The position numbers were made by a program, and so were the translations under genes. Below are positions 1 through 64,000 of a DNA stretch of 64,000 nt, one piece after another. Source of the stretch: Spirochaeta thermophila DSM 6578. GTDB lineage: Bacteria; Spirochaetota; Spirochaetia; Winmispirales; Winmispiraceae. The notes under the pieces are model-generated. The model did no database searches. It saw only the letters and a program-made list of their open reading frames with translations, and had not been told where the DNA came from. Location of the stretch: positions 930,001-994,000 of the forward strand of contig NC_017583.1 in NCBI RefSeq assembly GCF_000184345.1. Reading direction: 5' to 3'. Position 1 is the first letter of the stretch; each line of letters starts with the position of its first letter.

Positions 1-20
1 TATGTGCCGTAGAATGCGAT

Positions 21-49
21 TTGCATTTTCGTCATAAGAGTACTACTAT
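21..49 (+). promoter_or_regulatory. Predicted sigma-70 promoter of tspO
   Basis: TTGCAT at 21-26 and TACTAT at 44-49 are separated by exactly 17 bases, and a good ribosome binding site (AAGGAGG at 73-79) follows before the ATG at 85. The -10 hexamer lies inside a perfect inverted repeat (40-61), so this promoter is probably repressible. The hexamers are a moderate match to consensus; the call rests on spacing and position. Confidence 0.5.
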
Positions 50-61
50 TCTGAGTAGTAC
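40..61. promoter_or_regulatory. Perfect 8-bp inverted repeat over the tspO -10 region (candidate operator)
   Basis: GTACTACT at 40-47 and AGTAGTAC at 54-61 are perfect reverse complements with a 6-base centre. The repeat covers the predicted -10 element (44-49) and start region of tspO. It is not followed by a T-run, so it does not look like a terminator. A repressor site is the simplest reading; an mRNA 5' hairpin is the alternative. Confidence 0.5.
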
Positions 62-84
62 GTTGGCTTTCTAAGGAGGAGATA

Positions 85-564
85 ATGATAGTGAAAGAGA
101 TCATGCTCTTCGTTGTTGCGGTGGGTATCTGTCTTGGTGTTGGTTTTCTTGGCTCGTCTTTCACCATGCCTGCCATCGAAGGCTGGTACAGCACCATCGA
201 GAAGCCCTCTTTCAATCCTCCCAACTGGATATTCGCCCCTGTGTGGACCGTTCTCTTTGTGCTGATGGGGATTTCTCTCTACCTCGTGATTCGGAAAGGG
301 TTCTCTTCCCAGGTGGGCCTTGCGGTACTCCTCTTTGTGGTACAATTGATCCTCAACGTGCTCTGGTCGTTTTTCTTCTTCGCGCGCCGAAGTCCCGGTC
401 TCGCGCTGGTGGATATCGTGATCCTCTGGGTCGCCATTCTCGCACTTATTCTGGTCTTTGTCCGGATAGAGCGTTGGGCAGGATACCTCCTCATTCCGTA
501 TCTATTGTGGGTGAGCTTTGCCACTGTGCTCAATGCGAGCATTTTCGTGTTGAACCGCACTTAG
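85..564 (+). CDS. tspO: TspO/MBR family tryptophan-rich sensory protein
   Basis: This is a 159-residue protein of about five membrane-spanning segments with the family pattern PPNWIFAPVWT near residue 48 and many Trp/Pro residues at helix ends. TspO proteins bind porphyrins and related hydrophobic ligands and are implicated in tetrapyrrole handling and stress or oxygen responses; they sit in the outer or cytoplasmic membrane depending on the organism. The length matches the family (about 155-165). The ATG is chosen because AAGGAGG ends five bases upstream. The gene stands alone: it overlaps the end of the convergent phosphohexomutase gene by four bases. A palindrome over its -10 suggests repression. 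The physiological role here cannot be read from context. Confidence 0.9.
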   Translation: MIVKEIMLFVVAVGICLGVGFLGSSFTMPAIEGWYSTIEKPSFNPPNWIFAPVWTVLFVLMGISLYLVIRKGFSSQVGLAVLLFVVQLILNVLWSFFFFARRSPGLALVDIVILWVAILALILVFVRIERWAGYLLIPYLLWVSFATVLNASIFVLNRT

Positions 565-2384
565 GAGCGTGTACGACCTCGTGAAGCCTCCTCGTCGGCA
601 CGTCGGATGAGGCTGTGCTGCCACTCGAGGAGGTAGTCGTAGAGGCCGGGGAGATGTGCGCGTGCATCCACCATCACACGGAAGACGGGTTCGGTCCCTG
701 ATTTCCGCATCCACATGAAGGCGCATGGCTCGCCCTTTTCGTCTTTGAAGAGGATCCTGAGGCCTCCTTTCTGTGTGCCGGTGCGGAAGGAGGGGCCGAA
801 GCCCACGTGTGTCTCGAGGCCTTCGTGGTGGTGTTCTTCGAAGCCGGTGATGCCGAAGCGCTCGTGGAGTTCGTTCGCGCGGAGTTCCCAGTCCGACAGG
901 AAAAGGCGTTCGTAGGTGGATTTGAAGGCGGCCCGGTCCTCTGATCGGATGGTGAGACGTGCCTCAGGGGCACCTGTGCCGGTGGTGAGGTAGGCGGGGA
1001 GAGAGGAGAGTACGTCTGTGAGGGTGAAGTGGGGATGATAGGAGAGGCCCTTCCGGGCGCACCATCTCGCAAAGAGGGCATAGGGAGGTTCTCGCAGGGC
1101 GAGGATCTTGAGCACCGACCCGAGCGTGGCGAGGGGATCGCGTACCCGTGCCGGATGCACGATGCTCCCCCCGTTGGACCCTTCCCCCAGCACCCGCACC
1201 ACCCACCCCTCTTGCCGCAGCGCCTCCGCCTTCCCCACCACATGCGCCTCCCCCACCTCCGTGCGCACCACGTGCGCCCCGAACGCCCCCGCCACCTCCT
1301 CCACCCGCAGCGACGTCGGCCCGTTGCACACCACCGCCACCCTGTGCGCCTGTACCCCGCCGGGAAGCAGCGCATCCAGCCACGCCAGCTCGCCGAGCAC
1401 CGCGAGCGCGAACACCTCCTGTGCCCCCAGCGCCCTCACCCCCACCCCGGGCGCGCCGTACACCAGGTTCCCCCGATCGCCGTCGCAGTCCGGCACGTAC
1501 CCCAGCACCTCGCACTCCCGTTCCTCCACCACGCTCCTCACCAGGTCCGCGCACATCTCCAGCGACTCCCCCTCGGGCAGGATCTCGTGGACGAATCGTC
1601 CGGGTTCGGCATTGTAAAGGCGCACCTCGCATCCAAGGTCCTCCAGCACCTCCCTGTCCACGCTCGCCCCCCGGGCGCTCCCGTTGAGCTCCCCCACCAC
1701 CACCAGCCCTCTCCTGCGCACCCCCTCTCCCAGCTCCCTCCACCTTCGGGCCACTTCCTCCTCGGCCTCCCCCCCCGTGATCACCCGCCGCACGAACCCC
1801 CCGTACGCCCTGAGCGCCCGGTCCTTCCACCTGGCTTCCTCCTCCCACAGATCCGAAGGCGCCTCCCCCTCGAGGAGCCCCTCTGCCTCCGCCTCGCCGA
1901 GCCTCTCCACCTCCTCCCTGAACCTGCGTATGAGCTCGTTCGCCTCATCTGCAGAGAGCACCCCTCCCCTTGCCCCCACCTTGATCCCGTTGTGCCCCAC
2001 CGGGTTGTGGCTCGCGGACACGTACACGAACCCGGCCAGATCGGGGTCCGCCGCAGAGAGGGCCATCACCTCAGGCGCCGCCGCGATCCCCGCGTAGTGC
2101 ACCCCCACACCCTCCATGCACAACCCTGCGGCGAGCGCCCTGCACAGCGCCTTCCCTGTGGGCCGCGAATCCCGGGCGAGGAGCAGCGAAGTCCCCTGCT
2201 TTTGCCCTCTGAAAAACTCCCCGATCACCTTTCCTGCACAGACTGCCAGGACCCTGTCGGCTTCGCTGATTTCAGGCGACGTATCCTGCTCCTCTCCTGA
2301 GGCGGCGAACACCTTCCGCCATCCGGAGACCGAGAGGATGTACCCCTTGAGCGCGCTCATCAGGTGCAGCCGATCTACCGCCAT
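561..2384 (-). CDS. Phosphohexomutase (phosphoglucomutase/phosphomannomutase superfamily)
   Basis: This is an alpha-D-phosphohexomutase, which interconverts sugar 1- and 6-phosphates in the cytoplasm. All four family loops are visible: the phosphoserine loop SASHNP, a metal loop DCDGDR, a sugar-binding loop GEGSNGG (a variant of GEESGG), and the C-terminal phosphate loop KSGTEP. At 607 residues it is longer than the usual 450-580. The extra length lies in acidic stretches of the first domain. The ATG at 2384 is preferred because AGAGGA lies six bases upstream; ATG 2405 and GTG 2417 are in-frame alternatives with weaker sites. Glucose versus mannose specificity cannot be decided from these motifs. 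The gene is bounded upstream by a strong terminator and downstream by convergent tspO. Confidence 0.85.
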   Translation of the reverse strand: MAVDRLHLMSALKGYILSVSGWRKVFAASGEEQDTSPEISEADRVLAVCAGKVIGEFFRGQKQGTSLLLARDSRPTGKALCRALAAGLCMEGVGVHYAGIAAAPEVMALSAADPDLAGFVYVSASHNPVGHNGIKVGARGGVLSADEANELIRRFREEVERLGEAEAEGLLEGEAPSDLWEEEARWKDRALRAYGGFVRRVITGGEAEEEVARRWRELGEGVRRRGLVVVGELNGSARGASVDREVLEDLGCEVRLYNAEPGRFVHEILPEGESLEMCADLVRSVVEERECEVLGYVPDCDGDRGNLVYGAPGVGVRALGAQEVFALAVLGELAWLDALLPGGVQAHRVAVVCNGPTSLRVEEVAGAFGAHVVRTEVGEAHVVGKAEALRQEGWVVRVLGEGSNGGSIVHPARVRDPLATLGSVLKILALREPPYALFARWCARKGLSYHPHFTLTDVLSSLPAYLTTGTGAPEARLTIRSEDRAAFKSTYERLFLSDWELRANELHERFGITGFEEHHHEGLETHVGFGPSFRTGTQKGGLRILFKDEKGEPCAFMWMRKSGTEPVFRVMVDARAHLPGLYDYLLEWQHSLIRRADEEASRGRTRS

Positions 2385-2417
2385 CGCCCTTCCTCTTTGC
2401 GACATTCTCTCGTTCAC

Positions 2418-2434
2418 GAAGGGGGACCCCCTTC
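2418..2434. repeat. Perfect palindrome in the leader of the phosphohexomutase gene
   Basis: GAAGGGGG (2418-2425) and CCCCCTTC (2427-2434) flank a single central base. It lies between a possible minus-strand promoter (TTGTCT, 17 bases, TTAGAT, around 2445-2475) and the start codon. It could be an operator or a hairpin in the 5' leader. No T-run follows on either strand, so a terminator is unlikely. Confidence 0.45.
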
Positions 2435-2487
2435 ACAAAAGCCCATCTAAGACAAAAAACGGAAAAGAGACAAGACCTGGGTGAGCC

Positions 2488-2514
2488 AAAAAAAGGCGCC
2501 GCGTATGCGGCGCC
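2488..2514 (-). terminator. Rho-independent terminator after the DUF1302-like gene
   Basis: A perfect 8-bp GC stem (GGCGCCGC at 2495-2502, GCGGCGCC at 2507-2514) with a 4-base loop is followed on the minus strand by seven T (2494-2488). It sits about 20 bases past the stop of the outer-membrane barrel gene and insulates the phosphohexomutase gene from the tetR-pump operon. Confidence 0.92.
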
Positions 2515-2535
2515 TCCTCTCGTAGCACCACAGCC

Positions 2536-3969
2536 TCAGAACGCCATCCGTGCCCCCACCTGGAAGAAGCTGTTCCCGTTGAACTGACCGAAGTAGCCCG
2601 CCTCGTCTCCTCCGAACCAGGTGTAGGAGGCGGTGAGGAAGATGTCGTCTGCCACGTTGTACTCGAGCTTCGGGCGGATCATATAGTCGCCGTCTTCCAC
2701 TGCGTAGGCTCCTGCGAGCTCGATCGTGAGCGTGTCGTGCAGGAGCCGCTCGGTGATCCCCGCGTTCACGAGCGTGGTGGTGTAGGTCCCATCCTCGTCG
2801 TACTCGGTGTCTCCCGCCTCGATCCCCGAGGTACCGAGGATCACCGTACCCACCACCTGGAGGTTCACGTTGAGGTTACCGAACGGCAGGTCCTTGTCCA
2901 TCCCCGCGAGGTAGGCGATGCGGTTGTTCCGGACGACGGGGTCGTCGCCCGCGGTATCCTCGGTGAGGAAGTAGGCGAGCTCACCCTTGAGGTTGAACCC
3001 TCCCGGCGCAGCCCCTGCCTCGAGACCGAAGAGGTGCACCCTGTCGTAGGAGATCGTCACCCGGTAGTCGGTGGCGAGCCGCGAGGTATCGATCACCGGG
3101 AGCCGGTCGAAGGTGTACTGGTAGGAGAGCCCCAGGTCCACCCCACCGGCAGAGTAGGTGAACCTGGTGGCGGCGATGAAGTCCTCCAACGAGTCGGGGA
3201 GGTCGTACCGGATGGCCGAGGAGCTCGTTTCCTCCGCCCAGGCGGCGGCCTTGAGTGAGGCCAGGTCCTGAGCGGCTGTCGGGTTCATCCCTCCTGTGAT
3301 ATACTGTGTGGTGAGATTCTGTGCCATCTGTGCGGCCGCCTCCTCGATCACCCCCTCCACCGCACGCTCGAGCTCGCTCAGCTCCCGCTGCACCCACATC
3401 CCCTCCATGGGGAACACATCGGGCGTGAAGACCGGCACGTACACCAGCTCCCAGCTCCCCAGCGTGCCCACCGGCACGCTGAGTCTCACCATTTTCTCGG
3501 CCTTCTTCCGGTCCAGGTAGTCGGGGTTGATGAAGTCCGAGTAGTCGGTAGGGTTGATGGTGTCGAAGACGTGCACCTTGTCTCCCTTGCCCCACACGAG
3601 CTTGAGGTACCCCACATCGAGCGTGGCCCAGGGCAGGAAGATCTGCACATAGGCCTCGTCGATGAGGTCTTCGAGCGAGCGGTACACCCCCTCCTGGGTG
3701 GTGTAGTCGTACCACTGGCTGTAGTGCAGCCGGGCCGTTGCCCGAGACCGCTCGCCCTCGTAGGTGAGGCCGAGCTCCACCGTGGCGAAGGGCGATACCG
3801 CCTGGTCACCCGCGTCCTCGTCAGGATCGGTGAAGAGACGCACCTGGCTCTCCACCTTCCCTGAGACCTCCACAAGGCCGGCCGCTCCTTCCTCGAAGAA
3901 CGAGAGCTCCTGGGAACCGAGCGTCAGGGCACAAACGCCTAACACCACACACATCCATCGTATCTTCAT
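2536..3969 (-). CDS. Predicted outer-membrane beta-barrel protein, DUF1302-like
   Basis: This 477-residue protein has a signal peptide (residues 1 to about 18, ending LGS-QE), regularly alternating short hydrophobic strands rich in Tyr, Asp and Gly, and a C-terminal Phe (ending ARMAF), the usual C-terminal outer-membrane insertion signal. The phrases VWGKGDKVHVFDTINP and DYSDF near residues 125-145 resemble DUF1302 proteins, which commonly occur next to MMPL-type RND pumps. It is the last gene of an operon with a LolA-like protein (13 bases upstream) and an RND pump. The likely role is an outer-membrane channel or acceptor for the exported molecule; this is inference. The ATG follows GGAGGTGA, a strong ribosome binding site. 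Confidence 0.75.
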   Translation of the reverse strand: MKIRWMCVVLGVCALTLGSQELSFFEEGAAGLVEVSGKVESQVRLFTDPDEDAGDQAVSPFATVELGLTYEGERSRATARLHYSQWYDYTTQEGVYRSLEDLIDEAYVQIFLPWATLDVGYLKLVWGKGDKVHVFDTINPTDYSDFINPDYLDRKKAEKMVRLSVPVGTLGSWELVYVPVFTPDVFPMEGMWVQRELSELERAVEGVIEEAAAQMAQNLTTQYITGGMNPTAAQDLASLKAAAWAEETSSSAIRYDLPDSLEDFIAATRFTYSAGGVDLGLSYQYTFDRLPVIDTSRLATDYRVTISYDRVHLFGLEAGAAPGGFNLKGELAYFLTEDTAGDDPVVRNNRIAYLAGMDKDLPFGNLNVNLQVVGTVILGTSGIEAGDTEYDEDGTYTTTLVNAGITERLLHDTLTIELAGAYAVEDGDYMIRPKLEYNVADDIFLTASYTWFGGDEAGYFGQFNGNSFFQVGARMAF

Positions 3970-3981
3970 AGGTCACCTCCC

Positions 3982-4752
3982 TCACAGCCTTCCTGTTTCG
4001 AGGAACTTCTGGCTGAAAAGTGCATCCGGCAGTTCCTCATTGTACTTGATCTTCTGGATCTCCAGCCTGGTGGCATGGCCTGTCTTCACGTTCTTCATCA
4101 GCGTGACCATGGGCGTCCAGACACCCTCGACCTTCTCGAGCTTCTCGATGGTGAGCACCTTGAGGATCGTCTTCTCGTCCTCGTACATCTCCACCCGAAT
4201 GGGAATGAAGTTGTCCTTCCTCACCCAGCTCACCCTGTGGTGGTACTGGCTGTTCTTTGCATCCTTTGGTACCGACTTCACCACATAACAGGGAACACCA
4301 TCGAGGTTCTCTTCGCGCAGGAGAGTGTGGACATCATCATCTATGTCTCTGCTCGACATATCGTCGTAGGTGAAGTCCGAGCCCATGAACGACTGGCCCC
4401 CCTCTTCGGCCGCGATCCTCCGTACCCGACGCAGTGTCGGAAGGTAGATGAACTTGTCGTCTGGCCTCCCCTTCTGCTCGAGGACGAGGAACCTGGTGTC
4501 CTTCACCGAGGCGGGCCTGTGAAAGACGATGAGCGATCGCGTAAGATCGTCGCTCCCCTTCTTACCGAACATCTCGAGGATACGCTCCGAGGTGCTCCCA
4601 TTCTTTTCTATGAGGAGCATACGCACCAGGGCGTGGCTCGCGTCCACCTTCACGGCGTCGCGGGCCTTTTCCATGATCTCCCTTCCGTCCAGGGCAAAGA
4701 TCCCGCTGACGAGAAGTGGCAGAAAGAGCAATGCGGTGAACACTCGTCTCAT
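3982..4752 (-). CDS. Periplasmic outer-membrane lipoprotein-sorting (LolA-like) protein
   Basis: This is a 256-residue exported protein with a signal peptide (residues 1 to about 20, cleaved near IFA-LD). The rest matches the LolA/LolB-fold family often annotated as outer membrane lipoprotein-sorting protein. Family features are LEQKGRPDDKFIYLPTLRRV around residue 90, the GSDFTYDD stretch about 35 residues later, and the late WTPMVTLMKN strand. Members act in the periplasm and carry hydrophobic cargo. The start codon overlaps the stop of the RND gene by four bases (ATGA), so the two are translationally coupled. With the pump and the barrel it would form the periplasmic leg of an envelope-crossing route. 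It lacks the lipobox expected of LolB. Confidence 0.8.
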   Translation of the reverse strand: MRRVFTALLFLPLLVSGIFALDGREIMEKARDAVKVDASHALVRMLLIEKNGSTSERILEMFGKKGSDDLTRSLIVFHRPASVKDTRFLVLEQKGRPDDKFIYLPTLRRVRRIAAEEGGQSFMGSDFTYDDMSSRDIDDDVHTLLREENLDGVPCYVVKSVPKDAKNSQYHHRVSWVRKDNFIPIRVEMYEDEKTILKVLTIEKLEKVEGVWTPMVTLMKNVKTGHATRLEIQKIKYNEELPDALFSQKFLETGRL

Positions 4753-7454
4753 GGGGTTCCTCCCGTGTGGTGTGTGGTGTCGGCCCTTCTCAGGAAGGCC
4801 GCTTCCTTTATGGCGAAGATCGCAGGCAACAGGGTGATGGAGGCCGCGCTCGAGGTGGCCATGGTGAGGGCGATGAGTAGGCCCATGTAGGCGATGGGGA
4901 CGAACTGCGAGAGCAGGAGCACCAGGAATCCTGCAGCCACCGATACCGCATTGAAGAGGATGGCCTTGCCCACGCCCTTCATGCTGTTGCGCGTGGCCTT
5001 CTCCCTGTCCCCCGTGCTGATCCGTTCGCGGTGGTAGTAGTTCATGAAGTGGATGGCGTAGTCGATCCCGATACCGATGGCGAGCGAGGCCACCATGGAG
5101 GTGGGGATGTCGAGTCTGATACCTGTGAGCCCCATCACCCCGAAGTTGATGAGCACCGTGATCCCCAGGGGGATGAGCCCGTAGATCCCGGCGGCGATGG
5201 ACCTGAAGGTGACCACCAGTATGAGGAACACGAGCCCAAGCGAGACCGCGATACTTATGGTCTGGGACTTGACGATGAGCTCGGTGAGGGCGTACTCCAC
5301 CTTCGCCTGTCCGCTCGTCCGTATGGTGTAGCCCTCCGGAAAGTGGGCACGTGCATACTCCTCGGCCTCGCGCGCGATCTCGTAGGCCCGTATGGAGCTT
5401 GACGTGGCGAGCTGTACGGTCATCTTGGCCTTGGATGGCTCTATGGCATCGTCTATCCAGGCCGAGAGGCTTCCCGAGTAGAGGAGGAGGTACTGGGAGA
5501 TGAGGTTGGCGAGTTCCTCCCTGGTCTCAACCGGGTACTTCGCAGGATCGTACGGTATCTCGTAGTAGGAGGCGCCTCGCCAGTTGAGGGCTCGATCGAT
5601 GAGCCGCACGAGCTCGGCCGCCGAGATGTCGGCCCTGGGGGCGAGGGCGTACGCCTGGTTGAGGATGGTGAGGAACTCCTCCCGTGTGAGGGTGGTCACC
5701 CCCTGGGGCGCAGGAGCCCTCTCGGCAGAAGGTGGGGCGGCTCGCTCGGACGCAGCAGCCCCTTTGGCGGTCCCCTCTTCCTCGAAGAAGAAGAGCCCAT
5801 CCTCGGTTCCCTCCTCCTCGAAGAAGCTGAAGGGCAGGCCGGGAGACTCCTCCGGAGCGCTCGAGGCGGCGGGGGCAGGCTCGGCGGTAACGGGAGTCTC
5901 ATGTTCAGGCGGTGCGTTGAGCACTTGGTTGATCCGCTTGAGGAAGTCGGTGAAGGAGACCACCTTCTTCACCTCGGGGAACTTGTCCTTGAGGTACAGG
6001 GTGAGATCCTCCATGGCCTTGAGCACCTCCGGATTGGTGAGCGCCCCCCTCTCCGTGCCCTCGACCACGATCTCGAATGTCTTGGTCCCTACGAACCGCT
6101 CCCTGAAGAACCTGTCCGCCTCGCGTATCTCGGTGCCGGGTCGGAAGTAGTCGATGAGTACGTTGTCCTTGTCGAGCAGCGTGGTGCCGTAGATACCGAC
6201 GATCACCACCACCAGGGCGAAGAGGAGGATGCTCCCCTTTTTCTGCGAGAAGAGGGTGTAGAGGAAGAGCATGAACCTGTCGGCGAGGTCTTCCTTCTCC
6301 ACCTTCCTGTTGTTGAGCCGGACCTGAAGGGCACGGTGACGGGCTATGAGGAGCGCGGGTATGAAGGTCACGGCCACCACGAGGGCCACCAGGACGCCGA
6401 AGGCGCTGAAGATCCCGAACTCCTGGATGGGCCGCACCTGACTCGAGGCGAGCGAACCGAATCCCACCATGGTGGTGAGCGCGGCGAGAAAGATCGACTT
6501 CCCTATGTGTTGCACGATGGAGGCCACGATGGCGTCGTGCTCCTCCTCGTTCACCCGACCGCCCCGCTCTCTGATGAGGTCGTAATAGTGGCTTATGATG
6601 TGGATGCCGTACGCGCTCCCCACCGCCATCATCACCACGGGGAGGACCGTTCCTATGAGAGAGAGCTTGATCCCGAGCAGGGCCATGAGTCCCACGGTCC
6701 AGATGGTGCTGATGATCACCGTGGTGAGGGGGAGGATCACCCCCCCGGGTTTGCGGAAGGAGAGGGCGAGCACCAGCACCAGGACCCCGATCACCAGGGG
6801 GATGAGGAGCACCAGGTCCTTCTGCATGTTGGTCGATATGAGCACCGTGACCGCCGGGGTACCGGCGATGTAGGTGCGCATGTGGGGGTGCGGGGTGCGT
6901 GCGATGAAGTCCTTTATCGCGAAATAGACGTGTTGGCGCTCATCCTCGGTGGTGGAACTCTTGATGGGAACGATGATCTGCGTACCCCTGAAGTCGGGGG
7001 AGTAGAGCACCCCTTCGTACATCTCCCATGAGAGGAGTCGCTCCTTCAGGCGGGCGATCTGGACCGGATCGGTGGGATCCTCGATGATCGGCACCACCTC
7101 CATGCCCTCGGTCGTGGGGGCGATGTAGTCGGTGTTGGTGAGGGATGTCACCTCTTCCACCTCTTCCAGGGACTCTATTTCCCTCGTGAGGGCGTCGACG
7201 AACGAGAGGACCTCGGGCGAGAAGATGGTACCCACCTCGGTCTCGATCCCCACCACGATCCCCAGCGCCTCCCCGAACTGGTCCTCGGTCTCCTTGAAGG
7301 CGAGCCGTTCCGGATGTTCCTCGGGAATGAAATGGAAGGGATCGTTGTCGAGTTCTATACGCGGGATCTGGAAGGCGAAGAACAGGGTGATGGCCAAGAT
7401 GACGCCTATGGTGAGCCAGGGATACCGATAGAGAAGGGAGACGCGTACCTTCAT
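4749..7454 (-). CDS. RND-superfamily exporter, MMPL/HpnN type
   Basis: This is an inner-membrane proton-driven exporter of 901 residues with two repeated halves. Each half is one TM helix, a large periplasmic domain, then a five- to six-helix sterol-sensing-like bundle. Family motifs include GSAYGIHIISHYYD in the first half and IGIGIDYAIHFMNYY in the second, both containing the membrane Asp/His positions used for proton coupling. The ATG at 7454 is chosen because it overlaps the tetR stop as ATGA; the reading frame stays open much further upstream but that part is antisense-like. A low-complexity insert of about 80 residues in the second periplasmic domain holds a repeated FFEEEGT motif. The substrate is unknown; related pumps move lipids or hopanoids. 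Confidence 0.88.
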   Translation of the reverse strand: MKVRVSLLYRYPWLTIGVILAITLFFAFQIPRIELDNDPFHFIPEEHPERLAFKETEDQFGEALGIVVGIETEVGTIFSPEVLSFVDALTREIESLEEVEEVTSLTNTDYIAPTTEGMEVVPIIEDPTDPVQIARLKERLLSWEMYEGVLYSPDFRGTQIIVPIKSSTTEDERQHVYFAIKDFIARTPHPHMRTYIAGTPAVTVLISTNMQKDLVLLIPLVIGVLVLVLALSFRKPGGVILPLTTVIISTIWTVGLMALLGIKLSLIGTVLPVVMMAVGSAYGIHIISHYYDLIRERGGRVNEEEHDAIVASIVQHIGKSIFLAALTTMVGFGSLASSQVRPIQEFGIFSAFGVLVALVVAVTFIPALLIARHRALQVRLNNRKVEKEDLADRFMLFLYTLFSQKKGSILLFALVVVIVGIYGTTLLDKDNVLIDYFRPGTEIREADRFFRERFVGTKTFEIVVEGTERGALTNPEVLKAMEDLTLYLKDKFPEVKKVVSFTDFLKRINQVLNAPPEHETPVTAEPAPAASSAPEESPGLPFSFFEEEGTEDGLFFFEEEGTAKGAAASERAAPPSAERAPAPQGVTTLTREEFLTILNQAYALAPRADISAAELVRLIDRALNWRGASYYEIPYDPAKYPVETREELANLISQYLLLYSGSLSAWIDDAIEPSKAKMTVQLATSSSIRAYEIAREAEEYARAHFPEGYTIRTSGQAKVEYALTELIVKSQTISIAVSLGLVFLILVVTFRSIAAGIYGLIPLGITVLINFGVMGLTGIRLDIPTSMVASLAIGIGIDYAIHFMNYYHRERISTGDREKATRNSMKGVGKAILFNAVSVAAGFLVLLLSQFVPIAYMGLLIALTMATSSAASITLLPAIFAIKEAAFLRRADTTHHTGGTP

Positions 7455-8101
7455 GTGCTGCTCCTTTCCGGTGAGAGTGCGTCGAGGAAGAGCGAGAGGG
7501 TGTAGTCGATGATCTCCTGCTCGGAGAAGTTCGTCCCCAGCAGGAGGAGGTTTGCGCCGACGGCCATGCGCTGGAGGAAGCTCTTGATCACGTTCGCCAC
7601 GGCGAAGGCGGCCTTCTCCGGCTCTATGTCCTTGCGGATGGACCCGTCGTGTATACCCTTTTTGAGAATATCGATGATGAGGGCGAGTATGGCGTCCACC
7701 CGGGTATAGGAAGCCTTGATGCTCTCCTTCTTCACACCGATCTTCTGGGCGAGGAACTCGAGCGAGGCGGCGAAGGAGAACTCCTTCACGTGGTCCTCGT
7801 AGAACCGCCGGTAGGCCTCCACCACCTTCTTGAGGGCCTCCAGGCCGGTGCGGGCTTTCTCTGTGGCCTCTTTGATCCGTGCGAGAAGCTCGTCGAAGGT
7901 CTGATTGACGATGGCGAGGGCGAGTTCCTCCTTGTTCTTGAAGTAGAGATAGAGGGTGCCCTTGCTGAGTTCGCACTCTTCGGCGATCTGGTCCATGCTC
8001 GTCTCGAGAAAGCCTCGGGAGAGGAAGAGTTTTCGTGCGGCCTTCAGAATGGCCTTGCGTCGGGCCTCCTTTTCCCGTGCCCTTCGTTCCGCCGTACCCA
8101 T
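7451..8101 (-). CDS. TetR/AcrR family transcriptional regulator
   Basis: This is a 216-residue repressor with the TetR N-terminal helix-turn-helix at residues 14-60 (AARKLFLSRGFLETSMDQIA, then KGTLYLYFKNKEEL) and an all-helical ligand domain. It is the first gene of the operon with the RND pump, LolA-like and barrel genes, and its stop overlaps the pump start (ATGA). A 9-bp inverted repeat at 8128-8158 upstream overlaps the predicted promoter, so autoregulation of the whole operon by an exported ligand is likely (inference). The start is supported by GGAG five bases before the ATG. Confidence 0.9.
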   Translation of the reverse strand: MGTAERRAREKEARRKAILKAARKLFLSRGFLETSMDQIAEECELSKGTLYLYFKNKEELALAIVNQTFDELLARIKEATEKARTGLEALKKVVEAYRRFYEDHVKEFSFAASLEFLAQKIGVKKESIKASYTRVDAILALIIDILKKGIHDGSIRKDIEPEKAAFAVANVIKSFLQRMAVGANLLLLGTNFSEQEIIDYTLSLFLDALSPERSST

Positions 8102-8127
8102 GAAAACTCCGACCGATCGTTTGTATA

Positions 8128-8158
8128 TGACTGATATATATTAGATGACTATCAGTCA
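8128..8158. promoter_or_regulatory. Candidate TetR-type operator (9-bp inverted repeat)
   Basis: TGACTGATA at 8128-8136 is repeated inverted as TATCAGTCA at 8150-8158, with a 13-base spacer. A second, smaller palindrome TGACT-ATC-AGTCA lies at 8146-8158. The site covers the -10 and spacer of the predicted tetR promoter. TGAC/GTCA-type half sites are common for AcrR-like repressors. Ownership by the adjacent TetR gene is inferred from position. Confidence 0.7.
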
Positions 8159-8166
8159 GATATGAA
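8138..8166 (-). promoter_or_regulatory. Predicted promoter of the tetR-pump operon
   Basis: On the minus strand TTCATA (8166-8161) and TAATAT (8143-8138) are 17 bases apart. The inverted repeat at 8128-8158 overlaps both the spacer and the -10, the usual geometry for TetR autorepression. Confidence 0.5.
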
Positions 8167-8257
8167 TATACTCTCATTCCTTCTCACCGGCAATGGGGGC
8201 TCCTCCTCCGTGAAACATGAGAATCACCCACGGGTTTTTCGGGCATCCGGGAGTATT

Positions 8258-8286
8258 TTGACAAGCCGCACGTCTATCCATTATAT
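8258..8286 (+). promoter_or_regulatory. Strong sigma-70 promoter for the signalling genes
   Basis: A perfect TTGACA (8258-8263), a 17-base spacer and TTATAT (8281-8286) stand 36 bases before the ATG at 8323. The promoter would drive the receiver/STAS-like/receiver gene and the hybrid kinase that follows it by ten bases. Confidence 0.82.
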
Positions 8287-8322
8287 TGAGAGAAGGTAAG
8301 ATCCGCTCATGGAAGGGGACAC

Positions 8323-9591
8323 ATGAAAAAGATCCTCGTCATCGATGAATCCTCGCATCTGAGGGAATACCTCACACAGAAGCTCCCGGAATACGGATTC
8401 GAGGTGATCTCGAGTCCCAATGCCCTCGACGGACTGGTGAAGATGCGTAACGAGGTCCCCGATCTCGTGATCCTGGACTCCTTTCTCTCGAGAGGAAGCG
8501 TGGAGGAGGTGCTCGACGAGAAGTCGAGTCACCCCAACACGAAGGGGATCCCCCTCATCCTCACCGCCGGCGCGATGGACAAACAGACCCTCCTCAGACT
8601 CGCCCAGAAGGGGATTCGGAAGATCCTCACCAAGCCCCTCAAGATCGATGTACTCCTCAAAGGGATCTCTGAACTGCTGGGTGTCCCCGTCACGCTCGAT
8701 GATACGCCGTGCATCATCGAGGCCCATGTGAACGAGGAGATCGTCTTCATAGAAGTAGCGCAGGGCCTCAACAAGGAGAAGATCGAGCTCCTCCGCTACA
8801 AGCTCGCGGAGCTCATGGAACTCTACAAGCTCAAGGTCCCGCGGGTGCTGGTGATCATGAGCAGCCTCGAGATCACCAAGGACGATTCCCTCAAGCTCGC
8901 CGCCCTCTTCCACATCGTGCTCGAGGAGACGAAGACGCGACCCCGTTTCGTCAAGGTGCTCACCACCAGCGAGTTCGTGAGGGAGTACCTCGCCCACCAC
9001 GACGACTTCCAGAAGATAGAGGTGGCCGATTCCCTCGAGAAGGTGATGGACGCCCTCCTGGGAGAGAAGGCCGAAGTGGGAGGGCAGCCCGCGGAACACA
9101 TCCTCTCCTCCCAGAGGCCCGACACGGCGCGGGAGGAGAAATTCCATCTGCGGTTCGATGCGGAGAAGGTGGAAGAGAGATCGGCACGACCCTCCTCCGG
9201 CGCCCTCCTTGGGGCCCTTCCCCGCGGTGCACTCTTCTGTGTGGTCGACGACGATCTCGTGATCCAGGAGCTGGTGAAGAAGGCCTTCTCCGATGTGGGG
9301 ATCACGGTGAAGGCCTACAACAATGGACGTGAATTCGTCATGGACGAGGAGGGCGTTTCCCGGTGCACGCTCCTCTTCCTCGACCTCCTCATGCCCCAGA
9401 TGGATGGATTCGCCACCATGCAGGCCCTCAAGTCCATGGGTGCCTCGTTTCCCATCATCGTGCTCTCCGCCCTCTCAAAGCGCGAGACCGTCCTCAAAGC
9501 GGTAGAATACGGGGTGAAGAGCTATGTCGTGAAACCCCTCAAGCCGGAGCTCCTCCGCAGAAAGGCGGTGGAGGTCCTCATCTCACTCTAG
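8323..9591 (+). CDS. Response-regulator-like protein: receiver, STAS-like middle domain, receiver
   Basis: This is a 422-residue cytoplasmic signalling protein. Residues 1-120 form a receiver domain with acidic D8/E9, a phospho-acceptor candidate D52 (LVILDSFLS) and K104 in KILTKPLK. Residues about 135-250 alternate strands and helices in a STAS-like pattern ending REYLAHHDDFQKIEVADSLE. Residues about 300-422 form a full C-terminal receiver (VVDDD, FLDLLMPQMDG, KPLKP). There is no DNA-binding or enzymatic output domain, so output is probably by protein contact. It lies ten bases upstream of a hybrid kinase gene, its likely partner. Known: receivers are phosphorylated on Asp; STAS domains mediate partner switching. 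The STAS call is by pattern only and is less sure than the receivers. Confidence 0.8.
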   Translation: MKKILVIDESSHLREYLTQKLPEYGFEVISSPNALDGLVKMRNEVPDLVILDSFLSRGSVEEVLDEKSSHPNTKGIPLILTAGAMDKQTLLRLAQKGIRKILTKPLKIDVLLKGISELLGVPVTLDDTPCIIEAHVNEEIVFIEVAQGLNKEKIELLRYKLAELMELYKLKVPRVLVIMSSLEITKDDSLKLAALFHIVLEETKTRPRFVKVLTTSEFVREYLAHHDDFQKIEVADSLEKVMDALLGEKAEVGGQPAEHILSSQRPDTAREEKFHLRFDAEKVEERSARPSSGALLGALPRGALFCVVDDDLVIQELVKKAFSDVGITVKAYNNGREFVMDEEGVSRCTLLFLDLLMPQMDGFATMQALKSMGASFPIIVLSALSKRETVLKAVEYGVKSYVVKPLKPELLRRKAVEVLISL

Positions 9592-9601
9592 GAGGCTCCC
9601 G

Positions 9602-11959
9602 TTGCAGCGGATGTCCAGCTTTTCTTCGCCCATGCTCCTCGAGGTTCTGGAACACGTGCCGGTGGGGATGATCCTGCTCTCCCCCGAGGGGGACATCCTG
9701 GCTGCGAACGGCCGATTCCTCGATATGGTGGACTGGAGCGAGGAGGAGCTGGACGGGGTGAGGTTCCCCCAGATCATCTATTCATCGGACGAACCTGTGG
9801 TGAGTTCGTTCATCGATCGCCTCGCCCGCGGAGAGGCGCATCAGGCCGGCCTCCTGGTACGGGCGGCCCGTAAGGATGGGAGCATTGCCTGGTGGCGACT
9901 CTGGGGATTCTCGAGGGGAGCAGAGGTCCTCCTCGGGGTCTTCGACATCACGGATCAGAAGGTCACCGAGGAACACCTTCGGAAGGAGCGGGAGGAGGCG
10001 ATAAGGTCGGTGCAGTCCAAGTCCCGGTTCCTCGCCAACATGAGTCACGAGATACGCACCCCGCTTCACACGATCCTCGGTATGACGGAACTGCTCGAAG
10101 ACACACGTCTCGACGAGGAGCAGCGGGACTACGTGCAGCAGATCAGGTTCTCGGGAGAGGCCCTTCTCGCCCTCATCAACGATATCCTGGATTACTCGAA
10201 GATAGAGGCCGGAAAGCTCCCCATGGAGATCATCGACTTCGACCTCTACGAGGTGGTGGAGCAGGCCGTGGGTATGGTCTCACTCCAGGCGCACAAGAAA
10301 CACCTCGAAGTGGTGGTGGATATCGGTGAGGAGGTGCCCCGCAGGGTGAAAGGCGATCCCCTCCGCATACGCCAGATCCTGGTCAATCTGGCCAACAATG
10401 CGGTGAAGTTCACGGAGAAGGGGCATGTCTTCTGCCGTGTACAGCTCGTGCAGCAGAGGAAGGGAGTGGCGTGGGTGGCGTTCACGGTGGAGGATACCGG
10501 TATAGGCATACCCGAGAACAAGAAGCATAGACTCTTCCGGGTCTTCAGCCAGATCGACGAATCCACCACCAGGCGTTTCGGCGGTACGGGGCTCGGACTC
10601 GCGATTTCGAAGAGTCTCGTGGAGATGATGAAGGGTGAGATAGGGGTGAGAAGCAGGGAAGGGGAGGGGAGCTCTTTCTGGTTCCTGCTCCCCCTGCCGA
10701 TCGTGGAATCCTACGAACCACCCGTATCGCTTGGAGAGGTGGGAAGCCTCCTCCTCGTGGAGGACTACCCCCTCACCAGGAGGGTGCTCCACCGATACTT
10801 ACAGCGTTATTTCCCCCATATCGACGATGCCTCCACAGGAGCGGAGGCGCTCAGGAAGATGAGAGAACGGGCCGAACGAGGGGAGATATACGACCTCGTG
10901 CTGGTCGATCTCACCCTTCCCGGCATGGACGGATGGCAGTTCGCGAGCGAGGTGAACGCCGACAGGAGCATCAACGACACGCGGATGGTCCTCATGAGCC
11001 CCATGGGGGAGGGTGCAGAGGCGAAGATGAAGCTCCTCAAGTGGTTCGACGCCTACCTCGCCAAGCCGGTGAGGAAAGACGACCTCTATCGAACCGTCGC
11101 CAGGGTGGTGAACGAGGAGATGGAACTCGAAGGGGTGGAAGCGGAAGGGCCTGAAGGAGGAGAGGAAAGGCCCGCGGATGCAGGTAACTATCTCATCCTC
11201 GTGGCGGAGGATCACATAGTGAACCAGGAGCTCTTTTTCACCATCCTCTCTCGACTCGGTTACAGGGTCGAGCTTGCGGGCAACGGGAAAGAGGCGGTGG
11301 AGAAGGGGCTCGCGCTCAAACCCGACCTCATCTTCATGGACGTACAGATGCCCGAGATGAACGGCTACGACGCCGCCCGGGTCCTGAGGGAGCACGGATA
11401 TGAGGGGCCGGTGATCGCGGTGACGGCGAGCGCCTTCAGGGAGGACAGGGAACGGGCCCTCGCGGCCGGTATGAGCGATTTCCTTCCCAAACCATTCAAG
11501 AAGAAGGATCTGCTCCCTGTGCTCCAGAAGTGGCTGTCGGATACCAAGAGGGATGGACCCGCTCCTGAGTCGGCTTCGACCGAGACCGTCCCCGTCGAGA
11601 AAGTGGGAGAAGAGGATCTCTTCGACCTCACCGGGGCGAGAGAGGCCTTCATGGATGACATGGACGTGCTCTCGAACGTGATCGATCGGTTTTTCGAGCG
11701 ACTTCCCCAGCAGTTCGGCCGGATAGAGGAAGCCCTCTCGAGGCAGGATGCCGAGACGGTGCGTACCGAGGCCCATGGGATCAAGGGGGGGAGTTGGAAT
11801 CTCTCCATGAAGTTGTTGGGCGACCTTGCGGCCGAGATGGAGACGGCGGCGAAGGAGGGGGATATCTCCCGGTGCAAGCAGCTTTTTCCCCGTCTCAAAC
11901 AGGGCTTCGTACGGACGAAGGAGTACGTGGAACGCAGCCTCTCCCCCCAGCACTCCTAG
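9602..11959 (+). CDS. Hybrid sensor histidine kinase (PAS-HisKA-HATPase-REC-REC-HPt)
   Basis: This is a 785-residue soluble phosphorelay kinase. Domains in order are: PAS (about 12-125), HisKA with the phospho-acceptor H149 in NMSHEIRTPL, and HATPase_c (N box with NNAVKFTE, G boxes DTGIGIP and GGTGLGL). Two receivers follow (VEDYPL/VDLTLPGMDG and AEDHIVN/FMDVQMPEMNG), then a C-terminal HPt domain with H725 in EAHGIKGGSW. No membrane segment is visible, so it senses a cytoplasmic signal, probably through PAS. A TTG start at 9602 is preferred because AGGAGG ends six bases before it; ATG at 9611 is possible. It follows the double-receiver gene by ten bases and is probably co-transcribed. All key phosphorelay residues appear intact. 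Confidence 0.93.
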   Translation: MQRMSSFSSPMLLEVLEHVPVGMILLSPEGDILAANGRFLDMVDWSEEELDGVRFPQIIYSSDEPVVSSFIDRLARGEAHQAGLLVRAARKDGSIAWWRLWGFSRGAEVLLGVFDITDQKVTEEHLRKEREEAIRSVQSKSRFLANMSHEIRTPLHTILGMTELLEDTRLDEEQRDYVQQIRFSGEALLALINDILDYSKIEAGKLPMEIIDFDLYEVVEQAVGMVSLQAHKKHLEVVVDIGEEVPRRVKGDPLRIRQILVNLANNAVKFTEKGHVFCRVQLVQQRKGVAWVAFTVEDTGIGIPENKKHRLFRVFSQIDESTTRRFGGTGLGLAISKSLVEMMKGEIGVRSREGEGSSFWFLLPLPIVESYEPPVSLGEVGSLLLVEDYPLTRRVLHRYLQRYFPHIDDASTGAEALRKMRERAERGEIYDLVLVDLTLPGMDGWQFASEVNADRSINDTRMVLMSPMGEGAEAKMKLLKWFDAYLAKPVRKDDLYRTVARVVNEEMELEGVEAEGPEGGEERPADAGNYLILVAEDHIVNQELFFTILSRLGYRVELAGNGKEAVEKGLALKPDLIFMDVQMPEMNGYDAARVLREHGYEGPVIAVTASAFREDRERALAAGMSDFLPKPFKKKDLLPVLQKWLSDTKRDGPAPESASTETVPVEKVGEEDLFDLTGAREAFMDDMDVLSNVIDRFFERLPQQFGRIEEALSRQDAETVRTEAHGIKGGSWNLSMKLLGDLAAEMETAAKEGDISRCKQLFPRLKQGFVRTKEYVERSLSPQHS

Positions 11960-12068
11960 AGTGGAAGCGCATTCTTCTTTCCCCTTTTGCTTTTTTGCGA
12001 TACTATATCTACCGTGATCAGGACGTTCTGAGTGCTCGCTGTACACCTTTAGTAGAGAAGGAGCAGGT

Positions 12069-13394
12069 ATGCAGTACGAGGAACTGGGACTACATCAGTA
12101 CATCGCGCGACCGCTCTCTCAATCCGGGTATCTCGAGCCTTGGCCGGCCTTCATCCATCTCATGGAGCGGTATCGTGAAAGGCGGGATGCCCTCTTCGAC
12201 GCCCAGTATCTCCACGCCCGGGTGGCGGCCTATGTGAGCATGGCCTATCAGAGCCTCCTCGATGCAGAGCATGCGGAGAAGAAGGCGCTCATTCTGGTGC
12301 CCATCCATGAACTCGAGAACCTGGTCCATCATGAGGCGGAGGTGATCGGTCGTTACCTGGAGTACAGGTGCGGAATCGCCGGACGGAGCGAGGTGACACG
12401 GGCTCCAGAGCGGTATCAGCTCCTGGTGGGTGTTCCACGGACCGTGCGCTCCATGATGGAGCGGGGGCAGATCGATCCCGCTTCCCTCACCTGCCTCGTA
12501 GTCGATGAGGCGCACAGGATGCTCCTCGACGACAGCCTCTACGAAGTCCTCGATCTCCTTCGGCCTCACCGATCGGAGCGTCTCTCCTATTTCTTCTCTT
12601 CTGTCGTTTCTCTGGAGATGCGGAATCTCGCGTGGAAGTACGCCGATCATCCCGAGGAGGTGAGGCCGAGGCCCTCCATCTCCATCCTTTCGGGCGTGGA
12701 GGAGAGGGTCTACCATCTCGCAGGGCACAGGAAACTGAAAGCCCTCGAGGCCCTCCTCAGGCGCTTCCCCTCCCACGACACCATCGTCTTCACCGGCGGC
12801 GACGAGGTGAGCCAGCAGGTCGCTGGGGCCCTCCTCATCGGCGGCATCAAGAACTACTGCGTCACCGGCGATATGCCCCGGCACAAGGGATTCCTTCTCG
12901 GTGAACCTCTCGGGGCTTCCGGCCGGGTAGTGGTCGTGACGTCCGAGTCCACTTCCCGGAACCTTCACGTGCCCGCCTTCTCGATGGTGGTGAACTATCA
13001 GATGCCTGTCTCCGGCGACTCCTATCTTTACCGGATTCGATTTCTCGAGGAGGGGGTCGGCCCCCTCTGCATTTCTCTGGTCTCGGAGGCGGACGCCTAC
13101 GACTACCTGGAGACGGAACTCGACATGGAAAGGCACCTCCCCTCCTTCCCTCTGGGGGAACTCCTGGAGGGCTCCCTGAGGGCCGGGGAGAGGCGGCGGA
13201 GAAGCGGATCCGGCAGGAAGAGAGAAAGGAGACGTCGTCCTCCTGGGGGAAGACATCCGGAAGGAGGACAGAGCAGGGGAGGGGAGAGACAGGTGAGGAG
13301 GGAAGAGATCGTCTCCTCCCGACCTCCTCTCAGGGGGAAGTCTCTCGAGGAGAGGGTTGCGTACTACCAGAGAAAGTACGGTGAGAGATTCTGA
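12069..13394 (+). CDS. DEAD-box helicase-like protein with degenerate ATPase motifs
   Basis: This 441-residue protein aligns along its length with RhlE/RhlB-type DEAD-box RNA helicases. The Walker A motif (AQTGTGKT in active enzymes) is AQYLHARV at residues 45-52, so the catalytic Lys is gone. Motif Ia is PIHELE instead of PTRELA. Motif II is DEAH at 146-149. Motif III SAT is SSV. Motif VI HRxGRxxR reads YRIRFLEEG, losing the arginine fingers. The final 75 residues are a basic Arg/Gly-rich tail typical of RNA-binding extensions. What is seen implies no ATP hydrolysis; an RNA-binding or scaffolding role is inference. GGAG precedes the ATG. The frame is intact, which argues against a plain pseudogene. 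Confidence 0.75.
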   Translation: MQYEELGLHQYIARPLSQSGYLEPWPAFIHLMERYRERRDALFDAQYLHARVAAYVSMAYQSLLDAEHAEKKALILVPIHELENLVHHEAEVIGRYLEYRCGIAGRSEVTRAPERYQLLVGVPRTVRSMMERGQIDPASLTCLVVDEAHRMLLDDSLYEVLDLLRPHRSERLSYFFSSVVSLEMRNLAWKYADHPEEVRPRPSISILSGVEERVYHLAGHRKLKALEALLRRFPSHDTIVFTGGDEVSQQVAGALLIGGIKNYCVTGDMPRHKGFLLGEPLGASGRVVVVTSESTSRNLHVPAFSMVVNYQMPVSGDSYLYRIRFLEEGVGPLCISLVSEADAYDYLETELDMERHLPSFPLGELLEGSLRAGERRRRSGSGRKRERRRRPPGGRHPEGGQSRGGERQVRREEIVSSRPPLRGKSLEERVAYYQRKYGERF

Positions 13395-13399
13395 CACGC

Positions 13400-13428
13400 T
13401 TGCCTGTCGTGGTGTTTTTCGATAGGAT
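13400..13428 (+). promoter_or_regulatory. Predicted promoter of the CheY-like gene
   Basis: TTGCCT (13400-13405) and TAGGAT (13423-13428) are 17 bases apart in the 69-base gap before the CheY-like gene. The predicted start site is about 29 bases upstream of the ATG. The match is moderate. Confidence 0.45.
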
Positions 13429-13463
13429 CGTGGGAACAGACGAGTGTACATGAGGAGCGGAGC

Positions 13464-13901
13464 ATGAAACTGAAAGGTGATCTCCCCGTCGGGGATCAAG
13501 CCGGAAAGTTCGAAGGGCGTAAACCGGATGGCACCCCTTATAAGATATTGATCGCGGACGATTCCATCTTCGTGACGAAACAACTGAGGCAGATCCTCTC
13601 CTCGGCGGGGTTCGAGGTGATCGGCGAGGCCAACACCGGGGAGGAGGCGGTGGAACTCTACAAGAGCCTCCATCCCGATGTGGACCTGGTGACACTCGAC
13701 ATTACCATGCCGAGAATGGACGGGATCACTGCTTTGAAGAAGATCATGGAATTCGACGCCGATGCACGTGTGGTGATCATAAGCGCCCTCGGGCGTGATG
13801 ATCTCGTGAAGACGGCCCTCCTCGAGGGAGCGAAGAACTTCATCGTGAAACCACTCAACAGAGAGAAGGTCCTCGAACGGATTCTCATCGCCTTGAGGTA
13901 G
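13464..13901 (+). CDS. CheY-like single-domain response regulator
   Basis: This 145-residue protein is a receiver domain with a 27-residue N-terminal tail and no output domain. Conserved residues are the acidic pair in IADDS, the phospho-acceptor Asp in VTLDITMPRMDG, the Ser/Thr switch (IISALG) and Lys in FIVKPLN. Its chemotaxis-CheY-like sequence (VIGEANTGEEAVELY) suggests flagellar or chemotaxis signalling, but no che genes are in the window. It may receive phosphate from the nearby hybrid kinase. GGAG sits just before the ATG. Confidence 0.88.
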   Translation: MKLKGDLPVGDQAGKFEGRKPDGTPYKILIADDSIFVTKQLRQILSSAGFEVIGEANTGEEAVELYKSLHPDVDLVTLDITMPRMDGITALKKIMEFDADARVVIISALGRDDLVKTALLEGAKNFIVKPLNREKVLERILIALR

Positions 13902-14011
13902 CCCGACCTTTCCAAAAATCTATAAAACCTCAAAGATCTCTAAAAAAAATAAGGTGATTACCATTTTTGAGCCACCTGTGGTATAATACCGAAGAGAGAG
14001 GTGGCACGGAT

Positions 14012-14773
14012 ATGGACGTCGTAAGTCTTTCAACACTTGCAAGCGATAGAGAGAAAACGGTCTCCTATCTGAGAGAGAAAGGTCTCCTCGTCACGTACAC
14101 CCGGTGTCCCTTCTGTGGAAGTGAGCATATAGGCGAGGTGAGACGAGAGAAGTACAAGTGCTACCAGTGCAGGAAAGAGTGGAGCATACGACGAGGGAGC
14201 ATCTTCGAGGGGATGAAGCTCTCCTGGGAGAAGATCCTGTGGGCAATGAAGCTCTTTGAGATGGAAGTTACCGCCCACAAGGCGGCTTTGCAGTTACGGC
14301 TCTCCTATGAGGTGACGCTGAGGCTCTACACATTGTTTCGGAAGGCGATATGGGTCCACACCCAGAAGGAGGGGAAGAGCCTGCTCGAAGGTGAAGTAGA
14401 GATGGACGAAAGTTATTTTGGAGGAAAGAGAAAGGGGAAGAGGGGGAGAGGGGCGGCAGGGAAGATTCCTGTGTTTGGGATTCTCGAGCGAGGGGGAAAA
14501 GTGCAGGTGGAAGTGGTGGAGCAGGTAAGTGCGGAGGAGCTTGTACGACTGGCAGTGGCCAAAGTGAAGCGGGGATCGCTTGTGTATACCGACCGGTTCA
14601 AGAGCTATGATGGGCTTGTGAGCTATGGATTCAGGCACAAGCGGATTGATCACGGGAAGCGATTTGCGAATGGGAAAGTGTACATCAATGGGATAGAGGG
14701 GTTTTGGAGTTATGCGAAAGGGCGGCTGCTCCAGCATCACGGGGTGAGTGTAGAACGTTTTCCGGGACTGTAA
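14012..14773 (+). pseudogene. IS1595-type (ISXO2-like) transposase, 3' end lost
   Basis: The protein from ATG 14012 begins with a Cys4 zinc ribbon (CPFC...CYQC) and continues with the ISXO2-like DDE domain: MDESYFGGKRKGKRG, VYTDRFKSYDGL, and NGIEGFWSYAKGRL. It stops abruptly after VERFPGL, where the left end of an IS256-type element begins (14764). The normal C-terminus of this family is missing and is not found on the far side of that element. So the gene is a truncated remnant. An extended -10 (TGGTATAAT, 13979-13987) lies upstream. A leftward TTG at 13967 keeps the frame open but has no binding site. Terminal repeats of the original element could not be identified. Confidence 0.82.
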
Positions 14774-14808
14774 CATCGAGTGTTGAAAAAGGCGGGGAAA
14801 AAAGATAA

Positions 14809-14856
14809 GGGGTATCTCCCACCACACTAATCCTTTTTTCAAGGAGGAGATACCCC
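14809..14856 (+). promoter_or_regulatory. 11-bp inverted repeat enclosing the transposase ribosome binding site (copy A)
   Basis: GGGGTATCTCC (14809-14819) pairs perfectly with GGAGATACCCC (14846-14856), which abuts the ATG. The AAGGAGG ribosome binding site overlaps the right arm. A transcript entering from outside the element would fold and mask the site. The same hairpin is present in copies B and C. Confidence 0.7.
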
Positions 14857-16101
14857 ATGAAGCGTGGTAACACACGCACACTGATTGAGACACAGTATAC
14901 CCTCTCTGATCTGATGAAACAAGTGGAAGACCAGCTACGGGAGGAGGTGCGCCACACCTACAAGACGTACCTGGAACACCTCCTTGAGACGCTGAGAGAG
15001 GAGGCAGTAGGACGACCACGATATGCACGAGGGGAGGCTGAGAAGGCACCGTACTACCGGTACGGCTACAGGAAATGGAAGAGCGTGCAGACCCCCTGGG
15101 GGCCGATCGAGGATGTACGCGTGCCCCGCATCCGCACCGGCGGGGGGAAGGAGGTGAAGCTGGTCGCCTATGAGCAGAGGCTCGTGGCCCTCGCCGAGCA
15201 GCTCCTTCTCGGGTATGTGGGAGGGATGAGCGCGCGGACGTGGGCCATCCTGTTACGGGAGCTGGGGATAGGCGAGGCTCACCCGCAGACACTCCTGCGG
15301 CTCATAAAGCGTCTTCGTGAGGAGAAGGAGCAGTGGCGGAGGAGGTCCCTTAGAGGAGTGAAGGCCCTTGTGCTGGATGGAGTGTGGGCAAAGAGGCGTG
15401 GGAGGGGTCAGAAGAAGCTGGTTGTCCTGAGTGCCGTGGGGGTGAAGGAGGACGGATCTCATGAGCTCCTCGACTGGGTCGTTGCGGAGCAGGAGGACCA
15501 GGCGAGCTACGAGCGACTCCTTACCAGGCTCTATGAGCGAGGGCTTCATGAGGTGGAGCTGGTGGTGGCCGATGAGGCTGAGGGGATCCGGCAGGCCGTG
15601 GAGACGGTGTATCCTGAGGCGAAGAAGCAGGTATGCCTCTGGCACCTGCAGGGTACGCTTGAGCAGAAGCTCCTGCAGGACATGGGGGAACGGAAGGGGA
15701 AGAACGCAGACCTCCAGAAGGAGAGGCGAGCTTTTCGAGCGGAGTACTGGAAGCTCTTTGAGGCAGGAGGGAAGGAGGACGCAGCACGTGCGTTGGAGGC
15801 ATTCGTGAAGAAGTGGGCGGCGAAGGCTCCCCGGATGACGGCCTCCCTCCTGTGGCGGAAGGACCGGCTTTTCTCCTATCTGGAGTTACCCTATGAGTGG
15901 AAGGAGAAGGTGAGGACGAGCAACCTTGCGGAGAACATGTTTCGACACATGAGGAGCTTTCTGCGGAGGTATCCTGGGTATATGAGCCGTGCCCATGCGG
16001 ATGAGGTGGTAGGCCTCTACGTGGTGGGCATGCAGGTGATACAAGAGGTGGGGAGATGCACCCCTTATCAACTCCAGCTCAATTTCAACACTCCCCCTTG
16101 A
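14857..16101 (+). CDS. IS256-family (mutator-type) transposase, copy A
   Basis: This is a 414-residue DDE transposase. The catalytic pattern is visible: first Asp in VLDGVWAKRR, second Asp in VVADEAEGIRQ, the family C-x2-H (CLWHLQ), and the last acid in TSNLAENMFRHMR. It recognises its own terminal repeats and moves the element by a copy-out mechanism (family knowledge). The N-terminal third differs strongly from copies B and C (for example MKRGNTRTLIET versus MTHVPATHSTL), while the remaining two thirds are nearly identical to copy B. The frame is intact and ends inside the right terminal repeat. Confidence 0.92.
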   Translation: MKRGNTRTLIETQYTLSDLMKQVEDQLREEVRHTYKTYLEHLLETLREEAVGRPRYARGEAEKAPYYRYGYRKWKSVQTPWGPIEDVRVPRIRTGGGKEVKLVAYEQRLVALAEQLLLGYVGGMSARTWAILLRELGIGEAHPQTLLRLIKRLREEKEQWRRRSLRGVKALVLDGVWAKRRGRGQKKLVVLSAVGVKEDGSHELLDWVVAEQEDQASYERLLTRLYERGLHEVELVVADEAEGIRQAVETVYPEAKKQVCLWHLQGTLEQKLLQDMGERKGKNADLQKERRAFRAEYWKLFEAGGKEDAARALEAFVKKWAAKAPRMTASLLWRKDRLFSYLELPYEWKEKVRTSNLAENMFRHMRSFLRRYPGYMSRAHADEVVGLYVVGMQVIQEVGRCTPYQLQLNFNTPP

Positions 16102-16112
16102 CAGTGCCCATC

Positions 16113-16141
16113 TTGCACCCTCCTGTCGCCCTCCCTATAAT
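16113..16141 (+). promoter_or_regulatory. Sigma-70 promoter of argH
   Basis: TTGCAC (16113-16118), 17 bases, and a perfect TATAAT (16136-16141) precede argH. The -35 begins only five bases after the right end of IS copy A, so the insertion or rearrangement left the promoter intact. Confidence 0.82.
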
Positions 16142-16169
16142 GGCTCACACGCTGGCATGAGGAGGGTCC

Positions 16170-17522
16170 ATGGGCAAGCTCTGGGACAAGGGCTACGAGA
16201 CCGACAAGGTGATCGAGCGCTATACCGTGGGAGAGGACTATGTGCTGGACCGAAGCCTCCTTCCCTTCGACTGTCTTGCGAGTATCGCCCACGTGAGGAT
16301 GCTTGCGCACGTGGGGATCATCTCCGACGAGGAGGGCAGGGCCCTGGAGGAGGCCCTCAGGGAGCTCCTCTCCCTGGTGAGGGCAGGGAAGTTTGAAATC
16401 AGGCCCGAAGACGAGGACGGTCACACGGCGATCGAGAACTGGCTCGTGGCCCGGCTTGGCGAGATAGGGAAGAAGGTCCACACCGGAAGGTCCCGCAACG
16501 ATCAGGTGCTCGTGGCCCTGCGCCTCTACATGAAGGACAGGATACACCTCCTTGCCGAGGCCCTCGCCGGGCTCATCGGCCTTCTCCTGCGCCGGGCAGA
16601 GGAGACGGCGGACGTTCCCATGCCCGGAAGGACCCACATGCAGATCGCCATGCCCTCCTCCTGCGGCCTGTGGTTTGCCGCGTTCGCCGAGGAGCTCGTG
16701 GACGTGCTCTCGCTTCTTTTGAGCGTGCACGAGGTGGTCGATCAGAACCCCCTGGGTGCTGCGGCGAGCTATGGGGTACCGCTTCCCCTCGACAGGGCGT
16801 ACACCACCAGACTCCTGGGCTTTTCCCGCGTACAGAACAATGTCCTGTACGCGAACAACTCCCGCGGCAAGTGTGAGGCCATGGTGGTGGACGCCTGCGA
16901 GCAGGTGATGCTCACCTTGAGCAAGCTGGCCCAGGATGTGATCCTCTTTTCGCTCCCCGAGTTCGGCTACATGAAGCTTCCTCCCGAGCTGTGTACCGGT
17001 TCGAGCATCATGCCGCAGAAGCAGAATCCCGACAGTCTCGAGCTTCTCAGGGCCAAGGCGGCCTCGGTGGGTGCCTGGGGCGTGCAGATCAAGGGGATCA
17101 TCAGGAGCCTCCCTTCGGGCTACAACCGCGATTTCCAGGAGACTAAAGGGCCCTTCATGCGTGCGGTGGAGACCACGATCGACTCGGTGGTGATGTGCAC
17201 CCGCGTGGTAGAGGGGCTTGTGCTCTTCCCTGAGCGTATGAGGGCGGGGTTCTCTAAGGAGATATTCGCCACCGATGAGGTGTACCGCCTTGTGCAGGAG
17301 GGAAAGAGCTTCAGGGATGCCTACAGGGAGGTGGCCTCCCGGCTGGATTCGCTCCCGGAAGGCGATCCCGATGCGGCGCTCAGGGCGCGAACCTATCCCG
17401 GAACTCCGGGCAATCTCAACCTCGGGCCTGCGAAGGAGCGGCTCGAGTCCCTGGCGGCAAAGGCCGAAGAGGCGAGGCGCAGGTTCAGGGAGGCGCTGGC
17501 ACAGCTGGAAACGCCTCGCTAG
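16170..17522 (+). CDS. argH: Argininosuccinate lyase
   Basis: This enzyme of 450 residues cleaves argininosuccinate to arginine and fumarate, the last step of arginine biosynthesis, in the cytoplasm as a homotetramer. Superfamily motifs are clear: HTGRSRNDQ near residue 105, RTHMQIAMP (a variant of RTHxQxAQP) near 150, and the signature loop GSSIMPQKQNPD near 280. Normal length is about 460. No other arginine genes are adjacent. It has its own promoter, sits immediately downstream of IS copy A, and overlaps the convergent corA stop by four bases. The start ATG follows GAGGAGG. Confidence 0.95.
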   Translation: MGKLWDKGYETDKVIERYTVGEDYVLDRSLLPFDCLASIAHVRMLAHVGIISDEEGRALEEALRELLSLVRAGKFEIRPEDEDGHTAIENWLVARLGEIGKKVHTGRSRNDQVLVALRLYMKDRIHLLAEALAGLIGLLLRRAEETADVPMPGRTHMQIAMPSSCGLWFAAFAEELVDVLSLLLSVHEVVDQNPLGAAASYGVPLPLDRAYTTRLLGFSRVQNNVLYANNSRGKCEAMVVDACEQVMLTLSKLAQDVILFSLPEFGYMKLPPELCTGSSIMPQKQNPDSLELLRAKAASVGAWGVQIKGIIRSLPSGYNRDFQETKGPFMRAVETTIDSVVMCTRVVEGLVLFPERMRAGFSKEIFATDEVYRLVQEGKSFRDAYREVASRLDSLPEGDPDAALRARTYPGTPGNLNLGPAKERLESLAAKAEEARRRFREALAQLETPR

Positions 17523-18571
17523 AGCCACTTCTTCTTTTTGAAGTAGAGGAGCATCCCTATTCCCAGGAAGCACATGAGGCCCAGCACCGCGGGATAGCCC
17601 CACTTCCACTCGAGTTCCGGCATGTACCTGAAGTTCATCCCGTAGATGCCCGCGATGAAGGTGAGGGGCATGAAGATCGTGGCGATGATGGTGAGCACTT
17701 TCATGATCTCGTTCATGCGGTTGCTCACGCTGGAGAGGTACACGTCGAGGAGGCCGCTCGCCACATCGCGGAGGGTCTCCACCGTGTCGATTACCTGGAT
17801 GGTGTGGTCGTAGACGTCCCTCAGGTAGAGGGTCATCTGGGAGATGAGCGGCGATTCCCCCCGCGAGAGGGTGGAGAGGAGCTCTCTTAGGGGCCAGACC
17901 GATTTCCGGAGGGTGATGAGGTTACGCTTCACCGCGTGAAGGGCCCTGATGAGGTGGGGAGTGGGATGTTCGACCACCTCTTCCTCGAGCCGTTCGGTTT
18001 CTTCTTCGAGGTGTTCGAGAATGAGGAAGTAGTGGTCTACGATCACGTCCACCAGGGCGTAGAGGAGGTAGTCTGCGCCGTGCCGTCGGATGATGCCCCT
18101 GTTGCGCCGCAGTCGCTCTCTCACCGGATCGAAGACATCTCCTTTCCGTTCCTGGAAGGTGACGAGGAGGTGGTCCTTCAGCACCATGCTCACCTGCTCC
18201 GATTCGACCGTCCGGGCCTCATCGTTGAAGGTGAGCATGTGGAGCACGACAAAGAGGTAGTGCTCGTAGTCCTCAACCTTGGGCCGTTGGGTCACGTTGA
18301 GTACGTCTTCCACGGTGAGAGGGTGAAGGCCAAGCATCTTCCCCAGGGTCTCGATCTGAGAGACGCGGTGGAGCCCTACCACGTTTATCCAGGTGGTGAG
18401 GGCGGGGTCGAGGTGTGCCGCTATGTCTTCGATGCGTTCCAGGGTGAGTTCCCTGTAGGTGTGTTCGTTGTACTGGATGAGGGTGAGCTCGAACTCGCCT
18501 TCGGGCTTACCGGTGTAGACGAGGGTCCCCGGAGGACTCCCCGGCTGTTTTCGAGTGCGCTTTTTCCTCAT
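17519..18571 (-). CDS. corA: CorA-type magnesium/divalent cation transporter
   Basis: This is a 350-residue pentameric Mg2+ channel of the inner membrane. A long cytoplasmic N-terminal alpha/beta domain and stalk helix lead to two C-terminal TM helices (about 290-310 and 325-345). The first TM ends in the diagnostic YGMNF loop, followed by the short PELEW loop, and the protein ends in a Lys-rich tail (KKKKWL). TLSRGESPLISQ and YLRDVYDH are typical of the stalk region. The ATG at 18571 is selected because GGAGG is just upstream; the frame is open further but runs into the divergent MATE gene. Confidence 0.93.
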   Translation of the reverse strand: MRKKRTRKQPGSPPGTLVYTGKPEGEFELTLIQYNEHTYRELTLERIEDIAAHLDPALTTWINVVGLHRVSQIETLGKMLGLHPLTVEDVLNVTQRPKVEDYEHYLFVVLHMLTFNDEARTVESEQVSMVLKDHLLVTFQERKGDVFDPVRERLRRNRGIIRRHGADYLLYALVDVIVDHYFLILEHLEEETERLEEEVVEHPTPHLIRALHAVKRNLITLRKSVWPLRELLSTLSRGESPLISQMTLYLRDVYDHTIQVIDTVETLRDVASGLLDVYLSSVSNRMNEIMKVLTIIATIFMPLTFIAGIYGMNFRYMPELEWKWGYPAVLGLMCFLGIGMLLYFKKKKWL

Positions 18572-18680
18572 ACCACCTCCCTTTCGGAGAGTATATCCCA
18601 TTCCACCGGGAAGATGCCACACACTTCCTGGGCTGGAGGTCTTTATACGGATTCGGGGTTCATGGTAGGGTAGGGGTTCC

Positions 18681-20045
18681 ATGACAAGCACTGCGGTAAA
18701 GAGAAGCATCACGCTCGCGGGCCTCGCCTGGCCCATCATGATAGAGACGGCGCTCAGGACGACCCTCTCGTCGGTGGATACCTTCATGCTCGCGCACTAC
18801 GCCGACGAGGCGGCCGCTGCGGTGGGGATGGTGCAGCAGTTCGTCTTCTTCGTGATGCTCATCTACATGATGGGTGGCACGGGGGCGAGCATCCTCATCT
18901 CCCAACACCTGGGTGCGGGGGATGAGAGGACTGCGGCGGAGATCGGCCGGACCGCCCTTCTCTTCAATGTGGTGGTGGGGCTCATCCTCAGCCTTGGCCT
19001 CAGATTGACTGTAGACCCCCTCATCACTTCCCTTCGGGTGGATCCGGTGGTGGGGGAGTATGCAAAGGAGTACCTGTATGTGTACTTCAGTTGTTCGGTG
19101 TTTCAGGCCGTGAGCCTCCTGCTCGCGAGCATCGTGAGGAGCCATGGCTACAGCAGTCTCCCGATGTATGTGAACTTCGGTGCCAACCTGCTCAATGTGG
19201 TGGGCAATTACCTGGTGCTCTTCGGCCCGGGAGGGTTCCCTGTTCTGGGGGTGAAGGGGGTGGCCCTTTCCACCGTGATCTCCCAGGCGGCGGGCATGAT
19301 GGTGATGCTCCTCACCGTCTTGAGGCGGCGGGATCTCAACTTCTTCCAGGAAGGGTCGTTCATTCCTGTAAGATGGAAGCATGTGAGGAACATCCTCCGT
19401 ATCGGGGGACCCTCGGCCGGGGAGAACCTCTCCTACAACCTCGCGCAGATGGCCCTTCTCTACTTCATCACCCCCATGGGTACGGCGGCCATCGCGAGCT
19501 ACACCTACACCGTGAACATCTCCCGGTTCAGCTTCATCATCTCGCTCTCGTTGGGGCGCGCCTCTCAAATACTGGTGGGACATAGGATCGGCGCAGGCGA
19601 GAACGACAGGGCCTTTCAGGAGGTGCTGCGTACCACTGTGGTGGCGATGTTAAGCAGTCTGGTGGTGATGGGGACGATTGCTCTCTTCCGCGGCCCTGTG
19701 ATTCGTCTTCTCACTGATGATCCCGAGATCATCCGGATCACCTCCGGGCTCCTCGTCTGGGCGGTGATCCTGGAGTTCGGGAGACCCATCAACCTCGTGG
19801 TGATCTCGGCCCTCAAGGGGGCGGGGGATGCGGTGTTTCCGGTGATCATGGGGATCCTCATGATGTGGGGGATCTCGGTGACCGGAGCATGGTTCTTCGG
19901 GGTGTTTCTGTCGTGGGGAATGGGCGGCATCTGGCTCGGTAAGTTGCTCGACGAGTGGTTTCGGGGGTTCGTGATGATAGGACGTTGGGTCTCACGTCGG
20001 TGGGAGGGCCGCAGCTTTGTAGAGAGGGAATACGAGACCGCATGA
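18681..20045 (+). CDS. MATE-family multidrug/cation efflux protein
   Basis: This is a 454-residue inner-membrane antiporter with about 12 TM helices in two homologous halves. MATE features include the opening LAWPIMIETALRTTLSSVDTF, the repeated Q-x-x-G-A-G-type loops (SQHLGAGDERTA and GHRIGAGENDRA), and VNFGANLLNVVGNYLV. Family members export cationic drugs or metabolites using Na+ or H+. It is divergent from corA. The 3' end is 27 bases from an intact target duplication of IS copy B, so the element landed just downstream without damaging the gene. The ribosome binding site is weak. Confidence 0.9.
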   Translation: MTSTAVKRSITLAGLAWPIMIETALRTTLSSVDTFMLAHYADEAAAAVGMVQQFVFFVMLIYMMGGTGASILISQHLGAGDERTAAEIGRTALLFNVVVGLILSLGLRLTVDPLITSLRVDPVVGEYAKEYLYVYFSCSVFQAVSLLLASIVRSHGYSSLPMYVNFGANLLNVVGNYLVLFGPGGFPVLGVKGVALSTVISQAAGMMVMLLTVLRRRDLNFFQEGSFIPVRWKHVRNILRIGGPSAGENLSYNLAQMALLYFITPMGTAAIASYTYTVNISRFSFIISLSLGRASQILVGHRIGAGENDRAFQEVLRTTVVAMLSSLVVMGTIALFRGPVIRLLTDDPEIIRITSGLLVWAVILEFGRPINLVVISALKGAGDAVFPVIMGILMMWGISVTGAWFFGVFLSWGMGGIWLGKLLDEWFRGFVMIGRWVSRRWEGRSFVEREYETA

Positions 20046-20064
20046 ACAGGGGGGGCGGGCCTGC

Positions 20065-20072
20065 GCGATCGT
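20065..20072 (+). repeat. Target-site duplication, left side of IS copy B
   Basis: GCGATCGT at 20065-20072 is repeated exactly at 21402-21409 immediately outside the element ends. An 8-bp duplication fits the IS256 family and shows that copy B arrived by ordinary transposition. Confidence 0.92.
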
Positions 20073-21401
20073 GGGACTGTAACATCGAGTGTTGAAAAAG
20101 GCGGGGAAAAAAGATAAGGGGTATCTCCCACCAACACACACTTACAGCTAAGGAGGAGATACCCCATGACACATGTACCTGCGACACACTCTACCCTTTC
20201 TCGCCTGATGAGGCAAGTGGAAGACCAGGTACGGGAGCACGTCCTCCAGACGTACAAGAGCTACCTGGAGCGCCTCCTTGAGGCACTCAGAGATGCGGTA
20301 GTGGGAAGAGACCGATATGCCAGAGGAGGTCCTGAGGACGTCTCCTACTACCGGTACGGCTACAGGAAGTGGAAGACCGTGCAGGTCCCATGGGGAACCC
20401 TTACTGAGGTACGCGTGCCGCGTATCCGTACCAGCTGCGGGAAAGAGGTGAGGCTGGTGACCTATGAGCACAGGCTCAAGGCCCTCACCGAGGAACTTCT
20501 GCTTGGGTATGTGGGAGGGATGAGCGCGCGGACGTGGGCCATCCTGTTACGGGAGCTGGGGATAGGCGAGGCACATCCGCAGACACTCCTGCGGCTCATA
20601 AAGCGTCTTCGTGAGGAGAAGGAGCAGTGGCGGAGGAGGTCCCTTAGAGGAGTGAAGGCCCTTGTGCTGGATGGAGTGTGGGCAAAGAGGCGTGGGAGGG
20701 GTCAGAAGAAGCTGGTTGTCCTGAGTGCCGTGGGGGTGAAGGAGGACGGATCTCATGAGCTCCTCGACTGGGTCGTTGCGGAGCAGGAGGACCAGGCGAG
20801 CTACGAGCGACTCCTTACCAGGCTCTATGAGCGAGGGCTTCATGAGGTGGAGCTGGTGGTGGCCGATGAGGCTGAGGGGATCCGGCAGGCCGTGGAGACG
20901 GTGTATCCTGAGGCGAAGAAGCAGGTATGCCTCTGGCACCTGCAGGGTACGCTTGAGCAGAAGCTCCTGCAGGACATGGGGGAACGGAAGGGGAAGAACG
21001 CAGACCTCCAGAAGGAGAGGCGAGCTTTTCGAGCGGAGTACTGGAAGCTCTTTGAGGCAGGAGGGAAGGAGGACGCAGCACGTGCGTTGGAGGCATTCGT
21101 GAAGAAGTGGGCGGCGAAGGCTCCCCGGATGACGGCCTCCCTCCTGTGGCGGAAGGACCGGCTTTTCTCCTATCTGGAGTTACCCTATGAGTGGAAGGAG
21201 AAGGTGAGGACGAGCAACCTTGCGGAGAACATGTTTCGGCACATGAGAAGCTTTCTGCGGAGGTATCCTGGGTATATGAGTCGTGCCCATGCGGATGAGG
21301 TGGTAGGCCTCTACGTGGTGGGCATGCAGGTGATACAAGAGGTGGGGAGACGCACCCCTACGGGCTCCAGCTCAATTTCAACACTCCCCCTTGACAGTCC
21401 C
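20073..21401 (+). mobile_element. IS256/mutator-type insertion sequence, copy B (mosaic)
   Basis: The element is 1329 bases from GGGACTGT (20073) to ACAGTCCC (21401), flanked by the exact duplication GCGATCGT. Its first third, including leader and transposase N-terminus, matches copy C. From about 20505 on it matches copy A. It is one base shorter than copy C because of a deletion near 21358, which shifts the last codons of its transposase. Its right tip is ACAGTCCC, a perfect match to the left end, whereas copies A and C end ACAGTGCC. Confidence 0.93.
20118..20165 (+). promoter_or_regulatory. 11-bp inverted repeat enclosing the transposase ribosome binding site (copy B)
   Basis: GGGGTATCTCC (20118-20128) and GGAGATACCCC (20155-20165) are perfect complements. 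The right arm overlaps AAGGAGG and ends directly before the ATG, as in copies A and C. The loop is 26 bases. Confidence 0.7.
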
Positions 21402-21443
21402 GCGATCGTCGTTCCCTTGACCCTGATTTCCGCGGTGTGGTAA
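20166..21443 (+). CDS. IS256-family transposase, copy B, with frameshifted C-terminus
   Basis: This 425-residue product has the same DDE motifs as copy A (VLDGVWAKRR, VVADEAEGIRQ, TSNLAENMFRHMR). Residues 1 to about 110 are the copy C sequence (MTHVPATHSTL...), the rest the copy A sequence. A single-base deletion in the codons after GRRTP changes the normal ending (YQLQLNFNTPP) to TGSSSISTLP and lets the frame run 42 bases past the IS end into the prs promoter region. The catalytic core is intact; whether the altered tail is tolerated is unknown. Confidence 0.88.
   Translation: MTHVPATHSTLSRLMRQVEDQVREHVLQTYKSYLERLLEALRDAVVGRDRYARGGPEDVSYYRYGYRKWKTVQVPWGTLTEVRVPRIRTSCGKEVRLVTYEHRLKALTEELLLGYVGGMSARTWAILLRELGIGEAHPQTLLRLIKRLREEKEQWRRRSLRGVKALVLDGVWAKRRGRGQKKLVVLSAVGVKEDGSHELLDWVVAEQEDQASYERLLTRLYERGLHEVELVVADEAEGIRQAVETVYPEAKKQVCLWHLQGTLEQKLLQDMGERKGKNADLQKERRAFRAEYWKLFEAGGKEDAARALEAFVKKWAAKAPRMTASLLWRKDRLFSYLELPYEWKEKVRTSNLAENMFRHMRSFLRRYPGYMSRAHADEVVGLYVVGMQVIQEVGRRTPTGSSSISTLPLDSPAIVVPLTLISAVW
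21402..21409 (+). repeat. Target-site duplication, right side of IS copy B
   Basis: GCGATCGT, identical to 20065-20072. Confidence 0.92.
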
Positions 21444-21446
21444 TGT
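21417..21446 (+). promoter_or_regulatory. Possible promoter of prs
   Basis: TTGACC (21417-21422) and TAATGT (21441-21446) are 18 bases apart, 41 bases before the prs ATG. It lies only seven bases beyond the target duplication of IS copy B, so the insertion separated prs from any upstream sequence but spared this promoter. Confidence 0.5.
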
Positions 21447-21486
21447 GTGTCATCCCACCTCATGACGATCGGAGCAGTAAGGGCGT

Positions 21487-22752
21487 ATGACAGTGCATGA
21501 TCCTTCCTCGTTGGGAATTGTGGCGTGTCCGGGTGGTGAGGTGTTCGCCCGTGAGATCGTGGCCCACCTGAGGCAGATCTATAAGCGGCGCTTCGAGAAG
21601 CGGGTGGCACGACTTTCGGAAAAGTACGGTATCTCCCGGGAGGATGCGATACGCGAGATATCCCTTTTCTCGGATCTGGTCCACCCCTCGGTCAACGGGA
21701 AGAACACCGAGGCCTATGTCCCCCCGCAGTTCCACATACCCGCCGCGTTCGTGCGTTTCGCGAACGGGGAACTCAAGACCGAGCTCCTCTCCTCGGTGAG
21801 GGACAAGGAAGTCTACATCGTCCAGGATGTGGAGAACCGGTATCCCCAGCGTTTCTCCGACGGTAAGGAGTACACCCTCTCGGTGAACGACAACTTCATC
21901 ATGCTCCTGGTGACGATCGATGCGGTGTTGCAGTCGAGTCCCAAGAGCGTGAGCCTGGTGCTTCCTTCGTATCCGTATGCGAGGCAGCACAAGAAGAAGG
22001 GGAGGGAGGGGCTCACCGCCGCCCGGGTGGGACAGATCTTCGAATTCCTGGGTGTGAGCAGGATCATCACGCTCGACATCCACTCCACAGAGATCCAGAA
22101 CAGTTTCAACACCTTGCGGTTGGAGAACCTGCATGCCTCGTATCAGATCCTGCTCAAGCTCTCGGACCTGGTGGATCTTCAGCACGAGGATCTGGTGGTG
22201 GTGGCGCCGGACACGGGCTCGGTGAGCAGGAACAAGTTCTATGCGGGGTCGCTCAAGAAGCCGCTCGCGGTGATCTACAAGGAGCGGGACTATTCGAAGG
22301 TCTCGACCGATGCCTCCAACAGCAACATCTCCTCCCTCAAGCTCCTGGGTAATGTGCAGGGCAAGACGGTGTTCATGGCCGACGATATGTTGGGTACGGG
22401 TGGTACGCTCATCAAGGCCATGCGGCTCCTCAAGGAGGAGGGGGCGGAGCGGATCATCTGTGCGGTGAGTCTTCCCCTTTTCACGGGGGATGCGGTGGAG
22501 CACTTCGAGCAGGCGTATCGCGAGGGGCTCTTCCACCGGGTGATCGGTACCAATGCCGTGTATCACGAGGATGATCTGCTCTCGAGGGAGTGGTACATCT
22601 CTGCAAACGTGTCCAATCTCTTCGCCCGTACGATTTCGCGTCTCCACCACCGTCAGAGTCTGAGTCCGCTCCTGGATAACAGCAGTATCATCCAGTGGCT
22701 CCTCAAGAAGCAGGAGCGCAAGAAAGCGAGGGAGGAGGGTGAGGAAGCCTAG
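21487..22752 (+). CDS. prs: Ribose-phosphate pyrophosphokinase (PRPP synthetase), long form
   Basis: This enzyme makes PRPP from ribose 5-phosphate and ATP, feeding nucleotide, His and Trp synthesis. The core is recognisable: FANGEL, a flexible-loop analogue YPYARQHKK, the catalytic TLDIHS, and the PRPP-binding loop MADDMLGTGGTL. It is 421 residues instead of about 315. The additions are a 55-residue helical insert after the first strand, an enlarged loop after VQDVENRYPQR, and a 30-residue Lys/Glu-rich tail. The insert suggests altered regulation or oligomerisation (inference). The downstream sugar-kinase gene overlaps its 3' end by 14 bases, implying co-transcription. Confidence 0.9.
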   Translation: MTVHDPSSLGIVACPGGEVFAREIVAHLRQIYKRRFEKRVARLSEKYGISREDAIREISLFSDLVHPSVNGKNTEAYVPPQFHIPAAFVRFANGELKTELLSSVRDKEVYIVQDVENRYPQRFSDGKEYTLSVNDNFIMLLVTIDAVLQSSPKSVSLVLPSYPYARQHKKKGREGLTAARVGQIFEFLGVSRIITLDIHSTEIQNSFNTLRLENLHASYQILLKLSDLVDLQHEDLVVVAPDTGSVSRNKFYAGSLKKPLAVIYKERDYSKVSTDASNSNISSLKLLGNVQGKTVFMADDMLGTGGTLIKAMRLLKEEGAERIICAVSLPLFTGDAVEHFEQAYREGLFHRVIGTNAVYHEDDLLSREWYISANVSNLFARTISRLHHRQSLSPLLDNSSIIQWLLKKQERKKAREEGEEA

Positions 22753-24121
22753 GGCGGTCCTCTCGGTTGATCTCGGGACCTCGTCCCTCAAGGTGGGGGT
22801 GGTGGGGGAGGGCGGGGATCTCTTGGCCTATGCGAGGGTGGGGCTCGATGGGGGGGCGGAGTGGCAGGAGCCGGGGGTGTGGGTGAGGGCGCTGGAGGAG
22901 GGGGTCGGTCGGGTGATGCCGGGGCGGTATGCGATCGAGGGGATCGCGGTGAGCGGGCATGGGCCGACGCTGGTCCTGGTGGACGAGGAGTGCGCGCCGC
23001 TTGGTCCTGCGCTCATGTGGTCGGCGCGGACCGGGCGGGGCGAGGGGAGCTACTACGTCTCGAGGATGGCGTACCTGGCCCGTGAGTTCCCCGGGGTGTA
23101 CAGGAGGGCGCGGTGGGTCATGGGCGCGCCCGAGTTCCTGTGCGCGTGTCTCACCGGCCGGGTGGGGATGATCTCTCCTTCGGCCGCGTTCGATGGGGTG
23201 GTGTGGTCGGAGGAGGAGGTGCGTGGGGCGGGGCTCGTGTGGGAGAAGTGCCCGCCGTTCGTGAGGTCGGGTGAGCGGTGGGGGGTGGTGCGGGGGGAGG
23301 TGGCGGCGCGGTGGGGGCTTCCTTCGGGGGTGCCGGTGTACGCAGGGGGGACGGATTTCTTCATGGCGTTGCTGGGGTGCGGGGTGGTGACGGAGGGGGA
23401 GGTCTGCGACAGGGCGGGGACGTCGGAGGGGCTCAATTGGGCGGTGAGGGAGCCGGTGGCGGGGGAGGGGGTGCGGTGTCTTCCGCATGTGGTGGAGGGG
23501 CTCTGGAACGTGGGGGTGGTCTTCGGTTTTTCCGGAAGGATGTTCGAGTGGTTCAGGGGGCTCTCGGGGCAGGGGGGGAGGGGGTACGTGGAGATGATGG
23601 AGGAGATCAGGGGGTTCTGGGAGCGTGAGGGGGAGGGGTGGCTCGGAAGGAGGGGGCCGTTCTTCTTTCCTGCCGGGCATCGGGGTGAGGTGTGGGACTT
23701 CACGCACGGGGTGTTCTGGGGGTTCGGGGTGGAGCATGGGCGGGTGGAGATGGCGGCGGCGGTGGTGGAGGCCCTGGGGATGGCGGTGCAGGATGCGTGG
23801 GGGGTGTTGAGGAGGTATGGGTGTGGGGCGGATCGGGTGGTGATGTGTGGGGGACAGGCGAAGAACGGGGTGTGGGTGCAGGTGCGGGCGGATATGCTGG
23901 GGGTGCGGGTGGTGGTGCCGGCGGTGAGGGATGCGGAGCTGGTGGGGGATGCGTGCTGCGCGTGGAAGGGGGCGGGGATGTTCGGGTCTCTGGCCGAGGC
24001 GGCGAAGGGGCTCGTGCGGTACGAGGCGGAGGTGGTGCCGGACGAGCGGTGGCGGGCGTGGTGGGAGGAGGCGGGGAGGCGCTACGGGGAGGAGTGGGAG
24101 CGGGTGCGGCGGGTGCTCTAG
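22739..24121 (+). CDS. FGGY-family carbohydrate kinase (xylulokinase-like)
   Basis: This is a 460-residue two-domain sugar kinase of the ASKHA fold. Residues 7-20 carry the first phosphate loop (SVDLGTSSLKVGV). The central GGTDFFMALLG contains the catalytic Asp, and CGGQAKNGVWVQVRADMLG near residue 385 is the adenosine-binding signature. The substrate, a pentulose or similar sugar, cannot be assigned. GTG at 22739 is the start, with GGAGG immediately upstream. It overlaps prs by 14 bases and glnE (convergent) by four. The gene is even richer in G than its neighbours, with long GGGG runs on the coding strand. Confidence 0.86.
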   Translation: MRKPRAVLSVDLGTSSLKVGVVGEGGDLLAYARVGLDGGAEWQEPGVWVRALEEGVGRVMPGRYAIEGIAVSGHGPTLVLVDEECAPLGPALMWSARTGRGEGSYYVSRMAYLAREFPGVYRRARWVMGAPEFLCACLTGRVGMISPSAAFDGVVWSEEEVRGAGLVWEKCPPFVRSGERWGVVRGEVAARWGLPSGVPVYAGGTDFFMALLGCGVVTEGEVCDRAGTSEGLNWAVREPVAGEGVRCLPHVVEGLWNVGVVFGFSGRMFEWFRGLSGQGGRGYVEMMEEIRGFWEREGEGWLGRRGPFFFPAGHRGEVWDFTHGVFWGFGVEHGRVEMAAAVVEALGMAVQDAWGVLRRYGCGADRVVMCGGQAKNGVWVQVRADMLGVRVVVPAVRDAELVGDACCAWKGAGMFGSLAEAAKGLVRYEAEVVPDERWRAWWEEAGRRYGEEWERVRRVL

Positions 24122-27100
24122 GCGGTGGTCTCCAGGGTGCGGCGGAAGAAGTCCCGGTTGTAGTGCATGATCTCATCGAGCATGGTCTTGAAGCGTTCCT
24201 CGTCGAGCGAGGGATCGAGCCTCTTCACGATGGGGAGGATGCCGGACGAGGGAAGCGTATGGGTCTGCCGGTTTTCCATGAGCTGGAGTACGTGTTCGAG
24301 GGCCCTGAGGGTGCGGTAGTTCCGGCTCAGGGTACGACCTTCTTCCTCATCGAGGATGCCGTGACGGACGAGAAGGTCGAGGGCGGTGAGCGTGTTGCCG
24401 CACCAAAGCTCGGGAGAGTCAGGGAGGTGTTTGAGCTGGAGTGCCTGGACTCCGAACTCGATGTCGCGCAACCCTCCCTCGTGCTGCTTGATGTTGATGC
24501 CCTTTTTCAGCCCCCTGCCGTACTGCTGGAGTGCGGAGTGTCGGAGCCTGAGATTCCACTCCTTCACCTCGTCCCATCGGATCCGGGATTGCACGTATGC
24601 CTTCACCCAGGAGACGAACTCCTCGGAAAGGCGCTCGTCGCCCGCCACGCCTCTGAGTTTGAGGGCGGCCTGGTATTCCCATGGCGAGGCGCTCTCCCTG
24701 TAGTAGGTCTTAAGCATCTCGGTGTCGTAGAGGAGGAGCCCCTTCTCTCCAAAGGGCCGGAGTCGGTAGTCCACCCGGTAGAGGAAGCCCCGGTCGGTGT
24801 GGGCGGTAATAATCCGGGTGAACAGGATGAGGGCCTCGTTGAGGGCCTCCCTGTGTGCGTGTGCTTCGGGGGGAGCGACCGGAAGCAGGTCGAGGTCTGA
24901 GCTGTAGTTGAGTTCTCCTCCTCCCAGCTTGCCGAAGGCGAGGAATGCGAGAGGGGATCTCCCTTCCAGGGATGGGGCGGTACGTGAGAGTGCATAGGAG
25001 AGGGTATGGGTGAGGATGGACTCGGCGAGGAGGGAGAGTTCCCGGGTGATCGTCTCGAGAGGGTAGTGGAAACAGATGTCCCGCACCCCTATCCGGAGGA
25101 GGTGTTGTTGTTTGAAACGCCTGAGGGCCTCGGAGAAGTCCTCCTCTTCGAGGGAGAGGGGGGCTCTCCCGTGGAGATCCGAGAGGAGGGAATCCGCCGA
25201 GAGGGTGGTGTGGACCGTCTTGGGATCCGTGAGCCACTCGAAGAGCTGCGGCGATCCTATGAGGGTGTCGGCGAGGTATTGGCTCGCCGAGAAGGTCTTG
25301 AGGAGGATGTCGATACGTCCGGGCTGGGAGAGGATCTGGGTGAAGTGAGACTGCCGGGAGAGGCCTTCGGATGTCTCCGAAGGGAGGGTCGTGTAGAATC
25401 GGTCCCAGTTGTTGAGGGCCATGTCGGGATCGGGGAGTGCCCGGAGCACGTCCCATGCCACGAGGAGGGCGTAGGCCGCATGAGTGGGGTGCTCTGAGGT
25501 GAGTGTGTGGATGTTCCGAAGGGCCCGCCCGGAGTCGGCAAGATGCGCTCTGGAGAGGATGGCCTCGACCCGTGAGGGGGCGAGGTGTGCACCCAGCACC
25601 AGGTCTGCGATGCTCGCGGAAGGGGTGGGAGGGAGGGCCTCGTCCCCCAGATGGCGTTCCACGAACGTGCGTACGTAGGCGGTGTGTGCTTCGATATCGT
25701 AGCGGAGCTGGTCGGCCGCGGATATCTGGTCCTTCATACGGTAGCCGATCCTGCGTGCGAGGTGTTCGTACTCCAGGGACCCTCGCTCGGGGAGTTCGAG
25801 ATCGAGGGCGTTGCCGCGTAACATCCTGAGTCCGTTGATGACCTTCCGGAGGAAGTAGTAAGCCTCGACGATATGGTCCGCTTCCTCCGCCTTCAGTATC
25901 CCTCTCCTGTGCAGTACCTCCAGGGCTACGTGTATCCTCGGTGTCCGTACCTCCGGAATCTCGGCGCCGTACCGGATCTGGAGGATCTGGACCGCATACT
26001 CTATGTCCACGAGCCCTCCGGGGCTGAACTTCACGTTGTAGGTGCCCGGCCGGGTCTTGTGTGCGATCTGCTTCGCCCGGAGGGAGCGGATCTCCTCCAT
26101 GTCGATGCTCCGGGCCTCGTAGACGAGCTCGTCCCTGAGCCGTTCCACCCGATCTCCCAGGACAGGGCTCCCCGCCACCCGTCTCATCCGCACCAGGGCG
26201 AGGCGCTCCGCGCTGTGTGCCCCACCTCCCTTTCCGTAGTAACGCACGAAGGATTCCAGACTGCATGCGAGTGGTCCGGCGTCGCCGTGGGGTCTGAGCC
26301 GCAGATCGACCTGGAAGATCCCCTCCTTCTTCGCCTCGATGAGCGAAGTTCCTTGTCTGAAGAAGCGTTCGAAGAATTCGGCGTTACCGATCGCTTCGGG
26401 CCCGTCCGTCCGTCCCTGGTCGCTGAACACACACAGGAGTTCGAGATCCGACGCGTAGCCGAGGGCCGCCCCTCCCAGTTTCCCCAGTCCGAAGACCGCC
26501 CACTCGGCCTCCATGCCCGCCACGGTGCGGGGAAGACCATGTCGTCGTGTCAGTTCCTCCCAGGCGATCTCCATGGCCTTTCCCACCACCACCTCGGCGA
26601 GTATCGTGAGCCGCTCGCTGAGCATGCGGAAGTCCTGGTTCCACACGAGCAGGTGGTCGAGGTCGATGAGGTAGAGTTCCCGGTTCTTCCAGTCGTTGAG
26701 GATCTGTCTCTTTTCCTCCAGGGTATGGGCTCGTGCGAGGGCTTCTCCGAGGGATCGCTCGAGATCTTCCGGTGGGGTGCTGAACCCCTTCGTTGAGGGG
26801 GCCTTGAGGAGGGGGAGTATCTGATCGTACTGGAGTCGGACGAATTCCTCCCACAGGAAATCGCTCGCCCCCAGGACCACGGCGAGCTCGTCGAGGAGAT
26901 GCGGATCGGCGAGCAACTCGTCGGGAGCGTCTTCCTGACGGGAGAGCACCTCTCCGAGGAGGTGTTCGAACCGCTTGAGCGCCCGTGAGGGGTCGGGGGC
27001 TCCTGCGATGAAATAGGTGAAGTGCTTCGTGAGCATGAGAGAGAGCTTGAGTCTGTTCAGTGCATCGGGATCGGTGATCGGATGTCCAGAGACGTCGACG

Positions 27101-27837
27101 AAGTCGAAGGTGTCCTCCACCTGGTTGCCCAGCGTGGCGATCTGTACGTTTTCCACGGAGGCCCTGTTGAGGTGGAGTGCGGTCCCGAGGGCGTAGAGAA
27201 AGAACGGTGTGTCTATGGATGCGACACGGATACGGGTGTACTCCTCGATCGAGAGATCGTGCACCACCAGGACGGGATACATGTACGGGGGGAGGATCTC
27301 CCTGTGGGTGTGCAGGTAGCGGGCCACTTCCAGGGCGAGTTCCTCGCGTGCCCGTTCCAGACCCTCTTCCAGGGTGGAGGCTTCCATGATGAAGCGATAG
27401 GCGCGGGAGAGCCTGGTCTCGAATTCCGCCTTCCAGGATGAGAAGTCCTTCCCCTCTTCGAGCACCCCGGTGAATCGGTCGATGATCAGACGTCGAGACC
27501 GTATCCTGTCCCGGCGGTGGATGGCGTAACCCTTCCTCCTGAGTGGAGGCGGTGATTCCATCGGTCTCGTCCCGGTGAACACCGACCCCGCCCTGATGTT
27601 GAAGCCCGTGGTACCGAGAATCCCACTGTAGAGGGAGAAGATGCCGGGGATGTCCACACTGATGATACAAACCTCCCCAATTCGTTCTGAAACAGGATAG
27701 AGGCGGAGTACGTAGGGCCGTTTCTCAGAGAGCACTTCCAGGGCCTTCTGGTGGTCTTCCCTGTCTTTTCGGGTAAAGCTCTCCTTGTATCGAGGAGGCA
27801 TGAGTTCGTCTATAGTAAGAGAAATTCTCTCTTCCAT
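24118..27837 (-). CDS. glnE: GlnE-type glutamine synthetase adenylyltransferase with N-terminal tandem ACT domains
   Basis: This is a 1239-residue protein; usual GlnE is about 950. Two nucleotidyltransferase/GlnD_UR halves are present: GLGKLGGAALGYASDLE at 450-466 and FGKLGGGELNYSSDLD near 965, each followed by an LRPxG motif (LRLRPHG, YRLRPFG). GlnE adenylylates and de-adenylylates glutamine synthetase. The extra N-terminal 270 residues contain two ACT domains. The first is around 57-100 (DIPGIFSLYSGILGTTGFNI). The second is 202-268 (VENVQIATLGNQVEDTF), which strongly resembles the C-terminal ACT of GlnD. In E. coli GlnD these domains sense glutamine. Direct glutamine sensing by this GlnE is inference. 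No glnA or glnD is in the window. Confidence 0.88.
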   Translation of the reverse strand: MEERISLTIDELMPPRYKESFTRKDREDHQKALEVLSEKRPYVLRLYPVSERIGEVCIISVDIPGIFSLYSGILGTTGFNIRAGSVFTGTRPMESPPPLRRKGYAIHRRDRIRSRRLIIDRFTGVLEEGKDFSSWKAEFETRLSRAYRFIMEASTLEEGLERAREELALEVARYLHTHREILPPYMYPVLVVHDLSIEEYTRIRVASIDTPFFLYALGTALHLNRASVENVQIATLGNQVEDTFDFVDVSGHPITDPDALNRLKLSLMLTKHFTYFIAGAPDPSRALKRFEHLLGEVLSRQEDAPDELLADPHLLDELAVVLGASDFLWEEFVRLQYDQILPLLKAPSTKGFSTPPEDLERSLGEALARAHTLEEKRQILNDWKNRELYLIDLDHLLVWNQDFRMLSERLTILAEVVVGKAMEIAWEELTRRHGLPRTVAGMEAEWAVFGLGKLGGAALGYASDLELLCVFSDQGRTDGPEAIGNAEFFERFFRQGTSLIEAKKEGIFQVDLRLRPHGDAGPLACSLESFVRYYGKGGGAHSAERLALVRMRRVAGSPVLGDRVERLRDELVYEARSIDMEEIRSLRAKQIAHKTRPGTYNVKFSPGGLVDIEYAVQILQIRYGAEIPEVRTPRIHVALEVLHRRGILKAEEADHIVEAYYFLRKVINGLRMLRGNALDLELPERGSLEYEHLARRIGYRMKDQISAADQLRYDIEAHTAYVRTFVERHLGDEALPPTPSASIADLVLGAHLAPSRVEAILSRAHLADSGRALRNIHTLTSEHPTHAAYALLVAWDVLRALPDPDMALNNWDRFYTTLPSETSEGLSRQSHFTQILSQPGRIDILLKTFSASQYLADTLIGSPQLFEWLTDPKTVHTTLSADSLLSDLHGRAPLSLEEEDFSEALRRFKQQHLLRIGVRDICFHYPLETITRELSLLAESILTHTLSYALSRTAPSLEGRSPLAFLAFGKLGGGELNYSSDLDLLPVAPPEAHAHREALNEALILFTRIITAHTDRGFLYRVDYRLRPFGEKGLLLYDTEMLKTYYRESASPWEYQAALKLRGVAGDERLSEEFVSWVKAYVQSRIRWDEVKEWNLRLRHSALQQYGRGLKKGINIKQHEGGLRDIEFGVQALQLKHLPDSPELWCGNTLTALDLLVRHGILDEEEGRTLSRNYRTLRALEHVLQLMENRQTHTLPSSGILPIVKRLDPSLDEERFKTMLDEIMHYNRDFFRRTLETTA

Positions 27838-27915
27838 GGCGGATTTCCTTCAGGAGTATAGTACAACCTGTCCTCATCACACCAGAGGGAGAGGGTACAG
27901 AAAGTACATGAAGAG

Positions 27916-28599
27916 CTAGGTGATCGCACGGAGCACAGGGGCAAAACGTGTCTCCTCAATGGGGCGGGGATCGTCTCCATACGGTATCCGAACGATAGGG
28001 ATAGTGGGCCACAGAGAGGAAAAGAGGTTGTATGAATCTTCAGTAATAGGGGGATAAGCAGGAGGAAAGAGGTTATAAAAAATACTCAGTACCTCTATAT
28101 CGTGTTGAAGGAGCATTTCCATGGTGAGCCAGGTATGATTGATACTTCCTAACCTTGCGGAAGTGACGAGACACACAGGGATCCGGTACTCCTGAAAAAA
28201 AGAGAGGAAGGTGTATCGATCAGTGAGAGGTACGAGAAGCCCTCCTGCTCCTTCTACCAGTACAATATCCCATGCGTGAGCAAGAGTAGTGAGGCATGAG
28301 GCAATCTTTGAAGGATCTATCGTCTCACCTTCTTCTCTGGCTGCAAGTTGAGGTGATGCAGGTAATCGGTAGGAATATGGACATGTAAGGCCTGCTTCAT
28401 CTTCTTTCTGAAGGGGGATTCCCATAAGTCTTCTATGCTGGAGTATATCCTCTGCGATTTGTGTAGAAGATCCTGTCTGTACTGCCTTTGCCGTGATCAC
28501 CCGGATTCCTCGGTTGTTCAGAACACGAGCAAGGAGTCCAGTCACATACGTTTTACCTATCCCTGTATCAATCCCGGTAATCCCTATTATCCGTCCCAT
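27916..28599 (-). CDS. bioD: Dethiobiotin synthetase
   Basis: This ATP-dependent enzyme of 227 residues closes the ureido ring of dethiobiotin, the penultimate step of biotin synthesis. Residues 6-18 carry the P-loop (GIDTGIGKTYVTG), residue 39 onward the substrate Lys/Thr motif (KAVQTGS), and VEGAGGLLVPL the second nucleotide motif. It is the last gene of bioA-F-G-C-D and overlaps bioC by 32 bases. Base composition is visibly more AT-rich than the chromosome on either side. No bioB follows. Confidence 0.93.
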   Translation of the reverse strand: MGRIIGITGIDTGIGKTYVTGLLARVLNNRGIRVITAKAVQTGSSTQIAEDILQHRRLMGIPLQKEDEAGLTCPYSYRLPASPQLAAREEGETIDPSKIASCLTTLAHAWDIVLVEGAGGLLVPLTDRYTFLSFFQEYRIPVCLVTSARLGSINHTWLTMEMLLQHDIEVLSIFYNLFPPAYPPITEDSYNLFSSLWPTIPIVRIPYGDDPRPIEETRFAPVLRAIT

Positions 28600-29359
28600 T
28601 GGATGGTTTCCTCCCTATGAGCAAGAATACCTGATAGGTGAGTGGAACTGTGTTTCCCTGCTTCCAGGTCTTCTCGTAGGTTGCCACAATCTCACAGATA
28701 GAGCCTTTCCACCCATGTCCTGGAGCATGAGTTCCTGTGTGTTTAATGTGATAGAGCGCCTCGAGAGCAGATGAAAAGAAGAGTGTATAGAAGCATTCTT
28801 CTGCAATGAGAGGAAGGAAGCCTGTTTTCCGCAGGGTATGTACATACCACGAGAGTGAGCGAAAAGGGAGCCTGCAATGAGTTAACACCGTGACCTCGAT
28901 CATAGTAAGGGGACCAAAGATAGAAAAAGCTACCAGACCACCTTTTCGTAATGCCTTCAAGGCTTTCTGGAATACATGTTCCGGATGACGAATCCATTGC
29001 AGCACTCCCCCTCCTATCACGATGTCAAGGGGAGCAGGGTAGTCGATCTTCTCCGCATCTCCAGCGATGAAATAAACAGCAGGATGAGGAGGAAGATAGG
29101 TCTGTGCCTCTGGAACGAGATCATTGGTGATAAGGCGCGCAGGAGCACATCTATTGAGAAGGAGACGGGTAAGGAATCCTGTACCGCATCCTATTTCCAT
29201 GATATAAGGTGCTGGAGGGGCAAAAGAGACAACCCGCTCGCAGAGCATATGGGCAACTTTCTTTTGCACTATTGCATGCTGTTCATATGATGAAAAAGAA
29301 TCTTGAAAGCGTCGACGTATGAGGGCGGAAGGGGGAACGTTACCTTTCATGTGGTACAT
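28568..29359 (-). CDS. bioC: Malonyl-ACP O-methyltransferase
   Basis: This 263-residue SAM-dependent methyltransferase caps malonyl-ACP so the fatty-acid pathway can elongate it to pimeloyl-ACP. It shows the BioC N-terminal FxxSFxSYEQHA (RRFQDSFSSYEQHA), the SAM loop EIGCGTGFLT, and DIVIGGGVLQWI, which corresponds to the family's SNxxLQW motif. ATG at 29359 is chosen because GGAGG lies nine bases upstream; it overlaps the bioG end by 20 bases. A start at 29350 is possible. It works with the adjacent BioG esterase, which removes the methyl group. Confidence 0.88.
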   Translation of the reverse strand: MYHMKGNVPPSALIRRRFQDSFSSYEQHAIVQKKVAHMLCERVVSFAPPAPYIMEIGCGTGFLTRLLLNRCAPARLITNDLVPEAQTYLPPHPAVYFIAGDAEKIDYPAPLDIVIGGGVLQWIRHPEHVFQKALKALRKGGLVAFSIFGPLTMIEVTVLTHCRLPFRSLSWYVHTLRKTGFLPLIAEECFYTLFFSSALEALYHIKHTGTHAPGHGWKGSICEIVATYEKTWKQGNTVPLTYQVFLLIGRKPSNGTDNRDYRD

Positions 29360-29993
29360 CGAGAATATCCTCCCATGAGGTAAAAAAATTGAAAGGATAG
29401 TGGGGAAGGTCCCATACCACATAGGGTATCCCCTCTTTAGACCATGCCCGATCCTGAGCTTCTGGGGGGAAGATTATGTCGTTTTTACCTATCACTGCAT
29501 GTGTGAAGAGGGCGAGTTCAGGTTTTGGTTTCTCCCTGTAGTTCCACAGGGCCTTTAACTCCTGTTTCCATTCTTCGGTAGGACGCATTGCTTCAGAGTT
29601 TGTTATCCCCGCTCGGACGAGAAACTCCTCCCTCACCGGATCGGAACAGGTGCGAAGCGTGGCGAGAAACCACGAAGGAGGGATACCGTAATTTTTATGA
29701 ATACCAAATGGTGTTCCCATTAAGGCTATTGCCTGTAAGGGTGTGATACCCGTGTGATACCAGGTGTGAATCGCTGCCCATACTCCCATCGACCACGCGA
29801 TAAGCCATACCTTTTTCCCTCTCAGATCCTCTTCTAGGTCGGGGGGGAATGAGAGTGTGGTGTAGTCGTAAAGAACTATAATTCCTTTAGAGGTGCTTTC
29901 TCCTAGAGGAGCTACTGCCTGTTCATTCATCCCACACCCAAGAAAGCACACAATTATCTCCTCTCGATGAGGGTTAATGGCATAGACTTTCAT
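29340..29993 (-). CDS. bioG: Pimeloyl-ACP methyl ester esterase, BioG type (DUF452)
   Basis: This 217-residue alpha/beta-hydrolase-like protein has a nucleophile elbow WSMGVWAA near residue 67, an oxyanion-type loop FLGCGMNE near residue 17 (compare FxGWGMD of BioG), a C-terminal catalytic His candidate in LPHYPF, and an Asp in IGKNDIIFP. BioG replaces BioH in many bacteria: it hydrolyses pimeloyl-ACP methyl ester to release pimeloyl-ACP for BioF. Its position between bioF and bioC supports the call. Confidence 0.85.
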   Translation of the reverse strand: MKVYAINPHREEIIVCFLGCGMNEQAVAPLGESTSKGIIVLYDYTTLSFPPDLEEDLRGKKVWLIAWSMGVWAAIHTWYHTGITPLQAIALMGTPFGIHKNYGIPPSWFLATLRTCSDPVREEFLVRAGITNSEAMRPTEEWKQELKALWNYREKPKPELALFTHAVIGKNDIIFPPEAQDRAWSKEGIPYVVWDLPHYPFNFFTSWEDILDVPHER

Positions 29994-30007
29994 AAGCGTC
30001 CCGCCTT

Positions 30008-31186
30008 TTATAATTCCATAAGTGTTCCGCAGACATCAGCTAAATGAAGGATATCTTTTTGGGACATCAAAGCAGTTATCGAAAACCTGATTCGCGAGGT
30101 TCCCGGAGGGACAGTGGGGGGTCGTATGGGATGGACAAAGAAGCCAGAAGCTCGAAGGTGCTTTGCCCATTCTACAGCTTTTGGGTCTGGGCCTGCTATC
30201 GCAGCGAGGAGACATCCCTTGCCCCCTCTCACCGGGATGCCTTTTCTCTGAAGAGCACTTTGTAGTAATGAGGTGAGCCGTGTTGCGTGTATCCGTTGCT
30301 CTTCCATCGCTTGAATTTTGGGGATAATCCATGCGTGCCATTCTGCGAGAAGAGGAGGGATACCGGTGGTGTATATCAACGAACGACCCCGATTGATGAG
30401 GGCCTCAATGAGCCATTGAGGACCACCTACCACTCCCCCTGATGCTCCAAGAGCCTTTCCTCCTGTCCCGATCACCACATCCACCCATGTATCCAGTTTC
30501 TCTTCTGCAGCAGCGCCTCTTCCCTGTGGTCCTATAACCCCCAGAGCGTGAGCCTCGTCCACCACCAGCAAGGCGCCAAAGCGATTCTTAAGTTCACACA
30601 GGGCCGGGAGCGGAGGGGTATCACCTTCCATAGAGAAGATTCCCTCTGTGGCGATGACCGCCTGTTCTCCTTTATGACCGTAGCGGGAGAGGAGGTTCTC
30701 AAGATGATGAGGGTCATTATGTCTGAATCTATAAAATCGTGTCCGCCCTATCCTGAGTCCATCGAACATGCTCGCATGGCACTCCTCGTCGAGAAATACG
30801 GTGGCATTGAGCTCTCCTAATACAGAGAAAAGTGCCACGTTTGCGTGGTATCCACTTGAGAAGAGGAGTGCCTTCTCTTTGCCCAGCCATCCACACCAGG
30901 TCTTCTCTGCTTTTTCGATTGACGCAGTATTCCCACATAAGAGCCGGCTTCCCCCTTCCCCTAGACATCGTCCTGCACTCTCTGCGTTGTTAAGCTGTTC
31001 AGAGAGGAACTGGTGTTGAAGGGCGAGATCTGTACCGATGCCCAGATAGTCGTTCGAAGAGAGATGAAGGAGCTTCTGTCCATTCCAGAACACATATTTC
31101 CCCTCTTGCCGAAGGGATTCACATGTACGGAATCGGGAGGAGGAAATGAGTTCTCTTCGAATCGATTCCCACTTATCAGAGAGCAT
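30008..31186 (-). CDS. bioF: 8-amino-7-oxononanoate synthase
   Basis: This PLP enzyme of 392 residues condenses pimeloyl-ACP with alanine. Family motifs are NDYLGIG near residue 45, CGNTASIEKAE, the VDEAHALGVIGPQGRG loop with the PLP-contacting Asp/His, and the Schiff-base Lys in GTGGKALGASGG. The ATG overlaps the bioA stop by 11 bases, so translation is probably coupled. Normal length is about 385. Confidence 0.94.
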   Translation of the reverse strand: MLSDKWESIRRELISSSRFRTCESLRQEGKYVFWNGQKLLHLSSNDYLGIGTDLALQHQFLSEQLNNAESAGRCLGEGGSRLLCGNTASIEKAEKTWCGWLGKEKALLFSSGYHANVALFSVLGELNATVFLDEECHASMFDGLRIGRTRFYRFRHNDPHHLENLLSRYGHKGEQAVIATEGIFSMEGDTPPLPALCELKNRFGALLVVDEAHALGVIGPQGRGAAAEEKLDTWVDVVIGTGGKALGASGGVVGGPQWLIEALINRGRSLIYTTGIPPLLAEWHAWIIPKIQAMEEQRIHATRLTSLLQSALQRKGIPVRGGKGCLLAAIAGPDPKAVEWAKHLRASGFFVHPIRPPTVPPGTSRIRFSITALMSQKDILHLADVCGTLMEL

Positions 31187-32597
31187 CGGTGTGTTGCACC
31201 TCCCACACTGTCTCTTCTATCGCGCGGAATGTCTTGTGGACTACTTCCCGTACCTCTTTCTCTGTAGCATTCAGTCGGAAGAGCCAGTAAATCGTGTCTC
31301 CAAGAGGGCGGAGAAGAAGCCCATACTGGCGTGCCTTCTTGGCAATGCGACGCCCTATCCTGAGTTCAGGAGAGAAGAGGACTTCTCCTTCATCTCTTTT
31401 TTCTCTCACCACATCCACAGCTCCCACGCATCCTATGAAACGTACATCTCCTACCCAGGGGATCCCTTCCCAGGAGAGGAGTTCTTGATGAAACGCTTCC
31501 CATGTCTTTTGGGCGGTTTCGAGAATGCGTGTCTGGAGGAGCAATTCAATGTTTGCGTGGGCCACTGCGCAGGCTATGGGGTTTGCTGTATAACTATGAC
31601 CATGGAAAAAGGTCTTGCCTTTCGCATAATCATCATAGAAGGCATAGTAGATCTCATCCGTAGTAATCGTGAGAGCGAGAGGGAGCATGCCACCAGTAAT
31701 TCCTTTTGCGGCTATAAGGATGTCGGGAACGATATCCGCATGCTCGTATGCCCACATGCGCCCTGTTCTCCCGCATCCCGTAACCACTTCATCGAAGATG
31801 AGAAGGATACCGTACTCTTTCGTGAGTTCCCTGAGGCGAGTGAGGTACTTGCGTGAGTAAACCTGCATCCCCGCTGCGCCCATCAGGAGAGGTTCCACTA
31901 TTACTCCCGCTAGGTTCTTCCACAAGGCATGGATAGTCTCCTCTATTCGGATCAGTCCTTGTGTGAGGACTCTCTCATCGCCTCCACTCTCAGTGAATGG
32001 GGGAGGTTGTGAAGTGTACTTCCTGATCGGTGGGAGTACTTCAATAGTTTTTACCATGAGGCCTCTGTAGTGGGAAAAATAGATGTCTATTCCTCCTACA
32101 CTCATACACCCACTGGTATCCCCGTGGTACGAATCTTTGAGATGGATGAACAGTTCGCGCTCTCGATCACCACGATTTTTGTGATACTGGTATGCCATCT
32201 TGAGGGCTACTTCTACTGCAGTGGAGCCGTCATCAGAGAAAAAGAATCGAGAGAGTGACGGATGGAGAACTTTTGTGAGACTCTCGACCAGGCGGGTAGC
32301 AGGGGGATGGGTACATCCTGCGAAGAGTACATGGTCGAGCTCGTGGAGCTGGTGATGTATGGCCTCAATAAGAGAGGGATGGTTGTGCCCCCACACTGTG
32401 GTCCACCACGACCCTGTCATATCATAGTACCGGTTGCCTTCATGATCAAAAAGATAGGGACCTTCTCCTTGTACTATAAGAAGGTGATCTTCCTGAGAGT
32501 AGTCCTTCATTTGGGTATAGGGATGCCAAATGTGGGCGCGATCGATTGCTAGGAGATGCGTATGCTTCAGATGGTCTTCACCTTTGGTTAACATCAT
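31176..32597 (-). CDS. bioA: Adenosylmethionine-8-amino-7-oxononanoate aminotransferase
   Basis: This class-III PLP aminotransferase of about 473 residues makes 7,8-diaminopelargonate. Motifs are AHIWHPYTQMK near the N-terminus, FSDDGSTAVEVALKM, SYHGDTSGCMSVG, FDEVVTGCGRTG with the PLP Asp, and the Lys of LIAAKGITGG. It is the first gene of the biotin operon. The start is uncertain: ATG 32597 and ATG 32594 have no clear ribosome binding site, and a TTG at 32624 is open. A BirA-like inverted repeat overlaps this start region, and IS copy C is inserted 52 bases upstream. Confidence 0.92.
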   Translation of the reverse strand: MMLTKGEDHLKHTHLLAIDRAHIWHPYTQMKDYSQEDHLLIVQGEGPYLFDHEGNRYYDMTGSWWTTVWGHNHPSLIEAIHHQLHELDHVLFAGCTHPPATRLVESLTKVLHPSLSRFFFSDDGSTAVEVALKMAYQYHKNRGDRERELFIHLKDSYHGDTSGCMSVGGIDIYFSHYRGLMVKTIEVLPPIRKYTSQPPPFTESGGDERVLTQGLIRIEETIHALWKNLAGVIVEPLLMGAAGMQVYSRKYLTRLRELTKEYGILLIFDEVVTGCGRTGRMWAYEHADIVPDILIAAKGITGGMLPLALTITTDEIYYAFYDDYAKGKTFFHGHSYTANPIACAVAHANIELLLQTRILETAQKTWEAFHQELLSWEGIPWVGDVRFIGCVGAVDVVREKRDEGEVLFSPELRIGRRIAKKARQYGLLLRPLGDTIYWLFRLNATEKEVREVVHKTFRAIEETVWEVQHTDAL

Positions 32598-32614
32598 GGA
32601 AAATATGGTTAACA
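32586..32614. promoter_or_regulatory. Candidate BirA operator upstream of or overlapping the bioA start
   Basis: Two GTTAAC cores (32587-32592 and 32608-32613) lie 21 bases apart, two helical turns. With flanking bases they approach the BirA half-sites TTGTTAACC and GGTTAACAA (about 7 of 9 and 8 of 9). The spacing between half-sites is 13, one or two shorter than the usual 14-16. Biotin-dependent repression of the operon is therefore plausible, not proven; birA is not in the window. Confidence 0.42.
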
Positions 32615-32641
32615 CAAAAAGCAAGAATATGCAAGTCTAAA

Positions 32642-32649
32642 AATAGTCT
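32642..32649 (+). repeat. Target-site duplication, left side of IS copy C
   Basis: AATAGTCT, repeated exactly at 33980-33987. Confidence 0.92.
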
Positions 32650-33979
32650 GGCACTGTCAAGGGGGAGTGTTGAAATTACGCTGGAGCTGATAAGGGGTGC
32701 GTCTCCCCACCTCTTGTATCACCTGCATGCCCACCACGTAGAGGCCTACCACCTCATCCGCATGGGCAAGACTCATATACCCGGGATACCGTCGCAGAAA
32801 GCTCCTCATGTGCCGAACCAGGTTCTCCGCAAGGTTGCTCGTCCTCACCTTCTTCTTCCACGCATAGGGTAACTCCAGATAGGAGAAGAGCCGCTCCTTC
32901 CGCCACAGGAGGGCGGCCGTCATCCGGGGAGCCTTCGGCGCCCACTTCTTCACGAATGCCTCACACGCACCCTCTGCCTCCTCCTTCCCTCCTGCCTCAA
33001 AGAGCTTCCAGTACTCCGCTCGAAAAGCTCGCCTCTCCTTCTGGAGGTCTGCGTTCTTCCCCTTCCGTTCCCCCATATCCTGCAGGAGCTTCTGTTCAAG
33101 CGTCCGCTGCAGGTGCCACAGACATATCTGCTTTTTCGCCTCGGGATACACGGTCTCCACCGCCTGCCAGATGCCTTCTGCCTCATCGGCCACCACCAGC
33201 TCCACCTCCTCAAGCCCCCGCTCGTAGAGCCCGGTAAGGAGTCGCTCGTAGCTCGCTCGGTCCTCACGCGCTGCAACGATCCAGTCAAGCAGCTCGTGTG
33301 TCCCGTCCTCCTTCACCCCCACGGCACTTAAGACCACCAGCTTCTTCTGATCGCTCCCCCGCCTCTTGGCCCATACCCCATCCAGCACAAGGGCCTTCAC
33401 CCCGCTGAGGGGCCGCTTCCGCCACCGCTCTTTCTCTTCGCGAAGACGTCTGATGAGCCTCAGCAGGGTCTGCGGGTGAGCCTCTCCTATCCCCAGCTCC
33501 CGTAAGAGAATGGTCCACGTCCGCGCACTCATCCCTCCCACATACCCAAGCAGAAGTTCCTCGGTGAGGGCCTTGAGCCTGTGCTCATAGGTCACCAGCC
33601 TCACCTCTTTCCCGCAGCTGGTACGGATACGCGGCACGCGTACCTCAGTAAGGGTTCCCCATGGGACCTGCACGGTCTTCCACTTCCTGTAGCCGTACCG
33701 GTAGTAGGAGACGTCCTCAGGACCTCCTCTGGCATATCGGTCTCTTCCCACTACCGCATCTCTGAGTGCCTCAAGGAGGCGCTCCAGGTAGCTCTTGTAC
33801 GTCTGGAGGACGTGCTCCCGTACCTGGTCTTCCACTTGCCTCATCAGGCGAGAAAGGGTAGAGTGTGTCGCAGGTACATGTGTCATGGGGTATCTCCTCC
33901 TTAGCTGTAAGTGTGTGTTGGTGGGAGATACCCCTTATCTTTTTTCCCCGCCTTTTTCAACACTCGATGTTACAGTCCC
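32650..33979 (-). mobile_element. IS256/mutator-type insertion sequence, copy C
   Basis: This 1330-base element lies in reverse orientation. On the plus strand it runs from GGCACTGT (32650) to ACAGTCCC (33979), flanked by the exact 8-bp duplication AATAGTCT. Its tips differ at one base. The clean duplication marks a simple insertion between a probable -35 hexamer and the rest of the bioA promoter. The transposase right end faces bioA, so the outward TTGACA within the tip points at the operon. Confidence 0.93.
32657..33886 (-). CDS. IS256-family transposase, copy C
   Basis: This is an intact 409-residue DDE transposase with Asp in VLDGVWAKRRGSD, Asp in VVADEAEGIWQ, CLWHLQ and TSNLAENLVRHMR. 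The N-terminal third is the same as copy B. The remainder differs from copies A and B at many positions (for example RPLSGVKAL versus RSLRGVKAL), so copy C is the more diverged lineage and probably the donor of the 5' part of copy B. The leader carries the same 11-bp arms around the ribosome binding site (33887-33897 and 33924-33934). Confidence 0.92.
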   Translation of the reverse strand: MTHVPATHSTLSRLMRQVEDQVREHVLQTYKSYLERLLEALRDAVVGRDRYARGGPEDVSYYRYGYRKWKTVQVPWGTLTEVRVPRIRTSCGKEVRLVTYEHRLKALTEELLLGYVGGMSARTWTILLRELGIGEAHPQTLLRLIRRLREEKERWRKRPLSGVKALVLDGVWAKRRGSDQKKLVVLSAVGVKEDGTHELLDWIVAAREDRASYERLLTGLYERGLEEVELVVADEAEGIWQAVETVYPEAKKQICLWHLQRTLEQKLLQDMGERKGKNADLQKERRAFRAEYWKLFEAGGKEEAEGACEAFVKKWAPKAPRMTAALLWRKERLFSYLELPYAWKKKVRTSNLAENLVRHMRSFLRRYPGYMSLAHADEVVGLYVVGMQVIQEVGRRTPYQLQRNFNTPP

Positions 33980-33987
33980 AATAGTCT
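33980..33987 (+). repeat. Target-site duplication, right side of IS copy C
   Basis: AATAGTCT, identical to 32642-32649. Confidence 0.92.
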
Positions 33988-34012
33988 TGTAAAGAAAAAT
34001 TATAGTCAAAAT

Positions 34013-34041
34013 TTGACTTATGCCATGGAGTGATATATAAT
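34013..34041 (+). promoter_or_regulatory. Strong sigma-70 promoter of the small membrane protein gene
   Basis: TTGACT (34013-34018), 17 bases, and a perfect TATAAT (34036-34041). The predicted leader is about 50 bases and carries a 6-bp hairpin (GTCCTG 34048-34053, CAGGAC 34065-34070). Confidence 0.85.
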
Positions 34042-34099
34042 ACAACTGTCCTGTGGAGGGTGCGCAGGACTGTATTCTACCTTAACAAGGAGGTGAAGC

Positions 34100-34480
34100 A
34101 TGGTAGCAGCCATTATTATCTTGTTCCTTATTGGTCTTCTTCTCGGTGCTCTGTTTCTCAATTGGGGTGCAAAGGCTATCGACGTTGAACAGCAAAACTA
34201 CGTGAAGGCCATCCTTGCTACTCTGGTGGGATGGGTAGTGTTGCTCGTGTTCTCGCTCGTGTTTTTCTCCCTTCACTTTGTGGGATCTGTGCTCGGCTTC
34301 ATAATAGGGGTTCTGGTTCAGGCGTTGGTGGTACGGGCAGTGTATAAAACCACTTACGGCAAATCCCTTGGTACTACGCTTGTTGCGTGGTTTTTCACGC
34401 TCATTGCCGAAGCCATTCTTGCACTTCTGGTTTCCCTCATCTTTGGGCTTTCTGTGGTGGGTTCTCTTGGATCCATGTGA
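34100..34480 (+). CDS. Small four-helix membrane protein of unknown function
   Basis: This 126-residue protein has four predicted TM helices (about 2-20, 38-58, 60-80, 95-120) and short polar loops (WGAKAIDVEQQNY and YKTTYGKSLG). I do not recognise the family. It has a strong promoter and an excellent ribosome binding site (AAGGAGGTGA four bases before ATG), so it is probably well expressed. It stands alone between IS copy C and the glnK-amt operon, to which it is convergent. Composition is more AT-rich than the chromosome average, like the biotin operon next to it. Confidence 0.7.
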   Translation: MVAAIIILFLIGLLLGALFLNWGAKAIDVEQQNYVKAILATLVGWVVLLVFSLVFFSLHFVGSVLGFIIGVLVQALVVRAVYKTTYGKSLGTTLVAWFFTLIAEAILALLVSLIFGLSVVGSLGSM

Positions 34481-34523
34481 GAAAAGATCTCCTTCCGAAA
34501 GAGAAAGAAAAAGAAGGAGAAAG

Positions 34524-34544
34524 GGGGAGGGAGCCTCCCTCCCC
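34524..34544 (-). terminator. Probable terminator of the amt-glnK transcript
   Basis: Ten-base arms GGGGAGGGAG and CTCCCTCCCC around one base form a hairpin starting 20 bases beyond the glnK stop. On the minus strand it is followed by a T-rich tail (34523 down to about 34498). It could also stop the convergent small-membrane-protein transcript, although no T-run follows on the plus strand. Confidence 0.6.
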
Positions 34545-34564
34545 TCTCTTCAACAGTAAAGGTC

Positions 34565-34906
34565 TTATCCTATCGCCGTGTTTCCCCGTTCCCCGGTCCG
34601 TATCCTGATGCACTCCTCCAAGGGCAAGACGAATATTTTCCCATCTCCTATCTTCCCGCTCCGTGCGCCGGCGATGATCCCCTCTATCGTGGGCTCCACG
34701 TACTCGTCGTTCACCGCGATCTCGAGCCGCACCTTCTTGAGAAGGTTGACCTCGGTGATCACCCCCCGGTACTGCTCGGTGAAGCCCTTCTGCTGACCGG
34801 CTCCCAGGGCATTGGTGACCGACATCTTGTAGATCTCCCTCTTGTAGAGCTCTTCTTTTACTGCGTTCAGCCTGTGTGGCTGTATGTAGGCGATGATGAG
34901 TTTCAT
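34565..34906 (-). CDS. glnK: P-II family nitrogen regulatory protein (GlnK-like) without Tyr-51
   Basis: This 113-residue trimeric PII protein normally senses ATP/ADP and 2-oxoglutarate and, as GlnK, plugs the AmtB channel. Signatures are clear: the T-loop start [12 protein letters not shown] at 37-48, the ATP-binding [10 protein letters not shown], and C-terminal IRIRTGE. The T-loop tip reads RGVITEV, so position 51, the uridylylated Tyr in proteobacteria, is Thr. Modification by a GlnD-type enzyme is thus not expected at this site. The gene follows amt by ten bases, the classic amtB-glnK pairing in reversed order, and would be transcribed from the sigma-54 promoter upstream of amt. Confidence 0.93.
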
Positions 34907-34916
34907 CGGTTCCTCC

Positions 34917-36281
34917 TCACATGTTGCTGAAGATCTGGAATCCGCTGTAGGACTCCACTGCGTGTTCGCTCAGGTCGAGACCCTTGAGTTCTTCCTCTTC
35001 GCTCACCCTGAGGCCGATGGTGGCCTTGATGAGGTTGAACAGGATGAGTCCCGTCACAAAGGCCCAGGCGAACCCTGCGAGCACGCCCACCGCCTGTACG
35101 CCGAGCTGGTGCCATCCTCCGCCGTAGAAGAGCCCCACGATACCGGGATCGTTCACCCCATTGGCGAAGAGCCCCACCGCGAGGGTCCCCCAGGCGCCGC
35201 AGGTGCCGTGGACCGATACCGCACCCACGGGATCGTCGATGTGGAGCACCTTGTCGAGGAACTCCACGCTGAAGACCACGATGATTCCCGCGATCGCACC
35301 CACGATGACCGATCCTGTAGGGCCGATCACCCAGGTGCCTGCGGTGATGCCCACCAATCCTGCGAGGGCTCCGTTGAGCGACATGGAAGGATCAGGCTTG
35401 CCGTAGAGGAGCCAGGACGTGATCATGGAGAGGACCGCCCCTGCGGCGGCGGCCAGGGTGGTGGTGACCGCCACGTGGCCTATGGAAAGATCGCTCCCCG
35501 AGAGCGTCGATCCGGGGTTGAAGCCGTACCACCCGAACCAGAGGAGGAATACCCCCAGTGCGGCGAGTGGAAGGTTGTGACCGGGGATGGCCTTTACCGT
35601 GACCTCGTTGCCCACACGGACGTACTTGCCCTTCCTCGCGCCGAGGACGATGGCCCCTGCGAGTCCGAGCCACCCGCCTATGGAGTGGACCACCGTACTC
35701 CCCGCGAAATCGTGGAACCCGAGTTCCGAGAGCCACCCGCCGCCCCAGACCCAGTGTCCGAAGGTGGGATAGATGAGGGCGCTCACGAAGACCGAGTAGG
35801 TCAGGTAGGCCGTGAACTTGGTGCGCTCGGCCATGGCCCCGGAGACGATGGTGGCGGCGGTGGCGGCGAAGACCACCTGGAACATCCAGTCACGGAAGAT
35901 ATCGTACATGGACGAGGCCCCGTATGCCTCCAGCGCCTCGGGGGAATAGGAGAGGAAGAACCCGTTGCCCCCGATGAGACCGCCCAGCGAAGGGGCGCCG
36001 TACATGAGGGCCCATCCTATGGCCCAGAAGGCGAGGGCCCCCACCGAGAAGTCCATGAGGTTCTTCATGAGGATGTTCGCCGCATTCTTCGCCCTGGTGA
36101 GGCCCGTCTCCACCATGGCGAATCCGGCCTGCATGAGGAAGACGAGTGCTGCGGTGAGCACCAGCCAGATCATGTCGAGGGCCGCCCCGTGGAGTGTGAG
36201 GGTCTCCTCCACCCCCTCCTGGGCCCACAGCGTTCCTCCTGCGAGGAGGAGGACCAGCATCAATACGCCTGCTCTTCTCAT
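34917..36281 (-). CDS. amt: Ammonium transporter (AmtB family)
   Basis: This 454-residue trimeric ammonium channel begins with a cleavable signal (residues 1 to about 20, ending LWA-QEG) followed by 11 TM helices. Pore features are visible: [19 protein letters not shown], the first pore His in [10 protein letters not shown], and the second in [10 protein letters not shown]. It is paired with glnK downstream. A sigma-54-type promoter lies 36-51 bases upstream of the ATG, and a NifA-type activator gene is just upstream on the same strand, so induction under nitrogen limitation is likely. The ribosome binding site GGAGGAACG precedes the ATG. Confidence 0.95.
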
Positions 36282-36316
36282 ACGTTCCTCCTGTGAAGCG
36301 ATGTTGCAGAAGAGAA

Positions 36317-36332
36317 AGCAACTAACATGCCA
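36317..36332 (-). promoter_or_regulatory. Sigma-54 (-24/-12) promoter of amt-glnK
   Basis: On the minus strand the site reads TGGCATGTTAGTTGCT, one mismatch from the consensus TGGCACG-N4-TTGCW, with the invariant GG and GC dinucleotides present. The predicted transcript start is about 25 bases before the amt ATG. The upstream 140 bases (36333-36473) hold an imperfect inverted repeat (GCGAA 36434-36438, TTCGC 36463-36467) and a doubled ACATTTC that may be enhancer sites. Confidence 0.75.
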
Positions 36333-36473
36333 AGGAGTGACGATCGCAGGGGCGGAAGGCGCTAACTCATTGAGGATGAGGAGCTAAGCCTGGTGTTGAG
36401 CAGGCCGTCTGTCTTACGGTCTCGTCGAGAGGGGCGAAACATTTCACATTTCTGTAGAGAAATTCGCTATAAC
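36333..36473. other. Intergenic region between the NifA-like gene and the amt promoter
   Basis: No open reading frame or RNA gene is apparent. It contains a 5-bp-stem hairpin (GCCTG 36388-36392, CAGGC 36401-36405) without a T-run, a tandem ACATTTC (36439-36452), and an imperfect inverted repeat with GCGAA/TTCGC tips (36434-36467). The canonical NifA enhancer TGT-N10-ACA was looked for and not found. The inverted repeat about 100 bases upstream of the -24 element is the best enhancer candidate. Confidence 0.35.
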
Positions 36474-38048
36474 CTACATTTTTGTGGAAACCTTCGTTCG
36501 TGGCCTGAAGGCCTTGGGGTTTATCCTGTACTTCCTCACCCTGAGTCCCATGATGCGCTCGGTGATCCCCAGCATCTCGGCGGCTTTCGACATGTTCCCT
36601 CTGCACGTCTTGAGGGCGTCGATGATGAGTTCACGTTCCAGATTCTCCAAGGCCTCCTTGAGGGTCCCCTTGAACTCGGTCTGCGTGGATTCGGCGCTCT
36701 GGAGGGTGGGGGGGAGGTGGTAGCTGTGGATCACTCCGTCGGTGCTGAGAAGGACGGCACGTTCTATGCAGTTCTCGAGTTCCCTGACGTTCCCGGGCCA
36801 GTGGTAACTCATGAGCAGATTGATGGCCGGCGTCGAGATGCGATGTATATGCTTGTTGTTCTGCTTCGCGTATTTCTCTATGAAATGATCGGCGAGGAGG
36901 AGGATGTCGCTCCGTCTCTCCCTGAGCGGGGGAACGTGGATCGGGAAGACGTTGAGCCGGTAGTAGAGGTCTTCCCTGAACTTCCCCTGGGCCATGAGCT
37001 CTTCCAGGTTCCTGTTGGTGGCGGCGAGCACGCGTACGTTCACCCGGATTGTCTCGCTTCCCCCCACCCGCTCGAACTCCTTCTCCTGGAGCACCCGGAG
37101 GAGTTTCACCTGTACCTGGGGGGAGAGGTCTCCTATCTCGTCCAGGAAGATGGTCCCTTCATGGGCGAGTTCGAACCGTCCCTTCCTTCTCGTGAGGGCC
37201 CCGGTGAAGGCCCCTTTCTCGTGTCCGAAGAGCTCGCTCTCTATGAGGGTCTCGGGCAGGGCCGCGCAGTTGACCCGTATGAATGGCTTGTCCGCCCGCA
37301 GGCTGTTGTAGTGAATGGCCTGGGCGATGAGTTCCTTGCCCGTGCCGCTTTCCCCTCGGATGAGCACGGTCGCTTCACTCCTCGAGACCCGCGCGATCAT
37401 GTCGAAGACGTCCTGCATGGCCTTCGATGTGCCGATGATGTTCGCAGGACGGAAGTGTTCCTTGAGTTCCTCGTGCAGCCGCGCGTTCTCCTCCATGAGG
37501 CGTTCCCGTTCCTCCACGAGCTCCTGTTTGAGCTTCACCGCCTGGGCGATGAGGGAGGCGAGGATGGTGAGGAGGCGTGCCTCGTCGTCGAGGTTGAGGT
37601 CGGGATCGTAATCCCTGTCCGCACTCAATGTCCCCACCACTTCGTTTCCCACCTTTATGGGAACGCAGAAGAAGGAGAGGTCCCCGCTCTGCGGCTTCTG
37701 GCGTGATCCCGTCCGGTTCAGGAACTCCCTGCTCTCCGAGATTCGTGGTATCACGATGGGTCTGCCGCTCTGCACCACTTTTCCCGTCACCCCCTCTCCT
37801 ATCCGGTAGCGCCCCCTCAGCTTCTGGGATTCGGAGAGTCCGTAGGCCTCCTCGATCACGATCTCCCCTGTGTTACGGTTGAGGAGGGTGATGGTCCCCC
37901 GGTTCATGCCCAACTGTTCGGCGATGAGTCTGAGTACCGGTTGGAGGACTTCCCGTACGTCAATGGTCTGGGCGAGGAGCTGGCTCACCTCGAAAAGGAG
38001 TGAGAGCTCACCCACCTTTTTCTCTAGGAGAGCGAGTTGCCGTTCCAT
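36474..38048 (-). CDS. NifA-type sigma-54-dependent transcriptional activator (GAF-AAA+-Fis)
   Basis: This is a 524-residue enhancer-binding protein. An N-terminal GAF sensor domain spans about 15-180, followed by a short coiled-coil linker ([20 protein letters not shown]). The AAA+ domain has Walker A GESGTGKE, the sigma-54-contacting GAFTGA, Walker B IFLDEIGD and the arginine finger region ([14 protein letters not shown]). A C-terminal Fis-type helix-turn-helix ([20 protein letters not shown]) binds DNA. Its best match is NifA. No nif genes are in the window, but amt-glnK with a sigma-54 promoter follow directly, so they are its likely targets (inference). The predicted promoter would give a leader of only about three bases. 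Confidence 0.92.
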
Positions 38049-38057
38049 ATCGATCTT

Positions 38058-38086
38058 ATTGTATCGATGGAGAGGGAGAACTCCAA
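38058..38086 (-). promoter_or_regulatory. Predicted promoter of the NifA-like gene, giving a near-leaderless mRNA
   Basis: On the minus strand TTGGAG (38086-38081), 17 bases, TACAAT (38063-38058). The normal start point seven bases on is 38051, and the ATG is at 38048. No Shine-Dalgarno sequence fits between. Confidence 0.55.
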
Positions 38087-38093
38087 GGGGGGG

Positions 38094-38537
38094 TCAATCC
38101 TCTTCCCCTGGGGAGAGGAGTTTACTTATTTCCTCGGGTGAGACCACGTCCCGTTCTCCTTCCTGGGAGGAGATGAGACTCTTCAGCCGTTCCACCTCGC
38201 GTTCCTGGGCTTCCTGGAGCACGCGGAGACGCTTCTCCGCCGAGGTGCCCTTCAGATTGAGGGCGGATCCCTTCTTGAGGATGTCTTCTATGAGGCGAGC
38301 GAAGTGGATACGAGCCCTTCCTGCGCTGTGGAGAAGGGATTTGTAGTCGGCGAGCTCGGTATGACGTTCTATCTGGCGCTGGAGGAGGTTGAGGCTCCTG
38401 TCGAAAAAAAAGACTTCTTCGATGAGGTGATCGAGAAAGACTTCGGGTTCGAGGGGGAGGCGGAGGATGTCCCTCAGGGCCTGCATGAGGGTCTCGAGAG
38501 CGAAGAGGTGTTCGGCATAGGTGGTGATCCGAGCCAT
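38094..38537 (-). CDS. Small helical protein of unknown function with a FliM-like C-terminal motif
   Basis: This 147-residue protein is almost entirely alpha-helical, charged and free of cysteine and of membrane segments. I do not recognise a family. Its C-terminus, DVVSPEEISKLLSPGEED, resembles the short LSQ-E-IDALL peptide at the N-terminus of FliM, which binds phosphorylated CheY; the resemblance is short and may be chance. It lies divergent to the rpsF operon and just upstream of the NifA-like gene on the same strand. ATG 38537 is chosen; a GTG one codon earlier is possible. Confidence 0.65.
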   Translation of the reverse strand: MARITTYAEHLFALETLMQALRDILRLPLEPEVFLDHLIEEVFFFDRSLNLLQRQIERHTELADYKSLLHSAGRARIHFARLIEDILKKGSALNLKGTSAEKRLRVLQEAQEREVERLKSLISSQEGERDVVSPEEISKLLSPGEED

Positions 38538-38568
38538 CACTTACCTATCGGAATCGTCCGTGTTGCTC

Positions 38569-38598
38569 TTGACCATTCTCTTTCCCTTGTGATAGATT
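38569..38598 (+). promoter_or_regulatory. Possible promoter of the rpsF-ssb-rpsR operon
   Basis: TTGACC (38569-38574) and TAGATT (38593-38598) are 18 bases apart; the leader would be about 57 bases to the GTG of rpsF. The region 38604-38660 is open in the rpsF frame but lacks a binding site for an earlier start. Confidence 0.4.
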
Positions 38599-38661
38599 CT
38601 TATGACCTCTTTAGCCATCTCGTTGAAGATGGTTCGCCAGGCCGAGAAGAGGAGGAAGACG

Positions 38662-38946
38662 GTGCGGACGTATGAACTCGTGTGTGTGTTTCGTAGCGAG
38701 CAGGAGCTCTATACCCAAGGGAAACAGAAGACGGTAGAGGTCCTGAACAAGCACGAGACGCAGATTCAAAAAGAAGAGGACATGGGTGAGCGCCAGCTCG
38801 CCTATCAAATCAAAAAACAGACCCGCGGTCACTACTATGTGTGGGTGTTCAATGCAAAGCCGGAGATCATCTCGAAACTCGAACATGATCTCAAGTACAT
38901 CCCTGAGGTGTTGCGCTTCCTGGTGACCAGGGTCGACACCAAGTGA
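38662..38946 (+). CDS. rpsF: 30S ribosomal protein S6
   Basis: This is a 94-residue ribosomal protein of the small-subunit platform that pairs with S18. The start MRTYELVCVF, central GERQLAYQIKKQTRGHYYVW and the LKYIPEVLRFLVTRV segment are typical. GTG 38662 is selected because AGGAGG lies six bases upstream and the length then matches the family (about 95). It heads the conserved order rpsF-ssb-rpsR-(DUF2232)-rplI-dnaB. It may be autoregulated through S6:S18 binding as in other bacteria, but no clear leader motif was identified. Confidence 0.95.
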   Translation: MRTYELVCVFRSEQELYTQGKQKTVEVLNKHETQIQKEEDMGERQLAYQIKKQTRGHYYVWVFNAKPEIISKLEHDLKYIPEVLRFLVTRVDTK

Positions 38947-38955
38947 GGTGTTCCC

Positions 38956-39381
38956 ATGGCAGACATCAACAGTGTGGTCCTGGTGGGAAGGGTCGTGAGA
39001 GATGCGGAGCTCAGATACTCTCCCTCAGGGACCCCTGTGTGTAAGTTCTCCCTCGCTGTCAATCGTGACAAGCGGGAAGGCGATTCCTGGTCGGAAGAGG
39101 TCAACTTCTTCGATATCGTGCTCTTTGGACGCCTCGGTGAGGCGGTGGCGCGGTATCTGGTGAAGGGGAAGCAGGTCGCCGTACAGGGGGAGCTCAGACA
39201 GGATCGCTGGGAGCGCGAAGGCCAGACGGTGAGCAGGGTGGAGATCGTGGCCAACAACCTCCGCCTCCTGGGAGGCGGAGGAACGGGTGGAGGGCAGGAC
39301 AGGCCTGCACCGTCCGGCGGTGGGGCGTCCACCCCACCAGCTTCTGGTGAGCCTGATTTCGAAGACGATATACCGTTCTAA
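38956..39381 (+). CDS. ssb: Single-stranded DNA-binding protein
   Basis: This 141-residue protein has one OB-fold (residues 1-105; [38 protein letters not shown]) followed by a Gly/Pro-rich linker and the acidic tip DFEDDIPF that recruits repair and replication proteins. It protects ssDNA as a tetramer. It lies between rpsF and rpsR as in many bacteria. GAGGTG precedes the ATG by five bases. Confidence 0.96.
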
Positions 39382-39400
39382 AAGACTGAGGAGAGGAATG

Positions 39401-39706
39401 ATGTCCGACGATGTGAGAACCGAAGAGAAGAATGAGAATGGCTCCAGGGAGGAGCGAAGGGAACAGCGGCCGCAGAGAGGTCCTCAGGACCAGCCGCGGC
39501 GCCCCTATTTCCGGAAAAAGGTCGACAAGATAGCTCTCTACAAGCTCGAGATCGATTACAAGAAGCCGGAGGTGCTTCGCCAGTTCCTCACGGAGAACGG
39601 CAAGATCCTCCCGAGGAGGATCACCGGGACGTCTGCGAAGAACCAGAGGAGGCTGGTACGGGAGATCAAGAAGGCCAGGATCCTGGCGCTCCTTCCCATG
39701 GGTTGA
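39401..39706 (+). CDS. rpsR: 30S ribosomal protein S18
   Basis: This is a 101-residue S18 whose C-terminal 65 residues are the conserved domain ([50 protein letters not shown]). The N-terminal 40 residues are a charged Gln/Arg-rich extension. It pairs with S6 and lies in the same operon. ATG 39401 has better spacing from AGGAG than ATG 39398; either is possible. The stop overlaps the next gene (TGATG). Confidence 0.95.
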
Positions 39707-40659
39707 TGATGGAGTCTCTGGAGAATAGATCGCGTCTTTGGCTCATGGGCGTGGGAGGAGGAGTCCTCGCGATGGTGTCGTACCTTTCGGGACTCCTCCT
39801 TCCCTTTTTCCTCGTTCCTCTCGTCTATCTCTTCTATCGAGCGAGACGTGTATCCTGGTATGCGGCCTTGGGGACGGCGGGAGGAGGCTTGCTCGCCCTT
39901 CACCTCTTGCTCTGGGGGCTGGAAGGGTGGGACCCGGCGTGGGGAGTCCTGGTCGGGATGAACCTCCTTCTTCTCTTCCTCTGGATGGGAGGCCTCGTGT
40001 TCCTCGTGGAGGATGTCCTTCCGTTTCCTCGATTCACCCGACTCATCGTGATCACCGCTGTGGCCGCGGTCGTCACGGGTCTCGTGGTGGCCGTGGGGCT
40101 CGCATGGGGGAACCTGGCCGAGCTCGCCTATACGATGTGGGACAGGGTGCTCACCCTCCTGGGTGGGGATGTCTTCGTGGAGGATCTCTCCTCACAGGAG
40201 AGGATGGAGACGTTCAGCGTTCTCGTCCAGGCGCTTGGGTCTTCCCTCTTCGTGTGGTACATGGTGATCCTGGCCGGCAACTGGTACTTCGGCTGGCTCC
40301 TCTCGCATCCGGGCATGTCGCTCCTCGCAGGCTTCAGGGCACCCGCATGGTTCCTCTGGTGGTTCCTCCTGTCCTTCGCAGGGTTCCTCCTGGAGCGGTT
40401 CGTCGATCTTCCGTTGGGGCTCGCGTTCGCAGTGCGGAACGCGTTCGCCATGGGCCTCGTGATCTACGGGGTGCAGGGCGTGGGAGTGCTCTCTTTCCAC
40501 CTGCGCCGTCTCTTCCCCCGTGGGGGGAGTGTTGCCCTCATAGGCCTCTGTGTGGTATCATTGTTCATCCCCGGGATGAACCTTCTGGTGGGCGTTCTGC
40601 TCCCCGGGCTTGGAATCGCCGAATACTGGTTAGTCTTAAGACCTCGGAAGGAGTCGTGA
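39706..40659 (+). CDS. DUF2232 (YybS-like) membrane protein
   Basis: This 317-residue inner-membrane protein has about eight TM helices and few charged loops. The position between rpsR and rplI and the overall pattern (WYFGWLLSHPG, WFLWWFLLSFAGFLLERF, FAMGLVIYGVQGVGVLSFHL) match the YybS/DUF2232 family, which is found at exactly this locus in Firmicutes and other phyla. Its function is unknown in general. The ATG overlaps the rpsR stop and the stop is two bases from the rplI ATG, so it is translated within the ribosomal operon. Confidence 0.85.
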   Translation: MMESLENRSRLWLMGVGGGVLAMVSYLSGLLLPFFLVPLVYLFYRARRVSWYAALGTAGGGLLALHLLLWGLEGWDPAWGVLVGMNLLLLFLWMGGLVFLVEDVLPFPRFTRLIVITAVAAVVTGLVVAVGLAWGNLAELAYTMWDRVLTLLGGDVFVEDLSSQERMETFSVLVQALGSSLFVWYMVILAGNWYFGWLLSHPGMSLLAGFRAPAWFLWWFLLSFAGFLLERFVDLPLGLAFAVRNAFAMGLVIYGVQGVGVLSFHLRRLFPRGGSVALIGLCVVSLFIPGMNLLVGVLLPGLGIAEYWLVLRPRKES

Positions 40660-40661
40660 GT

Positions 40662-41192
40662 ATGAAAGCAACGAAGGTGATCCTCGTTCAGGACGTGCCT
40701 AACCTTGGAGAAGAAGGAGACGTGAAACTCGTCGCTCCTGGATATGCACGGAACTATCTCATTCCTCGGGGCCTCGCCCTTCTCTGGAACAGGGCGAACG
40801 TCGCCCTCATCGAGAGCCGACGACACCAGATCCAGAAGCGGAAGGAAGAGAAACGGAAGAAGGCCATGGATCTGAAGGCGCTCCTCGAGAGCGAGCCCCT
40901 CGAACTCGAGATGCCCGCCGGTGAGAAGGGCAAGCTCTTCGGATCGGTGACGGCTGCGGTGATCGTGGAGGCCCTCCAGAAGAAGGGTATACAGATCGAG
41001 CGGAAGAGGGTCGAGGTCCCCGGTCACGGGATCAAGATGGTGGGTACCTACAAGGTCCCGGTGCACATCTACGAGGACCAGCGTGCCACACTCACCGTGC
41101 TGGTAAAAGCGCAGGGGAGCGGGAGCGGGGAAGCCGCCGAAGAGGAGACGTCCGAGGCTTCGAGCGAAGCCGTCTCCACCCAGGCAGAATGA
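40662..41192 (+). CDS. rplI: 50S ribosomal protein L9
   Basis: This is a 176-residue L9. The N-terminal rRNA-binding domain is typical (VILVQDVPNLGEEGDVKLVAPGYARNYLIPRGLA in family form), followed by the long connecting helix rich in Lys/Arg/Glu and the C-terminal domain (LFGSVTAAVIVEAL, IKMVGTYKVPVHIY). It ends in a 25-residue acidic Ser/Glu extension not seen in E. coli L9. ATG 40662 follows AAGGAG. The stop overlaps the dnaB start as ATGA. Confidence 0.96.
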   Translation: MKATKVILVQDVPNLGEEGDVKLVAPGYARNYLIPRGLALLWNRANVALIESRRHQIQKRKEEKRKKAMDLKALLESEPLELEMPAGEKGKLFGSVTAAVIVEALQKKGIQIERKRVEVPGHGIKMVGTYKVPVHIYEDQRATLTVLVKAQGSGSGEAAEEETSEASSEAVSTQAE

Positions 41193-42556
41193 GCAGTGAC
41201 CCTGTCATAGATCGCGCCCTTCCCTCCGTGGGGAAGGGGTTCGTGCCTCCTCATGACGAGACGGCGGAAAAGGCCACGCTGGGGGCGCTCCTCCTCAATC
41301 CCGAGGCGCTCCCGGTGGTGCTCCCTTATCTCCGGCCGGAGGACTTCTACCGGCGCGCCCACAGAAACATCTATCAGGCCGTGCTGGACCTCTTCGATCG
41401 AGGCGAGGCCATCGACATCCTCACCGTGACCGAGGAACTCAAGGCGAGGGACCTCCTCAAGGAGAGCGGCGGGGCTGCGTACATCGCCTCTCTCACCTCG
41501 GAGGTGCCCACCACTGCAAACGTGGAGTACTACGCCCGGATCGTCCAGGACAGGAGCATCCGCAGGCGGCTCATCACGGTGGCTCAGCAGGCGGTCGCAG
41601 ACGCCTACGACGAGGGGAAGGAGATCCGGCTCACCATAGAGGAGGCGGAGCGCCAGATCTTCGAGCTCACCGAGCTGGGTACCACCTCCACGGTGAAGCA
41701 CACGAGGGAGCTCCTCACCGAGACCATCAATATCATCGAGCGCTGGTACAAGACGAAGGACACCTACACCGGCATTCCCACCGGATTCTCCGATCTCGAC
41801 AACCTCCTCACCGGATTCCAGCGTTCTGAGTTCATCGTGATCGGCGCACGGCCCTCGGTCGGAAAGACCGCCCTGGCCCTCTCCATGGCCGCCAACATCG
41901 CCATCCGCAAGAAGGTTCCGGTCGGCTTTTTCACCCTGGAGATGGCGGACATGGCCCTCATGCTCAGGCTCGTGGCGAGCGAGGCGAGGATCAATTTCCA
42001 TCATATCCGGACCGGGCTCCTCAAGCCCGCGGATTTCCAGAAGATCATGGAGGCTGCGGGCGAGATCTACGAGGCCCCCCTCTACATCGTGGACGTACCC
42101 AACCTGCGGCTCCTCGATCTCCGGGCGCAGGCCAGACGGATGAGGCTTCAGTTCGGGGTGGAGATCATCTTCATCGACTACCTCACCCTCATCACGGCCG
42201 AGAATCAGGCCCTCGCGCGGCACGAACAGATCGCCGAGATCAGCCGCTCGCTCAAGGCACTGGCCCGCGAGCTCGACATCCCGGTGGTGGCCCTCTCCCA
42301 GCTCAGGCGGGAGACCGAGGGGAAGCGTCCGACGCTCGCGGACATTCGAGAGTCGGGTTCAATCGAGCAGGACGCCGACGTGGTGATCTTCATCCACAGG
42401 GAGCGACCCACGGACAGGAGTGCGGACGAGGAGCATCCGCACGAGATAGAGACCGAGCTCATCGTGGCGAAGCAGCGTAACGGTCCGATCGGCACGGTGA
42501 AGCTGGCCTTCCTTCCTCAATACACCCGTTTCGAATCCCTCACGCGTCACTCGTGA
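41189..42556 (+). CDS. dnaB: Replicative DNA helicase
   Basis: This 455-residue hexameric 5'-3' helicase works at the replication fork. The N-terminal DnaB domain (EKATLGALLLNPEALPVVLP) leads to a RecA-like domain with Walker A GARPSVGKTAL, Walker B IIFIDYLTLI, the ALSQLRRETEGKRP loop and the R-finger region. It is the last gene of the rpsF operon. Its final 198 bases lie opposite the 3' end of the convergent WD40-like gene, the longest gene overlap in the window. Confidence 0.96.
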   Translation: MSSDPVIDRALPSVGKGFVPPHDETAEKATLGALLLNPEALPVVLPYLRPEDFYRRAHRNIYQAVLDLFDRGEAIDILTVTEELKARDLLKESGGAAYIASLTSEVPTTANVEYYARIVQDRSIRRRLITVAQQAVADAYDEGKEIRLTIEEAERQIFELTELGTTSTVKHTRELLTETINIIERWYKTKDTYTGIPTGFSDLDNLLTGFQRSEFIVIGARPSVGKTALALSMAANIAIRKKVPVGFFTLEMADMALMLRLVASEARINFHHIRTGLLKPADFQKIMEAAGEIYEAPLYIVDVPNLRLLDLRAQARRMRLQFGVEIIFIDYLTLITAENQALARHEQIAEISRSLKALARELDIPVVALSQLRRETEGKRPTLADIRESGSIEQDADVVIFIHRERPTDRSADEEHPHEIETELIVAKQRNGPIGTVKLAFLPQYTRFESLTRHS

Positions 42557-44527
42557 GTCACTGAGGGGAAGGAACCTCTCCTTCACCCGCTCCGACGAGG
42601 AGAGGAGCAGGCCGTCTCTCCCCTCGATGAGCCACTCCCCGTCGGTGAAGAGCAGCACGTCGTAGAGGTGCGAGCGGGTGTTCGCGTCCCAGATGGAGAC
42701 GCTCCCGTCCCTGTTGATGGCGTAGAGGATTCCCCTCGAGAGGAAGAGCCTTCGGGGAAGGTGACTGGTGGCTTCGAACAGGAGCCGCCTCGATCCCGAC
42801 AGGAGGAGGGGGGTGGTGTATCCTGCGGTGGTGTAGAGGGAGCCCGTGTCGGGATCGAAGGTGATGTCCCCTTCCGGATCGAAGATCGTGCTCGTGTACA
42901 CCCGGGACGAGGAGATCCGTTCCCCCGAGATGCGGAAGCGCTCGATGGCCGTGACGTGATCCTGGGTGAGGCCGAGCCCGTAGAGCACGTTCCGGGAAGG
43001 ATCCAGTACGAGCCGGTAGATCACCGACATCCGGTTCTCGAGCGGGAGGGTCTCCCCGAAGAGCAGATCGATCTTGAGAAGGGAGTAGGGGGTGAGGGAC
43101 GTCTGGGTCCTCCCTGCGAAGAGGAGTTCGTCCGAGATGGCCATGTCGAGTATGCCGTTGCCGGGTATCCGGAGGGTCTCGCCGAGGGTGAAGGGGTCGA
43201 GGACGCGGATGGAGGTGTTGCGTTCGAGTATGATGATGCGTTCCTCGTCGAGGAGCACCCCGGAGGGGTAGGTGGAGAGGGCCCGGTACTGGCCCTTGAG
43301 CGACCGGGAGGAGAGGTCGTAGAACATGACCACGGGCGGATCGGGGGGGGCGGTGGTCCACACGGCGAGGGTGTCTCCCGCTATGGAGAGGGCGGTGTTC
43401 CTCTGGAAGGGGAGGGCCAGCCGTCGGGAGGTCACGAGCTGTTCGGTACGACTCCCTATGGAAGCGGCGTCCCACTCGACCACGAAATCCCTGGTGCTGC
43501 AGAAGATCCGATCCGCATGGACCGCGAGATCGGTGATCGATGTCTCGAGGTGGGTGGTGATCGCGGTCTCGGACTTCGTCGTCATCGAGAAGCTTCGTAC
43601 GCTTCCGTCGTTCATACCGGCGTAGAGCGTACCGTCCTTCAGTGCGAGGGAGACCGCCGAGGAGAGGATGCCTGCGAGGGGTATCCTCTCCTCCTCCACG
43701 AGGCTCTGTCCCTGGAGCCTGTACCGGATGAGGGAGGGGAACGAGGAGCCCTGGACCACCACGATCTCTTTCTCCGGGTCGACCAGGATGTCCCTGATCT
43801 CCCTGAGGGGGACGTCCGCGAACACCTTCCCGGTCACCATATCGAGCACCACGAGCCGCTCCTGGGTCTTCCCCACGAGGAGACGGGGACTGTAGAGCAC
43901 GGGATCTTCGACCTTCTCCTGGAGGCTCACGCGGGCTTTTTCCCTTCTCGTCTTCGTGTCCCAGTAGATGAGGAGGGAGGATGCGGGGGTGTAGGTGACC
44001 AGGGTGGACTCGGTGGATGAGAAAAAGAAGAACGAGACGATACCGAATCCCTGGCTGAAGAAGGAGATGGGAGTGCCTTTCGAGGAGTAGGGGGAGAAGC
44101 TCCGCCAGGTCGGGAAGGTGAGTCCTATGTAGGTACCTTTCGGGGAGTACGAGAGGGAGAGGGGTCTCTCCTGGAGGCGTCGGGAGAACAATCGCTTGCC
44201 GGAACGCCACTCGTACCCCTCGAGCAGATAGGCGTCGTCTCCGGTGTGGACGAGCACCGCGATTTCCTCCCCGTCGGGATGGACGGCGATCCTTTCCAGT
44301 GAGTAGGGTGAGACCTGGAGCCGGCGGATGACGAGATTCCGCTCGGTGTCGTAGACCAGGACGCAGCCGTCTGCACCGGCGGAAAAGAGGAGGGGCATCG
44401 AAGGATGGCCGTCGATGTCGAGGATGGTATCACTGTGGGGCGTCTGGACCACCACCGAAGAGTGGAAACCGGGGAGTGTGAGTCCACAGAATCCGAGGAT
44501 GAAGAAGATGCACATGATGCGTTTCAT
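42359..44527 (-). CDS. Exported WD40-like beta-propeller protein
   Basis: This 722-residue protein has a signal peptide (residues 1 to about 20) and repeated four-strand blades typical of WD40/YVTN propellers (PLLFSAGADGCVLVYDTER, LYAGMNDGSVRSFS, GILYAINRDGSVSIWD). Similar proteins are common in spirochaete envelopes; the ligand is unknown. It follows rseP by 24 bases and probably ends the rpsB-to-rseP operon. The blade region ends near LFTDGEWLIEGRDGLLLSS; the last 66 residues are encoded opposite dnaB and look unstructured, so the original stop may have been lost. The start is supported by signal-peptide position. Confidence 0.75.
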   Translation of the reverse strand: MKRIMCIFFILGFCGLTLPGFHSSVVVQTPHSDTILDIDGHPSMPLLFSAGADGCVLVYDTERNLVIRRLQVSPYSLERIAVHPDGEEIAVLVHTGDDAYLLEGYEWRSGKRLFSRRLQERPLSLSYSPKGTYIGLTFPTWRSFSPYSSKGTPISFFSQGFGIVSFFFFSSTESTLVTYTPASSLLIYWDTKTRREKARVSLQEKVEDPVLYSPRLLVGKTQERLVVLDMVTGKVFADVPLREIRDILVDPEKEIVVVQGSSFPSLIRYRLQGQSLVEEERIPLAGILSSAVSLALKDGTLYAGMNDGSVRSFSMTTKSETAITTHLETSITDLAVHADRIFCSTRDFVVEWDAASIGSRTEQLVTSRRLALPFQRNTALSIAGDTLAVWTTAPPDPPVVMFYDLSSRSLKGQYRALSTYPSGVLLDEERIIILERNTSIRVLDPFTLGETLRIPGNGILDMAISDELLFAGRTQTSLTPYSLLKIDLLFGETLPLENRMSVIYRLVLDPSRNVLYGLGLTQDHVTAIERFRISGERISSSRVYTSTIFDPEGDITFDPDTGSLYTTAGYTTPLLLSGSRRLLFEATSHLPRRLFLSRGILYAINRDGSVSIWDANTRSHLYDVLLFTDGEWLIEGRDGLLLSSSERVKERFLPLSDSRVTREGFETGVLRKEGQLHRADRTVTLLRHDELGLYLVRMLLVRTPVRGSLPVDEDHHVGVLLD

Positions 44528-44551
44528 ATCCTTACTCCTCGAAGCGTGTCT

Positions 44552-45916
44552 CTAGTGCCAGCCGGCGAGCGAGAATATGTCCATGAAGAGGATCACCACG
44601 GCGAGGGCCATGATGATCATCCCTCCTATCATCTGGTAGCGGTAGAGGACTCGAGGTGGGAGCGCCCTCCTGCTCAGGAACTCTATCGAGTAGATGAGGA
44701 TGTGTCCGCCGTCGAGTACGGGAAGGGGGAGGAGGTTGAAGACCGCGAGCGCGATGCTGATGAAGGCGAGGAACTGGACGGCAGGGACGATGCCTGCCGC
44801 ACCTCCCGAGGAGACGCCCTGGGTGATCACGTCACCTACGGCGTAGCTGATCCGCAAGGGCCCCATCACCTCCCCTGCGGTTCTCCCTCTCACCATGTCG
44901 GCGAGCCCCCGGAGAGTCTCCCTCACCACCAGGGTGATCTGGTTCCACGAGCGGACGAGAGCCTCGAGAGGGGGGGCCTTGAGGGTGACCATCGGGACCG
45001 CGAACTGGATCCCGAGGACCGGTGCCCCGTTCTCGTAGTGGGGGATGAGGTCCACGGAGATGGGAGCGCCTCCCCTCATCACCGAGAGGGAGACCTTCCG
45101 GGGATTACGGGATGAGAGGTAGGTGTGGAGGGCGATGGTGTGGGGAACGGGGACGCCGTCGACGGCGAGTATCCTGTCTCCGGGCCTGATGCCGGCGATC
45201 GCGGCGCTGCTCCCTTCCTGTACGCGTTCCACTACCGGGTCGATCCATGCGTACACTCCGATGCGGGGAAGTCCCGTCTCGGGGTTGATCGCGGGAGTGA
45301 CGGTAAAGGTGAGTCTCGTCCCGTTCCGGTCCACTTCCACGACGAGGGGTTCGTTCCCCTCCAGGAGGATGAGCTCGGAGAGCTCGCTGAAGGTGCGGAT
45401 CCGGGAGCCGTTGACGGCGAGGATCGTGTCCCCTGTCCTGAGGCCGGCTTCGGTGGCGGGATAGGCGTAGTCCTCAGCGGTGACGAGGGGATAGTCGGAT
45501 TCCAGGACGATGGTGGTGCCTGGAGAGCGGACCGGGAAGCCCACGGTCCAGAGCATCCCCACCACCAGGATGGCGAAGACCAGGTTTCCGAGTGGACCCG
45601 CCAGGCTCACGAAGATGCGTGCGAGAGGCGGGGCCGCGAAGAATGAATGAGGTTCCTTGGGGATCTCGGGGAGTCCCTTGGCGAGGGCTTCTTGGAGGGC
45701 GTGTTCGCCCTTGAGACGACAGAAGCCTCCGAAGGGGATCCATCCCAGTTGATAGACGGTGTCTTTCCTGCTGAATCGGAGCAGGGGGCGGCCGAATCCT
45801 ATGGAAAAGGCCTCGACGTGGATCCCCACGATCCTGGCCGCGAGGTAGTGGCCCAGTTCGTGGAAGAAGACCACGACGCCGAGTCCCACGAGTCCCAGGG
45901 CTATCTTAAGAAGCAT
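44552..45916 (-). CDS. rseP: Site-2 intramembrane zinc protease
   Basis: This 454-residue protein carries the catalytic HELGH near residue 20 in the first TM helix, the second metal motif LPLPVLDGGHIL near residue 395, and two periplasmic PDZ domains (AGLRTGDTILAVNG and AGIRPGDRILAVDG). It cleaves anti-sigma factors or signal-peptide remnants in the membrane. ATG 45916 follows AGGAG by five bases and overlaps the dxr stop by 11; a GTG two codons earlier is open. The dxr-rseP order is conserved across bacteria. Confidence 0.94.
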   Translation of the reverse strand: MLLKIALGLVGLGVVVFFHELGHYLAARIVGIHVEAFSIGFGRPLLRFSRKDTVYQLGWIPFGGFCRLKGEHALQEALAKGLPEIPKEPHSFFAAPPLARIFVSLAGPLGNLVFAILVVGMLWTVGFPVRSPGTTIVLESDYPLVTAEDYAYPATEAGLRTGDTILAVNGSRIRTFSELSELILLEGNEPLVVEVDRNGTRLTFTVTPAINPETGLPRIGVYAWIDPVVERVQEGSSAAIAGIRPGDRILAVDGVPVPHTIALHTYLSSRNPRKVSLSVMRGGAPISVDLIPHYENGAPVLGIQFAVPMVTLKAPPLEALVRSWNQITLVVRETLRGLADMVRGRTAGEVMGPLRISYAVGDVITQGVSSGGAAGIVPAVQFLAFISIALAVFNLLPLPVLDGGHILIYSIEFLSRRALPPRVLYRYQMIGGMIIMALAVVILFMDIFSLAGWH

Positions 45917-47042
45917 GATCACTCCTCTCTTTCAGGATACCTTCCGTAACCCTGCGCACTTCGGCATCCAGTGCCAGTATAGGGGAGATCCCTCCCCGAG
46001 GGGAAGGCCATTCCCTGGCGAGTACGGATTCCACCACCTCGGCGATCCGGGGGAAGGAGATCCTGCGCTCGAGGAAGGCCCGGACGGCCTCTTCGTTCGC
46101 CGCATTGAAGGCGATGCGCTTCCCCTGTGAAGCGAGAGCCTGGTAGGCGAGCCCGAGCATGGGGTACCGCCGCCCGTCCACCGGCCTGAAGCTGAGGTCG
46201 AGTCCCTCCTCCAGGAGAAGCGGAGCGGGGGCCTGGGGTGGGACCTCGGGATGGAACAGGGCCTGCTGGATGGGGAGCCGCATGTCCGGGGTGCTCATCT
46301 GAGCGTGCCACGACCCGTCACGGAGCAGGATGAGACCGTGTACCACGCTCTGGGGGTGGATGACCACCCGTACGGATTCGGGAGGCACACCGAAGAGGAC
46401 CGCGGCCTCGATCACCTCGAGTCCTTTGTTCGCGAGGGTGGCCGAGTCGATGGTGATCTTGGGGCCCATCTCCCAGGTGGGATGTCTGAGCGCCTCTTCG
46501 GGGGTGATCTCCTCGAGTCGTGAGAGGGGGATGTCCCGCAGTGCTCCCCCGGAGGCAGTGAGATAGAGGGCCTTCACTGCATCCGGAGGAACATTCCGGA
46601 GCAGAGAGAAGATGGCTGCGTGTTCGGAATCCACGGGAAGGATGTGCCGCCCGTTCCTGGTGGCTGTCTCGAGGAGGAGTTCTCCCGCCACCACGAGGCT
46701 CTCTTTGTTGGCGAGGGCGAGATCCTTGCCGGTCTCGAGGGCCTTGAGGGAGGGGAGCAAGCCTCTCGTCCCCGCGATACCGTTCACCACGATGTCGGCT
46801 TCGGTCTCCTCTATGAGGTGGAGGAGACCTTCCTCGCCCTCGTAAGGGACCCCTCCGCCTCGTTTTCCTGTGAGCGCCAGGCGTTCCACGCCGAACTCCC
46901 GGGCGGCCGCGAGGAGCTCCCGATCCCTGGTATGCGCCGAGAGACCCACCACCTCGAGGCGCTCGGGATAGGCCCGCACCACTTCCAGGGCGTTCCTTCC
47001 GATGCTTCCCGTGCATCCGAGGACGATGATCCGTTTCTTCAT
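45906..47042 (-). CDS. dxr: 1-deoxy-D-xylulose 5-phosphate reductoisomerase
   Basis: This is a 378-residue NADPH enzyme of the MEP isoprenoid pathway. It shows the N-terminal dinucleotide motif LGCTGSIGRNALEV, NGIAGTRGLLP, the substrate/metal region ALANKESLV, and the loop LTASGGALRD. WEMGPKITIDSATLANKG carries the metal-binding residues, and HPQSVVHGLI follows. Upstream cdsA and uppS and downstream rseP form the conserved envelope operon. The true start is ATG 47042 (MKKRIIVLG); the frame remains open far upstream through cdsA, but only as antiphase sequence. Confidence 0.96.
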   Translation of the reverse strand: MKKRIIVLGCTGSIGRNALEVVRAYPERLEVVGLSAHTRDRELLAAAREFGVERLALTGKRGGGVPYEGEEGLLHLIEETEADIVVNGIAGTRGLLPSLKALETGKDLALANKESLVVAGELLLETATRNGRHILPVDSEHAAIFSLLRNVPPDAVKALYLTASGGALRDIPLSRLEEITPEEALRHPTWEMGPKITIDSATLANKGLEVIEAAVLFGVPPESVRVVIHPQSVVHGLILLRDGSWHAQMSTPDMRLPIQQALFHPEVPPQAPAPLLLEEGLDLSFRPVDGRRYPMLGLAYQALASQGKRIAFNAANEEAVRAFLERRISFPRIAEVVESVLAREWPSPRGGISPILALDAEVRRVTEGILKERSDHAS

Positions 47043-47059
47043 AGGCAGCGTCCCTCGAC

Positions 47060-47896
47060 CTAGGTGAAGAGGATGAGGTAGAGGTAATAGAAGACCGGTG
47101 CTGCGAACACGGGGGAGTCCACCGAGTCCAGGATGCCCCCACGTCCGGGGATGATGGCGCCGGAGTCCTTGGTCCTGCACGCCCGTTTGATGGCCGACTC
47201 GGCGAGATCCCCCAGGATGGCGGCGATGCCGACGAGGCTTCCGAAGAGGAGGGCCTTCCACGCTGGTCCGGGGAATACGTCGGGAACGAGCGCGCGGGAG
47301 ACGAGGAGGACGAGTGGGGAGGTAAGAAATCCGCCTATGAATCCTGCGATGCTCTTGTTGGGGCTTATGAAAAGTACCCCGCCTCTTCCCCAGAGCTTGC
47401 CGGTCAGGTAGGCCATCGAGTCGTTGAGATAGACCGCGAGTATGAAGACGGCCATGAGGAGTGCCCCCCGTGGAAAGGCCGTGATGTGGGGGACGAACAT
47501 GAGGAAGGCCCCGGGATAGAGGAGTATGAAGGCCGCGGCGCTCATCCTGTGAGTGATGTGGGGGACGTCGCTCTCCCGGGAGACGAATGTCTCCCGGGAG
47601 AGGGTGGCAAGGAGCACGAGGGTGATCACGAGGATCACGGGGGCCCACCCCAATGAGAAGAGGAGCCCCAGATAGGCTGCGAGAGGGAGTCCCGCGCCCA
47701 GGAGGAAGGCCCATGTCGCGGATCGAGGTCCTTCCTCCTTCAGCATCCGCCTCATCTCGAGGCCGCTCATTCCCCCCACCATGATCGCCACCAGGTTTAT
47801 CCCTATGTCGTTGTAGTAGGGGAGGAAGATCACGAGTGCGAGGAGGGCGGGGAGCCCTATGGAGAAGAGCAGGATTCGTTGAAGAAGATTGCTCAC
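47060..47896 (-). CDS. cdsA: Phosphatidate cytidylyltransferase
   Basis: This 278-residue inner-membrane protein with about eight TM helices makes CDP-diacylglycerol, the precursor of phospholipids. The signature near the C-terminus is present (GDLAESAIKRACRTKDSGAI...GRGGILDSVDS, metal-binding Asp/Lys residues). The N-terminal part is diverged from E. coli CdsA, as in other spirochaetes. The start overlaps the uppS stop as ATGA; dxr follows after 17 bases. Confidence 0.93.
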   Translation of the reverse strand: MSNLLQRILLFSIGLPALLALVIFLPYYNDIGINLVAIMVGGMSGLEMRRMLKEEGPRSATWAFLLGAGLPLAAYLGLLFSLGWAPVILVITLVLLATLSRETFVSRESDVPHITHRMSAAAFILLYPGAFLMFVPHITAFPRGALLMAVFILAVYLNDSMAYLTGKLWGRGGVLFISPNKSIAGFIGGFLTSPLVLLVSRALVPDVFPGPAWKALLFGSLVGIAAILGDLAESAIKRACRTKDSGAIIPGRGGILDSVDSPVFAAPVFYYLYLILFT

Positions 47897-48591
47897 GCGG
47901 TGCCTCCGAACTTTCGAGTGCGGCTCGCATAGTCCCGGAGCGCCTCGTCGAAATCGCGTTCCGAGAAGTCCGGCCAGAGGACCGGAGTGAAATAGTACTC
48001 CGCATAGGCAGCCTGCCAGATGAGGAAGTTGCTCAGGCGCTGCTCTCCGGCCGTCCGGATGACGAGATCGGGGTCAGGGAGTTCGGGGACGTCCAGGTAG
48101 CGACGGAAGGACTCCTCGGTGAGCTCCTGGCCTCCTCCTTCTTCGAGCCAGCGTTTCATCGCCCGCAGGATTTCATCCCTTCCCCCGTAGTTGAGGGCTA
48201 TGTTGAGGGTGAGTCCGGTGAAGGATGCGGTGTCCCGTATCACGTCGAGGAGATCACGGCGGATTTCGCGTGGAAGGCCTTCGAGATTGCCGCTGTGGAC
48301 GATCCTGATCCCGTACTCCCTGTAGAAGTCGAACTCCTTCTTGAGGTAGCGTCTCACCAGGCCCATGAGGAAGGAGACCTCTTCCTGTGCCCGTTTCCAG
48401 TTTTCGGTGGAAAAGGTGTAGAGAGAGAGATAGGGGATACCTCGCTCGGCGGCGGCCTTCACCACCCTCTTGGTGGCCTTGAGGCCCTCTTCGTGACCCT
48501 TGTAGCGAGGAAGTCCCCTCCTGGTGGCCCAGCGGCCGTTGCCGTCCATGATGATGCCGATGTGTCGGGGGAGGGAGGTGCCGATGTCCAT
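47893..48591 (-). CDS. uppS: Isoprenyl transferase (undecaprenyl diphosphate synthase)
   Basis: This is a 232-residue cis-prenyltransferase that builds the C55 lipid carrier for peptidoglycan. Motifs are IGIIMDGNGRWATRRGLPR with the catalytic Asp near residue 17, GHEEGLKATKRVV, LSLYTFSTENWKR, LNIALNYGGRDEIL, and the C-terminal PDLVIRTAGEQRLSNFL...W...EYYF. The ATG shares one base with the frr stop (TGATG). Confidence 0.96.
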   Translation of the reverse strand: MDIGTSLPRHIGIIMDGNGRWATRRGLPRYKGHEEGLKATKRVVKAAAERGIPYLSLYTFSTENWKRAQEEVSFLMGLVRRYLKKEFDFYREYGIRIVHSGNLEGLPREIRRDLLDVIRDTASFTGLTLNIALNYGGRDEILRAMKRWLEEGGGQELTEESFRRYLDVPELPDPDLVIRTAGEQRLSNFLIWQAAYAEYYFTPVLWPDFSERDFDEALRDYASRTRKFGGTA

Positions 48592-49145
48592 CAGTCTTCC
48601 ATGATCTCCTTTTCCTTGGCCTCGAGGAGATTGTTGATCTCGTCTATGTACTTCTGGGTCAGCTTCTGGATCTCCTCCTCACCTCGTTTCCGTTCGTCCT
48701 CGCTCAGCCGGCCCTCTTTTTCCGCCTTCTTGAGGGCCTCGTTCGCATCCCTCCGGATGTTCCGGATGGCCACCCGGCTCTGTTCCGCGACGTTCTTCGC
48801 CAGCTTGATGTACTCCTTTCGCCTCTCCTCGGTGAGGGGGGGGATGTTGATGCGGAGGACTTTGCCGTCGTTCACGGGATTGAGGGAGAGGTCTGAGGAC
48901 TGGATGGCCTTCTCTATCTCCTGGAGCACGCTCTTGTCCCATGGTTGGATGACCACGAGTCGGGGTTCGGGTGCGGAGATGGAGGCCACCTGGTTGAGGG
49001 GTGTCTGCTGGCCGTAGTAGTTCACCGTGATCTTTTCGAAGAGGGCGGGTGTGGCCCTTCCCGTGCGTATCGTGGCGAGCTGATCCTTGAGCGCGTGCAC
49101 CGATTTCTTCATCCTGGTCTCTGCGTCGATCTTGATCTGTTCCAT
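48591..49145 (-). CDS. frr: Ribosome recycling factor
   Basis: This is a 184-residue two-domain protein that, with EF-G, splits post-termination ribosomes. Typical sequence: [41 protein letters not shown], and [17 protein letters not shown]. It is preceded by AGGAGG and by a strong hairpin with a T-run (49157-49196), so its expression relative to tsf is probably set by partial termination. pyrH, which normally lies between tsf and frr, is absent. Confidence 0.96.
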
Positions 49146-49156
49146 GTTCTCCTCCT

Positions 49157-49196
49157 AAAAAAAGAAAGCGCACTGCTTCCAAGAGTAGCAGTGCGC
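49157..49196 (-). terminator. Strong hairpin/T-run between tsf and frr (attenuator or terminator)
   Basis: Perfect 10-bp arms (AGCAGTGCGC at 49187-49196 pairing with GCGCACTGCT at 49168-49177), a 9-base loop, and on the minus strand the tail TTTCTTTTTTT (49167-49157). The frr ribosome binding site follows immediately. No separate frr promoter is evident in the 70-base gap, so this is best read as a partial terminator inside the operon. Confidence 0.88.
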
Positions 49197-49215
49197 AAGG
49201 GATCATGGCAAGGGC

Positions 49216-50058
49216 TCAGAGCTCTTCACCGACTTTGTAGTACCGGTAATCCACCAGGGAGATGCCCGCGCCGAGTTGTCTCGAGAGTTCCTCCATCTTC
49301 TGTCTCACGCTCTTCTTGTCGTCCTTTACGAAGGCCTGCTCGGTGAAACAGATCTCGGCGAAGTGTTTCTTGATCTTGCCCTGGACGATGCCCTGTATGA
49401 CCTTATCGGGCTTCCCGAGGTTCTGGGCCTGCTTGGTGAAGATCTCCTTCTGCTCCTCGAGATAGTCGGCCGGTACGGTCTCCGGGGAGAGGTAGAGCGG
49501 GGCGAAGGCCGCTGCGTGGAGGGCGCAGTCGAAGGCGAACTCCTTGAAGGCCGGATCCTCCTTCAGCTCGGGTTTCTCGAGCGAGAACTTCACGAGCACG
49601 CCGATCCGTCCCTCTCCGTGCACGTAGGAGCTCACGTACTCGTTGGGGCCGATGGTGAGGACGTCCGCCCTCCTCAGCTTGAGGTTCTCCTTCACCTTCA
49701 TGCCGAGTTCGGTCATCTTATCCTTGACTTCGGGGCTCTCGATGGAGAGGTCCTTGTCCATAATGAGGGCGAGGATCTCCTCTCCGGTGGTCACGAAGTC
49801 CTGGTTGCGCGCCACGAAGTCGGTCTCGCAGAGGATCTCGAGCAGGCCCGCCTTGGTGTCGGTGACACGGACGAAGACGCGGCCTTCCTCCGTGGCCCTG
49901 TCGCTCCGCTTGGCTGCGGCGGCGAGGCCCATCTCCTTGAGGATGCGCTCCGCCTTCTCGAAATCGCCGCCCGCCTCCTGGAGTGCGCGTTTGCAGTCCA
50001 TAATGCCCGCGCCTGTGCGGTCTCTGAGTTTCTTTACGTCAGCAGCACTTATAGCCAT
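49216..50058 (-). CDS. tsf: Elongation factor Ts
   Basis: This is the guanine nucleotide exchange factor for EF-Tu, 280 residues. The N-terminal UBA-like domain VKKLRDRTGAGIMDCKRALQEAGGDFEKA and the core ILCETDFVARNQDF with the EF-Tu-contacting TDFV are clear. It follows rpsB by three bases, the universal rpsB-tsf pair. A hairpin terminator/attenuator follows it. Confidence 0.97.
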   Translation of the reverse strand: MAISAADVKKLRDRTGAGIMDCKRALQEAGGDFEKAERILKEMGLAAAAKRSDRATEEGRVFVRVTDTKAGLLEILCETDFVARNQDFVTTGEEILALIMDKDLSIESPEVKDKMTELGMKVKENLKLRRADVLTIGPNEYVSSYVHGEGRIGVLVKFSLEKPELKEDPAFKEFAFDCALHAAAFAPLYLSPETVPADYLEEQKEIFTKQAQNLGKPDKVIQGIVQGKIKKHFAEICFTEQAFVKDDKKSVRQKMEELSRQLGAGISLVDYRYYKVGEEL

Positions 50059-50061
50059 GGG

Positions 50062-51009
50062 TCACTCCTCGTAATATTTGTCTTCGTCGCCTATGAACTT
50101 GTCCGATTCGAGCTCGGTGATCTGTTCGATGGTTTCTTCTTCCTCTTCCGGGGAGTACTCGGAGTAGTCGCCTGCGAGAACCCCCTCTTCCTCCTCCTCG
50201 TCTTCCTTGCCGAGACGGGCACCCACCGAGACCTTGAGCTCGGCGATCTCTTCTTCCTTGCCGGTCTCTATCTGGCTCTCGTCGATGGGCTCTTCCTCCT
50301 GGAGGGATTCCACGACCTCGAGGCCCATCTCGTTGTCCGCCTCGATGACCGCATCCGCGATGATCTTGGTGAAGAGGTTGATGGCTCGAATGGCATCGTC
50401 GTTGCCGGGGATGGGATGATCGATGATCTCGGGGTTACAATTGGTGTCCACCACGCCGATGATGGGGATCCCGAGCTTCTTGGCCTCGGCCACGGCGATG
50501 GCCTCGTGCTTGGTGTCGATGATGAAGACCACGCCGGGGAGCTCCTTCATCTCCTTGATACCGCCCAGATTCCGCTGAAGCCGGGCCTTCTCTTTCATGA
50601 GACGGGAGACCTCTTTCTTGGACATGGTGGCGAAGGTGCCGTCCACCTCCATCTTCTCCAGTTTCTTGAGCCTGAGGATGGACTTCTTGATGGTCTCGAA
50701 GTTGGTGAGGGTGCCGCCGAGCCACCGGTGGTTCACGTAGAACATGCCGCACCGTTCGGCTTCGCGTTGGATGGCCGCCTGCGCCTGGCGTTTGGTGCCG
50801 ACGAAGAGCACGCTCTTGCCGGACAGCACGGTCTTCCGCACCACCTCGTAGGCCTCTTTGATGGCCTGGATGGTCTTCTGAAGGTCGATGATGTGGATCC
50901 CGTTCCGTTCGGCGAAGATGTACTTCTTCATTCGGGGATCCCACCTGCGTTTCTGGTGCCCGAAGTGCACACCGGATTCCAGCAGGTTCTTCATGGTCAC
51001 GACTGCCAA
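50062..51009 (-). CDS. rpsB: 30S ribosomal protein S2 with a long acidic C-terminal tail
   Basis: The first 225 residues are standard S2 ([68 protein letters not shown] in part). The protein is 315 residues, about 70 more than E. coli S2. The added tail is strongly acidic, with runs of Glu ([19 protein letters not shown]) and a final DEDKYYEE. Initiation is at TTG 51009, preceded by GGAGG; this start gives the conserved MAVVTMK and is better than the internal ATG. It heads the tsf-frr-uppS-cdsA-dxr-rseP operon. Confidence 0.96.
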
Positions 51010-51057
51010 GGGAACCTCCTCGATGACCCCGTGGGGTCTCCTTCTCTGTTTCTCGCC

Positions 51058-51663
51058 CTACGGGCGGAAGATGTGCGGGTAGGGGTACCCGCTTTCCTTG
51101 AGCATGCCATAAAGGAGATGGATTGGCAAGCCCACCACGTTGGAGTAGGAGCCCTCGATGCGGGTGATGAAGAGGCCGCCGCGTTCCTGTATGCGGTAGG
51201 CGCCGGCGGCGTCCTGCCACTCGCCGGAGGCGAGATAGAGGTCGATCTCCTCCTCGGTGAGCGGCGCCCACCACACCGTGGTGAGGGCGGTGCGCGTGAG
51301 GGTGAGGCCGCCCCTGTGGTGGAGGGAGAGGGCCGTGAGGATGGTGTGGGATCGGCCGGAGAGGAGGGTGAGCATGGCGCGGGCTTCCGCCTCGTTTCGG
51401 GGTTTCCCCAGGATGCGTTCGTCGACCACCACGGCGGTGTCGGCGGTGAGGACCCATTCGCCGGGGGTGGGGGGATCGGCCTGGAGTGCCTGCCGGAGTT
51501 TGTCGCGTGCGAGGGCGGCGATGCGTTCCTCGGGTGTTCCCTGCGGCGGGAGGGTTTCGCGATACTCCGGCGCCCACTGGACGAAGGGGATGCCCGCGGA
51601 GCTGAGGAGCGAGGCCCTGCGCGGGGATCGGGAGGCGAGGAGGATGGGAGGTGGGGATGCCAT
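51058..51663 (-). CDS. maf: Maf family nucleotide pyrophosphatase
   Basis: This 201-residue protein is of the Maf/YhdE family, which hydrolyses non-canonical or modified nucleoside triphosphates and is linked to septum inhibition. Motifs are PILLASRSPRRASLL at the N-terminus (substrate loop), TADTAVVVDERILGKP in the middle, and GAYRIQERGGLFITRIEGSYSNVVGLP at the end. It lies 48 bases upstream of rpsB on the same strand. ATG 51663 is chosen because it gives the conserved N-terminus; the frame extends 12 codons further. Confidence 0.92.
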   Translation of the reverse strand: MASPPPILLASRSPRRASLLSSAGIPFVQWAPEYRETLPPQGTPEERIAALARDKLRQALQADPPTPGEWVLTADTAVVVDERILGKPRNEAEARAMLTLLSGRSHTILTALSLHHRGGLTLTRTALTTVWWAPLTEEEIDLYLASGEWQDAAGAYRIQERGGLFITRIEGSYSNVVGLPIHLLYGMLKESGYPYPHIFRP

Positions 51664-51842
51664 GTGTGCGAGTATAGGTGCGCCCGGGGCTTCCTGCAAG
51701 TGGTGGTGTAACCGGCGGGGATGCCGTCCGGTTTAGAAGGTGCGACGGAAAAGCGATTCTGTGTCACGATGACACGGAATAATTGACTTTTCTGTAATAT
51801 ATTCATAGTCTAGGGGTCTAGACAAGAAAGTGGAGGGAGCTG
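51664..51842. promoter_or_regulatory. Divergent maf/rny intergenic region with two palindromes around the rny promoter
   Basis: A probable rny promoter is TTGACT (51783-51788), 17 bases, TAGTCT (51806-51811). A perfect 6-bp inverted repeat GTGTCA-CGA-TGACAC (51761-51775) lies just upstream of the -35. A second perfect one, GTCTAG-GGGT-CTAGAC (51808-51823), spans the -10 and start point. Both are candidates for operators; the second would also form a 5'-terminal mRNA hairpin. Confidence 0.5.
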
Positions 51843-53372
51843 ATGAATGTTCTTCTTTCAGTTGCCCTTCCTCTTCTTGGTTTGGCGTTGGGGTGGACAG
51901 CTCGATGGCTGTATGCCAGATTTCAGCTTACCTCTGCGGAGCAGAGGGCTGAGAGAATAAAAGATGAGGCGGTAAAAGAGGCTGAGGCACGGAAGAAAGA
52001 GATTCTTTTCGAGGCACAGGAGCAGATCCACAAGGAGCGGCTCCAGCTCGAGAAAGAACTCCGTGAACGACGGGCCGAGCTTCAGCGGACCGAGCGGCGT
52101 CTCCTGCAGAAGGAGGAGACGCTCGAGCGAAAACTGGCAGCGGTGGAGCGGAGAAACGAAGCCCTTGCGGACCGAGAGAGGTTGCTGGCGGAAAAAGAGA
52201 CGGAACTTGGACGACGGGAACAAGAGATCGAGAGCGAACTGGAACGGATTTCCGGACTGACCAGGGAAGAGGCCCGGTCGCTCATCATCTCGCGGCTCGA
52301 GGAAGAGGCGAAGCGGGATGCCCAGATCCTCGTGAACAAGATCGAGGAGGAGGCCAGGGCCACGGCGGAGCGCAAGGCCCGTGACGTGTTGGTGAGCACC
52401 ATGCAACGCATCGCCACCGATGTGACGGCCGAGGTCACCGTGACCACGGTGAGCCTTCCCAACGATGAGATGAAGGGGAGGATCATCGGCCGGGAGGGAC
52501 GGAACATCCGTACCCTCGAGACCCTCACGGGCGTGGATATCATCATCGACGATACGCCCGAGGCCGTGGTGCTCTCGTGCTTCGACCCGGTGAGAAAGGA
52601 GATCGCCCGCATCTCTCTGGAGCGCCTCATCGCGGACGGACGGATCCATCCCGCCCGTATCGAGGAAGTTGTCCACAAAGTGACCAAAGAGCTGAGCCAA
52701 ACCATCTACGAGGAAGGAGAGAAGGTGCTGTTCGAGCTGGGGATACACGATTTTCCCCCTGAGGCGGTCCAGGCCCTGGGACGCCTCAAGTATCGTACGA
52801 GCTACGGCCAGAACGTCCTTGCCCATACCAAAGAGGTGGCCGTACTCGCCGGCATGATCGCCGCCGAGGTGGGAGGTGACCCCATGATCGCCAAACGGGG
52901 GGCGCTCCTCCACGACATCGGCAAGGCGATCGAGTCCGATGACGACAGCACGCACATCGAGCTCGGGATAGAGCTCGCCAAGCGCATGGGCGAGGACAGC
53001 AGGGTGATCAACTGCATCGCAGCGCATCACGGGGATGTGCCGCACACGTGTCCCGAGTCGGTGATCGTCCAGATCGCCGACGCCATCTCCGCCTCGAGAC
53101 CGGGGGCGAGAAGGGAGTCGCTCGAGAACTACATCAAGCGCCTCGAGCAGCTCGAGAAGATCGCGGAAGGGTTCTCCGGAGTGGACAAGGCCTTCGCGAT
53201 CCAGGCGGGCAGGGAGATCAGGATCATGGTCAACAACGACCTGGTCGACGACGCCGGGGCCCGGGAGCTCGCTCGGGAGATAGCCCGGAAGATCGAGGAG
53301 GATCTCCGGTATCCCGGTCGGATCAAAGTGACCATCATCCGGGAGACCCGGGTGGTCGAGTACGCCCGCTAG
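51843..53372 (+). CDS. rny: Ribonuclease Y
   Basis: This 509-residue membrane-anchored endoribonuclease starts decay of many mRNAs. Residues 1-20 are a TM anchor; a long coiled coil runs to about 200. The KH domain carries [21 protein letters not shown], and the HD domain carries the metal motif [11 protein letters not shown] and HHGD. The downstream ymdB neighbour is the conserved context. The ribosome binding site is GGAGGGAGC. A strong terminator follows the gene. Confidence 0.96.
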
Positions 53373-53392
53373 CGGATGGGGGTTTCATGCCG

Positions 53393-53433
53393 AGGCTGCC
53401 TGTGTCCCCCGACATGGGCAGCCTTGCGTTTTT
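53393..53433 (+). terminator. Rho-independent terminator after rny
   Basis: AGGCTGCC (53393-53400) pairs with GGCAGCCT (53417-53424). The loop contains a further TGTC-CCCC-GACA stem joined by two G-T wobbles, giving an almost continuous hairpin. The tail TGCGTTTTT ends at 53433. Confidence 0.85.
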
Positions 53434-53466
53434 GAGTGATGCATAGTACATGATGGAAGAGAGAGG

Positions 53467-54264
53467 ATGGCTCAGGACATGACGATATTGATGCTCGGAG
53501 ATATCATCGGACACCCGGGGATGCGCACCCTTTTTTCGGGACTCACCTCCCTGGTTCGATCCACGGGGGCGGATGTGGTGGTGATCAACGGTGAGAATGC
53601 GGCCGATGGTTTCGGCCTCTCCCGTGAGCTCGCGGAACGCCTCTTCGCCATGGGGGTGGATGTGATCACCACCGGAAACCATATCTGGCACGACGAGTCG
53701 GTCTTCCCCCTCATGGAGCAGGATCCCGCGAGGGTGATCCGGCCGGCGAACTATCCGCCGGGCGCACCGGGCAAGGGGGCGACTGTCCTCGAGAAGGGTG
53801 ACGTCGCGGTCGGGGTCCTCAATCTCATCGGCCGGCAACGTCTCGTGATGGCCGACTGTCCTTTCCGCAAGGCCCAGGAAGAGATCCGCCGGTTGAGGAG
53901 AGAGGCCTCGGTGATTCTGGTGGATTTCCATGCCGAGTCCCCGGCCGAGAAGGAGGCCATGGGCTTCTTCCTCGACGGCAAGGTCTCGGCCGTGGTGGGG
54001 ACGCATACCCACATCCAGACCGCCGACGAAAAGATCCTGCCGGGGGGTACCGCCTATATCACGGATCTGGGCTCCACGGGGCCTGTGGACTCGGTGATCG
54101 GTTTCGATCCCTCCCTTGCGAGCGAGCGGGTGACCACGCAGGTGCCCCACCAGCTCAAAGTGGTCGACAGTCCCGCCACGATCTGCGGGGTGGCGATCGT
54201 GGTGGATGTGCGGTCCGGGAAGGCACGTTCCATCGAGAGGATACGGCACTACCTGGGGGTCTAG
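53467..54264 (+). CDS. ymdB: YmdB-family metallophosphoesterase (TIGR00282)
   Basis: This 265-residue calcineurin-like phosphodiesterase has the metal motifs MLGDIIGHPGM, INGENAADGFG, TTGNHIWHDE, VDFHAES and VGTHTHIQTAD. B. subtilis YmdB acts on cyclic nucleotides and affects biofilm formation and motility choice; it is usually next to rny, as here. ATG 53467 has GAGAGG close by; ATG 53479 (MTILMLGD) would fit the family N-terminus better, so the first four residues are doubtful. Confidence 0.92.
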   Translation: MAQDMTILMLGDIIGHPGMRTLFSGLTSLVRSTGADVVVINGENAADGFGLSRELAERLFAMGVDVITTGNHIWHDESVFPLMEQDPARVIRPANYPPGAPGKGATVLEKGDVAVGVLNLIGRQRLVMADCPFRKAQEEIRRLRREASVILVDFHAESPAEKEAMGFFLDGKVSAVVGTHTHIQTADEKILPGGTAYITDLGSTGPVDSVIGFDPSLASERVTTQVPHQLKVVDSPATICGVAIVVDVRSGKARSIERIRHYLGV

Positions 54265-54269
54265 ATGCG

Positions 54270-55061
54270 ATGCGTCGCGTAGTGCTCCTCGATCTGCTCG
54301 CCTCCCGTTTCCCCGACACCCGGAGGGACATGCTCTATGCCTACGTGCTCTGTGGGGAGGTCTTCGTGGACGGGGTGTGTGTGAAGGATCCCTACCTGAA
54401 AGTCCGGGAAGATGTCCGCATAGAGCGGCGAATACCGAGATATGTCTCACGAGGCGGGTATAAACTCGAGGCTGCGCTCCATGCGTGGAACCTGGACATC
54501 GCAGGCAAGGGGTTCTTGGACGTGGGGGCCTCCACCGGGGGGTTCACCGAGTGCCTGCTTTTCCATGGAGCGGCCTTTGTCCACGCGGTGGACGTGGGCT
54601 ATAACCAGCTCGCCTACAAGCTCAGGGTGGACGAGCGGGTGTTCGTGCACGAGCGCACCAACATCCGGGAGGTGCGTTCGCTCGATCCAGTGCCCGATGC
54701 GGCCGTGGTGGATCTCTCCTTTCGTTCCTTGGTTCCGGTTGCGGGGCATGTGCTCTCCCTGACTCGTGAGGCGTGGGGGATATTTCTCGTGAAGCCGCAG
54801 TTCGAGGTGGTGAGAGGAGGGGGGACTCCTGAGGGGTTTCGGGGCGTGCTCAAGGACCGGGAGGCGATCCATCGGGTGGTGCGGGAGACCCTCGAGGCAT
54901 GCGCAGGACAGGGATTCGTCCCGCGAAGGTGTTTCCCCTCGCCGGTGAGGGGAAAGAAGGGGAACCAGGAGTTCCTCGTGTTGCTCACGGGAGAGGGGGA
55001 GGCGACGGGGTTCCGGGAGCTCGAGGCGTGGTTCTACAGCGACGATCGGGAGAGGGGATGA
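54270..55061 (+). CDS. tlyA: TlyA-family rRNA methyltransferase / haemolysin-like protein
   Basis: This is a 263-residue protein. An N-terminal S4 RNA-binding domain (residues 1-60; LLDLLASRFPDTRRDMLYAYVL, YVSRGGYKLEAAL) is followed by an FtsJ-type Rossmann methyltransferase with the SAM loop FLDVGASTGGFTECLL and catalytic Lys/Asp region VDLSFRSL and FLVKPQFEV. TlyA enzymes 2'-O-methylate cytidines in rRNA; the haemolysin name is historical and was first given in the spirochaete Brachyspira. It starts six bases after ymdB and overlaps the convergent GerMN gene by 28 bases. Confidence 0.92.
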   Translation: MRRVVLLDLLASRFPDTRRDMLYAYVLCGEVFVDGVCVKDPYLKVREDVRIERRIPRYVSRGGYKLEAALHAWNLDIAGKGFLDVGASTGGFTECLLFHGAAFVHAVDVGYNQLAYKLRVDERVFVHERTNIREVRSLDPVPDAAVVDLSFRSLVPVAGHVLSLTREAWGIFLVKPQFEVVRGGGTPEGFRGVLKDREAIHRVVRETLEACAGQGFVPRRCFPSPVRGKKGNQEFLVLLTGEGEATGFRELEAWFYSDDRERG

Positions 55062-55750
55062 TCTATGGGGATGCCCTCGGAACCGAGGTAGCGCACGGTC
55101 TTCCCTTCGATGAGTATTTGTACCTGTTCCACGGTGGGGAACTCGGTGGCGGTGTAGATGATCTGTTTGAGTTGGAGGACGAGTCCCTCCTGGCCGAGCG
55201 GGTTGAACCGGAAGGATTCGCTGATGTTGATATACGCAGTTCCGTTCTCCACCCGGACTCCCAGGAGCCTGGTCTCGGGTGGGATGAGGCTCCGGATGCC
55301 GGCGGAGAGTTCCCCCGCGGTGGGGCCGTGGAGGAGGGCGTCGAGCGTGGCGGTGAGGGGCGCGTCGGTGTAGGTCACCCGACGTTTCACGGGTACGAGC
55401 TCCACCCGACCGTCGTCGAAGACCTGCACGAAATAGAGGAGCGAGGTGCGGCTGCGCGTGATGGCTGAGGGGGAGGGAGGCGGGGGCGTGTGAGGGGTGG
55501 GGGATGGCGTGGGCGGAGGGGACGGGGGCGGCGGGCTCGTGTGGGTGGGGCCAGCGGCCACGGGGGGGGTGGGGGTGGACGTGGCGGGGGTGGGACTCGC
55601 GATCTTTTCCTTTACGACCTCTATGAAGCCGGTATTCTCCATGACCTTCAGTATGGTGGGACGGTTCCAGAGGTAGACGATGATCACCACGAGGATCGAG
55701 GCGATCCAGAAGAGCACGCCGAAACCCTGCTGTTTCTTCTTCCGAGCCAT
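55034..55750 (-). CDS. Membrane-anchored GerMN-domain protein
   Basis: This 238-residue protein has one N-terminal TM anchor (about 9-28), then a Pro/Thr/Ser-rich linker of about 50 residues (repeated TPSP, PPPP) and a C-terminal GerMN domain (residues 105-225; ATLDALLHGPTAGELSAGI, LLGVRVENGTAYINISE, IIYTATEFPTVEQVQILIEG). GerMN domains occur in exported proteins of Gram-positive spores and in lipoproteins elsewhere; their role is unclear. The linker would hold the domain away from the membrane. It is divergent to ptsI. The frame stays open beyond the ATG but only as shadow of ptsI. Confidence 0.88.
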   Translation of the reverse strand: MARKKKQQGFGVLFWIASILVVIIVYLWNRPTILKVMENTGFIEVVKEKIASPTPATSTPTPPVAAGPTHTSPPPPSPPPTPSPTPHTPPPPSPSAITRSRTSLLYFVQVFDDGRVELVPVKRRVTYTDAPLTATLDALLHGPTAGELSAGIRSLIPPETRLLGVRVENGTAYINISESFRFNPLGQEGLVLQLKQIIYTATEFPTVEQVQILIEGKTVRYLGSEGIPIDHPLSRSSL

Positions 55751-55838
55751 CACCGAGTGTATCGGCAGGATCCCGGGGAGAGATGAGGGGCTCCTTTGAA
55801 GGGCTCCTGTCCTCTCTCCTTTCCGGGGGACTCCGCAT

Positions 55839-55867
55839 TTGACACCGGAGAGAAAACTCCTTATAGT
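55839..55867 (+). promoter_or_regulatory. Near-consensus sigma-70 promoter of ptsI, giving a leaderless mRNA
   Basis: A perfect TTGACA (55839-55844), 17 bases, and TATAGT (55862-55867). The start point seven bases past the -10 is 55874, the A of the ATG that opens the conserved ptsI N-terminus. No Shine-Dalgarno sequence is present. Confidence 0.8.
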
Positions 55868-55873
55868 ATGCAC

Positions 55874-57607
55874 ATGAAAAAATTTAAGGGGATTTCCGTC
55901 TTCCCTGGCATCGCGATAGGCCCGGCGTTCGTCTACAGCACCGAACTCCCTCCGATCCCTCGTTATTACCTGCAGGATCATCATGTCGAGGAGGAGCTCC
56001 AGCGGTTCAGGGGTGCGGTGGAACGGGCCGTCGAGGAGATCGAACGGATAAAGGAAGGTCAACAGGGCGAGACCGTGAAGATCCTCGATTCCCATCTCCT
56101 CATGCTCAGGGATCCGGAGTTCACCGGGAGCGTGGAACGGGACGTGGCCGAGAGCAAGCGGAACGTCGAGTGGATACTCCTCGAGACCACCGAGTCCTAC
56201 GTGGAGAGACTCAAGGATGCGGACGACGACTATCTCAGGGAGCGTATCTACGATATACGCGACATCGCCAACAGGATCCTCAACCACCTCCTCTACAGGG
56301 AACGGATACTCCTCTCGGATCTCCAGGAGGAAGTGATACTGGTGTGTCACGACCTGCTGCCCTCCGAAGCCATCCAGATGAACAAGCGGATGGTGAAGGG
56401 TATCGCCATGGATGCGGGTGGGCGTACGTCCCATACGGCGATCCTCGCGCGCGCGTTCGAGATACCCTCGGTCCTGGGGCTCTCCGAGATAAGCAGACAG
56501 GTGAAGTCCGGTCAGACCCTCATCGTGGACGGCAGGGATGGCGTGGTCATCGTGGACCCCACGCCGGAAGTCATGGAGCAGTACCAGCAGCGTATGAGGG
56601 AGGTGGAGGAGCAGGCGATTCAGCTCCTCAGTCTCAACGAAGTCCCCGGAGAGACGAGGGACGGGAAGAGGATCTTCCTCAGGGCCAATATAGAGGTCCC
56701 GGAGGAGGTGGAGTCGGTCCTCGCCCATGGTGCGGATGGCATCGGTCTCTTCCGGACCGAGTTCCTCTTCATGCATTCCCGCCACCTTCCCACCGAAGAG
56801 GAACAGTATGCGGCCTACCGTGAGGTGATCGAACAGATGGGCGACCGGGAGGTGATCATCCGTACGCTCGACCTGGGTGGAGAGAAGGTGATCCCCCGAC
56901 TCTACGATGCCCACGACGAGCACAACCCCATCCTCGGATGGCGGGCGATCCGGTTCTGCCTCGCCAATCCCCACATCTTCAAGATTCAGCTTCGCGCCAT
57001 CCTGCGGGCTTCCATCTACGGCAAGGTGAGCATCATGTTCCCCCTCATCTCCTCCCAGGAGGAGGTGGTGATGGGCCTCGAGATCCTCGACCAGGTGAAA
57101 GAGGAGCTGGAGCGGGAAGGTATTCCCTTTGAACGGGACATCCCGGTGGGGGCCATGATAGAGGTCCCTGCTGCGGCCCTCACGGCCGATATCCTGGCCC
57201 AGAAGGTGGATTTTTTCTCCATAGGGACGAACGATCTCATTCAATACACGCTCGCCACCGACCGGGGGAATGAGCGGGTGGCCTACCTGTATCAGCCGTT
57301 TCATCCGGCGGTCCTCAGGCTCATCCAGATGACGGTGGACCACGCCCACCAGGCGGGTATCCCGGTGGGTATGTGCGGAGAGATGGCGGGCGATCCGCTC
57401 GCCACCTTCGTGCTCATCGGACTCGGGCTGGACGAGTTGAGCATGAGTCCGGCGAGCATCCCCGAGGTGAAGCGGTTGGTCCGTTCCACCTCCGTGGCGG
57501 AGTGCGAGGAATTCGTAGGCGCGATCCTGCAACTCAAGTCGCATCGGGATGTGGAACGCCTGGTGAGGGAGAAAATGGAGGAGCTGGGTCATGTCGGAGC
57601 GAACTGA
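55874..57607 (+). CDS. ptsI: PTS phosphoenolpyruvate-protein phosphotransferase (enzyme I)
   Basis: This 577-residue enzyme takes phosphate from PEP onto a histidine and passes it to HPr. The phospho-His is H187 in AGGRTSHTAIL; the PEP-binding and catalytic C-terminal barrel shows FRTEFLFM, RTLDLGGEK, GAMIEVPAA, SIGTNDLIQYTL and the catalytic Cys in GMCGEMAGD. Length equals E. coli EI (575). ATG 55874 is favoured over ATG 55868 because the promoter predicts the transcript to begin there; the resulting N-terminus MKKFKGISVFPGIAIG fits the family. No HPr or EII gene is adjacent. Der overlaps its 3' end by 17 bases. Confidence 0.94.
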   Translation: MKKFKGISVFPGIAIGPAFVYSTELPPIPRYYLQDHHVEEELQRFRGAVERAVEEIERIKEGQQGETVKILDSHLLMLRDPEFTGSVERDVAESKRNVEWILLETTESYVERLKDADDDYLRERIYDIRDIANRILNHLLYRERILLSDLQEEVILVCHDLLPSEAIQMNKRMVKGIAMDAGGRTSHTAILARAFEIPSVLGLSEISRQVKSGQTLIVDGRDGVVIVDPTPEVMEQYQQRMREVEEQAIQLLSLNEVPGETRDGKRIFLRANIEVPEEVESVLAHGADGIGLFRTEFLFMHSRHLPTEEEQYAAYREVIEQMGDREVIIRTLDLGGEKVIPRLYDAHDEHNPILGWRAIRFCLANPHIFKIQLRAILRASIYGKVSIMFPLISSQEEVVMGLEILDQVKEELEREGIPFERDIPVGAMIEVPAAALTADILAQKVDFFSIGTNDLIQYTLATDRGNERVAYLYQPFHPAVLRLIQMTVDHAHQAGIPVGMCGEMAGDPLATFVLIGLGLDELSMSPASIPEVKRLVRSTSVAECEEFVGAILQLKSHRDVERLVREKMEELGHVGAN

Positions 57608-58943
57608 AGGCCGGAGGACCGTGGGAGTGCAGTCCCGTCTCCCCCGGGTGGTGATCGTGGGACGCCCCAATGTGGGCAAGTCCACCCTGTTCAACCGTCT
57701 CATAGGCCGGCGCAAGGCGATCACCCACCCGCGTCCCGGGGTCACGCGGGATGCGGTGGAGGAGACCTGGGAGCTGGGAGGGGGGCGGGTCCTCCTCGTG
57801 GACACAGGAGGGATCACCTCCGAACGGGGAGGGATCTTCGAACCCCTCGTCCGGGAACGGGCGCTCCGTGAGGTGGATCGGGCTGATGTGCTCCTTCTCG
57901 TGCTGGACGTCACGGAACTGGTTCCCGAGGATGAGGAACTGCTCGAGCTCCTGCGGCCTTACAAGGAGCGACTCATCCTGGTGGTGAACAAGGTGGACAA
58001 TGAGGCGAGGGAAGAGATGGCGTGGAACTTCTTCTCTCTCGGGTTCGATACCGTGTGCTTCACTTCTGCGGAACACGGACGCGGTATCGATGAGCTCGAG
58101 CAGGAGATCGAACGGCGGCTCGTCGTCCCCGAGGGGGGAGGAGACGCCCCTTCCGCCCCTGAGATCGACGTGGCAATCCTGGGGAAACCGAACACCGGCA
58201 AGTCCACTCTCCTAAACACGCTGCTGGGCGAGGAGCGGGCCCTGGTGTCCGATGCCCCCGGTACGACGAGGGACCTCCTCGAAGGGCGTTTTCAGTACAG
58301 AGGGAGGTGGTTCCGGATAGTGGATACCGCGGGGATCAGGCGCCGGTCGAGGATAGAGGATGATCTGGAGTTCTATTCCGTGCGGCGCTCTCTCAAGGTG
58401 ATAGAAGAGGCCCACGTGGTCTTCCTGCTCATCGATGCACAGGAGGGGCTCACCGAGCAGGACAAGAAGATAGCGGCGGTGGCCCAGAGGAGGGGACGGG
58501 GGGTGATCCTGGTGCTCAACAAGTGGGACGCCCTCACCCCGGTTCCCAACCAGTTTCAGGCCATGAAAGCGAGGATCCGTTTCTTCTTCCCCCACATGGA
58601 CTATGCGCCCATCGTGAAGATCTCCGCGCGACGGGGGGAGGGAATAGACAAGCTCCTGGATACGGCCCTCATGCTCCGCGATGAACTCGGGAAGCGGGTG
58701 GAGACAGGGCCCCTCAACCGCGCCCTCGAGCGGTGGAAGGAGGAAGTGCCTCCACCTTCCCGGAAGGGGCGCCGGTACAAGGTCCGGTATATGACCCAGG
58801 TGAGTTCCATGCCGGTACGCTTCCTCCTGTTCGTCAACCGGAGAGAAGGGTTCCCGTCCTCGTATCTCTCGTATCTGGAAAACCGGGTGAGGAAGGAGTT
58901 CGGATTCTCTCACATCCCCATCTTCATCGATCTGAGGGAATAG
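57591..58943 (+). CDS. der: GTPase Der (EngA), ribosome assembly factor
   Basis: This is a 450-residue protein with two tandem GTPase domains: G1 GRPNVGKST (24-32), G3 DTGG, G4 NKVD in the first; G1 GKPNTGKST, G3 DTAGIRRR and G4 NKWD in the second. A C-terminal KH-like domain completes it (KVRYMTQVSSMPVRFLLFVN). It acts in 50S subunit maturation. It overlaps ptsI by 17 bases and ends one base before the MerR gene, so all three may be co-transcribed. Confidence 0.96.
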   Translation: MSERTEGRRTVGVQSRLPRVVIVGRPNVGKSTLFNRLIGRRKAITHPRPGVTRDAVEETWELGGGRVLLVDTGGITSERGGIFEPLVRERALREVDRADVLLLVLDVTELVPEDEELLELLRPYKERLILVVNKVDNEAREEMAWNFFSLGFDTVCFTSAEHGRGIDELEQEIERRLVVPEGGGDAPSAPEIDVAILGKPNTGKSTLLNTLLGEERALVSDAPGTTRDLLEGRFQYRGRWFRIVDTAGIRRRSRIEDDLEFYSVRRSLKVIEEAHVVFLLIDAQEGLTEQDKKIAAVAQRRGRGVILVLNKWDALTPVPNQFQAMKARIRFFFPHMDYAPIVKISARRGEGIDKLLDTALMLRDELGKRVETGPLNRALERWKEEVPPPSRKGRRYKVRYMTQVSSMPVRFLLFVNRREGFPSSYLSYLENRVRKEFGFSHIPIFIDLRE

Positions 58944-58944
58944 G

Positions 58945-59322
58945 ATGCCGGTGTACACCATAGGAGAGGTGTGCAGGCTCTTCAACATCAAGCCTCATGT
59001 CCTCCGGTATTGGGAGTCGGAGATACCCTTCCTCTCCCCCAAGAAGGATGCCTATGGGAGGAGGATCTACACCACGGCGGATCTCCAGGTCATCTCGAGG
59101 ATCCGCTATCTTGCCCACGAGAAACGCTATACCATCGAAGGAGTCAGGAAGGCCCTCGAGGAGGAGATCGCCTCGCACGAGGAGATCCACCTCCAGCTCG
59201 CCCTCGTGAGGAGCATCCTCCTCCATTGTCTCTCGGAGGTGCAGCGGATCCGGGAAACGCTCGAGGATGTCATGGAAGACGGGAGAGGTGCCGATGGAAA
59301 GAAGAGGGGGGAATCGAGGTAG
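58945..59322 (+). CDS. MerR-family transcriptional regulator
   Basis: This is a 125-residue protein with the MerR winged-helix N-terminus at residues 4-70 (YTIGEVCRLFNIKPHVLRYWE, YGRRIYTTADLQVISRIRYL) and a short coiled-coil C-terminal part without an obvious effector domain or metal-binding cysteines. In this it resembles the small MerR proteins found beside der or ihf in spirochaetes and delta-proteobacteria. It starts one base after der. Its target is unknown. Confidence 0.88.
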   Translation: MPVYTIGEVCRLFNIKPHVLRYWESEIPFLSPKKDAYGRRIYTTADLQVISRIRYLAHEKRYTIEGVRKALEEEIASHEEIHLQLALVRSILLHCLSEVQRIRETLEDVMEDGRGADGKKRGESR

Positions 59323-59323
59323 C

Positions 59324-60622
59324 ATGGGGGGATACAGGTTCCGCTTCGTCCTTCGTCTCGTCGCGTTCCTCATCCCCTCACTCCTTCCGGGACAGGTGGT
59401 GAGCCTGGATGCGGGGAGTGGTGAGGGAAACGCGTTCCCCTCGTCCTGGGAAGCCCGCGCAGCCTGCAGCGACATCCTCCTCGGAGGACTCTACGAATTC
59501 CTCGCTGCGGAGGAGCGGATACTCCCGCAGCGGGGCACCCCGTACCGTGTGAAGGTGCTTCCCGCGAGGAAGGAGGGAGCGGGGTACCTCGTGTTCATTC
59601 CCTCCCGGGACGATCGTTTCGTCCTCGAGGGGCCGGGGACCTGGGTGGTGAAGCGGAGCCTGAAAGATGGTTCCTTCCTCCAGGCCAAGATCTTCCTCGG
59701 CGGCGATCCCGGCAACGCGATACGGCTCTACCCCGAGGAGACATGGACCAGGATGGATGTCTCGGTCATGGACATCCCCTGGGTGCAGGGCCTCCGCCTC
59801 CCCTATCGTTTCGAGGATCTCCTCGTCATGCCGGAGGATCGGTGGCTCCCTTCGGCGGGCGTGCCGTGGGAGGTGTTTTCCCATGTCCCGGACGAGTATG
59901 ACCGTCGTGTGGAGGGGATGGTCGATGCCGTCAGGCCTGTGCTCCCCCTCCTCCCCGATGCGGACGATGGCGCCCTCGACGCCGCAGGTGTATTCGTGCG
60001 GATCGCCACCGGGGAAGCGGTGAATGAGGCCGGTTTCAACTGTTCCGGATTCGCGAAGTGGATAGGAGACAGCATCGCCTTCGTCCAAACCGGCCGTCTC
60101 CTGGACATCGAGACGCTCAAAAGGCGCTACGAATCCCTACGGGGAAGCCGCTGGGGGCGTATCTACGAGGAGGTGAGGGATCCCTATTTCGGTCTGGATT
60201 GGACCAGGTCTCTCGCGGAGGTGCTCCACTCGCTCCTCACCGGCTCCGGTTCGGCTGATCCGGAGGCGCATGATGTGCGGGAGGTCCCCGGCTTCCGGTA
60301 TGTGGAGGACGTGGGGTTCCGGGTGAAGGATCTTGCCGCCGTGCTCTATCTGGAGGCGGTGCGAAGGCCGGGTTATTTCTACTTCGGTTCCGTCAACGGG
60401 GAGTGGGGGGAGGATCCCACGCTCTGGCAACACTACCATGTGGCGGTCTTCTTTCCTTTTTTCGACGAGGGGGGGAGGTTCCACATCGTGGTGATGGAGC
60501 GCGGAAGGGAGACGCCGTTCGACTCTTTTGTACGCTACTATGAGAGCCAGCACGTGCATCTGGTGCGGGTGCCTGTTCCAGCGCGCTTCTCGCCCTACAT
60601 CCCCTCGTCCCTCGAACGTTGA
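59324..60622 (+). CDS. Exported protein with NlpC/P60-like catalytic motifs
   Basis: This 432-residue protein has an N-terminal signal peptide (residues 1 to about 25; basic start, then LRLVAFLIPSLLPG). I do not recognise a named family. Near residue 240 NEAGFNCSGFAKWIGDS resembles the catalytic Cys motif of NlpC/P60 peptidases (DCSGF). About 140 residues later HYHVAVFFPFF is like their catalytic His strand. A cell-wall or protein-processing cysteine hydrolase is possible (inference). ATG 59324 has GAGGT upstream; ATG 59294 is open. It lies between the MerR gene and fliG. Confidence 0.7.
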   Translation: MGGYRFRFVLRLVAFLIPSLLPGQVVSLDAGSGEGNAFPSSWEARAACSDILLGGLYEFLAAEERILPQRGTPYRVKVLPARKEGAGYLVFIPSRDDRFVLEGPGTWVVKRSLKDGSFLQAKIFLGGDPGNAIRLYPEETWTRMDVSVMDIPWVQGLRLPYRFEDLLVMPEDRWLPSAGVPWEVFSHVPDEYDRRVEGMVDAVRPVLPLLPDADDGALDAAGVFVRIATGEAVNEAGFNCSGFAKWIGDSIAFVQTGRLLDIETLKRRYESLRGSRWGRIYEEVRDPYFGLDWTRSLAEVLHSLLTGSGSADPEAHDVREVPGFRYVEDVGFRVKDLAAVLYLEAVRRPGYFYFGSVNGEWGEDPTLWQHYHVAVFFPFFDEGGRFHIVVMERGRETPFDSFVRYYESQHVHLVRVPVPARFSPYIPSSLER

Positions 60623-60655
60623 CCCTTTCGCCCGGTATGGGTAGGATTGGAGGGT

Positions 60656-61795
60656 ATGGAGATACGGAAACGGGGGATAGAGGCCTACAGACGGATCCAG
60701 AAGGTCGAACCCCGGCCCGGGGTCGATCCCGGAGAGGCCGATTCCTCCGGGACGGGTTTTCCCCGCAGGGGGCGGAGGCCGGAGGAGCGGGAGGCGCCGG
60801 GGAAGCTCTCGCAGGAGAAGCTCGACAAGATCGCGCGTTTCCTCATCCTCGTGGGCAAGGAACAGGCGGCCGAGGTGGTGAAACACCTCGATCCCCCCCT
60901 CGTGGAGGCCGTTGCCGCCCGGATCGCGAACATCCCCGCCATCTCTCCCAGAGAGGCGCACGACATCCTGGAAGAGTTCAGGAGCGTGAGGGAGGTCGTG
61001 AAGTCTCCCCGGGGCGGGAAGGACGTGGCGAAGACCATTCTCGAGGCCGCCTTCGGAGAGGAGCGGGCGGGGCGGATCCTCTCCCGTATCGAGGAGGCGG
61101 AGCGGCGCCCGTTTTCCTTTCTGCAGGACCTCACTCCGAGGCAGATAAAGTACCTTCTCCAGAAGGAAGCCCCTGCGATCGTCAGCGCCATCCTTTCCTA
61201 TCTCGATCCCGCGAAGGTCTCCGGAGTGCTCACCCTCCTCCCCCCTGAGGTGAGGGTGTCCGTCGTGAAGTACATAGCCCGGCCGAGGAAGCTCGACAAG
61301 GAGATCCTCCTTCGGGTGGAGGAGGCGCTCAGGAAACGTCTCCACGAGTTGGGGGATACCGAGGTCCCGGAGGTGGACGGGGTGGAGGTCCTCGCCGAGA
61401 TCCTCAAACATGCCCCTCTGGAGGAAGAAGAGAAGATCCTCAAGGCCCTCAAGGACCGATCCCCGGAGTTGGTGGGGAAACTCGAAGAGCGGCTCCTCAC
61501 GCTCGATATCCTGGAGCAGATCCCCGACAGGGAACTCGCCGGGATCCTCAGGAAGTTCGACGATACGGAGATCGCTCTCCTCCTCAAGGGAAAACCCGAG
61601 GAGGTGAAGGCGAGGATCATGAGGAATATCTCCGAGCGCCGCAGGCAGATGGTGACCGACGAGTACCTCCGGCTCGGAGCAGTGAAGAGGCGAGACGTGG
61701 AACAGGTCACCAAGGACTTCCTGGGCGAGTTGCGGCAACTGGTGAGAGAGGGTCGAGTGATCCTCTCGAGGGATCAGAAAGAATACCTCATGTAG
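60656..61795 (+). CDS. FliG-like flagellar switch protein, atypical paralogue
   Basis: This is a 379-residue protein. The C-terminal two thirds follow FliG's armadillo layout: FGEERAGRILSRIEEA, the middle-domain segment KEAPAIVSAILSYLDP, LPPEVRVSVVKYIA, and a C-terminal torque domain ending EYLRLGAVKRRDVEQVTKDFLGEL. The conserved EHPQ of the middle domain reads EAPA. The N-terminal 60 residues are a charged, low-complexity extension. Spirochaetes encode two FliG proteins, one of them atypical, and this looks like the atypical one. No other flagellar genes are in the window. ATG 60656 follows GGAGG closely. Confidence 0.82.
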   Translation: MEIRKRGIEAYRRIQKVEPRPGVDPGEADSSGTGFPRRGRRPEEREAPGKLSQEKLDKIARFLILVGKEQAAEVVKHLDPPLVEAVAARIANIPAISPREAHDILEEFRSVREVVKSPRGGKDVAKTILEAAFGEERAGRILSRIEEAERRPFSFLQDLTPRQIKYLLQKEAPAIVSAILSYLDPAKVSGVLTLLPPEVRVSVVKYIARPRKLDKEILLRVEEALRKRLHELGDTEVPEVDGVEVLAEILKHAPLEEEEKILKALKDRSPELVGKLEERLLTLDILEQIPDRELAGILRKFDDTEIALLLKGKPEEVKARIMRNISERRRQMVTDEYLRLGAVKRRDVEQVTKDFLGELRQLVREGRVILSRDQKEYLM

Positions 61796-61805
61796 GAGTG
61801 AGTAT

Positions 61806-62300
61806 ATGTACTATTCCTTGCCGATTGCCTACCTTCTCTGGTTCGTCTCCGGTTTCGGGGTTCTCGGACTCCATCGCATCTATCTCGGGAAGATCGGCAC
61901 GGGGATCCTCTACATGTGTACCTTCGGTCTCGGCGCGGTCGGGGCTGTGTACGACTTCTTCACCCTTCCCTATCAGGTCGAGGAAGCCAACAGACGGAGG
62001 CAGATCGAGGACATACTCTCGCATTCCATGGGATCCGCTGGAGGCCCTCGTCCTGCGGACAGGAAGAGAGAGCGACTCGAGCGGACCATCCTGCGGCTCG
62101 CTCGCGCGGGGAACGGGGTCACCTCCCCTGCAGAGGTCGCCCTCGAGGCAGACATCCCCATAGAGAAGGCTCGGGCCGCGCTCGATGCATTGGTGGAGAA
62201 GGGGTTCGCGGAACTCAGGGTGAAGAAGACGGGGGTGATCGTCTACGTCTTCCCCGAATTCGTGAAGGATCCCTCGAGGCTCGACATCGAGGAGGTGTGA
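61806..62300 (+). CDS. TM2-domain membrane protein with a C-terminal winged-helix-like region
   Basis: This is a 164-residue protein. Residues 5-60 are a TM2 domain, two TM helices with the typical GLHRIYLGKIGTGILYM and a conserved Asp in VYDFFTLP. Residues 85-160 form a soluble region (RLARAGNGVTSPAEVALEADIPIEKARAALDALVEKGFAEL) that looks like a winged helix of the kind that follows a cystatin-like switch. The C-terminal domain would face the cytoplasm. Function is unknown. It starts ten bases after the FliG-like gene. Confidence 0.82.
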   Translation: MYYSLPIAYLLWFVSGFGVLGLHRIYLGKIGTGILYMCTFGLGAVGAVYDFFTLPYQVEEANRRRQIEDILSHSMGSAGGPRPADRKRERLERTILRLARAGNGVTSPAEVALEADIPIEKARAALDALVEKGFAELRVKKTGVIVYVFPEFVKDPSRLDIEEV

Positions 62301-62354
62301 TCTCAGAGGGTGTGGGGGAAGGGCCTTCCTGCCGATAGAGGGAGGGGAGGGAGC

Positions 62355-63542
62355 ATGCGACGTCTCACAGTGGCACTCTATCTCGGCATCATCGCAGGCA
62401 GCCTGCTGGGACTCGAGTTCCGTTACAAACTCGAACCCGGTGAAGCGTACCGGGTGATCTCACGGGTTTCCGAGAAGGTCCGTTACGGACAGATCGAGTA
62501 CGCCAACACCTTCCTCAACAGGATCGCGATAGAGGTGACGAAGCGGGAAGGGGAACGTGTCTTCTGTGAGGCCCGCTTCGTCACCGCGGCTCAGGTGGGT
62601 ATCGGCTGGGACGTGTACTCCATGGAACGCGAGTACGAAAGCCGGTACTGGCTCTCGCCTTCGGGGAAGGTGGAGATCGCTCCCGAGTACGTGATGCCCG
62701 TGGTGCGCGATGTCCCCCTCTTTCCGGAGGAGGACGTACAGCCGGGTGACTCCTGGGTGGCGCAGGGCGAGGAGGTGCACGATTTCGAGGAACTGGGCCT
62801 CACCCGGCCGTTCCGATTCCCCATACTGGTCCGGTACACCTATGAGGGGGAAGTGGACTGGAAAGGGCGGCGCCTCCATCTCCTCAAAGTTGAGTACCCG
62901 GTCTTCCATGAGCCTTCCGTACCCGATCCCTCGCCGATGGCCCCCGTCCGTATCCATGGCTATTCGAGGCAGAGGCACTACTGGGATGCGGAGCGCGGGA
63001 TGCTCGTGTACTACGAAGAGGAGTTCGCCTTCGTGCTCACCCTCAAGACGGGGGATGTCTACGAGTTCACCGGCACCGCGGACGCCGAGGTGGTGTGGGC
63101 CTCTCCTCTCGACAGGGAGAAGGTGAGGGAAGAGGTGGAGGCCGCGATAGAGGACCTCCAGATCCCCGATGCGGAGGTCGAGACATCAGAGGAGGGGGTG
63201 ACGATCCGCCTCGAGAACATCCAGTTTCCTCCCGATTCGGCGGTGCTGCTCCCCGAGGAACAGGAGAAGCTCCGAAAGATCGCACAGATCCTCTCCCGCT
63301 ATCCGGAGAGGGACCTCCTCGTGGAGGGACATACCGCCCTCGCCGGGACTCCCGAAGGCCGTCTCGCTCTTTCCATCGAGCGGGCGAAGGCGGTGGCCGA
63401 CTTCCTCATGAAGCTGGGGGTGAGACGTCCTGAGCAGATCGTCATACAAGGATACGGTGCCACCCGCCCCATCGCGGACAACGCCACCGAAGCGGGACGC
63501 AGCCGCAACAGGCGGGTGGAGATCACGATCCTCGAGAATTGA
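62355..63542 (+). CDS. OmpA-family outer-membrane/peptidoglycan-binding protein
   Basis: This 395-residue exported protein has a signal peptide (residues 1 to about 19; TVALYLGIIAGSLLG). A large beta-rich N-terminal domain of about 270 residues follows (repeated Tyr/Glu-rich strands). The C-terminal OmpA peptidoglycan-binding domain spans about 285-395: VTIRLENIQFPPDSAVLLPEEQ, EGHTALAGTPEGRLALSIERA and SRNRRVEITIL. It links the cell wall to the outer membrane. ATG 62355 is selected by GGAGGGAG just upstream. The TM2 gene precedes it by 54 bases. Confidence 0.9.
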   Translation: MRRLTVALYLGIIAGSLLGLEFRYKLEPGEAYRVISRVSEKVRYGQIEYANTFLNRIAIEVTKREGERVFCEARFVTAAQVGIGWDVYSMEREYESRYWLSPSGKVEIAPEYVMPVVRDVPLFPEEDVQPGDSWVAQGEEVHDFEELGLTRPFRFPILVRYTYEGEVDWKGRRLHLLKVEYPVFHEPSVPDPSPMAPVRIHGYSRQRHYWDAERGMLVYYEEEFAFVLTLKTGDVYEFTGTADAEVVWASPLDREKVREEVEAAIEDLQIPDAEVETSEEGVTIRLENIQFPPDSAVLLPEEQEKLRKIAQILSRYPERDLLVEGHTALAGTPEGRLALSIERAKAVADFLMKLGVRRPEQIVIQGYGATRPIADNATEAGRSRNRRVEITILEN

Positions 63543-63548
63543 GTCCCG

Positions 63549-63863
63549 TCATGACCGCCACTTTTCCGGATCCTCCGGTGCGATCACCGCGAAGGCCTCT
63601 CCCGATCGGGGCCCTGCGGTGAGGGTCTCCGCCGCCTCCTTCCATTCCTTGTAGTGCTCCGTCTCCTTGTGGGCCTTCGTGGCCCCCTCGTCCGTGTAGA
63701 CCTCGTAGAGCACGTACTTCCCCGGAGTGTCGAGGCTCCTGAGCACGTCGAACCGAAGAACTCCCGGTTCCTGGACAGAGCCTCGGTGGTTCCGTCTCGT
63801 GACCTCCTCGAATTCCTTCTCTTTGCTGGGGGCCACCTGGATGGTGATGATACGAACGATCAT
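63549..63863 (-). CDS. Antibiotic biosynthesis monooxygenase (ABM) domain protein
   Basis: This is a 104-residue dimeric alpha/beta-barrel protein of the ABM/LsrG/YgiN type (IITIQVAPSKEKEFEEV, PGVLRFDVLRSLDTPGKYVLYEVYTDEGATKAHKET, HYKEW). Such proteins act on quinones or signalling molecules or have no known substrate. It stands alone, convergent with the OmpA gene by six bases, and has a very good ribosome binding site (AGGAGG). A minus-strand TATACT (63902-63897) may be its -10. Confidence 0.88.
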   Translation of the reverse strand: MIVRIITIQVAPSKEKEFEEVTRRNHRGSVQEPGVLRFDVLRSLDTPGKYVLYEVYTDEGATKAHKETEHYKEWKEAAETLTAGPRSGEAFAVIAPEDPEKWRS

Positions 63864-64000
63864 AGTGCGACCTCCTGGAGTATGGTTCGCTGGTATAGTA
63901 TAGGCCCTGATTCGGGGAAAGGGAAGGGAGGAATGTTCGCCTTTTTATGACAAAAATACTTTACATTCAAGGCGATTGTTGCTATACTTAAACCATATTA
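63864..64000. other. Right-end intergenic region
   Basis: No coding sequence is visible. It carries a candidate minus-strand -10 for the ABM gene and a strong plus-strand promoter (63960-63988) for a gene beyond the window. Confidence 0.5.
63960..63988 (+). promoter_or_regulatory. Strong sigma-70 promoter leaving the window
   Basis: TTTACA (63960-63965), 17 bases, TATACT (63983-63988); one mismatch in each hexamer. The transcript start near 63995 would serve a gene to the right of the window. Confidence 0.75.

Follow-up and report, generated by a model that had tools for sequence, protein, structure and literature searches.

Utp25 (Def), a protein of the eukaryotic SSU processome, has been presented as the first pseudohelicase to be fully validated (PMC9539457), and in bacteria the PriA protein of Deinococcus radiodurans is a pseudohelicase which keeps DNA binding and the contact with DnaB (PMC4504706). 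The interaction of CshA with RNase Y is known in Bacillus subtilis (PMC5289998), and HrpA has been reported as the only putative RNA helicase of Borrelia burgdorferi (PMC3868530). The DEAD-box helicases of bacteria belong to complexes for RNA decay and ribosome assembly, where the effects of the motor are hard to separate from those of the presence of the protein. In the literature searched on pseudohelicases and degenerate DEAD-box proteins, the coverage of which left out most subscription papers, no case of a bacterial DEAD-box pseudohelicase was found. Here we describe a gene of the heat-loving spirochaete Spirochaeta thermophila DSM 6578 which, at the level of its sequence, is such a case, the catalytic motifs being lost and the gene being kept by selection.

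The gene, its predicted fold and its neighbours

The window, the whole stretch of 64,000 nucleotides that was analyzed, comprises positions 930001-994000 of the complete 2,560,222-bp genome. The gene (ORF 12069-13394, forward strand) starts with an ATG at position 12069 of the window, its stop codon ends at 13394 and it encodes a protein of 441 aa. A Shine-Dalgarno-like sequence, AGAAGGAG (12056-12063, +), lies 5 nt before the ATG. A congener (G001, genome of 2,472,645 bp) carries a collinear copy which is 93% identical and shows the same motif losses; the upstream intergenic region is 97% identical in this congener with AGAAGGAG retained, and the flanking intergenic regions are 96%–97% identical between the two genus genomes. 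An earlier note on this DNA had claimed an intact frame and a good ribosome binding site, and both were found in the congener as well. No site was found in a scan of positions 11850-13500 for a sigma-70-like promoter, and an overlapping antisense ORF of 527 aa was set aside as an artefact of GC-rich sequence.

The protein was matched by the Pfam DEAD model (E=6e-11) and, over its full length, by the NCBIfam RhlB model (E=7e-28), in line with the RhlE/RhlB-type similarity claimed earlier, but the latter match scored 97 bits against an equivalog cut-off of 564. Among solved structures in the PDB, CshA was the closest by sequence. The AlphaFold model had a mean pLDDT of 82, with the RecA domains mostly at 90+, and adopted a two-RecA-domain helicase fold for which Foldseek gave CshA, DbpA and eIF4A as the nearest structures. 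The Pfam and RhlB models and Foldseek thus agree on two RecA-like domains of the DEAD family; because the AlphaFold input alignment consisted mainly of intact or active helicases, the fold is partly imposed by it and is supported rather than independently proven.

In both genus genomes the gene lies between a hybrid histidine kinase gene (9602-11959) and the gene of a CheY-like regulator (13464-13901). In a family relative (G002) the orthologous kinase and CheY genes are present with no copy of the ORF between them; in that genome (G002:C2:380000-396000, L062) adenylate/guanylate cyclase-type and cNMP-binding/HATPase proteins are encoded in the interval. Just downstream of the CheY gene in the window are two transposase genes, of IS1595 type (13967-14773, +) and Mutator type (14857-16101, +). 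Collinearity with a 16-kb stretch of the congener stops at about 13948, which suggests an insertion or rearrangement at this point.

Helicase motifs and descent of the core

Matches to the protein at E<=1e-25 were obtained from 261 of the 395 genomes of the class Spirochaetia, and by its best models this orthologue group is RhlB-like. The motifs of the two genus genomes were tabulated against those of 44 orthologues from other Spirochaetia. Motifs Q to VI were essentially intact in all of the latter (44/44) and were degenerate only in the two genus genomes. The Q motif of the ORF 12069-13394 protein reads PAF, its Gln being lost, and motif I (Walker A; 12201-12224, +) reads AQYLHARV in place of SQTGTGKT with the P-loop Gly, Lys and Thr all lost, so that the ATP-binding signature of AxTGxGKT with a Q motif is absent. 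Motif Ia (12300-12317, +) is PIHELE instead of PTRELA, which removes a Thr and an Arg in contact with RNA, motif Ib (12429-12443, +) is GVPRT instead of GTPGR with the GG motif just before it deleted, and motif V (12939-12965, +) is TSESTSRNL instead of ATDVAARGL; the canonical RNA-contact motifs Ia, GG, Ib and V are therefore largely lost. Motif II (12504-12515, +) has become DEAH (DETH in the congener) from DEAD and motif III (12597-12605, +) SSV (SSA in the congener) from SAT, while motif IV is broken (IVFTGGD) and motif VI (13023-13049, +) reads YLYRI-RFLE in place of YVHRIGRTAR, away from the HRIGRTxR pattern.

The Walker A and motif III sequences were exactly as claimed in the earlier note, and the losses in the Q motif, Ia, GG, Ib, IV and V together with the altered motif II go beyond it. 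Its statement that motif VI has lost the arginine fingers needs to be narrowed; the last Arg is gone, as are the His, Gly, Thr and Ala, but R322 and R324 remain. Of the 106 positions with a conservation of 95% or more across the intact orthologues, 64 are gone and 42 are kept, the latter including D146-E147, R297, R322, R324 and many structural residues. A sequencing error or frameshift was ruled out as the source of these changes, since the same motif losses are present in two independent genomes. From the motif losses we infer that ATPase activity has been lost, and RNA unwinding has most likely been lost with it.

The helicase core has 26% identity to intact orthologues compared with 59% among the intact orthologues themselves, and in a tree a single very long stem branch leads to the two genus sequences, whose own tips are tiny. 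The core thus went through one drastic change and has stood still since, while the C-terminal motif (see below) stayed within the family norm. The alignment with orthologues covers the entire protein, and on the evidence of this full-length homology and the shared C-terminal motif ORF 12069-13394 is a degenerate orthologue of a DEAD-box helicase of RhlB/CshA type which is widespread in spirochaetes. It had been called a paralogue, which it is not; it is also the only DEAD-box protein found in its genome. Degenerate relatives were absent from the 44 orthologues inspected. None was seen when 84,980 species genomes were scanned twice, the first scan returning zero relatives and the second 80 loci that were motif-checked in part.

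A search of its own genome with the protein gave no match but itself, and neither here nor in the congener or the family relative did profile searches reveal a canonical DEAD-box RNA helicase. The other PF00270/PF00271 matches in the genome, which were named by reading the sequences and not by separate family scans, were read as Mfd, RecG, Cas3, PriA, type I restriction, HrpA, DinG, UvrB, SecA, PhoH-like and XPB-like proteins and a broken 120-aa SNF2-like frame, and the list of the congener parallels this one by ORF length. A paralogue with an active sister was ruled out, there being no canonical DEAD-box RNA helicase among these matches. The broken 120-aa frame, which has an SNF2-like C-terminal motif (G000:C1:1363500-1366000, L197), has interrupted frames nearby, lies about 7 kb from a type I restriction gene and resembles part of a pseudogene cluster. 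The family relative has lost the ORF 12069-13394 gene, which is therefore not essential across the family. Other members of the phylum may lack DEAD-box helicases too, as Borrelia burgdorferi is reported to have HrpA alone as a putative RNA helicase (PMC3868530), and the unusual part is the retention of an inactivated DEAD-box protein rather than the loss of the helicase.

Selection on the core, basic tail and C-terminal motif

The ORF is under purifying selection within the genus. Comparison with the congener gave a dN/dS of 0.176 by NG86 and 0.144 by YN00 (bootstrap 0.11–0.26), and the 82 nucleotide changes result in only 29 amino-acid changes compared with a mean of 58.6 when placed at random (minimum 46 in 2000 trials). 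Neither copy contains a stop or frameshift. The degenerate form is present in only two genomes which are close to each other (dS about 0.18), so that the selection test spans a short time. By part of the protein the dN/dS was 0.17 for RecA1, 0.08 (0.076) for RecA2 and 0.31 for the basic tail, and for the neighbouring genes it was 0.22 (kinase), 0.12 (response regulator) and 0.02 (CheY). The catalytic positions drift between the two copies while the rest is held; the changes A148T in motif II (DEAH/DETH) and V179A in motif III (SSV/SSA) fall at positions fixed in every intact helicase inspected, and such drift would be expected once selection on catalysis had gone.

These values, together with the retained frame, start region and Arg-rich tail, bear out the earlier proposal that selection maintains the gene. 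That proposal had also looked to other spirochaetes for the degenerate motifs and for purifying selection; the selection was found between the two genomes, but the degenerate motifs are confined to the genus and the orthologues elsewhere are intact.

Residues 368-420 (13170-13328, +) form an Arg/Gly-rich basic tail (17 Arg, 10 Gly, pI 12) which is predicted to be disordered. Between the genus copies 14 amino-acid changes fall in 65 tail residues and the region is still basic; the claim that the tail is preserved stands. As the RNA contacts of the core (Ia, GG, Ib and V) are largely lost, any RNA binding by the protein, as put forward in the earlier note, would be confined to this tail, and residues 368-420 may perhaps serve that purpose.

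Beyond the tail is the C-terminal motif SLEERVAYYQRKYGERF (13341-13391, +), with a predicted helix at residues 426-437, which is shared with intact orthologues by alignment and profile. Nearly all of the intact orthologues examined have the consensus LEERxxYYxxKYGExF after an Arg/Gly-rich linker. Identity within the motif is 56% between the ORF 12069-13394 protein and intact orthologues and 50% among the intact orthologues, so that the motif, unlike the core, did not accelerate. A 20-position profile of the motif recovered the protein at E 9e-10 and, at E<=10, gave no second match in the genome. In the PDB the motif had no credible counterpart, and the literature searched yielded no description of LEERxxYYxxKYGExF. 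The last 21 codons show one nucleotide change and zero amino-acid changes between the genus copies, which by itself is weak evidence as there was only that one change. In most orthologues a short basic helix follows the motif (e.g. LLSRLFGKK), and this helix is absent from the ORF 12069-13394 protein. The motif is located near the C-terminal end of spirochaete RhlB-like helicases (loci L003-L020 and L090-L115) and is partly altered in L090, L092-L094, L096, L097, L099-L101, L106 and L115. It would seem that selection has let go of the motor while holding on to a docking peptide.

Possible role and comparison with known systems

The reading we favour, with a probability of roughly 0.6, is that ORF 12069-13394 encodes a pseudohelicase of RhlB/CshA-like descent which acts as a constitutive adaptor. 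The apparatus for ATP binding and hydrolysis would have been lost in the ancestor of the genus, and selection would keep the two-RecA-domain fold, the disordered basic tail and a C-terminal docking helix, LEERxxYYxxKYGExF. This helix would hold the same partner as in active helicases, and the basic tail would perhaps hold RNA. Since the C-terminal motif is shared with active orthologues and has not accelerated, it is the best candidate for the docking peptide.

RNase Y was present and RNase E absent in 8 of the 8 genomes tested. No RNase E/G was found in the S. thermophila genome, and RNase Y (KH + HD domains) is encoded within the window itself (51843-53372, +). These findings and the B. subtilis CshA precedent make an RNase Y-centred RNA-processing complex the leading candidate setting, as a guess, and by this analogy the ORF 12069-13394 protein is possibly a part of it. 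The wider proposal, that a lineage without DEAD-box RNA unwinding still uses its last DEAD-box protein, stripped of the motor, as an adaptor for RNA processing, is put forward tentatively and at somewhat less than even odds. If true, the docking function of DEAD-box helicases would be selectable apart from their ATPase. Evolution seems to have separated the two here, with the motor gone and the end-piece retained, and the C-terminal motif would be a ready bait for finding the partner.

The open frame might instead be an eroding relic of a helicase that is no longer needed, possibly owing to the weakness of RNA structure at high temperature. The complete loss of the gene in the family relative, the extreme divergence of the core at 26% identity, the continuing drift of catalytic positions and the dependence of the selection test on two close genomes are all consistent with decay. 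We consider it unlikely, as the dN/dS of 0.18 has an upper bound of 0.26, amino-acid changes number about half of the random expectation, no stop or frameshift has appeared and both the start region and the C-terminal motif are kept. Selection could also act through the tail if the protein served to chaperone or anneal RNA and its core were a mere folded support, for which the pI of 12 and 17 Arg of residues 368-420 and the persistence of basic character through 14 changes would speak. The tail, however, is the least conserved part (0.31) and RecA2 one of the best conserved (0.076), from which the folded core seems to matter in itself, and we regard this explanation as distinctly unlikely.

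We give little credence to a role outside RNA metabolism, as a regulatory subunit for the hybrid kinase and the CheY-type regulators encoded next to the gene. The location in a block of signalling genes, pointed out in the earlier note, is real and is the same in both genus genomes. Several observations speak against a functional link: between its kinase and CheY genes the family relative encodes a cyclase and a cNMP-binding/ATPase protein instead, L067 as the intact orthologue examined does not adjoin kinases, and the conserved motif is inherited from the RNA helicase family. Hardly credible is a divergent yet active RNA-dependent ATPase which binds nucleotide without a classical P-loop. D146-E147 in motif II and R322/R324 near motif VI are kept, but nothing is left of the P-loop Gly/Lys/Thr, of the Gln of the Q motif, of SAT, of the residues of motif V or of the last Arg in motif VI, and 64 of the 106 strongly conserved residues are gone.

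A motor-less adaptor of this kind can be set beside several known systems. The spirochaete RhlB/CshA-like orthologues (L003-L020, L090-L115) share full-length homology, the C-terminal motif and the Arg/Gly-rich linker but have all motifs intact and mostly continue into the short basic helix. B. subtilis CshA (PMC5289998) is likewise a DEAD-box protein in an organism with RNase Y, and the best PDB match is a CshA; it differs in being an active ATPase which binds RNase Y, whereas the link of ORF 12069-13394 to RNase Y is a candidate by analogy. Borrelia burgdorferi (PMC3868530) is also a spirochaete, in which HrpA is reported to be the sole putative RNA helicase, but it kept no DEAD-box relic while the S. 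thermophila genus kept an inactive one. The D. radiodurans PriA is, like the present protein, a bacterial SF2 helicase whose motifs were lost in one lineage. It keeps nucleic-acid binding and a partner contact, the counterparts of which would here be the basic tail and C-terminal motif; it differs in being a DNA replication-restart protein and not a DEAD-box RNA helicase, and in having been shown biochemically. The likeness to Utp25/Def (PMC9539457) lies in a DEAD-box fold that selection retains although its motifs are vestigial, in dispensable ATPase motifs and in a disordered extension. Utp25 is an essential eukaryotic ribosome-assembly factor and shares its cell with many other helicases, whereas the ORF 12069-13394 protein is bacterial, has an inherited C-terminal motif and comes from a genome in which no other DEAD-box RNA helicase was found.
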